Source: Nocardiopsis sp. CNR-923 (GTDB lineage Bacteria; Actinomycetota; Actinomycetes; Streptosporangiales; Streptosporangiaceae). From it: a DNA stretch of 64,000 bases. The notes below the pieces were generated by a model. That model was not told where the DNA came from. It made no database searches and saw only the letters and a program-made list of their open reading frames with translations. Position numbers and translations under genes: made by a program. Positions 1-64,000 of this stretch are shown here, piece after piece. The DNA lies in assembly GCF_001942255.1 (NCBI RefSeq), contig NZ_MKKC01000098.1:62001-126000 (forward strand). Reading direction: 5' to 3'. Numbering within the stretch: position 1 is the first letter of the stretch; every line of letters starts with the position of its first letter.

Positions 1-103
1 GGTCGGCCATGCGCCGCTGCAGCGCGGTGGCCTCGCTCGGCACATTCGGCCACAGCTCGGGATCGTCCAACACCCGCCTGACGCGTTCGGCGATCTGCGC
101 CAC
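1..103 (-). CDS. N-terminal end of an unidentified protein (runs off the window)
   Basis: Reading the minus strand from a GTG at 103 gives about 34 codons (MAQIAERVRRVLDDPELWPN...) before the window edge. A purine-rich GGAGGGGGACGAGG lies directly upstream, which is why I chose this start. The piece is hydrophilic, with no recognisable domain. It is divergent from the ABC/YhgE genes, so the roughly 240 bases between them should hold two promoters. Function unknown. Confidence 0.45.
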   Translation of the reverse strand, partial: MAQIAERVRRVLDDPELWPNVPSEATALQRRMAD

Positions 104-313
104 CCTCGTCCCCCTCCACGACATCCGTCACCGGTCGCCCACCATCCAACCGCCCCCGGGCCACGGGACGGTGGTCGGGCCCGACCGGGCAAGGCCGCGG
201 CCAATTCTCCGCGTGGATTGGGCGGGCCCCGCGTGCGCCGCGTTGTGCGGCACTCCACAGTGCCAGACGCTCATGCCGTCCGGGAGCGGCAGTACGCTGG
301 AGCCGGAATTTGC

Positions 314-327
314 ACTGACTAGTCAGT
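314..327. promoter_or_regulatory. 14-bp perfect palindrome, probable TetR-type operator
   Basis: ACTGACTAGTCAGT is a perfect 14-bp palindrome. It abuts a TATAAA hexamer at 327-332 and lies just ahead of the ABC/YhgE genes. Palindromes of this size over a -10-like element are typical TetR-family operators, and a TetR gene lies at the end of the same gene run (3263-3916). Autoregulation of the ABC-YhgE-TetR unit by that repressor is my inference. Confidence 0.6.
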
Positions 328-345
328 ATAAAAATGGGAGGTTGG

Positions 346-1134
346 ATGCGTCGGGCGACTGGAGCTCGCGTCCACGCCGAGGGCGTCACGCTCACCACGC
401 GCGAGGGCCCCGTCTACACGAACGTCGACGTCACCGCGCGCCCCGGGACACTCACCGTCTTCCAGGCCGACTCCGGCGGCGGCCGCAGCTCCCTGCTGCT
501 CACGCTGACGGGCCGGATGCGCCCCTCGTCGGGGACCCTGTTCGTGGACGGCTACGCCCTGCCCGGCCAGGCCCGCAAGGTGCGGCGGATCAGCGCGCTC
601 GGCCTGATGGACGAGGTCAACCCCCTCGACGACCGCCTTCGCGTCCGCGAACACCTCTCCGAGGGGATGCTCCTGCGGATGCGGCCCGGCGCGCGCTCAC
701 TCACCGACGAGTCGATGGCGGCCGTCGGCCTCGCGGACCTCGACCGCGACACACTGGTCAAGGGGCTGACCATGCTCCAGCGGCGACGTCTCGGCGTCGC
801 GCTCGCGCTGCTGTCCGAGCCCCGGCTGCTCGCGGTCGACAACGTCGACGGCGGGCTGAGCGGCGAGCACCAGGCGCACATGTGGCGCACGCTCAAGGAC
901 CTGGCGGACGAGGGGCTCACGGTGATCGCCACCTGCGCAGACACCGACCAGGTGCACACCGTCGCCGACTCCGACACCCAGGGGCCGATCCCCATCCGCC
1001 AGGGGGAGCCCGCCCATGCGGCCCAGGACCCCGAGCGGACCGGCCCCGGCGGCGTCCACATCGACGAACTGTTCGACGACGCGCGCGGCGAGGGCCGCGG
1101 CGAGGGCGAGGAGGACCCCCGTGACCAGGCGTAG
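346..1134 (+). CDS. Degenerate ABC-type ATP-binding protein paired with a YhgE/Pip membrane protein
   Basis: The roughly 262-residue protein has the fold pattern of an ABC nucleotide-binding domain, but its motifs are eroded. The Walker A region reads ADSGGGRSSLL with Arg in place of the invariant Lys. The signature region reads TMLQRRRL instead of LSGGQ. The Walker B region reads LLAVDNVDGG without the catalytic Glu. An ATG at 334 is possible, but the GGGAGG at 336-341 sits properly for the ATG at 346. It overlaps the next gene by 14 bases, which indicates translational coupling. It probably binds or regulates the YhgE-like partner rather than driving transport; that role is inferred. Confidence 0.7.
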   Translation: MRRATGARVHAEGVTLTTREGPVYTNVDVTARPGTLTVFQADSGGGRSSLLLTLTGRMRPSSGTLFVDGYALPGQARKVRRISALGLMDEVNPLDDRLRVREHLSEGMLLRMRPGARSLTDESMAAVGLADLDRDTLVKGLTMLQRRRLGVALALLSEPRLLAVDNVDGGLSGEHQAHMWRTLKDLADEGLTVIATCADTDQVHTVADSDTQGPIPIRQGEPAHAAQDPERTGPGGVHIDELFDDARGEGRGEGEEDPRDQA

Positions 1135-3234
1135 ACTCCCCCGCGCCCCGCGCGTGCGCCCGTTCGCGGTGCCCCGACTGGGGCTGCTCACCATGCGCTC
1201 CTTCCTGCGGTCGCCGCTGCCGACGGCGGCCCTGGCGGCGCTGCTGCTCATCCCCCTGCTCTACTCCGGCATGTACCTGTGGTCGTTCTGGGACCCGTTC
1301 GGCCGCATGGGCGATCTGCCCGTGGCCCTCGTCAACGAGGACGTCCCGGTCCGGGTCGGCGACGAGGACGTGGACGCCGGAGCCGAGCTCACCGAGACCC
1401 TGATCGAGGGCGGCGAGCTGGACTGGCGGCCGGTCGACGCGGAGGAGGCGGCCAGCGGTCTCAGCGACGGCACCTACTACGTGTCCCTCACCATCCCCGC
1501 CGACTTCAGCGAGAACCTGACCTCGCCCTCCCGGGACCGCGAGGAGCCCGTCCCGGCGATGCTGCGGGCCGACTACAACGACTCCAACAACTTCATCGTC
1601 CGCCAACTGTGCAGCAGTGCCTTCAAGGAGGTGCGCGACGCGGTCGCGAGCTCCACGATCAGCGACTACCTGGACGAGATCTTCCTCGGTTTCAACCAGA
1701 TCCACGACCAGACGGAGGAGGCCGCCGACGGAGCGGGACAGATCGCGGGCGGGGCGGGTGACGCCGAGGAGGGCTCGGGCGAGCTCTCAGACGGCATCGA
1801 CACCGCGCACACCGGGGCCGGGGACCTGAGCAGTGGCCTGGACGAGCTCTACGCCGGCTCGCGGACGCTGGCCGCGGGCGCCGGCACCGCCTCCGAGGGG
1901 GTCTCCGCCAAGACGGACCGGCTCAACGAACTGGCCGACGAGTCCCTCCCGCGGCTTGAGGAGGACATCCCGACCATCCAGGACCGCGCGTCGCGGATCG
2001 CCACGGTCGCCGACGGGCTGGCGACGGCCCTGGACGCGCTGCCGCAGCAGGTCGACACCACCAGGATCTCGTCGGCGACCAGCGCCTGGACGCCTGGATG
2101 GAACAGCACCCGGAACTGGAGACCGAGCAGCCGGACCTGTACGGCATCCTCACCGAGGTCCAGGGAGTGACGGACACCGCCCTGTCCACGGCCTCCTACG
2201 TCAACGACCACCGGGAGGAGATCGACGCCACCGCACGGGAGGCCGCCGACCTGGCCGCGCTGGCGGAGAGCGTCTCCGAGGACCTGCCCGGGTACGTGGA
2301 CCAGGCCGAGGCGGCCCGCGACGACGTGAACGCCCTGGACGAGGGGCTGGCGTCCCTGGCCGCGGGCGCGGCGGAGCTCCGCGACGGCCTGGCCGTGGCC
2401 TCGGGCGGCGCGAGCGACCTGGACCAGGGCCTGGGCGCGTTGAGCGGCGGCGCGGGCGACCTGCACGCGGGCCTGGGCGAACTCGCCACCGGATCGGACG
2501 AGCTGGCCGGCGGCCTGGCCGAGGGGGCCCAGGAGATCCCCTCCTACTCCGACGAGGGGCGCGCCACCGCGTCCGAGGTGATGAGCCGGCCCGTGCGGCT
2601 CGACAGCGAGATCGAGAACGAGGCGCCCAACTACGGGACCGGATTCGCCCCGTTCTTCGTGCCGCTGTCCCTGTGGGTGGGCTCGATGATGGTGTTCATG
2701 GTGCTGCCCGCGCTGTCGTCGCGCGCGCTGGCCTCCTCGGCCGCGTCGTGGCGGGTGGCGTTCGCCGGGCGCGTCGTGCCGCTGCTGCTCGGTTTCGGGC
2801 AGGTGCTGATCATGCTCGCCGTCCTGCACCGGTTCCTCGGTCTGGACGCGCTCCACTGGCCCCTGCTGCTCGCGTTCCTACTGCTCACCTCCGCCGCGTT
2901 CACCGCGACCGTGCAGTACCTGAACGTGCGTTTCAACGCGGCCGGACGCGTGGTCGCCCTGGTGCTGCTGGTGCTCCAGCTGACCTCGGCGGGCGGCACC
3001 TACCCGATCGAGACCAGCCCGCGCTTCTTCCAGGCGGTCGGCCCCTTCCTCCCGCTGCACTGGGCGGTGACCGCGATGCGCCAGTTGCTGGGCGGCGGCG
3101 ACATGTCCATCGTCTGGTCGGCCTTCGGGGTGATGGCGCTGTGGCTGGTCGTCCCGCTGCTGCTGACCTGGCTGACGGTCGCGCGCAAGCGGGTCTGGAC
3201 GATGAACTCCCTCTACCCCGCGTTGAAGCTCTGA
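1121..3234 (+). CDS. YhgE/Pip family membrane protein (frame broken once)
   Basis: The GTG start at 1121 follows GAGGA and overlaps the ATPase gene. The N-terminal part has one membrane segment (about residues 30-52) and a long external region. The middle carries repeated Gly/Ala/Asp-Leu units of the GA-DL-GL-EL type seen in YhgE/Pip proteins. The C-terminal part has about five to six membrane segments. The first half reads in one frame to about 2063 and the rest in another. One missing G near 2063-2066 (AGG GAT CTC) restores a continuous protein of about 704 residues. YhgE/Pip proteins are ABC-2-like membrane proteins of poorly defined role. I treat the break as a sequencing deletion. Confidence 0.8.
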
Positions 3235-3262
3235 TGGCGGGCACGCCCCGGCCCGGGGCAGA

Positions 3263-3916
3263 ATGGATCGGATGAGCGTGAGCACACCCAGAGGCGGGAG
3301 CCCCCGGAGCGGGCGGCGCGAGGCCACCCGGCTGCGCCTGTTCGAGGCCGCGATCGCCCTGATCTCCGAGCAGGGGTACGAGGCGACGACGGTCGACGCG
3401 ATCGCCGAGCGCGCCGGGGTCGCCAAGGGCACCGTGTACTACAACTTCGGCGGCAAGAGCGAGCTGTACACGGCGCTCATGGAGTGGGGGGTGACGCGGC
3501 TGGCCGACACGCTGAGGAACGCAGTGCCTGCCCCCGGCCGGAGCGCCGGACCCCGGGAGGCGCTCACCGAGGTGCTGCGCGCCGGCGTCGTCTTCATCGG
3601 GACGCACGAGGCGCTCGCTCGCCTGCTCATGGCCGAGGCCTGGCGCACCAACCGTTCCTGGTACACGACGGTCCGGCAGATCCGCACGAAGGCCATCGGC
3701 GTGATCACCGACGTCCTCGACGACCTCGTGCGGGAGGGGCTGGCCCGCCCGGACCTGGACACCTCACTTGCGGGATCGGCGCTGTTCGGCATGGTGGTGT
3801 CCGTGGCCCTCGACTGGCGGACGCTCCAGCCGGACCGGCCGATCGAGGACATCCACACCACCCTGGCGCACGTGGCGGAGGGGCTGATCGCCCCCTCGCG
3901 TCCGCCGATGGGATGA
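3263..3916 (+). CDS. TetR family transcriptional regulator
   Basis: This 217-residue protein has a classical N-terminal TetR helix-turn-helix at about residues 20-66 (AIAERAGVAKGTVYYNF) and a helical ligand-binding C-terminal region. It starts 28 bases after the YhgE-like gene on the same strand; an internal ATG at 3272 is an alternative start. Position and orientation suggest that it represses this unit through the palindrome at 314-327. The ligand is unknown; YhgE-linked TetR proteins often respond to membrane-active or lipophilic compounds, but nothing here shows it. Confidence 0.85.
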   Translation: MDRMSVSTPRGGSPRSGRREATRLRLFEAAIALISEQGYEATTVDAIAERAGVAKGTVYYNFGGKSELYTALMEWGVTRLADTLRNAVPAPGRSAGPREALTEVLRAGVVFIGTHEALARLLMAEAWRTNRSWYTTVRQIRTKAIGVITDVLDDLVREGLARPDLDTSLAGSALFGMVVSVALDWRTLQPDRPIEDIHTTLAHVAEGLIAPSRPPMG

Positions 3917-3946
3917 CGCCGACGCAGTAGACGAGAGGGCTCCGCG

Positions 3947-4342
3947 ATGGCCGACCTGTATCCCCTGCTCCCGCTCACGGCGGGGGTGATCGCGCTCTGG
4001 CTGGTGACCAGGGACGCACGTGTGGACCTGCGTCTGCGACGCCACGGCGTGCGCGCCAAGGGGCGGGTGATCGGCTACAACGAGACCTCCTCCTCCTCAC
4101 GGATGATCGTGCAGTTCCGCACCGAGGACGGGGTGGAGGTGCACGCCGAGCACGAGAACACCGGGTGGACGGCCTCGCGCGCAGGGGAGATCGTGACCGT
4201 CTCCTACGACCCAGACACCCCTGAGCTGGCCCGGATCATCTCCGCGCCGTGGCTGAGCCGCTGGGTGCGCGGCCTGTTCGGCGCGATGGGGACGGTGCTG
4301 GTGCTCAGCGGCCTGCTCCTGGGCTACCTGGCGTGGACGTGA
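3947..4342 (+). CDS. DUF3592-type small membrane protein
   Basis: The 131-residue protein has one N-terminal and one C-terminal membrane segment (about residues 6-20 and 108-129). Between them is a beta-rich domain with GRVIGYNE and VTVSYDPDTPELARI, the pattern of DUF3592 proteins. Role unknown. An upstream GAGAGGG supports the ATG start. The last 38 bases overlap the 3' end of the convergent VanZ/RDD gene, so the two transcripts must collide or share termination. Confidence 0.7.
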   Translation: MADLYPLLPLTAGVIALWLVTRDARVDLRLRRHGVRAKGRVIGYNETSSSSRMIVQFRTEDGVEVHAEHENTGWTASRAGEIVTVSYDPDTPELARIISAPWLSRWVRGLFGAMGTVLVLSGLLLGYLAWT

Positions 4343-5444
4343 CGTCCTCCCCGGGCTCCGGAAGCGGCGGACGGTAGCGGACCAGGCGGTCGGGCAGCCC
4401 GCCGTGCAGGGTGGAACGGGTGCGCACGCGGACCCCGCACACCAGGTCGGCCAGGCCGGCCCGGTCCTTGCGGACGAGGGCCGTGCTGACGTGCAGGACG
4501 GCCACGGCACAGGCGAACCAGGGCCACCCGAGCGCGACGAGCGCGACGACCGGGGCGTGGAGCAGCAGGGCGCGCGACAGGACGCGCCGTCGCGCCGCGG
4601 GTTCCGTGGGTTCCCGTTCGGACAGCGCCAGGCGCAGGAGCGCCGCCGCTGGGGTGCACCGGTCGCGCCGGAGCAGGGGGACGACCAGACCGAGCACGAC
4701 CGCCGTCCCGAGCAGGGCGAGCGTCCGTACGGTCTCGCCCTCCGCCGGGGCGACCAGGCCGAACAGCCGCGCGAGAGCCGCGAGGGTGGCCGCCCCGTAC
4801 CACCACAGTCCGAGGTCGAGCGCGCAGGCGAGCGCCCGGCGGGAGGGTTCGGGCGCCGCGCGGTCGGCCACGGCCGAGGGCCAGCCCCGAGCCAAGCCGC
4901 CCGGCCGCGGCAGCGAGAGCCAGCGCGCCACCGCCCATCCAAGGAGGACTCCGACCACACCGAGCCCCACCACCAGCGGAGACGTCGTGGCGTACGCGCA
5001 CGGGTAGACGCCCAGCAGCCCGGTCGCGCGCACCGCACTCGCCGCCGTGGCCAGTGCGACGCCGAGGGCGAGCGTGGTCCCGAGCCCACGGCGGAAGCGG
5101 TCACGGGCCAAGAACCCCACGGGGATGAGGACGGCACAGCCCAGGAGCAGTTCACGGGGCGCGTGCGCGGGGTGGGGCCGGTCATCGGGTCCGGGCGGCG
5201 CGCTTCCGGCTGACGGGGAGCACAGCCCGTCGACGAGCGCGGGCAGCGGCCAGACGGCGTAGGCGACCACGCCGACGCAGCTGAGCAGGAACGCCATCGT
5301 GAGCCGTCCGCTCCAACCGCGTACCAGACCGTAGCGCCGGTGCTGGTCACCCAGGGCGAGCGCAACCCCCGTCACGACCAGCAGCGGTACAGCCACGACG
5401 GCCACGTCGACCGCGGGCTGTCCCCCACCGTGCGGCTGCACCAT
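4305..5444 (-). CDS. Membrane protein with VanZ-like N-terminal part and RDD C-terminal domain
   Basis: The 379-residue polytopic protein has about five hydrophobic segments in the first 200 residues (VanZ-like spacing). A second domain at about 205-345 begins RRALACALDLGLWWYG and ends DRAGLADLVCGVRVRTR, which matches the RDD family with its conserved Arg-Asp and Gly-Leu-Asp features. GAGGAGA upstream supports the ATG at 5444. RDD proteins are membrane proteins of mixed or unknown function; VanZ-like domains are linked to glycopeptide tolerance in some firmicutes. No function can be assigned from context. Confidence 0.65.
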   Translation of the reverse strand: MVQPHGGGQPAVDVAVVAVPLLVVTGVALALGDQHRRYGLVRGWSGRLTMAFLLSCVGVVAYAVWPLPALVDGLCSPSAGSAPPGPDDRPHPAHAPRELLLGCAVLIPVGFLARDRFRRGLGTTLALGVALATAASAVRATGLLGVYPCAYATTSPLVVGLGVVGVLLGWAVARWLSLPRPGGLARGWPSAVADRAAPEPSRRALACALDLGLWWYGAATLAALARLFGLVAPAEGETVRTLALLGTAVVLGLVVPLLRRDRCTPAAALLRLALSEREPTEPAARRRVLSRALLLHAPVVALVALGWPWFACAVAVLHVSTALVRKDRAGLADLVCGVRVRTRSTLHGGLPDRLVRYRPPLPEPGEDVTSTPGSPGAGR

Positions 5445-5985
5445 GCACGTCTCCTCGCCTGCGCGCGCGGGGCCCGACGCCGCCGGAACGGCGGCCTTCG
5501 AGGGTCGCCTCGGGGGGAACGCGACCTGGGCCCTTCACTCCGGGGCGCAACGCTAGTACGCTCCGGCAAAGCGCGGAACCAGAACGCACCTTTGTCCTGG
5601 TACCGTCCAATAGCGCCGAAGACGACCACTTGGCACGGGGAGAACATCCCCTCGCCCTTAGTGACCTTTGTCCCACCACCCCGCCCTCAGACCAGCGATA
5701 CCGCGCGTGTGAGCAGTTGACGAGTGCGCCCCACCCCCGAAGACCCCCCGCGCAGAGCGACCCGGATCCGCTGAACAGGCCGGTCCGAGATAACATCCCC
5801 AACGCCAAAACGGCGCGAATGTGGTTACTCTGCGGTCAGTCCCGCGGCGCCCCGGCCACCGGACGCGACCAGCGGAGCGGTGGGCCTCGCGCGCGACGCC
5901 CCACGCTGCCACCCCTCGCGCCCGGAGGCGGGCCGACCCCCGGCACCGCACCGAGACGACTTCGACGCGGAGCGACAGGAGAACC
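5445..5985. other. Divergent intergenic region upstream of the conservon
   Basis: This region of about 540 bases separates the VanZ/RDD gene from the conservon. I see no convincing ORF with coding bias. It contains a 10-base direct repeat, ACCTTTGTCC, at 5588-5597 and 5664-5673, and should hold promoters for both directions. No operator can be assigned with confidence. Confidence 0.5.
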
Positions 5986-8673
5986 GTGCAAGCAGTACAG
6001 CAGCGACGCCGGCGGACCATCGCCGCACGCATCCGCTCCATGGTCATGATCCCCACCGCCGCGCTGCTCGCGCTCTGGCTGATCATCACGTTCGTCCTGG
6101 CCTGGGAGGCCTTGTTCCTGATCCTGCGGTCCAAAGCGACCCACGAGATGGTGACCCCCGCCGCAGTCGGCCTGGTGCGGGTGATGGACGAGCGGTCGGC
6201 GACCATCGCCTACATCGAACGCCCCGACGACGCCGCCCTGGGGGAGGCGATGGCGCAGGCGCGCGAGGAGTCCGACGCCACGCTCGGCGTGGTCATCGAC
6301 GACCTCATCGGCTTCGTCGACATCGCCGCGGGGCGTTCCGCCGACCGGATCGAGGAACTCTACGACCAGTACGGCGACATCGGCCAGATCCGCGACGCCG
6401 TCGACTCCGGGACCGCGACCCGCGACGCGGTCCTGAACTACTACGACTCCCTGATGTTGGCGGGCGCGACGTCTTCGACGCGCAGGGGCGGAGCGGCAAC
6501 AGCGGCCCGTCCACGAGTTCGGGCTTCACCGCCGTCTACATGTTCCGCACCGTCGACGCCTTCGCGCGGACCGACGCCCAGCTCCAGCGCGCCTTCGCCA
6601 CCGGGGAACTCACCCACGAGGACCAGCACGTGTTCACCGAACTGGTCGGCGCCTACCAGAACCTCCTGGAGGCCAACGCCCACTACCTGGAGGGCCCCGG
6701 ACAGCTGGAACGCTACGAGGCCCTCACGGCCAGCCCCGAATACACGGCCTTGCTGGACATGCAGCAGGAGATCATCCACCGGCAGATCCCCACGGAGTCC
6801 GTCTTCGACCCGGCCACGGGCCAGGAGGAGACCGTCCAGGACCTGACGATGCCCGTCGACGAGCAGGAGTGGGCAGCGGCCTACGGCCACACCCTGTCGG
6901 AGCTGACCGACCTCGGCGAGAACGAGGCACTGAACTCGGCGAACGTCACGAGCGACTACGCCTGGTCCCGGGTGTTCTGGGCCGTGACCGCCAGCCTCGG
7001 CTCCGCCGCCGTGCTCGCCTCCGCGTTCGTCCTGGCGCGCAGGTCCTCCCGGGATCTCACCGACCAGCTGCTCCGGCTGCGCGACGACTCCATCGACCTG
7101 GCGGAGAAGCGGCTCCCCGACCTCATGCGCCGCCTGCACGAGGGGGAGCGCGTCGACACCAGGACGGCCATGCCGGAGCTGTCCACCGCCGACGACGAGA
7201 TCGGTGACGTCGCCAGGGCGTTCAACACCGCCCAGCGCGCCGCCGTCGACGAGGCCGTCCAGCAGACCGAACTGCGCCACGGCGTCAACCGGGTGTTCCT
7301 CAACATCGCCCACCGGAGCCAGACGCTCGTCCACCGGCAGCTGCGCCTGCTGGACAAGATGGAGCGCGAGCAGGAGGACCCTGAGCAGCTGGAGCAGTTG
7401 TTCAAGCTCGACCACCTGGCCACCCGTTCCCGCCGCAACGCGGAGAACCTGCTCATCCTCGGCGGGGAGGCGCCCGGCCGGACCTGGCACCGCCCGATGC
7501 CGCTGATCGACGTCCTGCGCGGCGCCATCTCCGAGTCCGGCGACTACACCCGCGTCAAGCGTGAGCGCATCGCCCGTGTCCACCTGAACGGCCCGGCCGT
7601 CGCGGACGTCATCCACCTGGTCGCCGAGCTCGTCGACAATGCCGCGATGTTCTCGCCGCCCCACACGCACGTGCGGCTGAGCAGCGAGGACGTGCCCAAC
7701 GGCGTGACGATCGAGATCGAGGACCGCGGTCTGGGCATGACGGACGGCGAGCTCACCGCGGCCAACGCGCTGCTGTCGGACCCGCCCGAGTTCGACGTCA
7801 TGCGGCTCAACGAGAAGATGCGCCTGGGCCTGTTCGTGGTGTCCCACCTGGCGCACCGCCACGGAATCCGGGTGCACCTGCGCTCCTCCCCCTACGGTGG
7901 CGTGCAGGCGATCGTGCTGCTGCCGCACGACCTGATCTCCGGTGACCGTGCGGAGTCCCCGGCTCCCGAGGAGGAGGACATCTGGGAGGTCCGCGCGATC
8001 ACCGAGCGCCCCTCCGGCGACGGCGCCAGGCCGATGCTGACCCCGGTGGCGGCCCCTCCGTCCGACGGGCCCCCCGAGGACGCGACCGCAGACGAGGGGA
8101 GGGCCCCCCGCTCCGGCGCCGCCCTGGCCGCCGCGCCCGACCCAGGCGACGAGGCCCCGGAGGAGGGGACGGACGCCCCCGCCGACGCCGACGCGCGCCC
8201 GGAGGGCGTCGGCGCCGCCGTCGTCACGGACGCCACCGGTGCGGGTGCGGACCTCCTGGGCGCGAACGGCGACGTCCCCCTCCCGTCCCGGCCCCTCCGC
8301 TGCGACCCGGACGACGGCGAGCCCGCGACGGCCCCGCCCCGTCCTCCGCCGCGGACGCGCGCCCCGCCCTGCCCGTGCGCGCGCCCGGCGGCGCTTCCGC
8401 CACCGTCGTCGAGGCCGGAGACGGCCGACCGCCGCTCCCCAAGCGCGTCCGCAGGAGAACCTGGCGCCGCAGCTGGCGGCCGACCCCTCCGACGGGGGAA
8501 CCGGACCCGCCGCGGGGCTCGGCGGCACCGACGGCGCGGCCGTGGGCGGTTCCTCCGACGGCGCGGAGCGGCTCGCACGCCTGCGCCGGAACATGTCCGC
8601 GTTCCAGAAGGGGACTGATCGCGGACGGCGCGAAGGCAAGCAGCAGATCCACGACACCGACAAGGACGCCTAA
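5986..8673 (+). CDS. cvnA: Conservon sensor histidine kinase-like protein CvnA (NIT sensor, HATPase)
   Basis: The GTG start follows AGGAGAACC. The protein (about 896 residues once repaired) has a first membrane helix at about 20-45, an extracytoplasmic NIT (nitrate/nitrite-type) helical sensor, a second helix at about 325-350 and an HATPase domain at about 540-645. Visible ATPase boxes are ELVDNA, DRGLGM and LGLFVV. A long acidic Pro/Ala linker follows, then the conserved conservon tail (PKRVRQENLAPQL-like, MSAFQKGT). Three breaks near 6462, 8300-8330 and 8446 each fit one missing base, and total length modulo 3 agrees. It is the first gene of a four-gene conservon and probably signals through CvnB-D. 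Confidence 0.85.
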
Positions 8674-8674
8674 C

Positions 8675-9124
8675 GTGACGAGCACCCCTGACAGCGCCGA
8701 CATCGGCAACGGCGCGGGCAAGATGGACATCGACTGGCTCCTGGACGAGCTGCTCGACCGCGCGGTCGGGTCGCGGCACGCGATCGTGCTGTCGGCCGAC
8801 GGACTGCTCATCGGCCGCTCGCGCGACCTGGTCAAGGAGGACGCCGAGCACCTCTCCGCGGTGGCGTCCGCGTTCCAGAGCCTGGCCCGGGGCACCGGCC
8901 GTCACTTCGGCGGCGGCGAGGTCCTCCAGACCGTCGTGGAGATGGAGAGCGCCTACCTGTTCGTCACGGGCGCCGGGCGCGGCGCCTGCCTGGCGGTGCT
9001 CGCCGAGGAGAGCGCGGACGTCGGGCTCATCGCCTACGAGATGAACGTACTGGTCGACCAGGTGGGCCGATACCTGAACGCCGCCCCCAGGAACGAGGGC
9101 GCGGCCGGGGAAGCCACGCGATAG
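8675..9124 (+). CDS. cvnB: Roadblock/LC7 domain protein CvnB
   Basis: The 149-residue protein begins at GTG one base after the cvnA stop. Its core is a Roadblock/LC7 fold (LLDELLDRAVGSRHAIVLSA, GLLIGRSRDL, GRGACLAVLAEESADVGLI). In conservons this protein regulates the small GTPase CvnD, much as MglB regulates MglA. The tight spacing shows co-transcription and probable translational coupling. Confidence 0.92.
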   Translation: MTSTPDSADIGNGAGKMDIDWLLDELLDRAVGSRHAIVLSADGLLIGRSRDLVKEDAEHLSAVASAFQSLARGTGRHFGGGEVLQTVVEMESAYLFVTGAGRGACLAVLAEESADVGLIAYEMNVLVDQVGRYLNAAPRNEGAAGEATR

Positions 9125-9133
9125 GGGACGGTT

Positions 9134-9577
9134 ATGCAAGCGCACAACGAGCACGATCCCGGCGGGACGCCGAACGGCCTCCCGCACCGCGACGGCGGCT
9201 TCGGTTCCGGCGGCTCCGCGGCCGGCGGCCCCCAGGAGGCCGGTCCCCTCGTCCGTCCGTACGTGATCGCGCAGGGCCGCGACCACGCGGACACCGTGCG
9301 GCTGGACATGATCAGCGTCGTGATCGCCGCCAAGCGTGCCGAGGTGGACGAGATGGCGCTGGAACCGGAACAGCTCCGCATCCTGGACCTGTGCCGCCGT
9401 CCCCAGTCGGTGGCCGAGGTGTCCGCACACCTGGACATCCCGGTCGCCGTCGTCAAGGTCCTGCTCAGCGACCTCCTCAACCGCGGCCTCGCCCTGGCCC
9501 GCGCCCCCTACACAGCGAAGAGCCCGGTGAGCCGGGACGTACTCCAGGCGGTACTCGATGGCATCCAGAGACTCTGA
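9134..9577 (+). CDS. cvnC: DUF742 protein CvnC
   Basis: This 147-residue DUF742 protein has a disordered Gly-rich N-terminus (residues 1-35) followed by RPYVIAQGRD and a winged-helix-like region (LCRRPQSVAEVSAHLDIPVAVVKVLLSDL). It is the third conservon component and usually interacts with the GTPase. It overlaps the next gene by 20 bases. The ATG follows GGGGACGGTT. Confidence 0.92.
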   Translation: MQAHNEHDPGGTPNGLPHRDGGFGSGGSAAGGPQEAGPLVRPYVIAQGRDHADTVRLDMISVVIAAKRAEVDEMALEPEQLRILDLCRRPQSVAEVSAHLDIPVAVVKVLLSDLLNRGLALARAPYTAKSPVSRDVLQAVLDGIQRL

Positions 9578-10142
9578 GAACGACGACCACGCGCCCGTCC
9601 CGTCGGCGCTGAAGATCCTCGTGGCGGGCGGCTTCGGGGCCGGGAAGACCACGCTGGTCGGCTCGGTGAGCGAGATCGCCCCGCTGCGCACCGAGGAGGT
9701 GATGACCGAGGCCAGCTACGGGGTCGACGACCTGTCGGGGGTCGAGGCCAAGTCGACCACCACCGTGGCGCTGGACTTCGGGCGCATCACCATCAGCCCC
9801 AGCCTCGTGCTGTACCTGTTCGGCACCCCGGGCCAGGAGCGGTTCTGGTTCATGTGGGAGGAGCTGTCCGAGGGAGCGCTGGGGGCCATCGTCATCGCCG
9901 ACACCCGCCGCCTGGAGACGTGCTTCGCGGCCGTGGACTTCTTCGAACGGCGCGGTGTGCCGTTCGTGGTGGCGGTGAACTGCTTCGAGGGGGCCGACCG
10001 GTACGAGGTGCACGAGGTGCGCGACGCGCTCAGCCTGGATCCCGCGATCCCGGTGGTGCTGAGCGACGCACGAAGCCGCGAGTCCTCCAAGCGGGTCCTG
10101 CTCACGCTGGTGAACCAGGTGGCCGAGCGCATGGCCGCCTGA
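9558..10142 (+). CDS. cvnD: Conservon small GTPase-like protein CvnD
   Basis: The 194-residue ATP/GTP-binding protein has a P-loop GGFGAGKTT at about residues 25-33, a G3-like GTPGQER at about 93-99 and a VNCF motif in the NKxD position. These mark the conservon family of MglA/Rab-like GTPases. It ends the four-gene conservon operon. Conservons regulate development or secondary metabolism in streptomycetes; the input here is unknown. Confidence 0.92.
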   Translation: MASRDSENDDHAPVPSALKILVAGGFGAGKTTLVGSVSEIAPLRTEEVMTEASYGVDDLSGVEAKSTTTVALDFGRITISPSLVLYLFGTPGQERFWFMWEELSEGALGAIVIADTRRLETCFAAVDFFERRGVPFVVAVNCFEGADRYEVHEVRDALSLDPAIPVVLSDARSRESSKRVLLTLVNQVAERMAA

Positions 10143-10192
10143 GCGCGGCCGGGCCCCCGTCGACCGCAACGGATCGGAGGGGAGCACACACG

Positions 10193-10219
10193 TTTACAAA
10201 TGGCGCTAACAGGTAAAGT
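10193..10219 (+). promoter_or_regulatory. Possible promoter with half LacI-type operator
   Basis: TTTACA (10193-10198) and TAAAGT (10214-10219) resemble -35/-10 elements, but the spacing is only 15 bases. Between them GGCGCTAACA is one half of the common LacI-family palindrome TGTTAGCGCTAACA. The ends also form TTTAC/GTAAA inverted arms. It lies about 100 bases upstream of the oxygenase gene pair. Weak evidence. Confidence 0.3.
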
Positions 10220-10315
10220 TCGGGCCGTGGAGCACCGCGTGGACGCGTGTGCCGCACATCCGCGGACCCCTGCCCCGGCGCGCTCGGGCCCGCACCGAGG
10301 CGACTGGAGAAGACC

Positions 10316-10755
10316 ATGAAGCGGTTCGAGTGGCGCGATCGGATCTACGCGTTGGACGCGGAGGCGGACTGCGAGCGGATCGTCACCATCCTGGACGACC
10401 GCCTCGTCCGGGCCTTCGCCCACCCCGAGCCTCCCGCTCCTGGCGCCTGCTCGCCCGCACCGTGCCCCGGCTGCGGGCCAGGGCCGTTCGGCTCATGGCA
10501 CCGCGCGAGGAGCCCCGGCTGGCCAGGCAGAGCCCGAACATCCGCAGCTACCCGGACGGCTACGACCCCAACCGGATCGGTACCTTCCCCAAGGGCTGCC
10601 CGGTCCCGCACGGCCTGGCCACGGTGGAGGTTCCCGGCACGGGGGCACACGTGCCCGCGCCCGGTCAGGCGATCGCGCCCGCCGCCGAGCTCCAAGCACC
10701 CGTCCCGCGGTCCGAGCCCACCGCCCCCCAGCCCGCGGAGCCGTCCGAACGCTGA
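10316..10755 (+). CDS. Miniature MpaB-family paralogue lacking the catalytic core
   Basis: The ATG follows CTGGAGAAGACC. After restoring one missing C near 10430, the protein is about 146 residues. Residues 1-26 (MKRFEWRDRIYALDAEADC) match the start of the full-length oxygenase encoded just downstream. The following roughly 75 residues (PNIRSYPDGYD, NRIGTFPKGCPV) match its C-terminus. The whole central MpaB domain (about 190 residues) is absent, as if deleted between two similar ATCCTGGACGAC-like sequences. It ends in a Pro/Ala-rich tail of its own. It may be a decay product or a working small partner of the oxygenase. Confidence 0.65.
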
Positions 10756-10912
10756 GCGGAGCCCGTCCCCGGCTATGTCCCAGCCGTGCTCCCGCGCACC
10801 TCCCGTCACCGAGCCCGGTCGCGTCCCCACCCGACCGGGCCCCGGCGTTCCCGCGATGCCCGCCGCGGCGCCGTCTCCCCCACCCCCACACCACCCCCTA
10901 CGAAGGAATGCC

Positions 10913-11829
10913 ATGAAGCGCTTGACCTGCGCGACGAGATCCACCTCCTGGATTCTGAGGAGGACTGTGTCAGGATCGTCCAGATCCTCACCTCCCAGGA
11001 GTTCCCCTGGGACATGGGCCGGGCACTGGGCATCGCCCTCTACCGCACCTACGCCGTGCCCAGCATCGGCGCACTGCTGGGGAAGACCGACGAGTTCACC
11101 GGTCAGACCCAGAAGCGGTACGACGACACCGCCCTGATCCTGGGCAACATCATGCGGCACGGGTTCGAGCCCGGGAAGGGACGCGACGCGCTGCGCCGGA
11201 TGAACCAGATGCACCGCTCCTACGACATCAGCGACGACGACTACCGCTACGTCCTCAGCACGTTCGTCGTCATGCCGGTGCGCTGGATCAGCGACTACGG
11301 CTACGGCTGGCGGAGCCTGTCCGACCACGAGGTCGCCGCGATCACGAACTACTACCGCAAGCTCGGCCGACACATGGGGATCAAGGACATCCCCGAGACC
11401 TACGAGGAGTTCCGCGCGCTCCTGGACGCCTACGAGGACGAGCACTTCGCCTACACCGAGGGCGGCCGGGCGGTCTCCGACGCCACCCTCGACCTGATGG
11501 TCACGTTCTATTCGCCGCGCGTGGCCGGCCTGGCGCGCAAGTTCTCCATGGCGATCCTCGACGACTCGCTCATCCGCACCTTCCGCTACGACCCGCCGAG
11601 CCGTGCCTGGCGCCTGGCGTCGGACATCGCGTTGAAGCTGCGTGCCAGGGTGGTGCGCCGGATGAGGCCGCGCCAGCAACCGCTGTGGGCCGACGACAAC
11701 CCGAACGTGCGCAGCTACCCCGGGGGGTACGACGTCAACCGGATCGGCACGTTCCCCGCCGGCTGCCCGGTGGCACACGACGTCGACCCGGTGGCCCACG
11801 TCGAGGCTCCGTCGAACGGTCCGACGTGA
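10913..11829 (+). CDS. Oxygenase MpaB family protein (DUF2236-like)
   Basis: The start ATG follows CGAAGGAATGCC. The frame breaks after four codons; restoring one C (CGC TTC GAC CTG) gives about 305 residues with an N-terminus matching the mini-paralogue upstream. The core (DMGRALGIALYRTYAVPSIG, HGFEPGKGRDALRRMNQMHR, FVVMPVRWISDYGWR-like) matches the MpaB/rubber-oxygenase-type family, which oxidises lipophilic substrates. The substrate here is unknown. Its stop overlaps the start of the MFS gene (GTGA), implying joint function with an exporter. Conservons are often followed by a cytochrome P450; here an MpaB protein takes that place. Confidence 0.7.
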
Positions 11830-13159
11830 CCCTCGGCCCGCCCAGGTCGGTACACCTCTGGTACGGCAGCGGCGCCGTGGCCACCAGCGTGTTCAACACC
11901 GTGCCGGGCCTGCTGCTGCTGATCTACCTGACCGACTCCCTCGCGGTGAGCCCCGCGCTGGCGGGGGCCGTGGTCCTCCTCCCCAAGCTGGTGGACCTTC
12001 TGGTCAGTCCGTATATCGGCATCTGGTCAGATCGGACTCGATCCTCCTGGGGACCCCGCCGCCCCTGGATGCTCGCCGGTGCGCTGACCCTGCCGGTCCT
12101 GTTCGCGGCCGTCTTCGCGGGCCCTCCGCTCCAGGGCGACACCGCGGCGGTCTATGTGGCGCTGCTCTTCGTCGCGGCCGCCCTGGCCGCGTCGATGTTC
12201 CAGGTTCCGTACACCGCGATGCCGGGGGAGATCACCGACGACTACCACGAGCGGTCCACGTACAACGCGTGGCGGACCGCCTTCGTGGGGCTCGCGCTGC
12301 TGCTCGGCGGGGCGGCCGCGCCGGTCATCCAGTCGTCCTTCGACGACGACGCCACGGGGTACCGGGCCATGGGCGCGGTGATGGGCGCACTGCTCCTGGC
12401 GTCCATGCTCAGTGCCGTCGTGGGCACCCGCCGCGCGCCGAGACCGGCCTACGTCCACCGCTCCGAGGGGATCCTGCCCCAACTCCGGGTCGCGCTCGGG
12501 CACCGGCACTTCCGGGTGCTGTTCCCCGCCTTCCTGCTCATGTCGGTCGCGGGCGGGACGATGGTGGCGGGTGTGCCCTACGTGACCGCCAACGTCATGG
12601 GCGAACCGGCGTACACCAGCATCCTCATGGTGTGCGTGCTCGTGCCGCTGATGGCCTCGGCCCCGTTGTGGAAGCGGCTCTCGGTGCGGATCGACAAGCG
12701 GGGCGCCGCCGGGTGCTCGGCCGCGGTGTTCGCGCTCGGAGGGCTCGGGCTCCTGCTGATCCCGGTCTGGGGAGTGCCGGGAGCGGTCCTGTCGTCCGTG
12801 GTGGTCGGGGTCGGACTGTCGGGGACCACCCTGCTGCCGGCGTCGATGCTGGCGGACTGCCTGGCCAGCGGGGACGAGGCGGGGCGGCGGCAGGGCGGTG
12901 TCCTCGCGGGGCTCTGGACGTCCGGCGAGGCGGTGGCTCAGTCGGTGGGCACGGGCTTGCTGTCGTTGTCCCTCGCGGTGAGCGGGTACGTGGAGTCGGG
13001 CGCGGACGAGGTCGTGCCGCAGAGCGAGGCGGCGCTGCGCGGCATGCTCGTCGGCAGCACGCTCGTGCCCGCGTGGTGATGCTCTCGTGCCTGGTCCCGT
13101 TGGCCTGCTACCGGCTGACCGCCGTCCTGGAGAGCCCGTCCGACGGCGCGGCCGTGTGA
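11826..13159 (+). CDS. MFS transporter, GPH/MelB-like
   Basis: GTG at 11826 overlaps the previous stop by four bases. About 12 membrane segments are visible. DRTRSSWGPRRPWMLAG between helices 2 and 3 is the conserved loop of the glycoside-pentoside-hexuronide (MelB-like) group, and the second half repeats it weakly as RIDKRG. The last helix is read in another frame from about 13072. One missing C (GCG CTG GTG) gives the natural end CYRLTAVLESPSDGAAV at 13159, about 444 residues in all. The substrate is unknown; coupling to the oxygenase suggests transport of its substrate or product. Confidence 0.8.
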
Positions 13160-13161
13160 CC

Positions 13162-13200
13162 GGTCCCGGGTGTCCGCCCGCCGTGCGGGCTCCCGGGACC
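13162..13200. terminator. Strong hairpin between MFS gene and dprE2
   Basis: GGTCCCGGG (13162-13170) pairs with CCCGGGACC (13192-13200), and an inner GCCCG/CGGGC stem extends it. It begins two bases after the MFS stop and lies between converging genes, so it can serve both directions. Confidence 0.7.
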
Positions 13201-13282
13201 CCACGGGACCGCGGGACGGGATCCAGGGGGTGCGGATGCCGCCCGTCGCGCGGCGGGTGTCCGCGGCGCACGGAAGACCGGG

Positions 13283-14034
13283 TCAGCGGCTCAGCCGCCG
13301 CCACACCGGCCGGGGAAGCACGCGCATCACCGCGAACACCGGCGCCAGCACGCGCGGAGACCACACGGTGGTGGCCCCGGAGCGCAGACCGCGCGCGACC
13401 GCGTCGGCCACCTGCCCCGGTGTGGCCGGGAAGGGCGCGGGTTCCACGTGCGCGGACATCTGGGTCGGCACGTAGCCCGGGCGCACGACCAGCACGCGCG
13501 CGCCGGTGCCGTGCAGGGAGTCGGCCAGACCCTGGGCGAAGCCGTCCAGCCCGGCCTTGGCCGACCCGTACACGAAGTTGAACCGCCGCACGCGCACCCC
13601 GGCCACGGACGAGAGCACGACCAGGCGCCGTGGCCCTGGGCGCGCAGCCGTGCGGCCACGGCGAGACCGACGGACACGTGCCCGGTGTAGTTGACCGCGG
13701 CCGCGCGGGCGGCCGACACCGGATCCGCCTCGTACCCGGCCTGGTCACCCAGGACGCCGAACGCGTCCACGACCACGTCCAGGTCGCCGACCAACTCCAC
13801 CGCGCGGTCGACGGTCGCGGTGTGGGTGTCGGGGAGGGTGGCGTCGAAGTCCACGGCGTGCACGGTGGCCCCGAGCGCGGTGAGCACGCTCGGCGGGGCG
13901 TCCACCCCGCCCCGGGCCGCGAGCACCACCTCGCGGGCGCCGTCCCGGACCAGCCGTTCGACGACGGCCAGGCCGATGTCGCTGCGACCGCCCAGCAGCA
14001 GCACGGTACGCACGGTCCCCACCGAGTCGCGCAT
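13283..14034 (-). CDS. dprE2: Decaprenylphosphoryl-D-2-keto erythropentose reductase (SDR)
   Basis: This short-chain dehydrogenase has an N-terminal nucleotide-binding stretch (VLLLGGRSDIGLAVVERL), the LSSVAG Ser motif and the YGSAKAG catalytic Tyr-Lys pair. Next to dprE1 it is best read as DprE2, which reduces the keto intermediate to decaprenylphosphoryl-arabinose. The frame breaks near 13625 just before LSSVAG. Length 752 is one base short of a multiple of three, so one deletion is implied; repaired protein about 250 residues. The gene lies 42 bases downstream of dprE1 in the same operon. Confidence 0.85.
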
Positions 14035-14076
14035 GGGGTTCCTCTCGTGTTCGGGGCGCAGTGGTCGGGTGCGCCG

Positions 14077-15429
14077 TCAGACCAGGCGCAGGCGGCGGGC
14101 CAGGTCGGAGACGAGCACCCCATCGGGGTCAACCCGGTCCCGGGTCCGCCGCCACGCGGGCAGGCCGGGGTACATGGCGTGCACGGTCTCGGCGCTGGCG
14201 CGGCTGTCCTTGGCCAGGTACAGGCGTCCGCCGACCTCCAACAGCCGTTCGTCGAACCCGCGGAGCAGCCGCCCGAGGCCGGGCAGGTCTGCGGGCAGGT
14301 CCAGGGCCAGGCTCCAGCCCGGGCGCGGGAAGGACAGCGGCGCCGGGGTGGGCTCGCCCATACGTTTGAGGACCGCGAGGAAGGACGGCGCGCCCGCCCT
14401 GGACAGGCCGGTCACGATGTCGGTGAGGGCGTCCTCGGCCCCGAACGGCACGGCGAACTGGTACTGGACCAGGCCGCGCGGGCCGTAGATCCGGTTCCAG
14501 CCGCGCACGGCGTCGAGTGGGTGGAAGAAGGAGGACAGTGACTGGACCCGGCCGCGGCGGCGCTCGGGCGCGGCGGCGTGGTAGGCGGCGTTGAAGGCGC
14601 CGACGGACCACCGGTTGAGCAGGCGCGGGGGCGCCCAGGGCGGCGCCGCCAGGAGCGCTGCGGGCCGGTGGCTCAGCGGGGCGCTGCGCAGCGGTCGCGG
14701 CAGGTCCGCGACGCGCGCGTGGTGGGCCCGGGTGAGGACGCCCCGCCCGGTCGCCGCGCCCCGGGCGAGCAGGTCCAGCCAGCACACGGTGTAGGGGTGC
14801 TCGGCGCGCGACATGAGGTCGAGGCTCGCGTCGAGCCCGGCGGTGCGGTCGGTGTCCACTCGGGCGTGAGCGGTCTCGACGGGGCGGACGGCGAGGGTCG
14901 CGTCGGTGACGACCCCGGTCAGCCCCATGCCGCCCACGGTCGCCCAGAACAGGTCGGCGTCGTCCCCGTCCGGCGTCAGCGCGCGCACGCGGCCGTCTGG
15001 GGTGCACAGGGTGAGGGCGCGCAGGTGCGCGCCCAGGGAGGACTCGACATGGTGGTTCTTGCCGTGGACGTCGGCGGCGATCGCCCCGCCGAGTGTGACG
15101 TGCCGGGTTCCGGGAGTGACCGGAACGAAGTGGCCGCGGGGCAGCAGGTGGTCGATGAGTCGGCCCATGCTCGTGCCCGCGGGGGCGGTGACCTCGCCGC
15201 GTTCGGGGTCGAGGCGCACGGGTCCGGTGAGTCCGGTGCAGTCCACGACGAGCCCGCCCGCGGACTGGGCGGCGTCCCCGTAGGAGCGGCCGAGGCCCCG
15301 GGCGACGACCCCGCGCGGCCCCGCGCCGGCGAGGGCGTCGGCAACCCGCCGGGCGTCGCGGGGGCGGACCACGCGCGCCGCGGTCGGCGCGGTGCGTCCC
15401 CAGCCGGTGAGCAAGGTCGGGGGGTTCAC
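14077..15429 (-). CDS. dprE1: Decaprenylphosphoryl-beta-D-ribose oxidase (FAD)
   Basis: This 450-residue FAD-linked oxidase has an N-terminal FAD_binding_4 domain (GLGRSYGDAAQ, GTSMGRLIDHLLP, TLGGAIAADVHGKNHH at about 112-127) and a C-terminal substrate domain ending FDERLLEVGGRLYLAKDSR. These are the DprE1 landmarks, including the conserved active-site Lys in YLAKD. DprE1 oxidises decaprenylphosphoryl-ribose in the first epimerisation step toward DPA. Its start overlaps the ubiA stop by four bases. Confidence 0.92.
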   Translation of the reverse strand: MNPPTLLTGWGRTAPTAARVVRPRDARRVADALAGAGPRGVVARGLGRSYGDAAQSAGGLVVDCTGLTGPVRLDPERGEVTAPAGTSMGRLIDHLLPRGHFVPVTPGTRHVTLGGAIAADVHGKNHHVESSLGAHLRALTLCTPDGRVRALTPDGDDADLFWATVGGMGLTGVVTDATLAVRPVETAHARVDTDRTAGLDASLDLMSRAEHPYTVCWLDLLARGAATGRGVLTRAHHARVADLPRPLRSAPLSHRPAALLAAPPWAPPRLLNRWSVGAFNAAYHAAAPERRRGRVQSLSSFFHPLDAVRGWNRIYGPRGLVQYQFAVPFGAEDALTDIVTGLSRAGAPSFLAVLKRMGEPTPAPLSFPRPGWSLALDLPADLPGLGRLLRGFDERLLEVGGRLYLAKDSRASAETVHAMYPGLPAWRRTRDRVDPDGVLVSDLARRLRLV

Positions 15430-16343
15430 AGGTGGATCCCGGCGGCGACGAGGGCCACGAGTGTGACAAGCGTGAGCTGGATCGGACGGTCGCGCAGGGC
15501 GATCTCCTCGGGTTCCTCGCCGACGCCCCGGTCGACGAGCAGGTTGTAGCGCAGGACGAACACGACGAACGGAACGATACTCAGGGTGTGCCAGAGCGTG
15601 GTGCCGCCCGGCTCCAACGCCCAGAGGAAGTAGGTGACGATCATCGCGCCGGAGGCCATGGTGCGGGTCTGGGTGAGGTAGCTCCTGGTGTACCCGCCGA
15701 GCGTACGGCGGACGGGCGTGGCGGACCCGGCGGCACGCAGTTCGGCCTCACGCTTGCCCACGACCACCAGCAGCGCGCCCAGGGAGAGGACGAGCACGAA
15801 CCAGGAGGTCAGCGGTACGCCGACCGCGACGCCCCCGGCCACGGCGCGCAGGACGTGGCATCCGGCGACCACGACCAGGTCGCACAGGACGATGTCGCGG
15901 AGGTGGCGGGTGTAGGCGAGGGTGAGGACGACGTATCCGGCGATCAGGCCGGTCACGCGGAGGTCGCCCAGGGCGAGGGAGGCCAGCGGCGCGAGAGCGC
16001 CGAGAAGGGTCCCGGCGGTGACGGCCACGGGGACGGGCAGGGCGCCGGAGGCGACGGGGCGGTGGCGCTTGCGTTCGTGGGCCCGGTCGGCGGGCGCATC
16101 GTGGACGTCGTTAAGCAGGTAGGTGCCGCTGGCCGCCAGGCAGAAGAGCGCGAACAGGCCCACGCACACGAGGAGCGCCCGGGGCTCGTCGAGGGCGCCG
16201 GCGGCGCCGGGCGCGGCGAACACCAGTAGGTTCTTCAGCCACTGCCGGGGACGGCAGGCCCGGACGAGGGCACCGGCGAGGCCGGTTCCGCGCGCCCGTT
16301 CCTGCATTCCCGACAGGGGCTCCGGGGCCCGTTCAGTCACCAT
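15426..16343 (-). CDS. ubiA: Decaprenyl-phosphate phosphoribosyltransferase (UbiA family)
   Basis: The integral membrane prenyl-dependent transferase is about 305 residues with about nine helices. RPRQWLKNLLVFAAP and NDVHDAPADRAHERKRHRP are the hallmark of the DPPR synthase branch (Rv3806c-like) of UbiA. The second aspartate motif is RHLRDIVLCD. It makes decaprenylphosphoryl-phosphoribose from PRPP and decaprenyl phosphate, the substrate for DprE1/E2 after dephosphorylation. I prefer the ATG at 16343 because GAGGTG lies seven bases upstream; an upstream ATG at 16361 is less well placed. Confidence 0.9.
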   Translation of the reverse strand: MVTERAPEPLSGMQERARGTGLAGALVRACRPRQWLKNLLVFAAPGAAGALDEPRALLVCVGLFALFCLAASGTYLLNDVHDAPADRAHERKRHRPVASGALPVPVAVTAGTLLGALAPLASLALGDLRVTGLIAGYVVLTLAYTRHLRDIVLCDLVVVAGCHVLRAVAGGVAVGVPLTSWFVLVLSLGALLVVVGKREAELRAAGSATPVRRTLGGYTRSYLTQTRTMASGAMIVTYFLWALEPGGTTLWHTLSIVPFVVFVLRYNLLVDRGVGEEPEEIALRDRPIQLTLVTLVALVAAGIHL

Positions 16344-16451
16344 GCACACCTCGTGCGTCACCGCGCCGGAGGCGACGATTGAGGGTGCCCCACCCCCACG
16401 CGAAGCGCCCCGTGGGCGGTGGAGGGTGACGGGTGGAGGGGAGGCGGGGGT

Positions 16452-17393
16452 TCAGCCGACGTTCGCACTGCGGAGTCCGGTGTCCGTGCCGCGGCGCCCG
16501 GTGGCGAGCAGGACGACGGCGATGGCGACGAGTCCGAGTCCGAGGATGACGCTGCCGATCGGCAGCGTGGTCCGCAGCAGCGGCAGGTACGCCCGCGCGT
16601 CCTCGGTCGACTCGATCTTGCCGTCGACGCTCTCCTGGTTGAAGGCGAGTTCACCGCTGAGCAGGACCAGGACCTCCGCGCCGTCGACGACGACGGCGCG
16701 GTGCTGGTCCTCGACCACGTTGACGGGGATGCCCGAGACCGGCTCGACCCAGTACGTGCGGGTGATGGAGAAGACCTCGTCACCGGTGACGTCGCCGTCG
16801 CCCTCCAGACCGGCGACCGACCGGGGGACGGTGCGTTCGCCGACGACGGTGGGTTCGACGGTCTGGACGTACCGGTAGGCCTCGACGCCCTCGATCTCCT
16901 CGACGCCGTCGTACTCCATCGGGACGACCTCCTGGACGGTGGTCTCGAAGAAGTCGTAGTCCCGCTGCTCGCTGAGGAAGGGGAACTTCCAGAGCTGGCC
17001 CGCCTGGACGACCGGCTCCTCGTCGATCATCGCGTCGCAGCAGTCGACGGCCTCACCGGTGACCCGGTCGTGCCCCGCGCGGCGGCTGCTGGAGGAGATC
17101 CCGAAGTCGCGGTCGTCGTCCCTGATCCAGGTGAACTGGTCCCAGACGACGGTCTCGTCGGTGCTGGAGGCCACGTCCGCGCGGATGGTGGAGTGGGCCT
17201 CGACGGTGGCGTTCTCGACGGACTCGACGTCCTCGATGTTGAAGTAATCGACCTCCCCGACGTTGACGGTTTGGCTGTAGTAGTCCAGCGGGGTCCTCAT
17301 CAGGGAGTCCGCCAGCCATGTGCGCATCATGGGGGCCATGGCGAGACAGAAGACCCCCAGCGCGATGAGAACGACCGCGGCGATACGGCGCAT
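16452..17393 (-). CDS. DUF3068 / PorA-family membrane-anchored protein
   Basis: This protein of about 313 residues has an N-terminal membrane segment (IAAVVLIALGVFCLAMAP), a large extracytoplasmic domain and a C-terminal helix (GSVILGLGLVAIAVVLLATG). The domain begins with ADVASSTDETVVWDQFTW and has FPFLSEQRDYDFF, features of DUF3068 proteins found beside envelope genes in actinobacteria. Function is not established. AGGAGGGCAC supports the ATG at 17393. It is probably first in a unit with ubiA-dprE1-dprE2, transcribed from the divergent region at 17394-17561. Confidence 0.75.
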   Translation of the reverse strand: MRRIAAVVLIALGVFCLAMAPMMRTWLADSLMRTPLDYYSQTVNVGEVDYFNIEDVESVENATVEAHSTIRADVASSTDETVVWDQFTWIRDDDRDFGISSSSRRAGHDRVTGEAVDCCDAMIDEEPVVQAGQLWKFPFLSEQRDYDFFETTVQEVVPMEYDGVEEIEGVEAYRYVQTVEPTVVGERTVPRSVAGLEGDGDVTGDEVFSITRTYWVEPVSGIPVNVVEDQHRAVVVDGAEVLVLLSGELAFNQESVDGKIESTEDARAYLPLLRTTLPIGSVILGLGLVAIAVVLLATGRRGTDTGLRSANVG

Positions 17394-17434
17394 GTGCCCT
17401 CCTGGGCGGATGAGAGTCAGGATCCGAAAGCAGA

Positions 17435-17456
17435 CTGGAACTAGCTTCAGTTCCAG
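17435..17456. repeat. Inverted repeat in the divergent envelope promoter
   Basis: CTGGAACT (17435-17442) and AGTTCCAG (17449-17456) are perfect 8-base arms separated by six bases. The repeat lies 42 bases upstream of the DUF3068 start and could be an operator or an mRNA leader hairpin. The regulator is unknown. Confidence 0.45.
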
Positions 17457-17507
17457 GTAGAGTACTGCCCAGTAGTGAACAACGTCACCAGGGCGTGTCT
17501 GAATTTT

Positions 17508-17521
17508 TATAACACGTTCTA
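17508..17521. promoter_or_regulatory. KstR-like operator TnnAACnnGTTnnA, site 1
   Basis: TATAACACGTTCTA fits the TnnAACnnGTTnnA palindrome described for KstR, a TetR-family regulator of lipid and sterol genes, at all fixed positions. It lies between the divergent DUF3068 and acyltransferase genes and overlaps a TATAAC -10-like hexamer. A second match lies at 21011. Which regulator binds is not known from this window. Confidence 0.55.
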
Positions 17522-17561
17522 GTGCATCGCGTTTCAACGGACTCCCGCTCTGGAAGGCCCT

Positions 17562-18881
17562 ATGGCGCCCACTCCCGCCCCGCCCGAGGAACCCGCCGGG
17601 TCCCCCTCGGAGGGCGCGCGAACCGTCACCCGGACCGTGGACCCATCGCTCGTGTTGCCCCAGGTCGACGGACGCCACGAGACCCTCGACGGCATCCGCG
17701 CGGCGGCCGCCGTGATGGTGCTCCTGTTCCACGTGGCCACCGAGACCGGCGACGCGCTCGCCCCCGGAGTCCGCGGCGGACTGCTGGCCTCCATGGACCT
17801 GGCCGTCCCCCTCTTCTTCGCGCTCTCCGGGGTTCTGCTGTACCGGCCCTGGGCCCGCGCGGCGCTCGACGCGTCCGGGGTCCGCGCGCCCGTCCCTACC
17901 TGTGGCGGCGCGCGGTCCGCGTGTTCCCCGCGTACTGGGTGGTGGCGGTGACGGCGCTACTGGTCCACTCGCGGGAGGAACTCGGATCGCTCCTGTACTG
18001 GGCCGAGATCCTCACGCTGACCTTCCCCTTCGACACGGACCCGCCGTGGTTGGGCACCGGACCCTACGGCCTCGGTCAGATGTGGAGCCTGTCGGTCGAG
18101 GTCAGCTTCTACCTGCTGCTGCCGTTGATCGCGCTCGCCCTGTCGCTGTGGGCCCGGCGCGGCCGGACGGTCCACGCGCGGGGTCGGCGCCTGATGGTCG
18201 GGCTGGCGGTGATGACCGCGCTCGCCTTCGTGTCCCTGGTGCCGCAGTTCTATCCGCAGCGCGCGAGTACATGCACGCCTGGCTGCCGCGCGCCTGGGAC
18301 TGTTCGCCGCCGGGATGGGCCTGGCGGTGCTGTCGGAGTGGGCCTGGCGCGAGCCCGGCCCGGACGGCCCCGTGCGGCGGTTCTGCCGGACCGTGGCCGC
18401 CTCGCCGGGGGTGTGCTGGCTGGTGGCGGGGGCGTTCTACGTCCTCAACGCCACCCCGGCGGCCGGTGGCCGCTTCATCGGCGCGGGCGACGTCTGGAGT
18501 TCGGCGCTGCACTCGGCGACGGGGATCGGGTTCGCCTTCTTCGTCATCGCCCCCGCGGCGCTGGCGCCCAGGCCGATCGGGGCTCCGGCCCGGCTGCGCG
18601 ACGCGCGCGCGTGGACCGGCGGGCGGTGGATGGACTCGCTGCTGCGCCACCGGGTGTGCCAGTTCCTCGCCCGGGTCTCCTACGGAGTGTTCCTGTGGCA
18701 GTTCATGGTCCTGTACCTGTGGCGGGACTTCACCGGGCAGGAGATCTTCACCGGCTCCTTCTGGCTGGACGCGGTGCCGGTGACGCTCGTGACGGTGCTC
18801 CTCGCCTGGGCGACGTTCCGGTGGGTGGAGGAGCCCAGCCGCCGGTGGTCGCGCACGAACGCGCCGAGGTTCGCCAGGTGA
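17562..18881 (+). CDS. Acyltransferase 3 family integral membrane protein
   Basis: The protein starts with a 40-residue disordered leader, then ETLDGIRAAAAVMVLLFHVA (the R-x10-H type motif of acyltransferase 3 proteins) and about ten membrane segments ending in FRWVEEPSRRW. These enzymes move acyl groups onto exported sugars or peptidoglycan. The frame changes at about 17890, 18270 and 18300. All three fit single missing bases, and the total length is divisible by three as expected for three. Repaired length is about 440 residues. It is divergent from DUF3068 and probably acts on the same envelope glycan. Confidence 0.78.
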
Positions 18882-18993
18882 GCGCACCGCACTCGCCGCG
18901 GGCCCAGGCTCCTCTTCGTCGCGCCCGTCGCCCACCACCCGCAACGGCCCCCGCGGCGCGGCCACGTCCCCGGGCCGTCTGACGGCGCCCGGA

Positions 18994-20961
18994 CTACTCG
19001 GCCTCCCAGGGGTTGCCCTCGACCGACGGCGCCATCTCCCCCACCGACACCCACGTCACGCACAGCTCCTCGGGGTCGGTGTGCAGGGTCAGGCGCTCTC
19101 CGGGCGCGGCCACGGGCACGTACCAGTTGGCGCCGCCCTCGGCGGCGGGCAGGTCGAGTTCGAGCCAGGCGTCGCCGAGCAGCAGCTCCGCCTCGGTGTC
19201 CTCCACGGCCGTGTAGCCGAGGGTGACCACCTGCTGGACGCCGCCGTAGACCCGCACCGGCCAGGACAGGCCGCCGCCCCATGTCTCGATGCACTCGTCG
19301 GCCGTTCCCGGGCCGAACACGTATCCGCCCTCGCCGGGGCGGGCGTCGACCAGGTAGCCGGCGTCGTTGAACACGTAGGCGGTGTCGGACTGCTCGGGGG
19401 CCCGCATGCGCTCGGCGACCTCGGGCGGGGCCAGCGGCGCCAGCGCCCAGGAGCTGAGCCTGCGGGGCCCGTTCCACTCCAGGACGACGTCCGGCGGCAC
19501 GGGCCGTGAGTACAGGCCGCCCTCCTCCGGCACGGCCGCCATGGAGTTGCGCACGGTGTCCAGGTACCACTGCAGGCGGTCGCCGTTGAGCGTGTCGGCG
19601 TAGGCGTGCGTGGAGTACCCGGCGGCGCCCGCGTACACGACCGTCGCGAGGACCGCAGACACCCGCGCCCCGCGTCCGGGGCGGACGCGGTAGGGGTGCG
19701 GCGGGGCGTCCGGCCCCCCGCCGACGCGGTCCCGTTCCTCACGAGTGGGCAGGTAGGCCAGGGCCAGGCACAGCGCGAACACGAGGGCGGCGTCGGCGAC
19801 GTACCGGGGGTCGGCTGCGGCCACGTCCTGGAAGCGACCGCGCGCGATGATCGTCGGGACGATGTCGGCGCACAGGAGGTAGCCGAGCAGCAGGGCCCAC
19901 GCCCGCCACGCGCGGCGCCGCCACCACAGGCTCCCCAGGACGATCCCCGCGAGGACCGCCCAGGAGCCCAGCACGATCCAGCCGTCCGGGTCGACGAGCC
20001 CTCCTGCCGGTGTGAGCGGGCCCCATTCCAGTGGCCCCCCGAGCGCGCCGACCGGGAAGACCTCGGTGAGCAGGCCGCGCAGCATCGCGAACGCGGGTTC
20101 GCCCTCGGGGACGCCCGCGCCCTCCCCGGTGTCGCTCGCGCGCATCCGCCCCAGGTACAGCAGCGTGTATCCGGCGAACAGGCCCGCCATGGCGCCCCAG
20201 AAGGCGCGGTGCGTGCGCCAGGCGCGCCGGAGGCCGGTCGTCAGACTCCCGGAGTACAGGTAGGCGACGGCCACGGCCAGGAGCAGCGGCGGCAGGAACA
20301 TCCCCTTGACGGCGAACAGCATGCCGAACACCACCGACCCGCCCGCGAACCAGCCCGCGCGCTGGTCGCCCGTGCGCACGTACCGCACGGTCCACAACAG
20401 GGCGAGCGCCGTCGCCAGCTGGAGCGGGACGGCGTTGAGCGCGGCCGCCCACCACCCCAGGACGGGGACGGTCAGCGGGGCCAGCGCGATCACGGTCAGG
20501 GGGACGAGCAGGGCCCACCGGCGGCCGAAGAGCTCCCACAGCAACCGGAGGAAGACCACCAGGGAGAGCGTCTGGAGCACGAGCATGGCGCCCGCGCTGA
20601 CCCACCACTCGAAGGGCCAGAAGGCGGTCTGGAGGTAGACGAGGAACATCGCCCCCGGCATGAAGTGGCCCTTGTGCAGTTCGAAGAGGTACTCGGGGGT
20701 GAGGTCGGAGGTGTCCGCGGCGGCGAAGAAGAGATAGTCGTCCTCGACGAAGTACGACGCGTCGAGGACGAGGAACCGGAGGGCCGCGGCGACCGCGATG
20801 ACCACCGCTGCGGCCAGGACCACCCGGTCGCGCACGAGTCCGCCGACCACGGCGGGCCAGGGGCGCCGCCCGGGCTCCCGTTCCTCCCCCCGTACGCTGG
20901 GGTCCGTGTGCGGCGCCTCCGCGGCGCCCCCCTCGCCGGAGGTGGGGGATACAGGCGGCAT
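18994..20961 (-). CDS. GT-C type polytopic membrane protein, putative glycosyltransferase
   Basis: This protein of about 655 residues has roughly ten membrane segments in residues 40-470 and a C-terminal extracytoplasmic beta-rich domain of about 180 residues. The first periplasmic loop has FVEDDYLFF, an acidic motif like that of lipid-linked GT-C glycosyltransferases. GGGAGGACGTCC places the start at ATG 20961. It is divergent from two methyltransferases and faces the acyltransferase. A role using a polyprenyl-phosphate sugar, possibly the DPA made by its neighbours, is a reasonable but untested inference. Confidence 0.6.
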   Translation of the reverse strand: MPPVSPTSGEGGAAEAPHTDPSVRGEEREPGRRPWPAVVGGLVRDRVVLAAAVVIAVAAALRFLVLDASYFVEDDYLFFAAADTSDLTPEYLFELHKGHFMPGAMFLVYLQTAFWPFEWWVSAGAMLVLQTLSLVVFLRLLWELFGRRWALLVPLTVIALAPLTVPVLGWWAAALNAVPLQLATALALLWTVRYVRTGDQRAGWFAGGSVVFGMLFAVKGMFLPPLLLAVAVAYLYSGSLTTGLRRAWRTHRAFWGAMAGLFAGYTLLYLGRMRASDTGEGAGVPEGEPAFAMLRGLLTEVFPVGALGGPLEWGPLTPAGGLVDPDGWIVLGSWAVLAGIVLGSLWWRRRAWRAWALLLGYLLCADIVPTIIARGRFQDVAAADPRYVADAALVFALCLALAYLPTREERDRVGGGPDAPPHPYRVRPGRGARVSAVLATVVYAGAAGYSTHAYADTLNGDRLQWYLDTVRNSMAAVPEEGGLYSRPVPPDVVLEWNGPRRLSSWALAPLAPPEVAERMRAPEQSDTAYVFNDAGYLVDARPGEGGYVFGPGTADECIETWGGGLSWPVRVYGGVQQVVTLGYTAVEDTEAELLLGDAWLELDLPAAEGGANWYVPVAAPGERLTLHTDPEELCVTWVSVGEMAPSVEGNPWEAE

Positions 20962-21010
20962 GGACGTCCTCCCGGCCCAGATTGGCCAACCCACGACAGG
21001 GGTGTCAGAA

Positions 21011-21024
21011 TACAACACGTTCCA
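21011..21024. promoter_or_regulatory. KstR-like operator TnnAACnnGTTnnA, site 2
   Basis: TACAACACGTTCCA matches the same palindrome as the site at 17508 and shares the core AACACGTTC with it. It lies between the divergent GT-C and methyltransferase genes and overlaps a TACAAC -10-like hexamer. The shared site suggests co-regulation of the envelope cluster. Confidence 0.55.
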
Positions 21025-21116
21025 CTTTTCCTCCCGAACGCCGCATCAGTACCAGATGTCCTGCGCCTCAGGAACAGGAACACGATCCAGTTAGCGCGGC
21101 CCGGGAGCAGAGCGTC

Positions 21117-21872
21117 GTGGAGGTGATGTCGGTGGGGCTCGAACAGGTCCGCCGCGACTGGACCCGGCTGGGTTCCACCGAGCCGCTGTGGGCGGTGTGC
21201 GTGGATCCGGCCAAGCGCGACGGAGGGTGGGACGACGACGAGTTCCTCGCCTCCGGCGCGGCCGAGATCGAACCGGCCCTCGCCCGCCTCCGTGAACTGG
21301 GCATCCACCCGGACAGCGGCCGTGTCCTGGACTTCGGCTGCGGCGCGGGGCGGCTGTCCAACGCGCTGGCCGCGCACTTCGACCGGGTCGTCGGCGTGGA
21401 CATCTCCGCGCCCATGCTCGCCGAGGCGCGGCGGCTCGACCGCTCGGGGGGTCGGATCACGTTCCAGTTGAACGAGCGGCCCGACCTGTCGGCCCTCGAC
21501 GACGACTCCTTCGACCTCGTCTACACCGACCTCGTCCTCCAGCACCTGCCGCCCGACCTGGCCGACGGCTACCTGCGCGAGTTCGCCCGCGTCGTGCGGC
21601 CCGGCGGGGCCATGGTGATCGGCGTTCCCGAGTCCGAGCGCCGCACGTTCAAGGGCATGGTCTTCCGGTACGCCCCGTTCCCGCTCATCCGCCTGGCCCA
21701 ACGCGTGATCCTGCGGTACCCGGCGCCGATGCGCATGCACACCCTCGCCACCGAACGCGTGGCCGCACAGGTGCCCGGCGGCCGGATCGTCGCCTCCGAC
21801 AAGTACTGGGGCGGCGACCACTGGCGACACCTGCGCCACTTCATCACCATGGACGGGAAGGCCTCCGGATGA
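21117..21872 (+). CDS. Class I SAM-dependent methyltransferase
   Basis: The 251-residue protein has a Rossmann methyltransferase core: motif I VLDFGCGAGRLSNAL, an acidic ribose-binding end VVGVDIS, motif II DLVYTDLVLQHLP and post-motif VRPGGAMVIGVPE. The start is uncertain. GTG 21117 has GGGAG about nine bases upstream; ATG 21126 is possible but too close to GGAGG. It overlaps the next methyltransferase by four bases. The acceptor is unknown, probably a sugar or lipid of the envelope cluster. Confidence 0.8.
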   Translation: MEVMSVGLEQVRRDWTRLGSTEPLWAVCVDPAKRDGGWDDDEFLASGAAEIEPALARLRELGIHPDSGRVLDFGCGAGRLSNALAAHFDRVVGVDISAPMLAEARRLDRSGGRITFQLNERPDLSALDDDSFDLVYTDLVLQHLPPDLADGYLREFARVVRPGGAMVIGVPESERRTFKGMVFRYAPFPLIRLAQRVILRYPAPMRMHTLATERVAAQVPGGRIVASDKYWGGDHWRHLRHFITMDGKASG

Positions 21873-22621
21873 CGGCCCGCCCCGACCGCACGGTCCCCTT
21901 CCGCGCCACGCTCGGCCGGTCGGTCGCGCTGTTCACGGCCTTCCGCAGGGAACAGACCGATCCGGCGTACTTCTACGGACTGCTGGCCCGCGACACCGTC
22001 GCCCAGCTGCGCTCGTACACGCCCCTGGACGGGCGGCTGGTGGTCGACGTCGGGGGCGGGCCCGGATACTTCGCCGACGAACTACGCGCCGCCGGGGCGC
22101 GGTGCCTGTGCGTGGACGCCGACGCGCACGAGATGCGGCTGCACGGTCGACAGGCCGACAGCCACGGCGTGCAGGGCAGCGCGCTCGCCCTGCCGCTGCG
22201 CGACGGTTCGGTGGACGTGTGCTTCTCCTCCAACGTCCTCGAACACGTCCCCGACCGGGTCCGCATGGCCGACGAGATGGTCCGCGTGACGCGGCCCGGC
22301 GGACTCGTGTACCTGTCGTACACCCTCTGGCTGTCCCCGTGGGGCGGCCACGAGACCTCCCCCTGGCACTACCTGGGCGGTTCCTACGCGGCCGAGCGGT
22401 TCGCGCGCAAGCACGGACGGCGGCCCAAGAACGACTTCGGGCGATCGATGTACGCCGCCCACGCCAAGGAGATGCTCGACTGGACCCGCGGGCGGACCGA
22501 CGTGGACGTGATCGACATCCGCCCGCGCTACCTGCCGACCTGGACGAAGCCGGTCGTCCACGTGCCGCTCCTGCGCGAGATCGTCACGTGGAACCTGCTC
22601 CTGGTCCTGCGCAGGCGGTGA
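21869..22621 (+). CDS. Class I SAM-dependent methyltransferase
   Basis: The 250-residue protein has motif I VVDVGGGPGYFADEL, CVDAD, SNVLEHVPD and VRVTRPGGLVYLSY. It is translationally coupled (ATGA) to the preceding methyltransferase. The C-terminal part (HETSPWHYLGG, YLPTWTKPVVHVPLLREI) is typical of actinobacterial sugar or glycolipid methyltransferases near envelope genes. Substrate unknown. Confidence 0.82.
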   Translation: MTARPDRTVPFRATLGRSVALFTAFRREQTDPAYFYGLLARDTVAQLRSYTPLDGRLVVDVGGGPGYFADELRAAGARCLCVDADAHEMRLHGRQADSHGVQGSALALPLRDGSVDVCFSSNVLEHVPDRVRMADEMVRVTRPGGLVYLSYTLWLSPWGGHETSPWHYLGGSYAAERFARKHGRRPKNDFGRSMYAAHAKEMLDWTRGRTDVDVIDIRPRYLPTWTKPVVHVPLLREIVTWNLLLVLRRR

Positions 22622-22654
22622 GGCGGGGCTACACCGCAGGGTCCAGGGGGTGGG

Positions 22655-22921
22655 GGCATACAGAGCGCGGAGGACCTGACCACCGTCCTCGCCGGAGCGG
22701 GAGTGTTCGGCGGCGTTGGCAAAGGCCTCGCTGGCGCACAGGACGATGGTCTCGGTCAGGTCGTCAGGCAGGTCGAGCACTTCCGCGAGGTCCGCGCGGA
22801 GTTCAGCCCGAACTCGTGAGCACCGGGACAGGTCACCCGGGTACATCCGCGCGGGCCACCGGTGCCCCTGGACGACAGGCAGCGGCGGGATCAGGGTTCG
22901 CTGCTGTGGAACGATGGGCAT
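22655..22921 (-). pseudogene. Truncated ATP-binding (RsbW/HATPase_c_2-like) regulator
   Basis: From an ATG at 22921, about 85 residues resemble the start of the small anti-sigma/ATP-binding proteins that accompany XRE-DUF397 genes (GDLSRCSRVRAELRADLAEV, TIVLCASEAFANAAEHS, which carries the N-box). The rest of the ATPase domain is missing. The reading frame instead runs into the 3' end of the methyltransferase gene. No other frame continues the domain, so this is a real truncation rather than a one-base error. Confidence 0.65.
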
Positions 22922-22988
22922 GCTGGTATTTCCTTTCTACTGGCCACGCCCTGGGAGCGCATTCAACGTTCGCCAGGGCCTTCCTTCA

Positions 22989-23927
22989 TCAGCGGACGAC
23001 GCGGACGTGACCGCCCGCGTCCCTCGCATCCGCCATCGGATCCGCGCCCTGCTTGGGCTCCGTCTCTGACTCCGGCACGAGGCTCTCCAGCAACTCCAGG
23101 GACGCGGTTCGGGACAGCGCCTCGCCTTTGACCGCCTCGAAGAGATCGGCGTAGGCGGCGGTGAGACCGGGCTGGGTGATCAACTGCCCCGGCCCGCACG
23201 GCGCGGGCACGTACGCGGCCAGCCGGTGCGGGCTGAACGAGAGCACCCGGAAGGGTCCGGAGCGGGAGGGGTGCAACCGGGTGCCACTGGGGATGACATG
23301 GAGGCTCACGTGGTCGAGGCTCACCATGCTGGCCAGGTGCAGGTGCTGTTCTCGCATGGTCTCGGGACCGCCGATCTCCTCCCTGAGCGCGGACTCGTCC
23401 ACGACCACGCAGAAGTAGGGCTGGATACAGGCGTTGTGCGACGAGACCCGAACGCGCCGGGCCCGATTCAGCTCCGAGTGGGACAGACTGGCCTCCAGGG
23501 GGCGGGCGGCCTCGCCCAGCGCCCGCGTGTAGTTCTCGGTCTGGAAGAACTCCGGGATCACCCCCGGATTGAACTCACGGAGCTGCCAGGCCTGACGCTG
23601 GAGCGGTTCGATCGGCCCGCCCTCTGCCAGGTGGGACTGGACGAGCGCCCGCGCCCAGGCGTCCAGCAGCACGCCGTCCATGCCGATCTGGTGTTCGAGG
23701 TAGGTGACCAGGTGCCGGTCCGGGGCGAGCTCGCCCGCCTCGATCCGTTGCACGACGTCGGGGTCGCACACTTCCCGCAGAGTCAGATCGTCCGGGGAGA
23801 GGCCCGCCCGGGTGCGCGCATCCCGAACCCGTTCCCCGAACCTGGCCCATTCCAACCTCTCCACACGCTGCTCACTCCTGGACGCGTTCGTCCGAATTTC
23901 GTCGGTTTCAGAGCGCGCACGCACCAT
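22989..23927 (-). CDS. XRE-type HTH regulator with DUF5753 domain
   Basis: The 312-residue protein has a weak helix-turn-helix at about residues 30-75 (GERVRDARTRAGLSPDDLT, VVQRIEAGELAPD) and a DUF5753 domain at about 100-285 (PGVIPEFFQTENYTRALG, FCVVVDESALREEIGG, VSLHVIPSGTRLHPS). Such proteins pair with DUF397 proteins and ATP-binding regulators in morphological actinomycetes. Here the partner downstream is the truncated fragment at 22655-22921. Codon use is somewhat less GC-biased than the flanks. Confidence 0.82.
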   Translation of the reverse strand: MVRARSETDEIRTNASRSEQRVERLEWARFGERVRDARTRAGLSPDDLTLREVCDPDVVQRIEAGELAPDRHLVTYLEHQIGMDGVLLDAWARALVQSHLAEGGPIEPLQRQAWQLREFNPGVIPEFFQTENYTRALGEAARPLEASLSHSELNRARRVRVSSHNACIQPYFCVVVDESALREEIGGPETMREQHLHLASMVSLDHVSLHVIPSGTRLHPSRSGPFRVLSFSPHRLAAYVPAPCGPGQLITQPGLTAAYADLFEAVKGEALSRTASLELLESLVPESETEPKQGADPMADARDAGGHVRVVR

Positions 23928-24108
23928 GCTTCCCCCCCAGCCTTAATGACCACCAACAGCTAGAATGAGTGAAGCATTTATTCTCATCGCATGCGAGCAC
24001 TTCGGCGAGATTGACCTTACGAGACAGCTTCTTCTGGCCGGAAGGTAAGGAACCTGCGTCTTGGGCCTCGCTAGGCTCGCCACATCACGCCGCGAAACAG
24101 GAGGTCTT

Positions 24109-24968
24109 GTGGGATCGAAACAGCCCACCGTAGCGGGACGCAGCCTGGGCGCGGAGCTCCGGTCAATCCGCGTGGCTCGCGAGCTCAGCAGCACCGCCGT
24201 TGCGAAGCAGCTCGGGTGGCAGCAGTCCAAGATCTCCAAGATAGAAACTGGCAAGCAGGGCATCACGCCCGCAGATGTCTCCGCCCTGCTCGTGGCCTAC
24301 GGAGTCGTCGGCAACGAGCGAGACCAGCTCATCGAAGCGGCGGAAAAGGTCGATGAACCTGGCCTGTGGGAGAAGCAGGATGCAATGTCACGTGACTCAC
24401 GCACCCTCATCCGGTTGGAGAGCGAGGCCACCGAGATCGTCAACCTGGAACCGCTCATCATTCCTGGTCTGCTCCAGACGCCGGACTACATCCGGGCGCT
24501 GATGAAGGCGTGCGGGGTCGCAGATGCTGACCTCGAAGCAGGGTGTCCGCCCGCATGGCACGTCAAGCACTCCTGACCCGTGATTCACCGCCCATCCTGG
24601 ACTTCATCGTCGACGAGTCCGCACTTCGCCGCCCTCTCCTGCCAGCGCAAGGGATGTCCAGACAGCTGCGGCACATCGTAGAAGCCGCTGAACGACCCAA
24701 CGTGTCAGTACGCGTCTTGCCGTTCGACCTGGGCGGTCACCGTGGACTCGATGGGTCGTTCATGCTCCTGGGCTTCAACAAGGCGAGGACCGTCATCCAC
24801 GTGGAACACAAGATCTCCACGTTCTTCCTCGAAGATGAGCGAGAGATCGCCTTCTACCGCGACGAGATCGATAGCCTGAGAGCAGCTGCGATGAATCCTG
24901 ACGAATCGTCCGATTTCATAGCGGCCATCGCTCACGAACTCGGCTCCGGACAAGGAACACAGCAATGA
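24109..24968 (+). CDS. XRE-type HTH regulator with DUF5753 domain (frame broken once)
   Basis: GTG 24109 follows AGGAGG. A clear XRE helix-turn-helix spans about residues 10-65 (AKQLGWQQSKISKIETGKQG), followed by DUF5753 (IIPGLLQTPDYIRALM, DFIVDESALRRPL, VRVLPFDLGGHRGLDGSF, RDEIDSLRAAAM). The two halves lie in different frames; one missing base near 24540 joins them (ADLEARVSARMARQ) into about 286 residues. It overlaps the DUF397 gene by four bases, the standard operon for this family. Confidence 0.85.
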
Positions 24969-25228
24969 ACGCGCCATCCCATCACGAAGTCATCTGGCGC
25001 AAGAGCTCCTACAGCGGCAGGAACACCAACTGCGTGGAGGTCGCGTACGCTCCGGAGTCCTTCCGGAAGTCCAGCTACAGCGCGACCGCAAGCCACTGCG
25101 TCGAGGTCGCCGACCTGGCCTGGGGCGCGGCCATCCGGGACACGAAGCACCGCGACCTCGGCGCGCTGGCCTTCGACTCCGCCGAGTGGCACGCCTTCCT
25201 CGACACCTCCAGGCGCGACACCCCTTGA
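24965..25228 (+). CDS. DUF397 protein with duplicated motif
   Basis: The 87-residue protein carries the DUF397 signature twice: WRKSSYSGRNTNCVEVA at about residues 11-27 and FRKSSYSATASHCVEVADL at about 33-51. Family members normally have one copy near the N-terminus. The rest (IRDTKHRDLGALAFDSAEWHAFL) is the usual C-terminal half. It is translationally coupled to the XRE-DUF5753 gene, whose partner or antagonist it probably is. Confidence 0.88.
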   Translation: MNAPSHHEVIWRKSSYSGRNTNCVEVAYAPESFRKSSYSATASHCVEVADLAWGAAIRDTKHRDLGALAFDSAEWHAFLDTSRRDTP

Positions 25229-25236
25229 GACACCAC

Positions 25237-25278
25237 GAAGGGTGGGCTGACCGCCTTCTGCGGGCAGACCCACCCTTC
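25237..25278. terminator. Bidirectional hairpin terminator
   Basis: GAAGGGTGGG (25237-25246) pairs perfectly with CCCACCCTTC (25269-25278) around a 22-base inner region that can itself pair in part. It begins eight bases after the DUF397 stop and lies between converging genes. Confidence 0.75.
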
Positions 25279-25325
25279 AACACTCAACGGCTGGGAACCA
25301 TCAGACATTCGCGAGTTCGGCAGCG

Positions 25326-25967
25326 TCAGGAAGCCGGGCCGTCTTCCACGTCATCACGTACTCGCTCAATCAGCCGAACAGCGGCGGAACCACGAACAGC
25401 ACTTCTCGACAGCTCGGCGAACGTTCGCCGATAGGGCTCGACCGCGTCGCCATCCGTCAGGCAGAGCTCGGCGCTGACCGTCTCCATCAGGACCTTGCGG
25501 TTGTCATAGATTCAGAAACCGTGCATCGGCGACGTGGTGAGACCCGCATCCAAAGGCACGATGCCGATACCGCCGCGTCCTCTCCTGACCGAGTCCGCCA
25601 GGTCGTTGAGCTGGTCGAAGAGAACACTCTCGGGGAACTGACGCATACGGAGAGCAGGCTCCCAGATAAGCGTCTGGAACTCCCGAGAACGATCATCCAG
25701 GACACGACGCCGCTCCATCCGCTTCCGGACACCCTCTTCCACATCGTCCGGTAGGCCATGCAGATCCACCACCCGCTGGATCATGTACCGGGCGTAGTCC
25801 ACTGTCTGGAACAGTCCGGGCACGCACACCGATTCGAAGATCTGAACGTGACGACTCAGACCCTCCGACTCGACAGCACTCTGCTGGCGCGTTCGGGTCC
25901 CCGACGCTCGACGAACAGCCCGCCGAACGCGATCCTCTGTGCCCGACCTGCGCGCGAGCCACACCAA
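25326..25967 (-). pseudogene. DUF5753 regulator relic: no HTH, in-frame stop
   Basis: Recognisable DUF5753 sequence begins near 25892 (QSAVESEGLSRHVQIFE, VPGLFQTVDYARYM) and runs to 25515 (LTTSPMHGF). There it meets an in-frame TGA at 25514-25512. The same frame continues with domain-like sequence IYDNRKVLMETVSAELCL to a second stop at 25328-25326. So a sense codon (perhaps TGG) has become a stop. The N-terminal HTH is missing: its expected place is occupied by the divergent HIT-like fragment. A real pseudogene on two counts. Confidence 0.7.
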
Positions 25968-26002
25968 CCACTAACGACCCCCCGAGCCACCGAAGGAGCC
26001 AG

Positions 26003-26165
26003 GTGAACACCACACCCGCCGCCCCCGACTGCGTCTTCTGCCGGATCACGGTCGGGGACGCACCCGCCCACCGGATCTGGGAGGACCGGCACCACCTGGC
26101 GTTTCTGTCGATCTTCCCCAATACCGAGGGTTTCTCCGTCGTCATCCCACGGAAGGCCGGGACGG
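26003..26165 (+). pseudogene. N-terminal fragment of a HIT-family protein
   Basis: GTG 26003 follows GAAGGAGCCAG. The first 50 or so residues (CVFCRITVGDAPAHRIWED, HLAFLSIFPNTEGFSVVIP) are the classic start of a histidine-triad hydrolase. Similarity stops near 26150, before the HxHxH motif, and the frame then reads unrelated sequence. The following bases up to 26437 hold no gene I can support. Confidence 0.7.
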
Positions 26166-26437
26166 ATCATGGTCCGCCCCCGGCCTCATGCGGTCAGTTG
26201 TTACCGTCGTCGTTCATCGTGCCTCCCTGGGGTGAGAAGAACCGGGAACCGAGGCCCAGCGTTCCAAGAGGTGAACGACCTCGACGACCATGGAACCTCT
26301 CCCAACACGCTCGACAACGGGGTTGCTCCGGATTGCGCGCGTCCCCGATCCGCCGGAGGGAACATCCAACGGGCTTGGCAGACACGAACGCCGGGCCGGG
26401 GCACTCCCCCTGGCCGCGTTCGGGAACCGCGCGCGAA

Positions 26438-27382
26438 CTACTTGCGCTTGTTGATCTCCTCGGTCAGCTGCGGCGCGACCGTGTGCAGGTCGCCCACCAC
26501 GCCGTAGTCGGCGAGCTCGAAGATCGGCGCCTCGGGGTCCTTGTTGACCGCGATGATGTTCTTCGAGGTCTGCATGCCGGCGCGGTGCTGGATGGCGCCG
26601 GAGATGCCCAGCGCGATGTACAGGTTCGGGCTGACCGTCTTGCCGGTCTGGCCCACCTGGAACTGGTTCGGGTACCAGCCCGAGTCGACGGCCGCGCGGG
26701 ACGCGCCCACGGCGGCGCCGAGCGAGTCGGCCAACTTCTCCACCACGGTGAAGTCCTCCGAACCCACACCGCGGCCACCGGAGACCACGATCGCGGCCTC
26801 GGTGAGCTCCGGGCGGGCGCCCTTCTCCTGCACGACGCGCTCCACGACCTTGGCGGCCCTGGCGGCGTCGGACAGCTCCACGGAGACCGCCTCCTCGGCG
26901 GCGGCGCCGGCTGCGGGCTCGGCCGGGACCGAGTTCGGGCGGACCGCGATCACCGGCACACCGGCCGTGACGCGGGCGTGCGTGACCGTGGCGCCGCCGA
27001 AGACGCTGTGCTCGGCCACCAGCTCGGCGTTGACGTCCACGACGTCGGTGAGCACGCCCGAACCCAGCTTCACGGCGGTGCGACCGGCGACCTCCTTGTT
27101 CTCGGCGGTGGCCGAGAGCAGGACCGCGGCGGCGGACTTCTCCTGCGCCAGTTTCGCCAGCAGCTCGGCCTTGGGCGCGACGACGTAGTCGTTGAGCTCG
27201 GCCGGAGCCACGTACACCTTCTCGGCGCCGAACTCGGCCAGCGCGGCCCTGCCCGACTCCACACCGTCGCCGACCCACACCGCGGCGGGCTCGCCGATGC
27301 GGCGCGCCGCGGTCAGCAGCTCGGTGGTGACCTTCTTGACCTGTCCGTCGACGTGGTCGACGAGGACGAGGACCTCAGCCAT
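26438..27382 (-). CDS. etfA: Electron transfer flavoprotein alpha subunit
   Basis: The 314-residue protein has the N-terminal ETF domain (MAEVLVLVDHVDG...) and the C-terminal FAD-binding domain (VVSGGRGVG at about 207, GASRAAVDSGWYP, QVGQTGKTVSPNLYIALGIS, INKDPEAPIFE-like). It shuttles electrons from acyl-CoA dehydrogenases to the respiratory chain. It follows etfB by 34 bases in the same operon. Confidence 0.97.
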   Translation of the reverse strand: MAEVLVLVDHVDGQVKKVTTELLTAARRIGEPAAVWVGDGVESGRAALAEFGAEKVYVAPAELNDYVVAPKAELLAKLAQEKSAAAVLLSATAENKEVAGRTAVKLGSGVLTDVVDVNAELVAEHSVFGGATVTHARVTAGVPVIAVRPNSVPAEPAAGAAAEEAVSVELSDAARAAKVVERVVQEKGARPELTEAAIVVSGGRGVGSEDFTVVEKLADSLGAAVGASRAAVDSGWYPNQFQVGQTGKTVSPNLYIALGISGAIQHRAGMQTSKNIIAVNKDPEAPIFELADYGVVGDLHTVAPQLTEEINKRK

Positions 27383-27416
27383 AATCCTTGAACCTTCCTG
27401 AGTCTCTCGCCTGCGC

Positions 27417-28196
27417 CTACACGAACTTCTTCTCGGCGAGGAAGTCGGCGATCTTCACGCCGCCGTCGCCCTCGTCCTTGACGACCGTGCCCGCGGCGCG
27501 CGGCGGCGCGGCGGCGAAGTCGGTGGTCTCGGTGGTGGCGTTCGCCAGGCCGACCCTGCCGGTGTCGATGCCCGCGTCCGCGGCCGACTTCCTGTCGACC
27601 GGCTTCTTCTTCGCCTGCATGATGAGCTTGAAGGACGGGTACCGCGGCTCGTTGATCTTCTCGACCACGGAGACGACCGCCGGGAGCTGGGCCTCGACGA
27701 CGTCGTAGCCGTAGTCGGTCTGACGCTGGATCCTGATCGCGCCGCCGTCGATGTCGACCTTGCCCGCGAGCGTGAGCTGCGGCAGTCCGAGGTACTCGGC
27801 GAGCGCGGCGCCGACGACGCCGGTGCGCGCGTCGGTGGACTCGGAGCCGAGGACGACCAGGTCGTACTCGACGGTGCCCAGGGCCCGCGCGAGCGCGTAG
27901 GCGGTCTGGAGCGCGTCCGAGCCGTGGAGCGCGTCGTCGTTGACGAAGACGGCCTTGTCCGCGCCCATGGACAGTGCCTTGCGGATGGAGTCCGTGGCCT
28001 GGTCGGGTCCCATCGTCAGGATGGTGACCTCGCCGCCGTGCTTCTCCCTGAGCAGGAGCGCCTCTTCGATGGCGTACTCGTCGAGCTCGTTGATGACGCC
28101 GTCGGACGCTGCTCGGTCGAGCGTCCTGTCATCGGCGTTGAGCTTCCGTTCGGTCGCCGTGTCCGGGACCTGCTTGACCAAAACGACAATATTCAT
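27417..28196 (-). CDS. etfB: Electron transfer flavoprotein beta subunit
   Basis: The 259-residue protein starts MNIVVLVKQVPDTATERKLN, the invariant ETF-beta N-terminus, and contains the AMP-binding/recognition stretch ALSMGADKAVFVNDD and DARTGVVGAALAEYLGLPQ. A GGGAGG lies 13 bases upstream of ATG 28196, a rather long spacing. It is first gene of the etfBA operon and works with EtfA in fatty-acid and amino-acid oxidation. Confidence 0.97.
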   Translation of the reverse strand: MNIVVLVKQVPDTATERKLNADDRTLDRAASDGVINELDEYAIEEALLLREKHGGEVTILTMGPDQATDSIRKALSMGADKAVFVNDDALHGSDALQTAYALARALGTVEYDLVVLGSESTDARTGVVGAALAEYLGLPQLTLAGKVDIDGGAIRIQRQTDYGYDVVEAQLPAVVSVVEKINEPRYPSFKLIMQAKKKPVDRKSAADAGIDTGRVGLANATTETTDFAAAPPRAAGTVVKDEGDGGVKIADFLAEKKFV

Positions 28197-28563
28197 GGCC
28201 GGTGGCCGACCTCCCTGCACTCCATGATCCGCCGTGCGGCGGAGCGGACGCTGGCGCGCCCCGTACTGCCAACAATGCCGAATGCCGTTCGGCCATCCGA
28301 CGGCGGGTCGAAGTTCACGTCAACCCCGTCCCGCGGTGTTCTGATACCCGTATGTTACTGGCTAGTAGCTTCACAACCAACCCGCGCCCCCGCGACGACT
28401 GAGGAATACCTCACCCGCCCGCGGGCTCGGAGCCCGGGGTCCAGGAAGACCGCGGCTCCACCTGGCTACTCGCCGCCGAACCGGTGTCCCGTCCCCTCCC
28501 TACCACCATAGGCGGGCGCCTTCGCGCCGACCGGCACCCCCCTCCCGGACTCCGCGCCCGACA
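28197..28563. other. Intergenic region between etfB and the kinase gene
   Basis: No gene is supported here. The stretch near 28340-28400 is AT-richer than its surroundings and should contain the etfBA promoter reading leftward. It includes the imperfect palindrome at 28354-28369. The other end carries the kinase terminator. Confidence 0.5.
28354..28369. promoter_or_regulatory. Imperfect palindrome upstream of etfBA
   Basis: GTTACTGGCTAGTAGC is a 16-base imperfect palindrome with six of eight arm positions paired. It lies about 160 bases upstream of etfB in the only AT-rich part of this gap. TetR-type regulators of beta-oxidation genes use sites of this sort. Suggestive only. Confidence 0.35.
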
Positions 28564-28607
28564 ACGGCGGACGCCCTCCTCCCGTGGCGGGGAGGAGCGT
28601 CCGCCGT
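28564..28607. terminator. Hairpin terminator of the Ser/Thr kinase gene
   Basis: ACGGCGGACGC (28564-28574) pairs perfectly with GCGTCCGCCGT (28597-28607), and the inner CCTCC/GGAGG bases extend the stem. It starts 38 bases downstream of the kinase stop on the minus strand. Confidence 0.8.
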
Positions 28608-28644
28608 GGGCCGGCCGCGTGCCCGCAGCGGGAGCGCGCCGCGT

Positions 28645-30829
<2,185 letters not shown>

Positions 30830-31118
30830 CGAGAACTCATCCCCTCAAAAGACCGCATTCCGCCTCGGCCAGCCTATCGTCCGGGGGATGGGTCGTCGTT
30901 GGCTCGTGGGTCCCGTCCCAGGCCCGTGTGGTCGTGTCGCCACCGCCGGGCGGGCGCGGCGATCCGTCCGCCGTCGGAAGGGACCTCCTTGAGTATGACG
31001 GAAGATCCGGGCGTCTGGTTCCGCCGCGTCGTATCCGAGAACCGCGGCCCCGACCGGAGCGGCGGGCCCGGACGCCCGTTCCGACCGCCGCCGCCCCGCC
31101 CGGAGTGTGACCCGTCCG

Positions 31119-31919
31119 TCAACGGCCCGAGAACTCGGCCCTGCCCGGCCCCTGCTCGATGAAGCTGCGCATGCCGGTCTTCTGGTCCTCGGTGGCGAAC
31201 AGCCCGGCGAAGTGCAGGCGTTCGATCTCCAGCCCGCTGTCGAGGTCGGTCTCCAGCCCTCGGTCGACGGACTCCTTGGCGGCGGCCAGCGCGACCGCCG
31301 GACCCTCGGCGTACCGCGCGACCTTGGCCACGGCCGCCGCGTAGACCTCCTCGTCCGCGACGACCTCGTCCACCAGACCGATCTCCAGCGCCTCCTGGGC
31401 GCGCACGTGGCGGCCGGTGAAGATCAGGTCCTTGGCCCTGGCCGGGCCGACCAGGCGCGGCAGCCGCTGCGTGCCGCCCGCCCCGGGGATGACGCCGAGC
31501 GTGATCTCGGGCAGGCCCAGCTTCGCCTTGGCGCCCGCGACCCGGAAGTCCGCGGCCAGCGCCAGCTCGCACCCGCCGCCGAGCGCGTACCCGCTCACTG
31601 CCGCCACCACCGGCTTGGGAACCCGGGCCACGGCCGTCAGGGCGTTCTGGAGGCCGCGCGAGTACTCCAGCGTCCGGGCGTGGTCGAGGTGGGCCATCTC
31701 CTTGATGTCGGCACCGGCCACGAACGCGCGCTCACCGCCGTAGAGCACCACGGAGCGCACGGAAGCGTCGGTCGACACCGCGGCCGCGGCCTCCGCGATC
31801 TCCCTGGTCACCTGAGCGTTGAGCGCGTTGAGCGCCTTGGGCCGGTCGATCCGGATCACGGCGACCGCGGAGTGCTCCTCGTCGGTCTCCACCCGCACGA
31901 ACTCGCCCACGAGCTCCAC
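31119..31919 (-). CDS. Enoyl-CoA hydratase/isomerase family protein
   Basis: The 266-residue crotonase-fold protein has both catalytic Glu regions, ALGGGCELALAADFR and LPEITLGVIPGAGGTQRLPR, and the oxyanion-hole stretch FVAGADIKEM. It should hydrate 2-enoyl-CoA in beta-oxidation. GGAAGTGAG precedes the GTG at 31919. It lies 63 bases downstream of the ECF transporter genes but probably has separate function. Its presence near etfBA fits fatty-acid oxidation. Confidence 0.92.
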   Translation of the reverse strand: MELVGEFVRVETDEEHSAVAVIRIDRPKALNALNAQVTREIAEAAAAVSTDASVRSVVLYGGERAFVAGADIKEMAHLDHARTLEYSRGLQNALTAVARVPKPVVAAVSGYALGGGCELALAADFRVAGAKAKLGLPEITLGVIPGAGGTQRLPRLVGPARAKDLIFTGRHVRAQEALEIGLVDEVVADEEVYAAAVAKVARYAEGPAVALAAAKESVDRGLETDLDSGLEIERLHFAGLFATEDQKTGMRSFIEQGPGRAEFSGR

Positions 31920-31982
31920 CTCACTTCCTTCACTGACGAAGTCTTCGGACTACCCACTACTCGGAACTGCCTATCACCCGCG

Positions 31983-32777
31983 TCACGAGAAGAGCAGCAC
32001 CAGGGTCCCCAGACGCCCGGACACCGCGTAGGCGACCACGAGCAGCGCGACCGATGCGAGAAGCAGCAGGGTGTCCGCGCGGCGCCAGCGGCTCTCCCGC
32101 GCCCATGACCGGGGTCCGGTGCCGAACGCCCGCGCGTCCATGGCCGTGGCCAGCAGCGTCCCGGTTCGGATCGAGCGCACCAACAGTGCGAACAGCCGTC
32201 CGAAGAACAGCGACACCACGCGCAGCGGGTGGCACCCGGCCTCCAGCCCGCGCGCCCGGCGGGCGAGCGTGATCGTGCGCCACTGGTGGGCGAGCAGCGG
32301 GATCAGCCGCAGCGCCGCCAAGACGCCCATCGCGGGCCGCTCGGGCACCCGCAGCTTCTGGACGAGCCCGTCCGACATCTCGGTGGGGTCGCTGCTCGCG
32401 GCGGCCAGCAGCCCCGGCAGGGCGATCGCCAGCAGCCGCACGGCCGCGCCCACCGCCCCCTCCAGTCCGTGCTCGCCGTAGAGGTAGTTGACCGTGCCGC
32501 TGGACAACCCCATGAGCAGGAAGGGGCCGCCCAGGAGGACCAGCGCGCGCCGGTCGATCCCGCTGAAGGGAATCGACAGCACGGCCGCCGCCAGCACCAC
32601 CCCGCCGGTGACCGCGTCCACGGCGGGGACCAGGCCCAGACCGAGGACCAGGGCGGCCAGGAGCTTGGCCGCGGGGTTGAGCCCGGTCATCCAGTACCGG
32701 GCCCCGCCGCCCCGGGGCACGTTCAGCGTCATGGCGTCGCCCGTCGTCGGGGCGCGACTCTCCTCCCGCGCGCTCAC
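31983..32777 (-). CDS. ECF transporter transmembrane component (EcfT/YkoC-like)
   Basis: The 264-residue membrane protein has about five helices and the two coupling motifs of EcfT, ARRARGLE and MDARAFG. Its GTG start overlaps the ATPase stop (GTGA). It is the energy-coupling scaffold for the substrate-binding S component encoded upstream. The TPP riboswitch implies a thiamine-pathway substrate. Confidence 0.9.
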   Translation of the reverse strand: MSAREESRAPTTGDAMTLNVPRGGGARYWMTGLNPAAKLLAALVLGLGLVPAVDAVTGGVVLAAAVLSIPFSGIDRRALVLLGGPFLLMGLSSGTVNYLYGEHGLEGAVGAAVRLLAIALPGLLAAASSDPTEMSDGLVQKLRVPERPAMGVLAALRLIPLLAHQWRTITLARRARGLEAGCHPLRVVSLFFGRLFALLVRSIRTGTLLATAMDARAFGTGPRSWARESRWRRADTLLLLASVALLVVAYAVSGRLGTLVLLFS

Positions 32778-34326
32778 GCGGTCCCTCCCTCACGGTCGGC
32801 GGCGGTCGCCGCCACGAGCGCCGCGTCGCCGTCCGCCACCCGTACCCGCGAGTCGGCCAGGTGCCGGAGCAGCAGATCGTCGTGGGTGGCCATGACGACG
32901 GCCCGGCCCTCGGCGCGCAGGGCGCCCAGCAGCTCCACGAGCTCCTTCCAGGTCCGTGTGTCCTGGCCGAAGGTCGGTTCGTCCAGGGCCAGGACGTCCG
33001 GTGCGTGCGCGGGGCCCGAGCTGAGCGCGGTCGCGACCGACAGCCGCCGCTTCTCCCCACCGGAGAGGGTGTAGGGGTGGACGTCGGCGAGCCCGCTCAA
33101 CCGCAGTCGTTCCAGTAGTTCGTCGACCCACGCGTCCGCCGCCCCCCGCGCCGTCCCCGCCCGCAGCGGCGCGAAGAGCAGCTCCTCGCGCACGGTGGGC
33201 GTGACGAACTGGTCCTCGGCGTGCTGGAAGACGGTTCCGACGTGCCGTGCCAGTCGACGCGCGGGCCAGCGCCGCAGCGGACGCCGGTCGACCCCGGCGA
33301 GCGGGCCGCGCGGGTGCACGGCGCCGCGGTACGGCTTGCTCAGTCCGGCCAACAGCATCAGCAGCGTCGACTTGCCCGCCCCGTTGGGGCCGGTCAGAGC
33401 GGTGGCGGTCCCGGCCCTGACTGCCAGGTCGACCCCCTCCAGCACGGTGCGCGGCGGAGCCGACCGCGCGCCCAGTTCGACCGGCGTGCGCGCGGCGACG
33501 CGACCGCCTCCAGCAGCGCCGTGCCGCCGGGGGCCGGAGACGGGTCGGGCTCGGGCTCGTTCCCGGGGACCCACACGCCCTGGTCGGCCAGGGCCCGGCC
33601 GTGCTCCTCGAAGACGGCCCGCGGCGCGCCGTCGGCGACCACCCCGCCGCCCGGTCGCAGGACGACGACCCGGTCCACCAGGTCCACGACGTCGGCCACG
33701 CGGTGCTCGACCAGGACGAGCGTCGCCTCGGTCTCGGCCAGCAGCCGCTGGAGGACGCCGCGCACCAGCTCGGCACCGGCCGGGTCCAGGTTGGCGGTCG
33801 GTTCGTCGAGCAGCAGCAGGCGCGGACGCATGGCCAGCGCCCCGGCGACGACCAGGCGTTGCTTCTCGCCTCCGGACAGGGCCCCGGTCGAGTGGCGCCG
33901 CCCGTACGGGAAGCCGACCTCGGCCAGGGCGGTGTCGACGCGCGGCCAGATCTGGTCCGGGACCACCCCCAGATTCTCCAGTCCGAACGCGACGTCGTCC
34001 CCGGCCCGGGCCATCACGAGCTGGGTCTCGGGATCCTGGCTGACCAGGCCGACCACGCCCCGACGCCGGTCGGCGGGTTCGCCGTCCACCAGGAGCGTGC
34101 CCTCCTGCTCGCCGCCGATGGCGCTGTCGGCGCCGGTGAGCCCGGCGAGCGAGTGCAGCAGGGTCGACTTGCCCGCGCCGGAGGCGCCGAGCAGCAGCAC
34201 ACGCTCGCCGGGTTCGACGGTCAGGTCCACGCCGCGCAGCGCGTACGCCTGGCGGCCGGAGTGGCGCCAACCCCACCCGGAGAGCTCGACGCGCGCGCCG
34301 GGTCCTCCCGCCGTGCCAGAGCCCAC
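32774..34326 (-). CDS. ECF transporter ATPase with two fused ABC domains (YkoD-like)
   Basis: One gene encodes two nucleotide-binding domains. The first has GASGAGKSTLL, LSGGEKQRLVVAGAL and LLLLDEPTANLD; the second has GPNGAGKSTLLMLLAGL, LSGGEKRRLSVATAL and DVLALDEPTFGQD. Both look competent. A break near 33495 lies in the linker; length 1553 is one base short, so one deletion is implied and the protein is about 517 residues. The GTG at 34326 is chosen because it lies just after the S-component stop; the ribosome site is poor. Confidence 0.88.
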
Positions 34327-34331
34327 CCCGC

Positions 34332-34943
34332 TCAGCCCTGGGCCGATGGGAAGGGGGCCAGCGCTCCGGTCCGGGCGAGCGCCGTGGTGATGAGGCGGGC
34401 GCCGACGCCGGCGATGACGGCGGCGCTGGCGATGACGATGAGGCCGTAGGCGAGCTTGAACTCCAGCGGCCAGGCGACGTTGTAGGTGATGTTGTCGCGG
34501 ATCGCGGGGGAGATCCCGGCGACGGCCGCGGCGAGCACGGCCACGCCCATGCCCCAACGGCGGTAGCCGAAGGCGAGGAAGACCAGCTCGGGCAGGATGC
34601 CCTGGAGGGCGCCGTCGAGGATCACCATGATCCCCCACTGGGTGCCGAGCACCGCCGAGACGGAGGCGGCGGCGATCGAGGTGAGGAGGGCGGCGCCGGG
34701 TCTGCGGATGACGAGGCCGCCCAGCACGCCGGAGATCAGCCACATGCCGTAGACGACCGCCTGCCCGGGCGGGAAGCCAACGAACAGCGGCGTGGTGACC
34801 GTCCACACGATGTTCCACAGCCAGAAGACGACGCCGATGGCGACGCCGATCACGGCGGCGACCACGATGTCGACCGTCCGCCAACCGCGCAGCCGGGTGA
34901 GGACGTCCCGCCAGAAGCCGGTGCCGGTGGTGTCGGTGCTCAT
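34332..34943 (-). CDS. ECF transporter S component, YkoE family
   Basis: The 203-residue protein has about six membrane helices. TVDIVVAAVIGVAIGVVFWLWN near the start and PELVFLAFGYRRWG in the middle are YkoE-like. It is first in a three-gene unit S-(A-A)-T. YkoEDC systems import the thiamine precursor HMP or thiamine. The upstream TPP riboswitch supports that, though the exact ligand is inferred. Confidence 0.85.
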   Translation of the reverse strand: MSTDTTGTGFWRDVLTRLRGWRTVDIVVAAVIGVAIGVVFWLWNIVWTVTTPLFVGFPPGQAVVYGMWLISGVLGGLVIRRPGAALLTSIAAASVSAVLGTQWGIMVILDGALQGILPELVFLAFGYRRWGMGVAVLAAAVAGISPAIRDNITYNVAWPLEFKLAYGLIVIASAAVIAGVGARLITTALARTGALAPFPSAQG

Positions 34944-35061
34944 TCCTGTCCCTTCGTCGGGTGACGAGGGGTCATGCGGCCAAGAGCGCCTCCGGCCGTG
35001 TGCGGCGCGCTCCGGACGGCGGCCGGCGCGCGGGACACACGCCACCGGCGGCGGTTCCTAC

Positions 35062-35148
35062 GACTTCCTTCGCTGGCATGACCCAGATCAGGTGTGTAAG
35101 GGTCTGCGGCGACCGTGCCGCACTCTCAGCGCCCATGCGCTCCCCTGT
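35062..35148 (-). promoter_or_regulatory. TPP riboswitch (THI element)
   Basis: Read on the minus strand, the element contains the invariant GCTGAGAGT (pyrimidine-sensing arm) and ACCTGATCTGGGT...ATGCCAGCG (pyrophosphate arm) in the correct order and spacing. A variable GC-rich P3 hairpin lies between them. It ends about 119 bases before the YkoE-like start. Binding of thiamine pyrophosphate should switch the ECF transporter operon off. Confidence 0.95.
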
Positions 35149-35238
35149 CGGTTATGCACCATTATGCGGGATGTTCAGCCTGGTAGTGACACGCGCCTCC
35201 GGCCGTGCTCCGCCAGCGCCCTCGGCCAGGGCCGCCCC

Positions 35239-37748
35239 TCATCGCCGACGACCGCCCGCGAGCCCGGTCACCACGGCGATCCCGCGCTTCCCGCCGTCCG
35301 GCGGCGTGTGCGCACCGCGCTGCGGAAGACCCACCCGTTCCTCACAGCCGTCCCAGGCTCGACCGCCCGCGAATCCCCCGCTCCGCGTGTCGCCCTCAGG
35401 TTCCCGAGCACCACGGAGATCACCGGCGCCCTCCGAGGCGTCCTCTGCTCCTACGTCGCTGGCGTCACCGGTGCCACTCTGACCGCTCTCGGACGTCTGG
35501 GTGCCCCCAGCGTCTCCCGCTTCCCCGCTGTCCTGGATCTCCCCAGAGTTCTCCGGGGGCTCAGCGTTTCCGATGTTCCCCGAGGGCTCAGCGTCCCCAG
35601 GGGCCTTGCCATCGTCGGGAAAATCGGTCCCCTCGCGGGCCCGGAGTCACCGCCACCCCCGTCGTCCTCGCCGTCGGGCGACTCGGCGTCCGGGTCACCG
35701 AACGCCGTGGGTGAGCCCGCGAACCCCTCCGCCGGGAGCGACGCGGTCGCGCCGCTCATCGTGTCCCGCCAGATCGGGCCCGGCAGCGTCCCTCCGTAAA
35801 CGATCCCGTAGTACCGGCCCCCGATGGTCACGTTCTGGAGCGGGTGCCGCTCCCCGCCGCGCACGTCGCCGACCGCGACCGCCGCCGCCAGGTTCGGCGT
35901 GTACCCCGCGAACCACGCGTAGGCGGCCCCGTCGGTCGTCCCCGTCTTGCCCGCCGCCGGGCGGCCGATGCCCAGCCCGTTCGCGGTCCCGCCGTCGAAC
36001 GGCTCCTGGAGGAGGTGGTTCACCCCGTCGGCCACCCGCTGCTCCACCCTGCGCTCGCACTCGGCCTCGACCGCGACGTCCTCCCGGCCATCCCCCGTGG
36101 CCACGGCCGTGACCGGCACCGGGACGCAGTGCACACCGCGGGCGGCGAACGTGGCGTAGGCGGCGGCCAGGGTCAGCGGCGACACCTCCTGGTCCCCCAG
36201 CGTGAACGAGCTCCACACCCCCAGGGGTTCGCCGTCGGCCCGGTGCACGCCCGCGCGCTCGGCCATCGTCGCCGTCTCGCACAGGCCCACCTTCCGCTGG
36301 AGCTGCGCGAAGTAGGTGTTCACCGACCCCCGCGTCGCGCTGACCATGGTGTGCGGCCCCGAGGAACTCTCTCCCACGTTGCGCACGTCCCACGGTTCCA
36401 TCCGACCGCCGTCGCAGTTCCTCAGGCCGCTGATCGAGATGGTTCCGGGTGACCGAAAACTCGTCCCATAGCCTATTCCGGCGTCCAGCGCGGCGGCGAG
36501 GGTGAACGTCTTGAACGTCGATCCCGCCTGGTATCCGGTGGTGCCGCCGTCGCGTCGGTCCACCGCGAGGTTGATGGCGGTCGTGCCCGGGTCCGCCTCG
36601 TCGAACCCGTACCGCAGGTTCTGGGCGAGTGCCCGCACCTGCCCGGTCCCCGGCTCGACCACCGCCTCCGCGGCGAACCTCGTGGACCCGTCGCTCGGCA
36701 CGTGCCGGTCGACCGCCTCCTGGGCCGCGGCCTGCACCCGCGGATCGAGTGTGGTCCGCACGGTGATGCCGCCCTGGCGCATCGCCGCGAGGCGCTCCTC
36801 CTCGGTGTCGCCGAGCACGTCCGCGCGCAGCAGCCAGCGCGTGACGTAGTCGCAGAAGAACGGGTACTCGCTGTGGTAGCAGCTCCCTCCGCGCGGTGTC
36901 GGCGCCAGCCCGAGGCCCCGGTCCAGGTACCCGTCGGCTTCGGCCCGGCTGATCCGACCGACCGCCACCATCCGCTCCAGGACGAGGTCGCGCCGTTCCC
37001 GGGCAGCCTCCGGGTTGGTCAGCGGATCGTAGTAGGAGGGCGCCCGCACCAAACCGACCAGCGTCGCGGCCTGTCCCGGGTCCAGGTCGGCGGCGGGCGC
37101 CGAGAAGTAGCGCCGCGCCGCGATCTCGATCCCGTGCGCCCCCGCGCCGAAGTAGGCGAGGTTGAGGTAGCCCTCCAGGATCTCGTCCTTGCTCAGCCGC
37201 CGCTCCAGGCCCACGGCGTACCGGAGTTCGACCAGCTTGCGCGCCAGGCTGCGCTCACTTGCACGGGCCGCCTCCTCCTCGGTGTCGGCTGACTCGATGA
37301 GCAGGTTCTTCACGTACTGCTGGGTGAGGGTGGACCCGCCCTGCGTGTCGCCCAGGACGGTGAGCACGGCCGCCCGCAGGACACCGCGCGGGTCGAATCC
37401 GTGGTGCTCGTGGAACCGATCGTCCTCGACGGCGAGGAGGGCGGCGGGGACCCAGGGGCTGACCTCGTCGAGGGAGACCACCTCGCGCTCGCGCTCGGCG
37501 ATCTCGCCGAACGGCCGACCTTCCACGTCGGTGAGCACGACCCGCTCCGACAGGTGGGGCACCTTCAGGTCGGCGGGCATCGCCATGAAGAGCGCGGCGG
37601 TGTCGCGGCCGAGGACGCCGACCGCCCCGACCCACGGTAGGACCAGGGCCGCCGCCAGCACCCCGGCGAGCACCGACACACCGAGCAGCCGCGCCAGCGC
37701 GCGCGGCCTCCCCGCGCGCACCGTCCCCCTCCCCCTCGAACCCGCCAC
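35239..37748 (-). CDS. Bifunctional (class A) penicillin-binding protein
   Basis: After an N-terminal membrane anchor (about 18-45) comes a GT51 glycosyltransferase domain with EDDRFHEHHGFDPRG and QGGSTLTQQYVKNLL. A transpeptidase domain follows with AGSTFKTF (SxxK, about 407), SVNT (SxN, about 475) and AGKTGTTDG (KTG, about 598). It polymerises and crosslinks peptidoglycan. The frame as read ends at 35451 in a basic tail. A one-base deletion near 35640 would continue the acidic Gly/Glu/Ser tail to a stop at 35241-35239, which fits the preceding DDGGGGD composition. GTG 37748 follows GAGGGGGCGAC. Confidence 0.88.
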
Positions 37749-38276
37749 GTCGCCCCCTCACGCCGTGTTGGCTCGCACCGCGCACGGCTGGTCACGAGCT
37801 CCGCGCCGACCACCCTCCCAGGGCGACCGCAAAGGGAGGACCGACATCTCCGGCGTGTCTTCGAAAAGCTTCCTCAATCCATGGCAAAGCGTGCAGATCG
37901 ACCATCCGTTGCGCACACCAACAAAACCACATCATCAACATGAAGCGGCCCCAAGAAGACTCGACGTCAAGAGGAACCCCGCCCCGGATCGCCTCCCATC
38001 GACCCGAGAACCGAATCCGATGCAAACGCTCCCAGGGGGACACGCCGGACCGCTGGGGATGTCCGGAATGAGGCCCGACGAACCAGGGCCGCATTCGATC
38101 ATCCCTACCCAGAGCCACTCGGAGTTCAACATGACCGTGGAGCTTTCCGGCTTATCTCCAGAGAACTCCGCAAACCACCCACAGAGACCCCCGCATCTGC
38201 CGTTGCGCTTTGTCCTGTTTGAGAGGTTTGCCCAGGTGAAACCAGTCAAATACCAGGCATGAGGCCGCACGACCAG

Positions 38277-38292
38277 TGTGACGAGGATCACA
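38277..38292. promoter_or_regulatory. Perfect Crp-type binding site
   Basis: TGTGACGAGGATCACA has the full TGTGA-N6-TCACA consensus of Crp-family regulators, which actinobacterial Crp proteins also recognise. It lies 207 bases upstream of the glgE start in the AT-rich gap. Control of the trehalose/glucan operon by cAMP-Crp is an inference. Confidence 0.65.
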
Positions 38293-38370
38293 TTAATTAT
38301 CCGGCCCCGACACTCCGCCAAACCCCACAAGAGGGCAGACGATAGACAGCGGAGGGCACTGAAGCCTTAA

Positions 38371-38390
38371 TCCGGACACTTTTGTCCGGA
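38371..38390. repeat. Inverted repeat upstream of glgE
   Basis: TCCGGACA and TGTCCGGA are perfect 8-base arms separated by CTTT, 109 bases before the glgE start. The related 10-base palindrome TGTCCGGACA occurs again at 38529-38538 inside the first codons of glgE. It could be an operator pair or a leader hairpin. Confidence 0.45.
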
Positions 38391-38498
38391 GTCTTCGTTA
38401 ACCCTGCCTTTCGTTGTATTACCAGCACGTCATTTCCACCCGGGATCCAGCCACCTACTGCCCACAACGCCCGAACCACGACAATTACGGTGTAGCCA

Positions 38499-40466
<1,968 letters not shown>

Positions 40467-40561
40467 CGGCCCTGGACGGAAGGGGGTCGGCCACCGCGCC
40501 GGCCCCCGGTCCGGAACGCCCGGTGATCCGATGTCGAACCTTTCTTGGTGGGGAGCAGTTG

Positions 40562-42616
<2,055 letters not shown>

Positions 42617-42617
42617 C

Positions 42618-44027
42618 ATGTCGGAACTCGAAGAACTCCTCGCCGCCTGGCTGCCCCGACAACGCTGGTTCTCAGGCAAGGGGGTGCCCATCCACGACCT
42701 GCGGGTGGCCAGCAGACACACCCTGAGACCCGCGCGCGCGGACGCGCCCAGCCTGGACGTCCTCGTGGTCGAGGCCAAGCAGCGGGGACGCTACTCCCGC
42801 TACCAGGTGCTGTTGGGCGCACGGCCGCACCGGTCCCTGCCCCGCGAGCTGGCGGCAGAGACCATCGGGGTGTGCCGCATGGCCGGAGGCCGTCCGCGCG
42901 CCGTCTACGACGCCTCGCACGACCGGGAGCTGAACGCCGTCCTGCTCGAACGGTTCTCCGCCCCGGCCGCGCCCGGGGACACGGCGGGGGTCCGGTTCCG
43001 GACCCTGCCCGGGGCCCCGGTCCGGGTCGGCGCGCACGGCCGCGTCCTCACCGGCGAGCAGTCCAACACGTCCCTGGTCTTCGGCGAGGACTACGTCCTG
43101 AAGACCTTCCGCAGACTCTGGCCGGGCCGCAACCCGGACCTGGAGTTGACCATGGCGTTGACCGGCTCCCCGTACGTGGCGCGCACCTGCGGGTGGATCG
43201 AGGCCGACCTGCCCGGGTACCGGGAGCCCACCACCCTGGCGATGCTCCAGGCCTACGTGCCCCAGGCCACGGACGGCTGGGTCCTGGCCACCCGGAGCGT
43301 GCGGGCGCTGGTGGGCGGAGCCGCGGCCGACGCAGAGACCGCGTTCGCCGCCGAGGCCGAACGTCTGGGCCGGACCACCGCCGAGGTGCACCGGTCCCTG
43401 GCCCGCGCCCTGCCCACGGACGTGCTCACGCCGGTCGCGGCGACCGAGCTCGCCGAGGCCATGATCGAACGCCTGGCCATGGCCAGCGCCGAGGTGCCGG
43501 AGCTGACCCGTCACGCGCCCCAGGTGATGGACGCCTACGCCGAGTTCGCCCGGGTCCGCGAGCCGCTGCCGATCCAGCGCATCCACGGCGACTACCACCT
43601 GGGCCAGGTGCTCCGCACCGCGACCGGGTGGGTACTGCTCGACTTCGAGGGCGAGCCCACGGTGTCGGTCAGCGAACGCCAGTGCCTGGCCAGCCCGCTG
43701 AGGGACGTGGCGGGGATGCTCCGCTCCTTCGACTACGCCGCTGGTTACCTGCTGATCCGGCACCCGGACGACTCCGCGCTGGAGTGGGCGGCCCGTTCCT
43801 GGTCCAGGAACAACCGCGCGGCGTTCTGCGCGGGGTACGCCGACGCGGGCGGCCCCGACCCCGACCAGCACCTGACCGCCCTGCGCGCCTTCGAGTTCGA
43901 CAAGGCCGTCTACGAGGTCCTGTACGAGGCACGGAACCGGCCGAACTGGCTGCGAGTGCCGCTCGACTCCATCGCGGCGGCCGCCTCGGGCGCCACCGCG
44001 GCTGCGGCGCCTCCCGTGCCGGGCTGA
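42618..44027 (+). CDS. mak: Maltokinase (Pep2/Mak)
   Basis: The 469-residue kinase begins MSELEELLAAWLPRQRWFSGKG, typical of the maltokinase cap domain. The C-lobe has the aminoglycoside-phosphotransferase-like catalytic loop IQRIHGDYHLGQVLR (about 320-334) and LLDFEGEP (about 339-346). It phosphorylates maltose from TreS with ATP to give maltose-1-phosphate for GlgE. Confidence 0.95.
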   Translation: MSELEELLAAWLPRQRWFSGKGVPIHDLRVASRHTLRPARADAPSLDVLVVEAKQRGRYSRYQVLLGARPHRSLPRELAAETIGVCRMAGGRPRAVYDASHDRELNAVLLERFSAPAAPGDTAGVRFRTLPGAPVRVGAHGRVLTGEQSNTSLVFGEDYVLKTFRRLWPGRNPDLELTMALTGSPYVARTCGWIEADLPGYREPTTLAMLQAYVPQATDGWVLATRSVRALVGGAAADAETAFAAEAERLGRTTAEVHRSLARALPTDVLTPVAATELAEAMIERLAMASAEVPELTRHAPQVMDAYAEFARVREPLPIQRIHGDYHLGQVLRTATGWVLLDFEGEPTVSVSERQCLASPLRDVAGMLRSFDYAAGYLLIRHPDDSALEWAARSWSRNNRAAFCAGYADAGGPDPDQHLTALRAFEFDKAVYEVLYEARNRPNWLRVPLDSIAAAASGATAAAAPPVPG

Positions 44028-44130
44028 CCCGGGAGCGCGCGACGGCCGGCCTCCGCCCCGCAGACCGGGGTGGCGGCCTCCGCGCGACGCCACTCATCCG
44101 ACCGACCACCACGACCACGACGGAGCCGTC

Positions 44131-46652
44131 TTGACCACGCCGCAACCGCGTCCGCGCACCCGAAAGACCACACCGACCAAGGACACCACAGCCGCCAAGG
44201 GAGCCAAGGGAGCCACGGGAGCCAAGGCCGCCAAGGCACCGGACGCTCCCAAGGCCACGAAGACCGCCAAGGCCAACACCACGGCCACCAAGGCCACCAA
44301 GGCCACCGCGACCAAGGCCGCCACATCCCAGAAGACCGCGACGGCGGCCGACGCCCCCAGGGCGGCCAGGACGGCGAAGACCGCCAGGGCCCGCGGAACC
44401 GCCGCCGCGGCGAACAGCGCGAAGGCGACCGCGGCGCGCGGGCGTCCGCGCCGCGGGGCCGCCCGCGCGTCGACCGAGTCCGCGCTCCTCGCCGCCGTCG
44501 ACCGCGTCGTGGACGGGCACCACCACGACCCGCACGCGGTGCTCGGCGCCCACCCCGACGGCGCCGGGGGCACGGCGGTCCGCGTCCTGCGGCCGGGCGC
44601 ATTGGAAGTGGGCCTGGTCCTGGCCGATGGCGTTCGCGTCGCCCTGGCCCACCTGCACCGCGGTGTGTTCACGGGCACGCTCCCCGCGGGCTCGGACAGC
44701 GCCGCGGACTACCGCGTGGTGACCCGGTACCAGCCCGGCGGCCCCGAGGTGACCGCCGCCGACTGCTACCGGTTCACGCCCACCCTGGGCGAACTCGACC
44801 TGCACCTCATCCGCGAGGGCCGGCACGAGGAGCTGTGGCGCGCGCTCGGCGCCCACCTCCGGACGATCGACACCCCGATGGGCGAGGTGTCCGGCACCGG
44901 GTTCGCGGTGTGGGCCCCGGACGCGCGCGGGGTCCGCCTGGTCGGTGACGTCAACTTCTGGAACGGTGAGGGCCACCCCATGCGCAGCCTGGGGGCCAGC
45001 GGCGTGTGGGAGCTGTTCGTTCCGGACGTGGGCGAGGGCGCCCTCTACAAGTTCCAGGTGCTCGGCTCCGACGGGCACTGGCGCGACAAGGCCGACCCGA
45101 TGGCGCGCCGGACCGAGTGCCCGCCCGCGACGCGTCGGTGGTGACCGCCTCGACCCACGAGTGGGGCGACCAGGCGTGGATGGCCGAGCGCAAGGGCAAG
45201 CAGTGGCACCGCGCGCCGATGAGCGTGTACGAGGTGCACCTGGGGTCGTGGCGACCGGGCCTCGGCTACGCGGAGCTGGCGGACGAACTGGTCGAGTACG
45301 TGTCCGACCTGGGTTTCACGCACGTGGAACTCCTGCCGGTGGCCGGGTACCCGTACGACGGCTCGTGGGGCTACCAGGTGACCTCCTACTACGCGCCCAC
45401 CCCGCGCTTCGGCTCCCCGGACGAGCTCCGCCACCTGGTGGACTCCCTGCACCGGGCCGGGATCGGGGTCCTGCTGGACTGGGTCCCCGCGCACTTCCCC
45501 AGGGACGAGTGGGCGTTGGCGCGCTTCGACGGAAGCGCGCTGTACGAGCACCCGGACCCGCGCCGGGGCGAGCACCCGGACTGGGGCACGCTGATCTTCA
45601 ACTACGGGCGCACCGAGGTACGCAACTTCCTCATCGCCAACGCGCTGTACTGGCTGGAGGAGTTCCACGTCGACGGACTGCGGGTGGACGCGGTGGCGTC
45701 GATGATCTACCTGGACTACTCCCGCGACTCCGGTCAGTGGGAACCGAACGCGTTCGGGGGGCGGGAGAACCTGGAGGCGATCGACTTCCTCAAGGAGCTG
45801 AACACGACCGTCTACCGGCGCAACCCGAGTGCCATGATGATCGCGGAGGAGTCGACGGCCTACCCGGGCGTGACCCGGCCGGTGGACCACGGAGGGCTCG
45901 GGTTCGGGTTCAAGTGGAACATGGGGTGGATGCACGACACCCTGGAATACGTCAAGAAGGAGCCGATCCACCGCCAGTACCACCACGACGAGGTCACGTT
46001 CTCGATGGTCTACGCCTACAGCGAGAACTACGTCCTGCCGCTGTCGCACGACGAGGTGGTGCACGGCAAGCAGTCGCTGCTCAACAAGGCGCCGGGGGAC
46101 GAGTGGCAACGGACGGCCACCGTACGGGCGCTGTTGGGCTTCATGTGGTCGCACCCGGGCAAGCAGCTGCTGTTCATGGGCGGGGAGATCGCCCAGGGAG
46201 ACGAGTGGTCGCACGACGCCGGGGTGCCGTGGTGGCTGCTCCAGTTCGACCACCACGCGGGGGTGCGCCGCCTGGTCAGGACGCTCAACGAGGCCTACCG
46301 GCCGCGGTCGGCCCTGTGGTCGCTGGACACCGACCCTTCGGGCTTCCGGTGGCTGGACGGCGGCGACCGCGAGGGGAACACGCTGTCCTACCTGCGCCAC
46401 GGCGAGGACGGGTCGGTGCTGGCCTGTGCGGTGAACTTCTCACCGGTGCCGCGCACGGAGTGGCGGGCCGGGCTGCCGGTCGGAGGCCGGTGGAACCTCG
46501 TGCTCGACACCGACGAGGAGCGGTTCGGCGGTTCTGGCCACCCGGTGCCGACCCGGGTGAGCGCCGAGGAACGGGAGTGGCACGGCCAGCCGTTCTCGGC
46601 CGAGATCACGATCCCACCGCTGGGCGCGGTCTGGTTCGAGCCCGAGCGGTAG
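44131..46652 (+). CDS. glgB: 1,4-alpha-glucan branching enzyme with histone H1-like N-terminal extension
   Basis: A TTG start follows GGAG. Residues 1-112 form a Lys/Ala/Thr-rich, histone H1-like tail ([12 protein letters not shown] type repeats, then [10 protein letters not shown]). After this come CBM48 domains ([13 protein letters not shown]) and the GH13_9 catalytic domain: [28 protein letters not shown] (nucleophile, about 518), MIAEES (acid, about 570), [12 protein letters not shown]. It branches the glucan made by GlgE. One missing base near 45130 joins the two frames (length 2522 is one short); repaired length about 840. Confidence 0.95.
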
Positions 46653-46681
46653 GGGAGGCGGTAGGAGAGCCTTCATCGATC

Positions 46682-46706
46682 GCCGGGGACGGCGCCCGTC
46701 CCCGGC
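46682..46706 (+). terminator. Terminator of the glgE-treS-mak-glgB operon
   Basis: GCCGGGGACGG and CCGTCCCCGGC form a perfect 11-base stem with a CGC loop, 30 bases after the glgB stop. Confidence 0.8.
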
Positions 46707-46778
46707 TCCGGAAACGTGTCCGGAAGGGAACCCGGCCCCCCGCCGTCCGGACGCGCACGAGTCGAACGGGGTGAGCGC

Positions 46779-47375
46779 GTGCACCGACGAGCGGGCGCGC
46801 CCGCGGCCACCCTGGTGTGCGGGGTCCTCGTGGGGGTCCTGTCAGGGATGAGCAACACAGTCCCGCCCGCCGGGTGGGTCTACCACACCCCCTGGAGCGC
46901 GACCGCCCAGTACGCGGCGGGGTTGGCCAACAGCCTGGTCATGTGGTTCTGGGTCCCGTTCGCCATCGGACGGCGGGGGCCCGCCTCACGAGCCGGGGCG
47001 AGCGCGCTGGGGGCGCTGTTCATGGCGGTCGCCTTCGTCACCCACGAGGTGCACGGATGGCTCGTCGGCCACACGTCGACCGGCGCGGCGCCGGCGCCGC
47101 CGATGGCAGCCGTCGTCCTGTGGACGACGCTCGGGATCGCGATGGCGGGCGGGGTCGTCGCCGGTCTCGGCGGATTCCTGTCCCGGACCAGACCGATGGT
47201 CGCGCTGGTGCTGGTCCTCGCGGTCATCGCCGAGTTGGAGCGCCGGAACATCGACTCGTGGCGCAACGGCATCGGCGCGGCCGAGAACGCGACCTTCGTC
47301 CTCCTCGCGGGCGCCGTGATCACCGCACTGGCCGTCCGAGCAGCACGTTCCCGCCCGGTGACCGCGAGCAGCTAG
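46779..47375 (+). CDS. Small polytopic membrane protein, unknown
   Basis: The protein is about 198 residues with roughly six hydrophobic segments (TLVCGVLVGVLSGMSN, SLVMWFWVPFAIG, ALFMAVAFVTHEVHGWLVG, VLWTTLGIAMAGGVVAGLG, MVALVLVLAVIAEL, ATFVLLAGAVITALAV). I do not recognise the family; the layout recalls DUF6518-type proteins. The start is uncertain, with GTG 46779 preferred after GGGGTGAG. It lies after the glgB terminator, so it is probably separately transcribed. Confidence 0.55.
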   Translation: MHRRAGAPAATLVCGVLVGVLSGMSNTVPPAGWVYHTPWSATAQYAAGLANSLVMWFWVPFAIGRRGPASRAGASALGALFMAVAFVTHEVHGWLVGHTSTGAAPAPPMAAVVLWTTLGIAMAGGVVAGLGGFLSRTRPMVALVLVLAVIAELERRNIDSWRNGIGAAENATFVLLAGAVITALAVRAARSRPVTASS

Positions 47376-47533
47376 GGCGTGTGCGGCGGGAAATCGTCCT
47401 GCCGCGCATCGCCTCAGCGGCGCTCTCGCTGTGTTCCCATCAGTCGACGGGACCCGCCCCGGCTCCTTCTTCGGCCTTGCGAGAGCCCCACCGGACACGC
47501 CGCTCGCGACGGACGGGGCGAACCCCACTGCGT

Positions 47534-47864
47534 TGGCTGCTCACCCGGCTCGTGGACGGGGAGGGCCTGATGGGCGAACTGAGCTTCGGCGCGCTCTCGG
47601 TGCGCGCCTCCCTGGCGACCACCCATTCCCTGGCCACCGACGCGTAGCGCCCGCTCCTCCATCGGCTCGCCGAGCTGGGACCGCGCGGCTTCGGCGCCGA
47701 TGACGCGGCGCACCTGGCCGAAATCCCCCACCGCGAGGCCGAGGACCACCTCGACCAGCTGGCGTCCCCGCACCTGCTCGACACCGACGACGGCACGACG
47801 TTCCGTTGCCCGCGGCTCCTCCTGGCCTTCCTGGCGGAGCACCGCCGCGCGCGCCGTTGCCAAG
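47534..47864 (+). pseudogene. Relic of an AfsR/SARP-type NB-ARC regulator
   Basis: In one frame, TRLVDGEGLMGELSFGALSV, an in-frame TAG at 47645-47647, then LLHRLAELGPRGFGADDAAH and EAEDHLDQLASPHLLDTDD resemble the winged-helix part after the NB-ARC domain of AfsR-like regulators (where the usual order is DELS.GDLSVRASF, ..LLGLL, AE..LD.LVDAHLLE). Neither the ATPase nor the DNA-binding domain is present. No start or ribosome site is visible. A short decayed fragment. Confidence 0.5.
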
Positions 47865-48075
47865 GCTCAGCACGACGGGGCCGCCTGCACCGCGCCCGCC
47901 GCCCCGCTCCCGCGCGCGTGCCGGTCCTCCTCCTGACGGGGCGCGAGCCCGCCGGTCCCGACCGGTACCCTCGCCCCCTCGCGGCTTCCACGTGGGTGGG
48001 GACCTCGCCCCGAACTTCGGACGCCCGGACCTGGGGTGCGTGGACACAGGGGGCGCCCCTCCCCAGCGCGCGGCG

Positions 48076-49255
48076 CTATCCGTCGCCCCCGCGCCAGCCG
48101 GTCAGTCGCGCCACCGCCTCGTCCAGCACCTCGTCCCGCTTGCAGAACGCGAACCGCAGCAGGTGCGCTCCCTCCTCCTGACGGTCGTAGAAGACCCGCG
48201 CGGCACCGCCGCCACCCCTGCCTCGCGGGGCAGTGCCCGGGCGACGTCGACTCCGTCCGCGTATCCCAGCGGGCGGATGTCGGCCATGAGGAAGTACGTT
48301 CCCTGGCACGGGTGCACGTCGAAGCCGGCCCCGCGCAGTCCGGCGGCCAGCCGGTCCCGCTTGGCCTGGAGCGCTGCGCGCTGTGCCTCGATCCACGCGC
48401 CCTCGTGGTCGATGCGTCGGCGACGGCCAGCTGAAGGGCGCCGTTGGCGGAGAAGGTGAGGAACTGGTTGACCGTGCGCACGGCGCGGACCAGTGGCTCC
48501 GGTCCCATGACCCACCCGGTCTTCCATGCGGTGACGGCGAACGTCTTGCCCACCGACGACACCGACAGGGTCCGCTCCCGCATCCCGGGGAGCGTCGCCA
48601 GGGGCACGTGGGGCAGACCGTCGAAGGTAAGGAACTCATACACCTCGTCAGTGAGCGCGATGAGGTCGTGCTCACGGCACACCTGGGCGATGGTCTCCAG
48701 CTCGTCGGCCGTGAACACGGTTCCCGTCGGGTTGTGCGGCGAGTTCACGATGATCATCCGGGTCCGCGGTCCCACTGCGGCACGCAGCTCGTCGGGGTCG
48801 AAGGCGAACGCTCCCCCGGCGGGGTCCGGCCGCAGGGTCACCGGCCTGCGCACGCCTCCGGCCAGGGAGATCATGGCCGCGTAGGAGTCGTACATCGGCT
48901 CGAAGACGACCACCTCGTCGCCGCGCTCCACCAGGGCGAGCAGCGACGCGGCGATCCCGGCCGTGGCTCCGACGGTCACGTAGACCTCGGTGTCCGGATC
49001 GAGCTCGACGCCGTAGTGGCGCGCCCGGTAGCGGCTCACCGCCCGCCGCAGCTCGGGCCGCCCGGGGCCCGGCGGGTACTGGTTCACACCGTCGAGGATG
49101 TGACCGGTGGCCGCCTCCAGCAGGGATCGGGGCCCGTCGGTGTCGGGGAACCCCTGGCCGAGGTTGACGGACTCGGTCTCGACGGCCAGACGGGTCATCT
49201 CGGCGAAGACGGTCTCACCGTAGGCGCGCATGCGTTCGATCAACGGTTCATCCAC
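48076..49255 (-). CDS. PLP-dependent class I/II aminotransferase (frame broken twice)
   Basis: The protein (about 393 residues repaired) has NLGQGFPDTDGP, the PLP-contact YTVGATAG-like region, NSPHNPTGTVF and the PLP Lys in SVSSVGKTFAVTAWKTGW. This pattern fits the kynurenine-aminotransferase / N-succinyl-diaminopimelate aminotransferase group. The substrate is not certain. Breaks near 48420 and 48200 each fit one missing base (length 1180 needs two). It lies 93 bases downstream of cdsA, on the same strand. Confidence 0.85.
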
Positions 49256-49348
49256 GCACCGAGCGTATCCGCCCCACGGTCGGCGTGGCGGACCGCCCTC
49301 CAGAGACCTCCGTCACCGGCCGGTTCGGGAAGGGGGCGTGCCCGCCCG

Positions 49349-50278
49349 TCACAACAGGAAGCCGAGAACCACCCACACCACGGGGGCCGCGATCAGCAGG
49401 GAGTCCAGGCGGTCCATCAGCCCGCCGTGCCCGGGCATGAAACTGCCCATGTCCTTCACGCCGAGGTCGCGCTTGAACAGCGACTCCATGAGATCCCCCA
49501 CCGTGGCCGCGAGCACCACCGCGAGGCCCAACACCACTCCGACCCACCAGGGCCCGTCCAGCATCAGGACCACGCACAGGGCTCCGGCCACCGCGCAGCC
49601 GACGACCGAGCCCCCGAAGCCCTCCCACGTCTTGTTCGGGCTGATCACGGGCGCCATCTTGTGCCGACCCAGCAGGATCCCGACGAAGTACCCGCCGATG
49701 TCGCTGGAGATCGTCACGACGATGAACGTCACCAGGCGGAACTGCCCGTCGTCGGGGTGTGAGATGAGCAGCTGCCACGTGCCCAGGAGGAACGGCAGGT
49801 AGACGAGAGTGAACAGGTTCGCCGCCGCATCGGCCACGAACCCCTCTGAGCCGCCGCGCAGCCGCCACACGAGCAGCGCGATCGCGGTCAGCGCGGTCGC
49901 TCCGACCAGCCATTCGGTCCCGCCGAAGTACGCGCAGACCTGCATGGCCACGCCGCCGGCGACCATCGGCGCCAGTGCCAGACGCATGCCCTTGCCCGCG
50001 AAGGCGCGGTTGACCTCGCGCAGGCCGATGAGCACCGCCAGCGAGGTGATGATCGTGAACAGCTGGGGCCAGGGGAAGATCGAGAAGAACACGAGTGCGC
50101 CCAGGACGCACCCGCTGGCGATGGCCACCGGGAGGTTGCGACCGGTCTTCACGGGCTCACCTCCCGGCTTGTGCAGCACGAAACGCTGCCCGGCGGCCTG
50201 GTCGGCGGACGAACTCTCGTCGGGTCTGTGCTCCGGCGAGAGGTCGTCGCCTCCGGAGCCGCTGGAAGGAGTGGTCAC
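49349..50278 (-). CDS. cdsA: Phosphatidate cytidylyltransferase
   Basis: The 309-residue membrane enzyme makes CDP-diacylglycerol from phosphatidate and CTP. It has a disordered N-terminal 45 residues, about eight helices and the CDS signature near the end (SLFKRDLGVKDMGSFMPGHGG, LMDRLDS). SDIGGYFVG and SPNKTWEGFGG are also diagnostic. It follows frr by three bases. Confidence 0.96.
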   Translation of the reverse strand: MTTPSSGSGGDDLSPEHRPDESSSADQAAGQRFVLHKPGGEPVKTGRNLPVAIASGCVLGALVFFSIFPWPQLFTIITSLAVLIGLREVNRAFAGKGMRLALAPMVAGGVAMQVCAYFGGTEWLVGATALTAIALLVWRLRGGSEGFVADAAANLFTLVYLPFLLGTWQLLISHPDDGQFRLVTFIVVTISSDIGGYFVGILLGRHKMAPVISPNKTWEGFGGSVVGCAVAGALCVVLMLDGPWWVGVVLGLAVVLAATVGDLMESLFKRDLGVKDMGSFMPGHGGLMDRLDSLLIAAPVVWVVLGFLL

Positions 50279-50281
50279 CGA

Positions 50282-50839
50282 CTAAACCTCAAGCAGTTCC
50301 GATTCCTTGTGCTTGAGCAGCTCGTCGATCTTGGCGACGTAGGTGTGAGCCAGCTTCTCCAGTTCGGCCTGGGCGCGGTGCGCCTCGTCCTCACCGAGTT
50401 CGCCCGCCTTCACGGCCTTCTCGAACGCGTCCTTGGCGTGACGTCGGACGTTGCGGATCGAGACCTTGCTGTCCTCGGCCTTGGTCCGCGCGACCTTCAC
50501 GTACTCCTTGCGGCGCTCCTCGGACAGGTCCGGGAACACCACGCGGATGACCTGGCCGTCGTCGGAGGGGTTCACGCCCAGATCGCTGTTGCGGATGGCG
50601 TTGATGATGTCGGTCCGCGAGTTGACGTCGAACGGCGAGATGACCACCATGCGCGGTTCGGGAACCGAGAACGAGGCCAGCTGGTTGATCGGCGTCCTCG
50701 CACCGTAGTAGTCCACGGTGATCTTGTTGAACGTCGCGGGCGTCGGACGACCCGTGCGGATCGTGGAGAAGTCTTCCTTGGCGACCGTGACGGCCTTCTC
50801 CATCTTCTCCTCGGCTTCGAGGAGGGTCTCTTCGATCAT
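50282..50839 (-). CDS. frr: Ribosome recycling factor
   Basis: The 185-residue protein has the full RRF pattern: [51 protein letters not shown]-region replaced by [10 protein letters not shown]. It frees ribosomes after termination together with EF-G. It lies between pyrH and cdsA, the usual order. Confidence 0.98.
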
Positions 50840-50898
50840 TGTCAGCGCTCCCGGAATCGACTCTGGTGTTCGTGGCTTGCTGGGGTGGCGCGCCCGCG

Positions 50899-51642
50899 TC
50901 AGGCGGGGGCCGGTCCGACGATGGTGCCGATCTTCTCACCGCGCACGGCGCGCAGGATGTTCCCCTGGCTCATCAGGTCGAACACCACGATGGGCAGACC
51001 GTTGTCCATGCACAGGCTGACCGCCGTGGCGTCCATGACCTTGAGGCCGCGGGTGAGGACCTCGTTGTAGTTGAGCTTGTCGAACTTGACCGCGTCCGGG
51101 TTGCACTGGGGGTCGGAGTCGTAGACCCCGTCGACCTGGGTGCCCTTGAGGACCGCCTGCGCTCCGATCTCCAGCGCGCGCTGGGCGGCCGTGGTGTCGG
51201 TGGAGAAGAACGGCGCTCCCAGACCGGCCCCGAAGATCACCACACGGCCCTTCTCCAGGTGGCGAACGGCGCGGCGCGGAATGTAGGCCTCGGCGACCTG
51301 GCTCATGTGGATCGCGGTCTGCACACGGGTGTCCACGCCGAGGCGTTCGAGGAAGTCCTGGAGCGCGAGGCAGTTGATGACGGTGCCGAGCATGCCCATG
51401 TAGTCGGCGCGGCCACGCTCGATCCCACCCTCGGTGAGCTGTGCGCCGCGGAACATGTTGCCGCCGCCGACGACCACGGCGACCTGGATGCCCTCGGAGA
51501 CGGCCTCGGCGATGGACTCGGCGACGTACTGGACGACCTCGGGGTCGATGCCCAGACCGCCGCCGCCCGCGAACGCCTCCCCGGAGAGTTTGAGCATCAC
51601 ACGCTTCCAACCGGAATCGTGCATGGCTGTTGCGGTGCTCAT
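50899..51642 (-). CDS. pyrH: UMP kinase
   Basis: The roughly 247-residue amino-acid-kinase-fold enzyme has [40 protein letters not shown] and [18 protein letters not shown]. It phosphorylates UMP to UDP. I prefer the ATG at 51642, eight bases after GGAGG; a GTG at 51660 with its own GGGAGG is the alternative. Confidence 0.97.
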
Positions 51643-51767
51643 CGCGTTGTCCTCCGACACGGCCCTTGGCCTCCCTTGTCATCCCCGAGCGGCACAGGGA
51701 CCCCCGAGTAGCTCCTGCCACGGGCGGACGCCGAACCGCCGCGTCCGAACCCGCCCGAATCCGCCGA

Positions 51768-51797
51768 AGGTGCCGGGGAGCACTCTCCCCGGCACCT
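51768..51797 (-). terminator. Terminator after tsf
   Basis: AGGTGCCGGGGAG pairs perfectly over 13 bases with CTCCCCGGCACCT, loop CACT, starting 18 bases after the tsf stop on the minus strand. It separates rpsB-tsf from pyrH-frr-cdsA. Confidence 0.88.
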
Positions 51798-51814
51798 CCA
51801 TCATGTCAAAGCCC

Positions 51815-52651
51815 CTAGGCCTGGCCGACCTTGAAGCGGACGAAGCGCCGGACGTTCACGCCGGCCTCGTCGACGACCTTCTGGACGGTCTTCTTGCTGT
51901 CCTTCACGAACGGCTGACCGAGGAGGGTGACCTCCTTGAAGAAGCCGTTGACGCGACCCTCGACGATCTTGGGGATCGCCTGCTCGGGCTTGCCCTCCTC
52001 GCGGGTGGTCTGTTCCGCGATGCGGCGCTCCTTCTCCACCACCTCGGCGGGGACGTCGTCCTTGCCGACGTACTGGGCGGCCAGGGCGGCGATCTGCTGG
52101 GCGAGGTCCTTGCCCACCTCGGCGTCGCCCTTGTCGAGCTCGACCAGGACGCCCATGGTGGGCGGCAGGTCGGGGTCGGACTTGTGCAGGTAGCTGGCGA
52201 CGAAGGCGCCGTCGAACTTGGCGAGGCGGCGGAGCTCCAGCTTCTCGCCGATGACGGCGCCCTTCTCCTCGATGAAGGTCTGGAGGCTTTTGCCCGGCTG
52301 GATCTCGGCGGCCGCGATGGTGGCGAGGTCGTCGCCGTCGGCCGCGGCGACGAAGTCGGCGACCTGGTTGGCCAGCGCGATGAACTGGTCGTTCTTGGCG
52401 ACGAAGTCCGTCTCGCAGTTGAGCTCGATCAGGGTGGCCTTGCCCTCGCCCTCCTGCTTGAGGACGACCATGCCCTGGGCGGCGGTGCGCTCGCCGCGCT
52501 CGGCCTGCTTCTTGGCGCCCTTGATACGGAGGGCCTCGACGGCCTTGTCGAAGTCGCCGTCGGCCTCGGTGAGGGCCTTCTTGCAGGCCATCATGCCGGA
52601 GCCGGTCATGTCGCGCAGCTTCTTGACGTCCGCGGCGGTGAAGTTCGCCAT
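51815..52651 (-). CDS. tsf: Elongation factor Ts
   Basis: The 278-residue protein begins [20 protein letters not shown] with the conserved MACKKAL and [10 protein letters not shown] motifs. It recycles EF-Tu-GDP. Coupled with rpsB upstream, from which it is separated by a strong hairpin. Full length for an actinobacterial EF-Ts. Confidence 0.98.
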
Positions 52652-52724
52652 GACTTTTCTCGGATTCCCTTGGAGTGGAGCTTCGGTGGACTGGGGTCCC
52701 GGGCGGCGCCCATGGACCCGCGTG

Positions 52725-52755
52725 CGCCGCCCCACCCGTGGTCGGTGGGGCGGCG
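52725..52755 (-). terminator. Hairpin between rpsB and tsf (attenuator-like)
   Basis: CGCCGCCCCACC and GGTGGGGCGGCG form a perfect 12-base stem with a seven-base loop, 22 bases after the rpsB stop. It may reduce tsf expression relative to rpsB or stabilise the rpsB transcript. Confidence 0.7.
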
Positions 52756-52777
52756 GGGTGAGGACGGGCCCGATGCC

Positions 52778-53722
52778 CTACTCGGCGGAGGCCTCAGGGG
52801 CCGGGGTCTCCTCGGCGGCAGGCTCCTCGGCCGGGGTCTCCTTGGCGGCCGGGGCCTCCTTGGCCGGGGTCTCCTTGGCCGGGGTCTCCTTGGCGGCCGG
52901 GGCCTCAGCCGGGGCGGCCTCGGCGGAGGCGGCGTCGCCCTTGCCCTCCAGGAGTTCGCGCTCCCACTCTGCCAGCGGCTCCTCGGCGACGGCCTTCTCC
53001 TCGCCGGCGGCCTCGGTGCCGGCGGCGCCGGAGCGGGCCAGCAGACCGTCGGCGACCGCGTCGGCGACGACGCGGGTGAGCAGGCTGACGCTGCGGATCG
53101 CGTCGTCGTTGCCCGGGATCGGGTAGTCGACCTCGTCGGGGTCGCAGTTGGTGTCCAGGATCGCGACGACCGGGATGTTCAGCTTCCGGGCCTCGCTGAT
53201 CGCGATGTGCTCCTTCTTGGTGTCCACGATCCACACGGCGCTGGGCACGCGGGACATGTCGCGGATACCGCCGAGGGTGCGCTCCAGCTTCTCCTTCTCG
53301 CGGCGGAGGTTGAGGAGCTCCTTCTTGGTGAGCGAGGAGCCGGCGACGTCGTCGAAGTCGATCTCCTCCAGCTCCTTGAGGCGCTGGAGCCGCTTGTGGA
53401 CGGTGGAGAAGTTGGTGAGCATGCCGCCCAGCCAGCGCTGGTTGACGAAGGGCATGCCGACGCGGCGGGCCTGCTCGTCGATGGCCTCCTGGGCCTGCTT
53501 CTTGGTGCCGACGAACAGGATGGTGCCGCCGTGGGCGACCGTCTGCTTGACGAACTCGTAGGCCCGGTCGATGTAGGCCAGCGACTTCTGGAGGTCGATG
53601 ATGTAGATGCCGTTGCGCTCGGTGAAGATGAAGCGCTTCATCTTGGGGTTCCAGCGACGGGTCTGGTGCCCGAAGTGGACGCCGCTCTCCAGGAGCTGGC
53701 GGATCGTCACGACTGTGGCCAT
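52778..53722 (-). CDS. rpsB: 30S ribosomal protein S2 with repetitive acidic tail
   Basis: The 314-residue S2 has the expected [52 protein letters not shown] and [27 protein letters not shown] supports the ATG at 53722. The last roughly 55 residues are a Pro/Ala/Lys/Glu repeat region ([19 protein letters not shown]), longer than in most S2 proteins. Confidence 0.98.
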
Positions 53723-53867
53723 GACCTGGTCCTCCTTGCGGTGGCGGAGTGTGCGCTCCGCCGTCGGTTGTGCCTGACGCCCCGGCCGTACCGCCACCCC
53801 GCCGAAGCGGTGTGGACCGTGGGTGCGGCCCCTCCCGGGGGAGCGCGTGGACGTGCGAATTGTGGTC

Positions 53868-53893
53868 GGCCCAATGGGCCGCAGACGATTCTA
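53868..53893 (-). promoter_or_regulatory. Probable rpsB promoter and leader palindrome
   Basis: On the minus strand TAGAAT (53893-53888) resembles a -10 hexamer. Just downstream, where transcription would begin, lies the palindrome GGCCCAATGGGCC (53868-53880). The -35 is not convincing. A leader of about 150 bases to rpsB is implied. Confidence 0.4.
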
Positions 53894-54017
53894 TCGTCCG
53901 TCTGGGATACACCGGACCTGCGCTCTGTGCACGGAGGATCGACCATCCGTGGACGGGTTGTCCACAGCTTCCCTCATCACTCTGGCGGACCACCCCCTCC
54001 CCCCGACCCTGGACGGT

Positions 54018-54506
54018 ATGGACCCTCTCATCCGTCTCCTCCTGGCCTTCTCCCTCCTGCTCTTCCCGGTCTCCCCGGACCGAACCGCGTGGCGCTGGCC
54101 CCTGGAACCCCCGGTGGCGGTGCTGCGCGGCTTCGACCCGCCCGAGCGACGCTGGCTCCCGGGCCACCTGGGGGTGGACCTGGCGGCCGAACCGGGAGAG
54201 GAGGTGCATGCGGTCGGCCCCGGACGGGTGCACTTCGCCGGACCCGTGGCGGGGACGCCCCTGGTGAGCGTGGTCCACGGTGACCTTCGCACCACGTACC
54301 TGCCGGTGGAGCCGTCGCTCGCCCGAGGTGACCCGGTCGACGCCGGGGAGGTGATCGGGACGGTCGCGGACGGGCCGACGCACTGCGCCGACCGCCCCTG
54401 CCTGCACTGGGGGCTGCTGCGGGGCCCGACCCACCTGGACCCCCTGGCTCTGCTCGGCCACGGAGAGGTCCGGCTGCTGCCCCGCGTCGGAACAGCGGGC
54501 GGCTGA
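54018..54506 (+). CDS. M23-family (LytM-like) peptidase, possibly degenerate
   Basis: The 162-residue exported protein has a short N-terminal signal sequence (LIRLLLAFSLLLFPVSP) and a lysostaphin-type M23 domain: HLGVDLAAEPGEEVHAVGPG carries the first zinc ligands (HxxxD), and CLHWGL stands where HLHWG is usual, so one His ligand is Cys. It may bind rather than cut peptidoglycan. It is divergent from rpsB, a position conserved in actinomycetes. Confidence 0.8.
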   Translation: MDPLIRLLLAFSLLLFPVSPDRTAWRWPLEPPVAVLRGFDPPERRWLPGHLGVDLAAEPGEEVHAVGPGRVHFAGPVAGTPLVSVVHGDLRTTYLPVEPSLARGDPVDAGEVIGTVADGPTHCADRPCLHWGLLRGPTHLDPLALLGHGEVRLLPRVGTAGG

Positions 54507-54590
54507 GGAGGAGCACGTGTGCGCCCCGGCGGAACGAAAGCCCCGCGATGGCCGGGACCCGAGCGGTGGGGTCGCAGACCTCCGGCGCGG

Positions 54591-54608
54591 TCGGGGCGCC
54601 CGCCCCGA
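54591..54608. terminator. Short hairpin between converging M23 and xerC genes
   Basis: TCGGGGC and GCCCCGA form a perfect seven-base stem with a four-base GCCC loop midway between the two 3' ends. Confidence 0.5.
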
Positions 54609-54661
54609 TCCTGCGCCGACGGCTCAGCGCATCCGGGGTGGGGAGGCGCTCCGAAGCGCGG

Positions 54662-55531
54662 TCAGGCGCGCGGGTGAGCTCGGCGGTAGGTGTCGCGCAG
54701 CCGCTCCACCGACACGTGCGTGTAGACCTGGGTACTGCGTGGGCTGGCGTGGCCGAGGTACTCCTGGACGCTGCGCAGGTCGGCGCCGCCGTTGAGCAGG
54801 TGTGTGGCCGCGCTGTGCCGCAGGCCGTGCGGGCCGCAGTCCGCACCGGCGGCGCCCAAGAGGGCGTGCACGTCCTCCCTCGCCCGGCGCACGCCCAGAC
54901 GGCCGCCCCGGGTGCCGAGGAACAGCGCCGGGCCACTGGCCGTGGTGGCCAGTTCGGGGCGCCCCCCGGCGAGCCAGGCGTCCAGGGCGTCGAGGGCGGG
55001 CACTCCCACGGGAACCGTGCGTTCCTTGTCCCCCTTGCCCACCACGCGCACCGTGTTCCTCTCGCGGTCCACGTCCTCCAGGTCGAGGGCGCACAGTTCG
55101 GCGACCCGCACCCCGGTGGCGTAGAGCGTCTCGACGACGGCGTGCCGGCGTAGCTCGGTCGGCGACTGCGCCACGCACTCGGCGAGCGCGTCGGCCGCTT
55201 GGCGCTCGTCCAGCACGGTCGGCAGCGACCGCCGCTGGGCCGGGCTGGCCAGTCGCGGGCCCGGGTCGGTGGCCAGAACGCCCTCGCGGTGCAGGTAGCG
55301 GGTGAACGCCCGCACCGCCGCCACGCGTCGGGCGATCGTGGCGCGGCTCGCCCCCGCCGCGCGGGCTCGCGACAGCCATCCACGCACGAGAAGGACGTCC
55401 AGTTCCGCCACCTCGTGCCCGGTCTCCTCCAGGTGGGCCAGCAGCGAGCGCAGATCCGCGAGGTAGCCGCGCACCGTGTGCGGCGACCGGCCCAGCTCGC
55501 CGGTCAGGTGGGCGGCGAAGGGCTCCAGCAC
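54662..55531 (-). CDS. xerC: Tyrosine recombinase XerC
   Basis: The 289-residue protein has an N-terminal SAM-like core-binding domain (SPHTVRGYLADLRSLLAHLEE) and catalytic domain with Arg in ATGVRVAELCAL (about 140), HGLRHSAATHLL (about 234-245), LGHASPRSTQVYTHV (His and Tyr nucleophile, about 268). It resolves chromosome dimers at dif with a partner Xer. GGAGGTAGCC fixes the GTG start. Two bases separate it from ridA. Confidence 0.93.
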   Translation of the reverse strand: MLEPFAAHLTGELGRSPHTVRGYLADLRSLLAHLEETGHEVAELDVLLVRGWLSRARAAGASRATIARRVAAVRAFTRYLHREGVLATDPGPRLASPAQRRSLPTVLDERQAADALAECVAQSPTELRRHAVVETLYATGVRVAELCALDLEDVDRERNTVRVVGKGDKERTVPVGVPALDALDAWLAGGRPELATTASGPALFLGTRGGRLGVRRAREDVHALLGAAGADCGPHGLRHSAATHLLNGGADLRSVQEYLGHASPRSTQVYTHVSVERLRDTYRRAHPRA

Positions 55532-55533
55532 GG

Positions 55534-55887
55534 CTACCTCCGGGGAAGGCAGGCGACGGCGTCGATCTCCACGAGGTAGCTCGGATCGACCAGTCCGCTG
55601 ACCTCGACCAGGGTCGCGGCCGGGCGGTGGTCGCCGGGGAGGCAGGAGATGAGCGTGGGACGGAACTCGTCGAGGTCGGTGATGTGCCGCAGGTAGTAGG
55701 TGAGCTTCACGACGTGGGTCAGGTCCGCGTCGTGGCGGGCCAGGACGGCCTCGATGTTGCGGAAGATCTGGCGGGTCTGGCCCGACACGTCTCCGGCGAC
55801 GCTGCCGTCGGGGGCCTGCGGGATCTGACCGGAGACGAACAGGAGGGGACCGTCGGCCAGCAGTGCGTCGCTGTACGTGGAAGCCAT
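55534..55887 (-). CDS. RidA/YjgF-family protein
   Basis: The 117-residue protein has the YjgF layout: FVSGQIPQAPDGSVAGD, QTRQIFRNIEAVLARHD, VKLTYYLRHITD and LVEVSGLVDPSYLVEIDAVA. RidA-type enzymes deaminate reactive enamine/imine intermediates, but this variant shows IDAVA where the archetype has IEAIA. Chosen ATG gives the canonical length. Confidence 0.88.
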   Translation of the reverse strand: MASTYSDALLADGPLLFVSGQIPQAPDGSVAGDVSGQTRQIFRNIEAVLARHDADLTHVVKLTYYLRHITDLDEFRPTLISCLPGDHRPAATLVEVSGLVDPSYLVEIDAVACLPRR

Positions 55888-56109
55888 GGCCCAACCGTAC
55901 CTCCCAGACGTCGGAGGGACCCGGTCGCTCCCACCTGAACGGATCATCCTCCCCGCGGCGGCGGGACCGGCCCCGCACCGCCCGCGCACCCGGGGCGGAC
56001 TGGCCGCGGCGACACCGCCCGCACGGGGCGGACGGGCGCCCGACCGGGCTCTTCCTTCCCTGCTTCCAGGCGACACCGCGTGCGGACGGCGACCGGACAC
56101 CCGGCCATG

Positions 56110-57270
56110 TCAGCGCGGAAGCCGCCAACCGCTCGTACAGCGCTCCACGTGACCGGCGGCGGCCAGCAACCCCAGCGAACGCATCGCCTCCTCCAGGGTG
56201 GCGCCGCAGCGCGCGGCGATCGTCGCGGTGCCCGCCCCCGTCCGGGGCACCGCCTCCAACACCCGTGCGGTCTCGGGGTCGAGGTCGGCGGCCACCCGGA
56301 AGGGGCCGGGCCGAGGCGGGTCGTCACCCAGCGGCGTCACCTGGGCGAGCACGTCCTCGGCGCACGTGACGCATCCGGCCCGCCAGTCACGGAGCAGCGC
56401 GTGGCACCCGACCGACATCGCCGACGTCACCGGGCCCGGCACCGCCATCAACGCCCGGTGCATCTCCATGGCGTGCGAGGCGGTGTTCAGCGCTCCGCTG
56501 CGCCGACCGGCCTCCACGACCACGGTTCCCGGGGTGAGCGCGGCGATCAGTCGGTTGCGCACCAGGAAGTCCGGGGCGCGCGGTGTGGCGCCGACGGGCC
56601 GCTCGCTCACCAGCACGCCGGTTCTCGCCACGTCCGCGAACAGACCGGCGTGCCCGCGCGGGTAGTCCACGTCCAACCCGCAGGCGAGCACGACCACGGT
56701 GCCGCCGACCGCGTGCGCGGCCCGGTGCGCCGCCCCGTCGATCCCGTAGGCCCCGCCGGACACCACCACGACCGCACGCGCGGCCAGATCGTAGGCGAGC
56801 CCGGCCGCGACGTGCTCCCCGTAGGCGGTCGCGGCACGCGCGCCCACGATCGCCACCGACCGAAGGCACAGGTTGCGCAGGTCGCCGTGGCCGCGTACCC
56901 AGAGCCCGTGCGACCGGCTCCCACCGGGCACTTCGAGCGCTTCGAGCCGGCCCGGCCATTCGGGATCGCCGGGCACGACCAGCCGGATCCCGGCCTGGGC
57001 CGACGCGCTCAACAGGCGTCGGCGTCCACGGCCTCGGCCCGGCGGCTCCACCGATCCCAGCACCGCCGCAGCCGTTCCCGCGTGATCGGCTCCGCGTCGA
57101 CTCCACTCGGCACGATCGGCGCAGGCGCGCCCGCCGCCAGGTCGGCCCACACCCGGTCCGCCCCGTACTCGACGAGCATCTGTCCCACCCACGGTCGCCC
57201 GGCGGCACCACGGCCGTCAGGCAGGCCCGTGCACGGCGTCCGCCTCCCCCTCACCGTCCCGTCCGGCCAC
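56110..57270 (-). CDS. dprA: DNA-processing protein DprA (three frame breaks in the N-terminal region)
   Basis: The core Rossmann-like DprA domain is intact: VAIVGARAATAYGEHVA, VVVSGGAYGIDGAAHRAA, VVVLACGLDVDYPRGHA, NRLIAALTPGTVVVEAG, and a C-terminal winged helix. It loads RecA onto single-stranded DNA during uptake or recombination. The N-terminal quarter is split among three frames (VAGRDGEGEADAVH, LTAVVPPGD, VGQMLVEYGADRVW). GGAGGAGCGGAC marks GTG 57270. Length divisible by three fits exactly three missing bases. It precedes or follows comM as is usual. Confidence 0.85.
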
Positions 57271-57616
57271 GTCCGCTCCTCCCCGAGTCCGTCCCCGCAT
57301 CGCGCCCACCACGTCTTCGCACCCACGCGCCCGCGGACCAGCCGCCGCGCCGCCCGTGGCTCCGTCCCGTCCTCCTTCGGAACGCCGTCACCGCACCCGC
57401 GCCGCTCCACGGCCCACCGCCGTCGCCCTGACCGCACACGCCCCCTCCCGCACCGGCTCACCCCACCTACGGCACCCGCCGTCGCACGGCCCCTCGCCCC
57501 GCCACGTCCCGGCGGCCCGTCAGCGCCCCCACCGCTCGGTGAGGCACGACCACGCCTCCCGCCTCTCCAACTCCCTTCAGCCCGGTGGCCCGGGATCGCG
57601 GTCATCCCTCACCGCC
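57271..57616. other. GC-rich gap between comM and dprA
   Basis: These 346 bases are very C-rich on the plus strand (tracts of CCCG, CCAC). All six frames give only low-complexity Arg/Pro/Ala sequence. I see no gene and no clear hairpin. The adjacent DprA N-terminus has several base deletions, so this stretch may also be poorly sequenced. Confidence 0.4.
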
Positions 57617-59140
57617 TCACCACGTCCGGCCCGACCACAACGCGAAGGCGTACGCGGTCTCCTCCTCGCCGGGACGGTCCCGGTCGGCGAGGTCGGCCAG
57701 GGTCCAGGAGACCCGCAGAGCCCGGTGCACACCGCGGGCGCTGATCTGCCCCCGGTCCATGGCTCCGCCGAGGACCCGTAACGCCTCCGACTCGACCGGG
57801 AACTCCCGGCGCAGCCGCGCCCCCGGAATCTGCGCGTTGGTGGTCCACGGCGTGTGCGCGAGCCTCGCCGCCGCGCGGGCCCGGGCCTTCTCCACCCGTG
57901 CGGCCACCACCGCGGACGACTCGGCGAAGGCTCGGTCTGCCAGCAGTTCGGCACGGGCCACGGGTTGGAGTTCCACCTTGAGGTCGACCCGGTCCAGCAA
58001 GGGCCCCGACAGACGCGACAGGTAGCGACGCCGCTCGCCCGGCGGGCACGCGCACAGGGAACCGGGCTTGGCGCAGGGGCACGGGTTGGCCGCCATCACC
58101 AGCTGGAAGCGGGCGGGCAGCACCACGGTGGCCGAGGCGCGGGCCAGCACGACCTCGCCGCGTTCGAGCGGCTCCCGCAGAGAGTCGAGCACCCCCCTGC
58201 TGAACTGCGGCGCCTCGTCGACGAACAGCACACCGTGGTGCGCCTTGGAGGCCCACCCGGGCGTCGGGTGGCCGGTGCCTCCGCCGATGATCGCGGCGCG
58301 GCTGGCCGAGTGGTGCGGAGCGGCGAAGGGCGGCGAGGTGATCAGCGGTGCGCCGTGGGTGAGGCTCCCCGCCACCGAGTGGATCGCCGTCGCCTCCAGC
58401 GCCTGCGCGGGGGTCAGCCGGGGCAGCACCGTGGGCAATCGTTCGGCCAGCAACGACTTCCCCGTCCCCGGCGGCCCCAGCATCATGAGGTTGTGTCCGC
58501 CCGCCGCCGCGATCTCGACCGCCCGTCGGGCGACCGGCTGTCCGAGGACGTCGGCCAGGTCCACTCCGGGGTCGTCCCGGAAGGCGACGCCGGGAGCAGG
58601 CGTCGCCTCAGGCTCCTCCAGCGGCTCCCCGCCGCGCAACCAATGGCACACGTCGGCCAGCGCGTCCACGGCCCGCACCTCGATCCCCGGCACGAGGCGC
58701 GCCTCCTCCGCGTTGCCGCGTGCGACGACGAAACGCTCGTGGCCCCGCTCGACCGCAGCCACCACGGCGGGCAGCACCCCGCGCACCGCGCGCACGCGCC
58801 CGTCCAGGCCCAGTTCGGCGAGGAGGACCGTCCTGTCCAGCCGGTCCATCGGCACCTCGCCCGAGGCGGCCAGGACGGCACCGGCGATGGCGAGGTCGAA
58901 GAGGCTGCCGGACTTGGGCAGGCTGGCGGGTGAGAGGCTGACGGTGATCTGGCCGCTGGGCCAGCGCTCCCCGCTGTTGACCACGGCGGCATGGATCCGG
59001 TCGCGGGCCTCCCGGAGCGCCGCGTCGGGCAACCCGACCAGGGTGACCCCGGGGTTTCCGCCGCCCAGGTGGACCTCCACCTCCACGACGTGGCCCTGGA
59101 CGCCCACCAGGGTGACGCAGTGCGCGCGTGCGTACGACAT
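57617..59140 (-). CDS. comM: YifB/ComM-family Mg-chelatase-like AAA ATPase
   Basis: The 507-residue protein has an N-terminal Lon-protease-like domain (VEVEVHLGGGNPGVTLVGLPD), a Walker A GPPGTGKSLLAERL (about 218), Walker B GVLFVDEAPQF and the Cys-rich AANPCPCAKPGSLCACPPGERRRYLSR insert typical in order but written here as positions 370-395. Family members are helicases that help branch migration during recombination or transformation. Its start overlaps the yraN stop. Confidence 0.93.
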   Translation of the reverse strand: MSYARAHCVTLVGVQGHVVEVEVHLGGGNPGVTLVGLPDAALREARDRIHAAVVNSGERWPSGQITVSLSPASLPKSGSLFDLAIAGAVLAASGEVPMDRLDRTVLLAELGLDGRVRAVRGVLPAVVAAVERGHERFVVARGNAEEARLVPGIEVRAVDALADVCHWLRGGEPLEEPEATPAPGVAFRDDPGVDLADVLGQPVARRAVEIAAAGGHNLMMLGPPGTGKSLLAERLPTVLPRLTPAQALEATAIHSVAGSLTHGAPLITSPPFAAPHHSASRAAIIGGGTGHPTPGWASKAHHGVLFVDEAPQFSRGVLDSLREPLERGEVVLARASATVVLPARFQLVMAANPCPCAKPGSLCACPPGERRRYLSRLSGPLLDRVDLKVELQPVARAELLADRAFAESSAVVAARVEKARARAAARLAHTPWTTNAQIPGARLRREFPVESEALRVLGGAMDRGQISARGVHRALRVSWTLADLADRDRPGEEETAYAFALWSGRTW

Positions 59141-59505
59141 CAGCCCACCCCGCGTTCGTGGGTGACGAACACGCGGCCGCCGACCACCAGGACGCCGACG
59201 CCGTCGACGCGCAGTGGCCGGGCCGGAACGCGGTGCCGGGCCGCCCAGGCCATGCCGAGGCGGCGCAACCGGAAGCGACGGGCGGGGGTGAGGGCGTCGA
59301 GCGGATGGCCGAACCGCGCGGAGGTGCGGGTCTTGACCTCCGCCACGACCAGCGTGCGCCCGTCCCGGGCCACGATGTCGATCTCACCGGCCGGGACGCG
59401 CCAGTTGCGGTCGAGCACGCGCATCCCGGCGCGTTCGAGGAACACCGCCGCCAGGTCCTCACCACGGACGCCCAGCACGCGGCGGTACACGGCCCGCTGG
59501 TCCAT
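59140..59505 (-). CDS. yraN: YraN family (UPF0102) endonuclease-like protein
   Basis: The 121-residue protein has [41 protein letters not shown] (the D-ExK type nuclease core) and [12 protein letters not shown]. Function unproven. I prefer ATG 59505 because GGGAGGTGG lies upstream; an ATG at 59529 would add eight residues. It overlaps comM by one base. Confidence 0.9.
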
Positions 59506-59691
59506 CGGCGACCACCTCCCGATCACCACGGTCGGTGATCGGGGGTCAGCGCGCCAGAGGCAGTTGTCCGGCTGTGGACGACGCGGGTCCCACGGTTGGG
59601 AACGGGGGAACGCCCGGGGTCCGGTCGCGGAGGAGGGCCCCGGCGTCCGGAACGGCTCGCGACCGGCGGGTCCGGGCGGGCCCGCCCGGGA

Positions 59692-60018
59692 TCAGGAGCC
59701 GTCGCCCTCCGTGGGCGGCACCTCCAGGTCGGCCTTGGTGATCTCCTCCACGTTGACGTCCTTGAAGGTCACCACCCGCACGTTGCGCACGAATCTGGCG
59801 GGCCGGTACATGTCCCAGACCCAGGCGTCCTCCATCACCACCTCGAAGTACATCTCCCCGTTCTCGGTGGAACGCGGCTGGAGGTCGACGTGGTTGGTGA
59901 GGTAGAACCGGCGCTCGGTCTCCACCACGTAGCTGAACAGCCCGACGACGTCCCGGTACTCGCGATAGAGCTGGAGCTCCATCTCGGCCTCGTACTTCTC
60001 CAGGTCCTCAGAACTCAT
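59692..60018 (-). CDS. DUF2469 protein
   Basis: The 108-residue acidic protein starts MSSEDLEKYEAEMELQLYRE and contains VVGLFSYVVETERRFYLTN and DVNVEEITKADLEVP, the highly conserved actinobacterial DUF2469 pattern. Function unknown. Position between lepB and yraN is conserved in the phylum. Confidence 0.93.
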   Translation of the reverse strand: MSSEDLEKYEAEMELQLYREYRDVVGLFSYVVETERRFYLTNHVDLQPRSTENGEMYFEVVMEDAWVWDMYRPARFVRNVRVVTFKDVNVEEITKADLEVPPTEGDGS

Positions 60019-60306
60019 CCACGCGCTCGCTTTCGTCGCACTCTCCGGTCGCTTCGACCCCCTGTCCCATGGACACCGCCGGTCCCCGGCTTGTTCCCGC
60101 CGGAGCGGCGGCCCCGCGTACGGGCGACGTGAGGACGACCCGGAATCCATCATGCGTCACGGAGGGCCCCCGTGTACTCCCTGGGACGGATTTCGTTCAC
60201 CGACCGGTCACCCCCTGGACGCGCGAGGACCCCCGGCCGCCGTGCGCGCGGCGGGCCGGTGACCCGCCGTGCGCGCCGGGTGCGCCCGACGCGGCCGGCT
60301 CGTGCC

Positions 60307-61182
60307 TCAGTCGTCCGCGGCGTTGAGCTCCTCGAAGGTCGCGGGCACGCTCAGCGACCCGAACTGGCTGAACGGCCAGATGATCACGAACGCGCGCCCC
60401 TCCACGTGGTCGATCGGGACCGCGCCGCCGCCAGGGTTGTTCTGGTTGCCCCGGGAATCCACGGATATCAACCGGTGGTCCCCCATGAGCCACAGGTGCC
60501 CCTCCGGAACCTCGATCGGACCGAACTCGGTGTGGCTCTCCACGCTTCCCGGGAAGAGATAGGCGTCCTCCTCCAGGGGCACGCCGTTGACCAGGACACG
60601 GTTCTGCTCGTCGCAGCACTCCACGACGTCTCCCGGCAGGCCGATCACCCGCTTGATGTACTCCTTGCCGGTGGGCGCCGCGCCGAGTTGCTGCTGCACC
60701 CACGTGAAGGCCCCGGCGACGGGGTTGGTCGGCTCGGGCACCTGCACCGTGCTCGGGTCGTCCCACGAGTCCTCTCCGTTGAAGACGACCACCTCGCCGC
60801 GCTCGATGTCGCGGAGCTCGTAGACCACCTTGTTGACGAGCACCCGGTCACCGACGAGGAGCGTGTTCTCCATGGAGCCGGAGGGGATGTAGAAGGCCTG
60901 CATCACCCATGTCCTGATCACGAAGGCCAGGACGAAGGCAATGACGATCAGGATGGGCAGTTCCTTCCAGAACGACCCCTTCTTCTCACTGCTCTCGGAC
61001 TTGCTCATCTCGCTGTCCGCCCCCTTCTCCTGCTCCGGACCGCCACCGGTGGAGACACGACTGGCTCCCGAGTGCTCGTGCACTCGGGAGCCAGTGTCGG
61101 AGCCGTGCTCCTCCGGGCCCGGTCGGGCGGAATCCTCGTCCTGGACCCCGTTCTCGACGCGGTCCCTGTCGTCTTTGCTCAT
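60307..61182 (-). CDS. lepB: Signal peptidase I
   Basis: The 291-residue protein has an N-terminal cytosolic region of about 72 residues, one membrane anchor (ILIVIAFVLAFVIRTWVM), the catalytic Ser in YIPSGSMENTL (about 101), Lys in EYIKRVIGLPGD (about 178) and the box LMGDHRLISVDSR. It removes signal peptides. The first 58 residues are unusually long and contain a perfect coding hairpin at 61060-61095; a second Met at residue 59 (MSKSESSEKKG) is an alternative start. Confidence 0.95.
   Translation of the reverse strand: MSKDDRDRVENGVQDEDSARPGPEEHGSDTGSRVHEHSGASRVSTGGGPEQEKGADSEMSKSESSEKKGSFWKELPILIVIAFVLAFVIRTWVMQAFYIPSGSMENTLLVGDRVLVNKVVYELRDIERGEVVVFNGEDSWDDPSTVQVPEPTNPVAGAFTWVQQQLGAAPTGKEYIKRVIGLPGDVVECCDEQNRVLVNGVPLEEDAYLFPGSVESHTEFGPIEVPEGHLWLMGDHRLISVDSRGNQNNPGGGAVPIDHVEGRAFVIIWPFSQFGSLSVPATFEELNAADD
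61060..61095. repeat. 16-base perfect inverted repeat within or before lepB
   Basis: ACTGGCTCCCGAGTGC (61060-61075) and GCACTCGGGAGCCAGT (61080-61095) are exact reverse complements around TCGT. In the longest lepB frame it codes for about residues 30-41. If lepB instead starts at residue 59, this hairpin is in the rplS-lepB intergenic region and looks like a terminator or attenuator. Confidence 0.85.
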
Positions 61183-61256
61183 CGCCCGAAAGCCTATCCT
61201 GCCTGCTGAGCGGAGGCCGTGAGGCGAGGGGCGGAGCGGCGTCGCAAGCGCCGGGG

Positions 61257-61616
61257 CTACTTGGCGGCGGGCTCGCGGCGCTCCCGGATGCGGGCGGCCT
61301 TCCCACGCAGGTCGCGCAGGTAGTACAGCTTGGCGCGACGCACGCGGCCGCGGGCGGCGACCTCGTACTTCTCGATGGCCGGGGTGTGGATGGGGAAGGT
61401 GCGCTCCACGCCCACGCCGTAGCTGACCTTGCGGGCGGTGAAGGTCTCGCGGTTGCCCGAGCCCTGACGGCGGATGACCACGCCCTTGAAGACCTGGACA
61501 CGGGTCCGGTTGCCCTCGGTCACGCGCACGTGGACGTTGAGCGTGTCGCCGGGGCGGAACTCCGGGACGTCGGTGCGAAGCTGAGCCTTCTCAAGCTCCT
61601 GAATGGCGGTGTGCAT
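61257..61616 (-). CDS. rplS: 50S ribosomal protein L19
   Basis: The 119-residue L19 has [33 protein letters not shown] and [16 protein letters not shown] prefer ATG 61616 ([12 protein letters not shown]) with GAGG nine bases upstream; an ATG at 61631 would add five residues not typical of L19. Confidence 0.98.
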
Positions 61617-61791
61617 CTCGCGAATCCTCATCGGTAGCGCTCCGCGTCCGGCCCCGGCTCCGTGGCCGGGAAGGGTTGCGCGGGCGAGGGCCCTCATGGG
61701 TCTGAACTGTCGTACCGCCCGGGTGACCGTCACAGAGGCCGACGTCCTGCCGCCGGCATGCGGATGCGGCCGATCACCAAGGGGAACTCAC

Positions 61792-62570
61792 CTAGTCTGC
61801 CACAGGTTGGCCATCGTCCCGAACGGCCTCCTCGGCGAGAACCTCCCGGTCACGCCGGTCCAGTCGCTCCTCCGGCGTCGCCGCCACCAGGTCCGGGCGG
61901 TTCCGCGCGGTCTTGCGCAGCGCCTGGTCGCGTCGCCAGCGGTCGACGGCGCCGTGGTTGCCCGACAGCAGGACCGGCGGCGCCTCCTGCCCGCGCCACA
62001 CGGCGGGCTTGGTGTAGACGGGGCCCTCGACGAGGTGTTCCATCCCACCCGAGGCGAAGGAGTCCTGCACCGCCGACTCCGTGTTCCCGAGCACACCGGG
62101 CAGCAGCCGTGTGATCGCCTCGACCATGACCAACGTCGCGGACTCGCCCCCGTTGAGCACGTAGTCGCCGATGCTCAGCTCCTCGACGGGCATCCGCCCG
62201 GCCGCCTCCACCGCCACGCGCGCGTCGATCCCCTCGTAGCGCCCGCAGCCGAAGACCAGCCGTTCCTCCCCCGCCAGCGCTCGGCGTCGGACTGGCGGAA
62301 CGGCCGACCGCGTCGGGGTCGGCAGGATCAGCCGCGCGGGCCCCTTCGCCACGACCTCGTCGAGCGCCTCGCCCCACGGCTCGGGCTTCATCACCATGCC
62401 GGGACCGCCGCCGTACGGCGTGTCGTCGACGGTGTTGTGCCGGTCGTGGGTCCAGGACCGCAGGTCGTGGACCTGGACGTCGAGCAGCCCGGAAGCGCGC
62501 GCTTGCCGATCAGCGACAGGGCCAGGGGAGCGAAGTAGTCGGGGAAGATGCTGATGATGTCGATGCGCAC
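61792..62570 (-). CDS. trmD: tRNA (guanine-N1)-methyltransferase TrmD (frame broken once)
   Basis: GTG 62570 starts VRIDIISIFPDYFAPLALSL, the TrmD N-terminus. One missing base near 62499 (IGKARASGLLD) leads to VHDLRSWTHDRHNTVDD and YGGGPGMVMK, then FGCGRYEGIDAR, SIGDYVLNGGE and the trefoil-knot SAM site. It methylates G37 of tRNAs. Length 779 is one base short, confirming one deletion. Repaired length about 259. Confidence 0.95.
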
Positions 62571-62581
62571 GGGGCTTCCCT

Positions 62582-63094
62582 TCAGTCAGCGAGGTCGAGC
62601 AGGCCGCCCGGCGGGTCGACGACGAGTCGGCCTCCGGTCACGTCGACCTCGGGGACCAGGGCGGACACGAACGGCACGAGGACCTCGCGCCCCTCGTCGG
62701 TGGTCACGACCAACACGTCCTGCGCGTGGTGGAGCACGTCCTCCACGGTGCCGACCAACTCCCCGCCGGTGGTCACCACGGCCAGTCCGATGAGCTCGTG
62801 GTCGTGGAACTCGTCCGGGTCACCGGTCGGCCCGATGTCGGCGGAGTCCACGAGCAGGGCGGTGCCGCGCAACTCCTCGGCGGCGTCCCGGTCCGCGACG
62901 CCCTCGAAGCGCACGATCAGCCTCCCGCTGTGGCGGCGGCTCGCGGTGACGCGCAGCGGCCCCGCGTCGGCGGGGTCGGTGGTCAGCACGGAGCCCACGG
63001 CGAACCGCTGCGCCGGGTCGTCGGTGCGCACGTCGACGGCCACGTCACCGCGCACCCCGTGCGCACGGCCGATCCGGCCGACGACGAGCAGCAT
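62582..63094 (-). CDS. rimM: Ribosome maturation factor RimM
   Basis: The 170-residue protein begins MLLVVGRIGRAHGVRGDVAV, typical of RimM, with the C-terminal PRC-barrel (EFHDHELIGLAVVTTGGEL, VLVPFVSALVPEVD). It assists 16S processing and S19 assembly. GGATGGAG lies before the ATG. Confidence 0.96.
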   Translation of the reverse strand: MLLVVGRIGRAHGVRGDVAVDVRTDDPAQRFAVGSVLTTDPADAGPLRVTASRRHSGRLIVRFEGVADRDAAEELRGTALLVDSADIGPTGDPDEFHDHELIGLAVVTTGGELVGTVEDVLHHAQDVLVVTTDEGREVLVPFVSALVPEVDVTGGRLVVDPPGGLLDLAD

Positions 63095-63209
63095 GGAACT
63101 CCATCCCTCCCTGGTGCCCGGCCCGCGGGGGCCGGAACGACGGCGCGGGGACGGGCCCCGGGCACGACTGCGGGGCGCGACCGGCCCGGGCGGCGCCCCG
63201 AGAGGCGGG

Positions 63210-63452
63210 TCAGCGCACCTCGTGCAGGTCCAGCAGGTCCACACGGACGTAGCGGCCCCCGGACAGGGAGCCGATCACGGTCCGCAGCGCCTTGGCGGTA
63301 CGGCCGTTGCGGCCGATCACCTTGCCAAGGTCGTCGGGGTGGACCCGGACCTCCAGGACCTTGCCCTTGCGGAGCCTCCTGGCTCGCACCTGGACGTCGT
63401 CGGAGTTCGCGACGATCCCCTTCACGAGGTGCTCAAGCGCCTCTTCCAGCAC
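63210..63452 (-). CDS. khpA: KH-domain RNA-binding protein KhpA
   Basis: The 80-residue protein is a single KH domain: VRVHPDDLGKVIGRNGRTAKALR carries the GxxG loop (GRNG). It lies one base after rpsP, the usual site for khpA, which works as an RNA-binding dimer. Confidence 0.95.
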   Translation of the reverse strand: MLEEALEHLVKGIVANSDDVQVRARRLRKGKVLEVRVHPDDLGKVIGRNGRTAKALRTVIGSLSGGRYVRVDLLDLHEVR

Positions 63453-63453
63453 G

Positions 63454-63912
63454 TCAGGCCTCGCCCTCGGACTTCTCCGCCTCGGCGGTCTCGGCGGGCT
63501 TCTCGGCCGCCTTGTCCGCCTTCTTCTCGGACTTCTTGGCCTTGCCCTTGGGCTCGCCGCCGGGAAGCACGAGCTCCTTCAGCGCGGCCTGGAAGGCGGC
63601 CTCCTTGGCCTCGGGGTCCCTGGCCTCGGCGACCTGGAGCGGAGCCGGAGCGGGCAGTCCCTTGAACTTCTGCCAGTCACCGGTCTTGCGCAGGAGGACC
63701 TTCACCGCGTCGGACGGCTGAGCGCCCACGGACAGCCAGTACTGGGCCCGCTCGGAGTCGACCTCGATGAGGCTCGGGTGCTCCTTGGGGTGGTACTTGC
63801 CGATCTCCTCGATCGCCTTGCCGTCACGCTTGCTGCGGGCGTCGGCGACGATGATGCGGTACTGGGGCGTACGGATCTTCCCCATACGCTTGAGCTTCAG
63901 TTTGACAGCCAC
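63454..63912 (-). CDS. rpsP: 30S ribosomal protein S16
   Basis: The 152-residue S16 begins [20 protein letters not shown] with [18 protein letters not shown] and [15 protein letters not shown]. It has the actinobacterial Lys/Ala/Glu-rich C-terminal extension of about 60 residues. GTG start 63912 follows GGAGAAG. First visible gene of the rpsP-khpA-rimM-trmD-rplS operon. Confidence 0.97.
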
Positions 63913-64000
63913 TGGAGTGGTCTTCTCCCGATTAACGGTGTTAGGCGCCCGGCGACGAACCACGTGGGGCTGTGGCACCCGCCAAGGCTGACGTGGGTGG

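Follow-up and report, generated by a model that had tools for sequence, protein, structure and literature searches.

KstR, the mycobacterial repressor of cholesterol genes, has acyl-CoA as its ligand and is released by a steroid CoA thioester. Its published operator consensus in mycobacteria is TnnAACnnGTTnnA, a sequence that often lies between divergent genes (PMC1995591). Among envelope proteins, mycobacterial PgfA is given as essential, and the corynebacterial homologue has a proposed role in lipoarabinomannan synthesis (PMC9678360); mycobacterial DprE1 is presented as a drug target. KstR has 0 occurrences in the text of the PgfA paper, and a full-text literature search for KstR together with Nocardiopsis yielded a single paper, which concerns a Micromonospora strain.

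Here we describe two KstR-type boxes in a 64-kb stretch of DNA (hereafter, the window) from a genome whose closest named relatives are Nocardiopsis. We propose, with a probability of about 0.72 and on the strength of sequence comparisons, that both palindromes serve as operators for a TetR repressor of the KstR type, most likely the KstR relative of this genome, KLR, and that they control both promoter pairs. In a genus mostly without detected KstD, KstR-type boxes mark pgfA and the genes of the DprE1 pathway.

Two palindromes between divergent genes

The sequence-only reading had singled out two palindromes matching TNNAACNNGTTNNA, with a common core, AACACGTTC, both placed in intergenic divergent promoters, and had estimated that chance would give less than one match per window. 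These points hold up. The window has no match to TNNAACNNGTTNNA other than sites 1 and 2 (Table 1), against a mean of 0.06 in 100 shuffles, with two matches in 0/100, and the core occurs only twice, once in each site, against 0.21 expected (two were reached in 2/100 shuffles). Site 1 lies between the divergent pgfA and acyltransferase genes, and site 2 between the divergent GT-C and methyltransferase genes. Both boxes match the published consensus, are intergenic and are kept in place between species. A chance origin is rejected by the shuffles (2 versus 0.06), together with the conservation in named loci described below.

Across the whole genome, the loose pattern is found at 26 places, compared with 8 for a reversed control, and a crude ORF caller puts 16 of the 24 places outside the window within ORFs and 8 outside them. 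The loose pattern alone is therefore not diagnostic, an outcome that the earlier reading had named as a possible refutation, and as a predictor of a genome-wide regulon it was rejected. The narrower form TRGAACNNGTTRTA has only three places in the genome, namely site 1, site 2 and an intergenic position on contig C75, versus 0 for the reversed control.

The genes around the boxes are mostly assigned by family models (Table 1). The name dprE2 for the short-chain dehydrogenase is a presumptive assignment from its position, and the acyltransferase, whose frame is broken in this assembly, has an intact counterpart in a relative (locus L113; PF01757, E 2.2e-28). The GT-C protein has no Pfam or NCBIfam match, and a further sequence search gave no significant result. 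Its structure model is weak (pLDDT 61) and its nearest solved folds, ArnT, ALG12, EmbB and AftD, are matched at low TM; the product is probably a GT-C lipid-phosphate-sugar transferase, those folds supporting no more specific identity.

Table 1. Boxes, predicted promoter features and flanking genes in the window
Feature	Coordinates	Strand	Remarks
dprE2-like short-chain dehydrogenase	13286..14034	-	frame disrupted here, intact in a relative
dprE1, decaprenylphosphoryl-ribose oxidase	14077..15429	-	NF053785 574.7 bits, cut-off 500
ubiA-type decaprenyl-phosphate phosphoribosyltransferase	15426..16361	-	NF008978 383.5 bits, cut-off 207
pgfA, DUF3068/PorA-type envelope lipid-trafficking protein	16452..17393	-	PF11271 E 1.6e-80; NF053601 314.2 bits, cut-off 160
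Hairpin in pgfA leader, CTGGAACTGAAGCTAGTTCCAG	17435..17456	-	largely conserved
Conserved pgfA promoter block after box	17457..17507	-	putative -35 GTGACG and -10 TACTCT, 18 bp spacing
Site 1, KstR-type box TATAACACGTTCTA	17508..17521	.	pgfA sense TAGAACGTGTTATA
Weaker second box TGCATCGCGTTTCA	17523..17536	.	one mismatch; in register with site 1, 15 bp centre-to-centre
Acyltransferase-3 gene, divergent from pgfA	17562..18881	+	frame disrupted at two points here, intact in a relative
Membrane glycosyltransferase, probable GT-C type, C-terminal beta domain	18994..20961	-	655 aa; model and fold search
Site 2, KstR-type box TACAACACGTTCCA	21011..21024	.	GT-C sense TGGAACGTGTTGTA
SAM methyltransferase, divergent from GT-C gene	21126..21872	+	PF13649 E 2.2e-21
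Second SAM methyltransferase	21869..22621	+	PF08241 E 2.7e-20; 4-base overlap with first

A KstR relative in the genome and the family

A KstR search of the whole window genome returned one outstanding relative, KLR (C67:9218-9841), with an E-value of 2.9e-23 versus 6e-8 for the next TetR. In a TetR tree with 28 further TetRs from this genome, KLR and KstR group together at 100/100 and apart from all of these, with KLR as the sister clade; the tree took 28 of the 30 TetRs fetched from this genome (one was too short and one was KLR itself), and the KLR rows were thinned to 11. When the TetR of PDB 3bjb and a second KstR-like copy from genome G132 were added, with 9 KLR rows and 9 TetRs of the window genome, KLR and KstR joined at 87/74. 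KLR has 32 of 56 core residues in common with KstR and an almost identical recognition stretch, while the best other TetR of the genome has 23/56. At 120.2 bits KLR fails the curated KstR cut-off of 280 bits (NF033703), and it is placed as a sister clade of KstR rather than KstR.

A KLR-type match is present in 29 of 31 genus genomes, with the DNA-binding domain intact. No box, even by a relaxed pattern, was found anywhere in the 29 KLR loci of the genus (L162-L190, some shortened), so that KLR is not visibly autoregulated through the box motif in this genus; locus L273 likewise has none. A box does lie upstream of KLR in G023, and upstream of KstR in several sister genera.

KstR-type regulators and boxes are widespread in this actinomycete family. 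In a sample of 50 hand-chosen pgfA upstream regions (30 loci retrieved together and 20 others, a part of the matches listed), a box stands no more than about 420-450 bp before pgfA in 17 of 37 regions from KLR-positive genomes and in 0 of 13 from KLR-negative ones (Fisher p 0.002, a value that overstates the support, since the genomes are related and 2 of the 7 KLR-negative genomes are <75% complete). Many KLR-positive deeper genera have no pgfA box. Of the 20 box-less regions in KLR-positive genomes, five (G021, G076, G007, G046 and G113) come from genomes with the box at their other pgfA, and for the remaining 15 no box was found at another pgfA. In three sister genera a KstR gene stands next to pgfA, convergent with it and accompanied by boxes (G116 and G053, which share a genus, G032 and G074); in G013 it shares a 20-kb locus with pgfA, also with boxes. 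The KstR of G116 (L256) scores 316.1 bits against the cut-off of 280, the others being KstR by the tree. A box also lies between KLR and a thiolase passing the steroid thiolase cut-off in G102, G073, G008 and G021. The KstR-like reading of the palindromes thus gains support from the consensus match, from conservation in place in named Nocardiopsis, from the KstR-related TetR of this genome and from the KstR gene and boxes at pgfA in sister genera.

Some genomes depart from this pattern. In G136, listed at 100% completeness, boxes of this form occur without a KLR, and the KLR neighbor gene is missing too, so that a gap and a segment loss are indistinguishable. In G135, at 85% completeness, KLR is likewise missing, whereas its neighbor gene and the box at pgfA are present. 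G111 lacks KLR and has five matches to TRGAACNNGTTRTA, none of them upstream of the two pgfA genes examined, and G140 has KLR and no match to TRKAACNNGTTMYA.

Boxes in G135 and G136 without a detected KLR are what would be expected if another TetR bound them, such as the TetR_C_7 (AefR-like) regulator beside dprE2 in some relatives. The genome offers 66 TetR_N matches, 36 of them outside the tree, and at least five loci (L113, L114, L116, L120 and L122) carry such a TetR gene close to the cluster, the TetR_C_7 domain having been tested in L113. We nevertheless regard another TetR as unlikely. Four 20-kb loci with both boxes (L115, L118, L119 and L121) have no such TetR among the matches listed from a crude ORF caller, the best window match of the TetR_C_7 regulator is a different TetR (3263-3916, 30%), and none of the 28 compared TetRs approaches the KstR recognition region, the KstR search having covered the whole genome. 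Its absence near several box-bearing clusters, among the matches listed, makes the TetR_C_7 regulator itself an unlikely binder.

Conservation of the boxes in Nocardiopsis

A counterpart of site 1, in the same form, lies 115-178 bp upstream of pgfA in 23/23 named loci, and a counterpart of site 2, TGGAACNNGTTGTA, lies 3.5-5.6 kb upstream of pgfA in all 20 named loci with enough flank. In a gap-free alignment of site 1 (24 rows), 13 of the 14 box columns are invariant, compared with 1 of 60 flanking columns toward the acyltransferase gene and 17 of 60 toward pgfA, and the center of the box reads GT in 16 rows and CT in 8. At the register position of the second box, 14 rows have one mismatch, 2 have two and 8 have four to six, with a perfect box in none. 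The pgfA promoter block that follows site 1 gave no match in an automated promoter search, and its hexamers (Table 1) are our own putative assignment. In some relatives, box-like palindromes also occur close to a gene resembling secA and ahead of one resembling an ATP synthase gene, both named by eye.

The sequence-only reading had each palindrome overlap a -10-like hexamer, TAnAAC, which raises the question of whether the box is a core promoter element, either a -10 hexamer serving the divergent genes or a site for an alternative sigma factor, in which the palindrome is incidental. TATAAC and TACAAC do resemble -10 hexamers, and the box is conserved along with a promoter-like block; however, the claimed overlap was not supported by a sigma-70 scan, which found no promoter-like hexamer pair at site 1 or site 2 and no matching -35. 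The symmetric half-sites are invariant around a variable center, the imperfect second box stands in register 15 bp away in 14/24 rows, and the same box precedes KstR genes in other genera, all of which makes a promoter element quite improbable. That the boxes are unused relics of an ancestor with steroid catabolism is more doubtful still: a search of the window genome (G000, 91% complete) found neither a KstD at E<=1e-20 nor a steroid thiolase above the cut-off, but the boxes are nearly perfectly conserved across named species beside a drifted acyltransferase-side flank, and KLR persists with its DNA-binding domain.

Proposed regulation

If the boxes are operators of KLR, a KLR dimer would occupy each 14-bp box. 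Site 1 would then control the putative pgfA-ubiA-dprE1-dprE2 operon, with a likely role in envelope lipid trafficking and decaprenyl-phosphate-arabinose supply, and/or the acyltransferase, and site 2 would control the GT-C glycosyltransferase and the two methyltransferases. Only 40 bp separate site 1 from the start of the acyltransferase gene, and it lies well upstream of the putative pgfA promoter, so that its main target may be the acyltransferase rather than pgfA. Repression by KLR would be lifted by a ligand, perhaps an acyl-CoA.

These comparisons suggest that a relative of the mycobacterial cholesterol-gene repressor now works on cell-wall genes. A broader and tentative scenario, which we would not yet favor, is that a sister clade of KstR, once a regulator of steroid catabolism, was recruited to the building of the envelope, Nocardiopsis having lost the catabolic half of the regulon and kept the half with PgfA and the arabinofuranose donor, such that a lipid-derived CoA signal would set envelope glycolipid assembly. 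If the regulation by KLR is true, the three strong boxes would define a small regulon that is open to experiment, tying lipid sensing to envelope assembly in bacteria that are readily handled.

Comparison with known systems

As is often the case in the mycobacterial KstR system (PMC1995591), the same 14-bp palindrome lies between divergent genes, and KLR is a related TetR that shares the QMRxVAxRAxVAxGTLYRYFPSK region. The mycobacterium-like genome G148 has 23 boxes (7 for the reversed control), 9 of them in one 77-kb stretch with kstR and KstD genes. Unlike that system, KLR is under the KstR cut-off and is without a box of its own in the genus, no KstD was found in the window genome, and the boxes flank pgfA, DPA-synthesis, acyltransferase, GT-C and methyltransferase genes.

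Two related TetRs with the GTLYRYFPSK stretch, that of PDB 3bjb and the additional KstR-like copy in G132, make up a clade of their own (98/91) outside the KLR-KstR group, and the G132 copy is divergent from a KstD homologue, with no box in the 6 kb read. The pgfA product belongs to the same protein family as PgfA/LmcA of mycobacteria and corynebacteria (PMC9678360), over the NF053601 cut-off; unlike its mycobacterial and corynebacterial counterparts, pgfA here is the first in a series of DPA-synthesis genes preceded by a KstR-type box.

KstR-type palindromes and the genes around them

The two KstR-type palindromes ("boxes") of the window are best explained, as a whole, as predicted binding and control sites of KLR, a KstR-related TetR protein encoded elsewhere in the same genome, a reading to which we assign a probability of about 0.7. 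The sequence-only reading had placed KstR-like palindromes in two divergent promoters of an envelope cluster and judged them rare by chance; both are present as claimed, they are the sole TNNAACNNGTTNNA matches in 64 kb, and the 0.06 matches expected from dinucleotide shuffles, against 2 observed, bear out their rarity. Genome-wide (5.55 Mb), the loose pattern fared less well, with 26 places versus 8 for the reversed control and 16 of the 24 places outside the window in predicted ORFs (8 were not), whereas the narrower form TRGAACNNGTTRTA held up, occurring three times in the genome and never in the control, at site 1, site 2 and an intergenic site on contig C75.

That third box, conserved within the genus (relatives L093-L101), separates a GDSL-hydrolase gene from the gene of a probable membrane protein (321 aa; Pfam match below cut-off). 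Several sister genera carry a box of similar form about 19-26 kb away from pgfA, and in some Nocardiopsis genomes other box-like palindromes lie near a secA-like gene (L102-L108) or upstream of an ATP-synthase-like gene (L109-L111), both genes being named by eye.

Site 1 is flanked by pgfA (NF053601), an envelope lipid-trafficking gene, and an acyltransferase-3 gene; downstream of pgfA, on its strand, follow the decaprenyl-phosphate-arabinose genes ubiA (DPPR synthase), dprE1 and a dprE2-like SDR gene. At least two pgfA matches occur in 73 of the 96 family genomes having any (our count). Site 2 lies between a methyltransferase pair and the gene of a 655-aa membrane protein without a family match, whose weak model (pLDDT 61) resembles ArnT, ALG12, EmbB and AftD at low TM-score, so that it is likely of GT-C type; that it is an arabinofuranosyltransferase is only a suggestion. 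The dprE2-like and acyltransferase frames are broken in the draft assembly and intact in a relative, and this is likely an assembly error because the gene adjoining KLR is split too.

Coordinates of the features discussed (window positions unless a contig is named)
Feature	Position	Strand	Remark
dprE2-like SDR gene	13286-14034		broken frame
pgfA	16452-17393	-	
pgfA leader hairpin	17435-17456	-	perfect 9-bp, CTGGAACTGAAGCTAGTTCCAG; largely kept in named relatives
Site 1	17508-17521		
Acyltransferase-3 gene	17562-18881		broken frame
Site 2	21011-21024		
KLR	C67:9218-9841		
Second pgfA paralogue	G000:C75:119315-120187		window genome
Third box	G000:C75:130540-130553		locus L009
Extra KstR-like TetR and KstD homologue	G132, C1:1-6000		locus L335

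Conservation of the boxes and the probable pgfA promoter

The closest named relatives are Nocardiopsis, among them N. lucentensis and strain FIRDI 009 with pgfA at 87-88%. The site 1 form TAGAACNNGTTATA was found 115-178 bp upstream of pgfA in 23 of 23 named loci, at least one of which (L313) comes from what the genome collection counts as a separate genus, and the site 2 form TGGAACNNGTTGTA 3.5-5.6 kb upstream in all 20 loci long enough to reach it (three were too short). Gap-free alignment of 24 rows, window included, left 13 of 14 box columns invariant, the flanks retaining 1/60 on the acyltransferase side versus 17/60 on the pgfA side; the box centre is GT in 16 rows and CT in 8, and additional centres occur in other genera. 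A second, weaker box 15 bp from site 1 has one mismatch in 14/24 rows and two in 2, and is not recognisable in 8.

We read the block kept on the pgfA side, ATTCnGaCACGCC..GGTGACG..gttCACTACTG, as the probable pgfA promoter; a sigma-70 scan over it reported nothing. Since site 1 lies 40 bp from the acyltransferase start and, by our promoter assignment, pgfA transcription would begin about 60 bp downstream of it, control of pgfA through this site could be weaker or even positive.

KLR as the predicted regulator

As a positive control we used G148, a genome we label mycobacterium-like, whose KstR matches PDB 5ua2 at 5e-118 and which has 23 boxes of form TRKAACNNGTTMYA versus 7 for the reversed control, nine of them within one 77-kb stretch also holding kstR and KstD genes. 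Its KstR, used as query, picked out a single TetR of the window genome, KLR, well ahead of the rest (2.9e-23; next hit 6e-8), and found a comparable hit in 29 of 31 genomes of the genus, the exceptions being G135 and G136. KLR keeps the KstR recognition region and groups with KstR in the tree (100/100); because it falls below the curated KstR cut-off and forms its own clade, we call it a sister of KstR, not KstR. With KLR as query, 105 of 120 family genomes gave a match at E<=1e-20, some of these being KstR itself, as in sister genera with KstR beside pgfA.

Repression by KLR from the boxes, as putative operators, would be the simplest mechanism. Several observations count against it: KLR's own promoter region has no box in the genus; boxes of this form occur in G136, which lacks both KLR and its neighbour gene; in G135 the pgfA box is present, as is the neighbour gene, and KLR was not found; G111 is without KLR, yet has five narrower-pattern matches, away from its pgfA genes; and G140 has KLR and no TRKAACNNGTTMYA match.

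Steroid markers and comparison with KstR

Of 14 Nocardiopsis genomes searched for KstD at E<=1e-20, 10 had none, including the window genome (91% complete); hits in three others were weak and partial, and G132 has a homologue at 47%. A steroid thiolase, the one family searched besides KstD, was over cut-off in 11 of 27 genomes, G132 alone among the 14. Most Nocardiopsis genomes tested retain KLR and the envelope boxes, both steroid markers not being found. In G132 an extra KstR-like TetR of 3bjb type is divergent from the KstD homologue and the steroid thiolase gene lies elsewhere; this genome may have acquired a steroid pathway.

Four genomes (G102, G073, G008, G021), none with a KstD hit, have a box between KLR and a thiolase of steroid type that scores over cut-off. 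Of 50 sampled pgfA upstream regions, 37 came from KLR-positive genomes, 17 of them with a box, and none of the 13 from seven KLR-negative genomes had one; the pgfA box is absent in many deeper genera having KLR, and of the 20 KLR-positive cases that lack it, 5 have a box at the genome's other pgfA.

KstR itself is encoded tail-to-tail with pgfA in three sister genera (G116 and G053; G032; G074) and on the same 20-kb locus in a fourth (G013), with KstD at 56-57% identity in G032, G116, G053 and G013. The G116 protein, the sole one of these scored, passes the KstR cut-off, and the other four group with the G148 KstR (83/95). A box precedes KstR in all five and pgfA in four, none being seen in the 1 kb readable upstream of pgfA in G053; an acyl-CoA dehydrogenase gene is the divergent neighbour in G116 and G032. 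By sequence comparison, pgfA-side KstR-type boxes are recurrent in the family and tied to a KstR-type protein.
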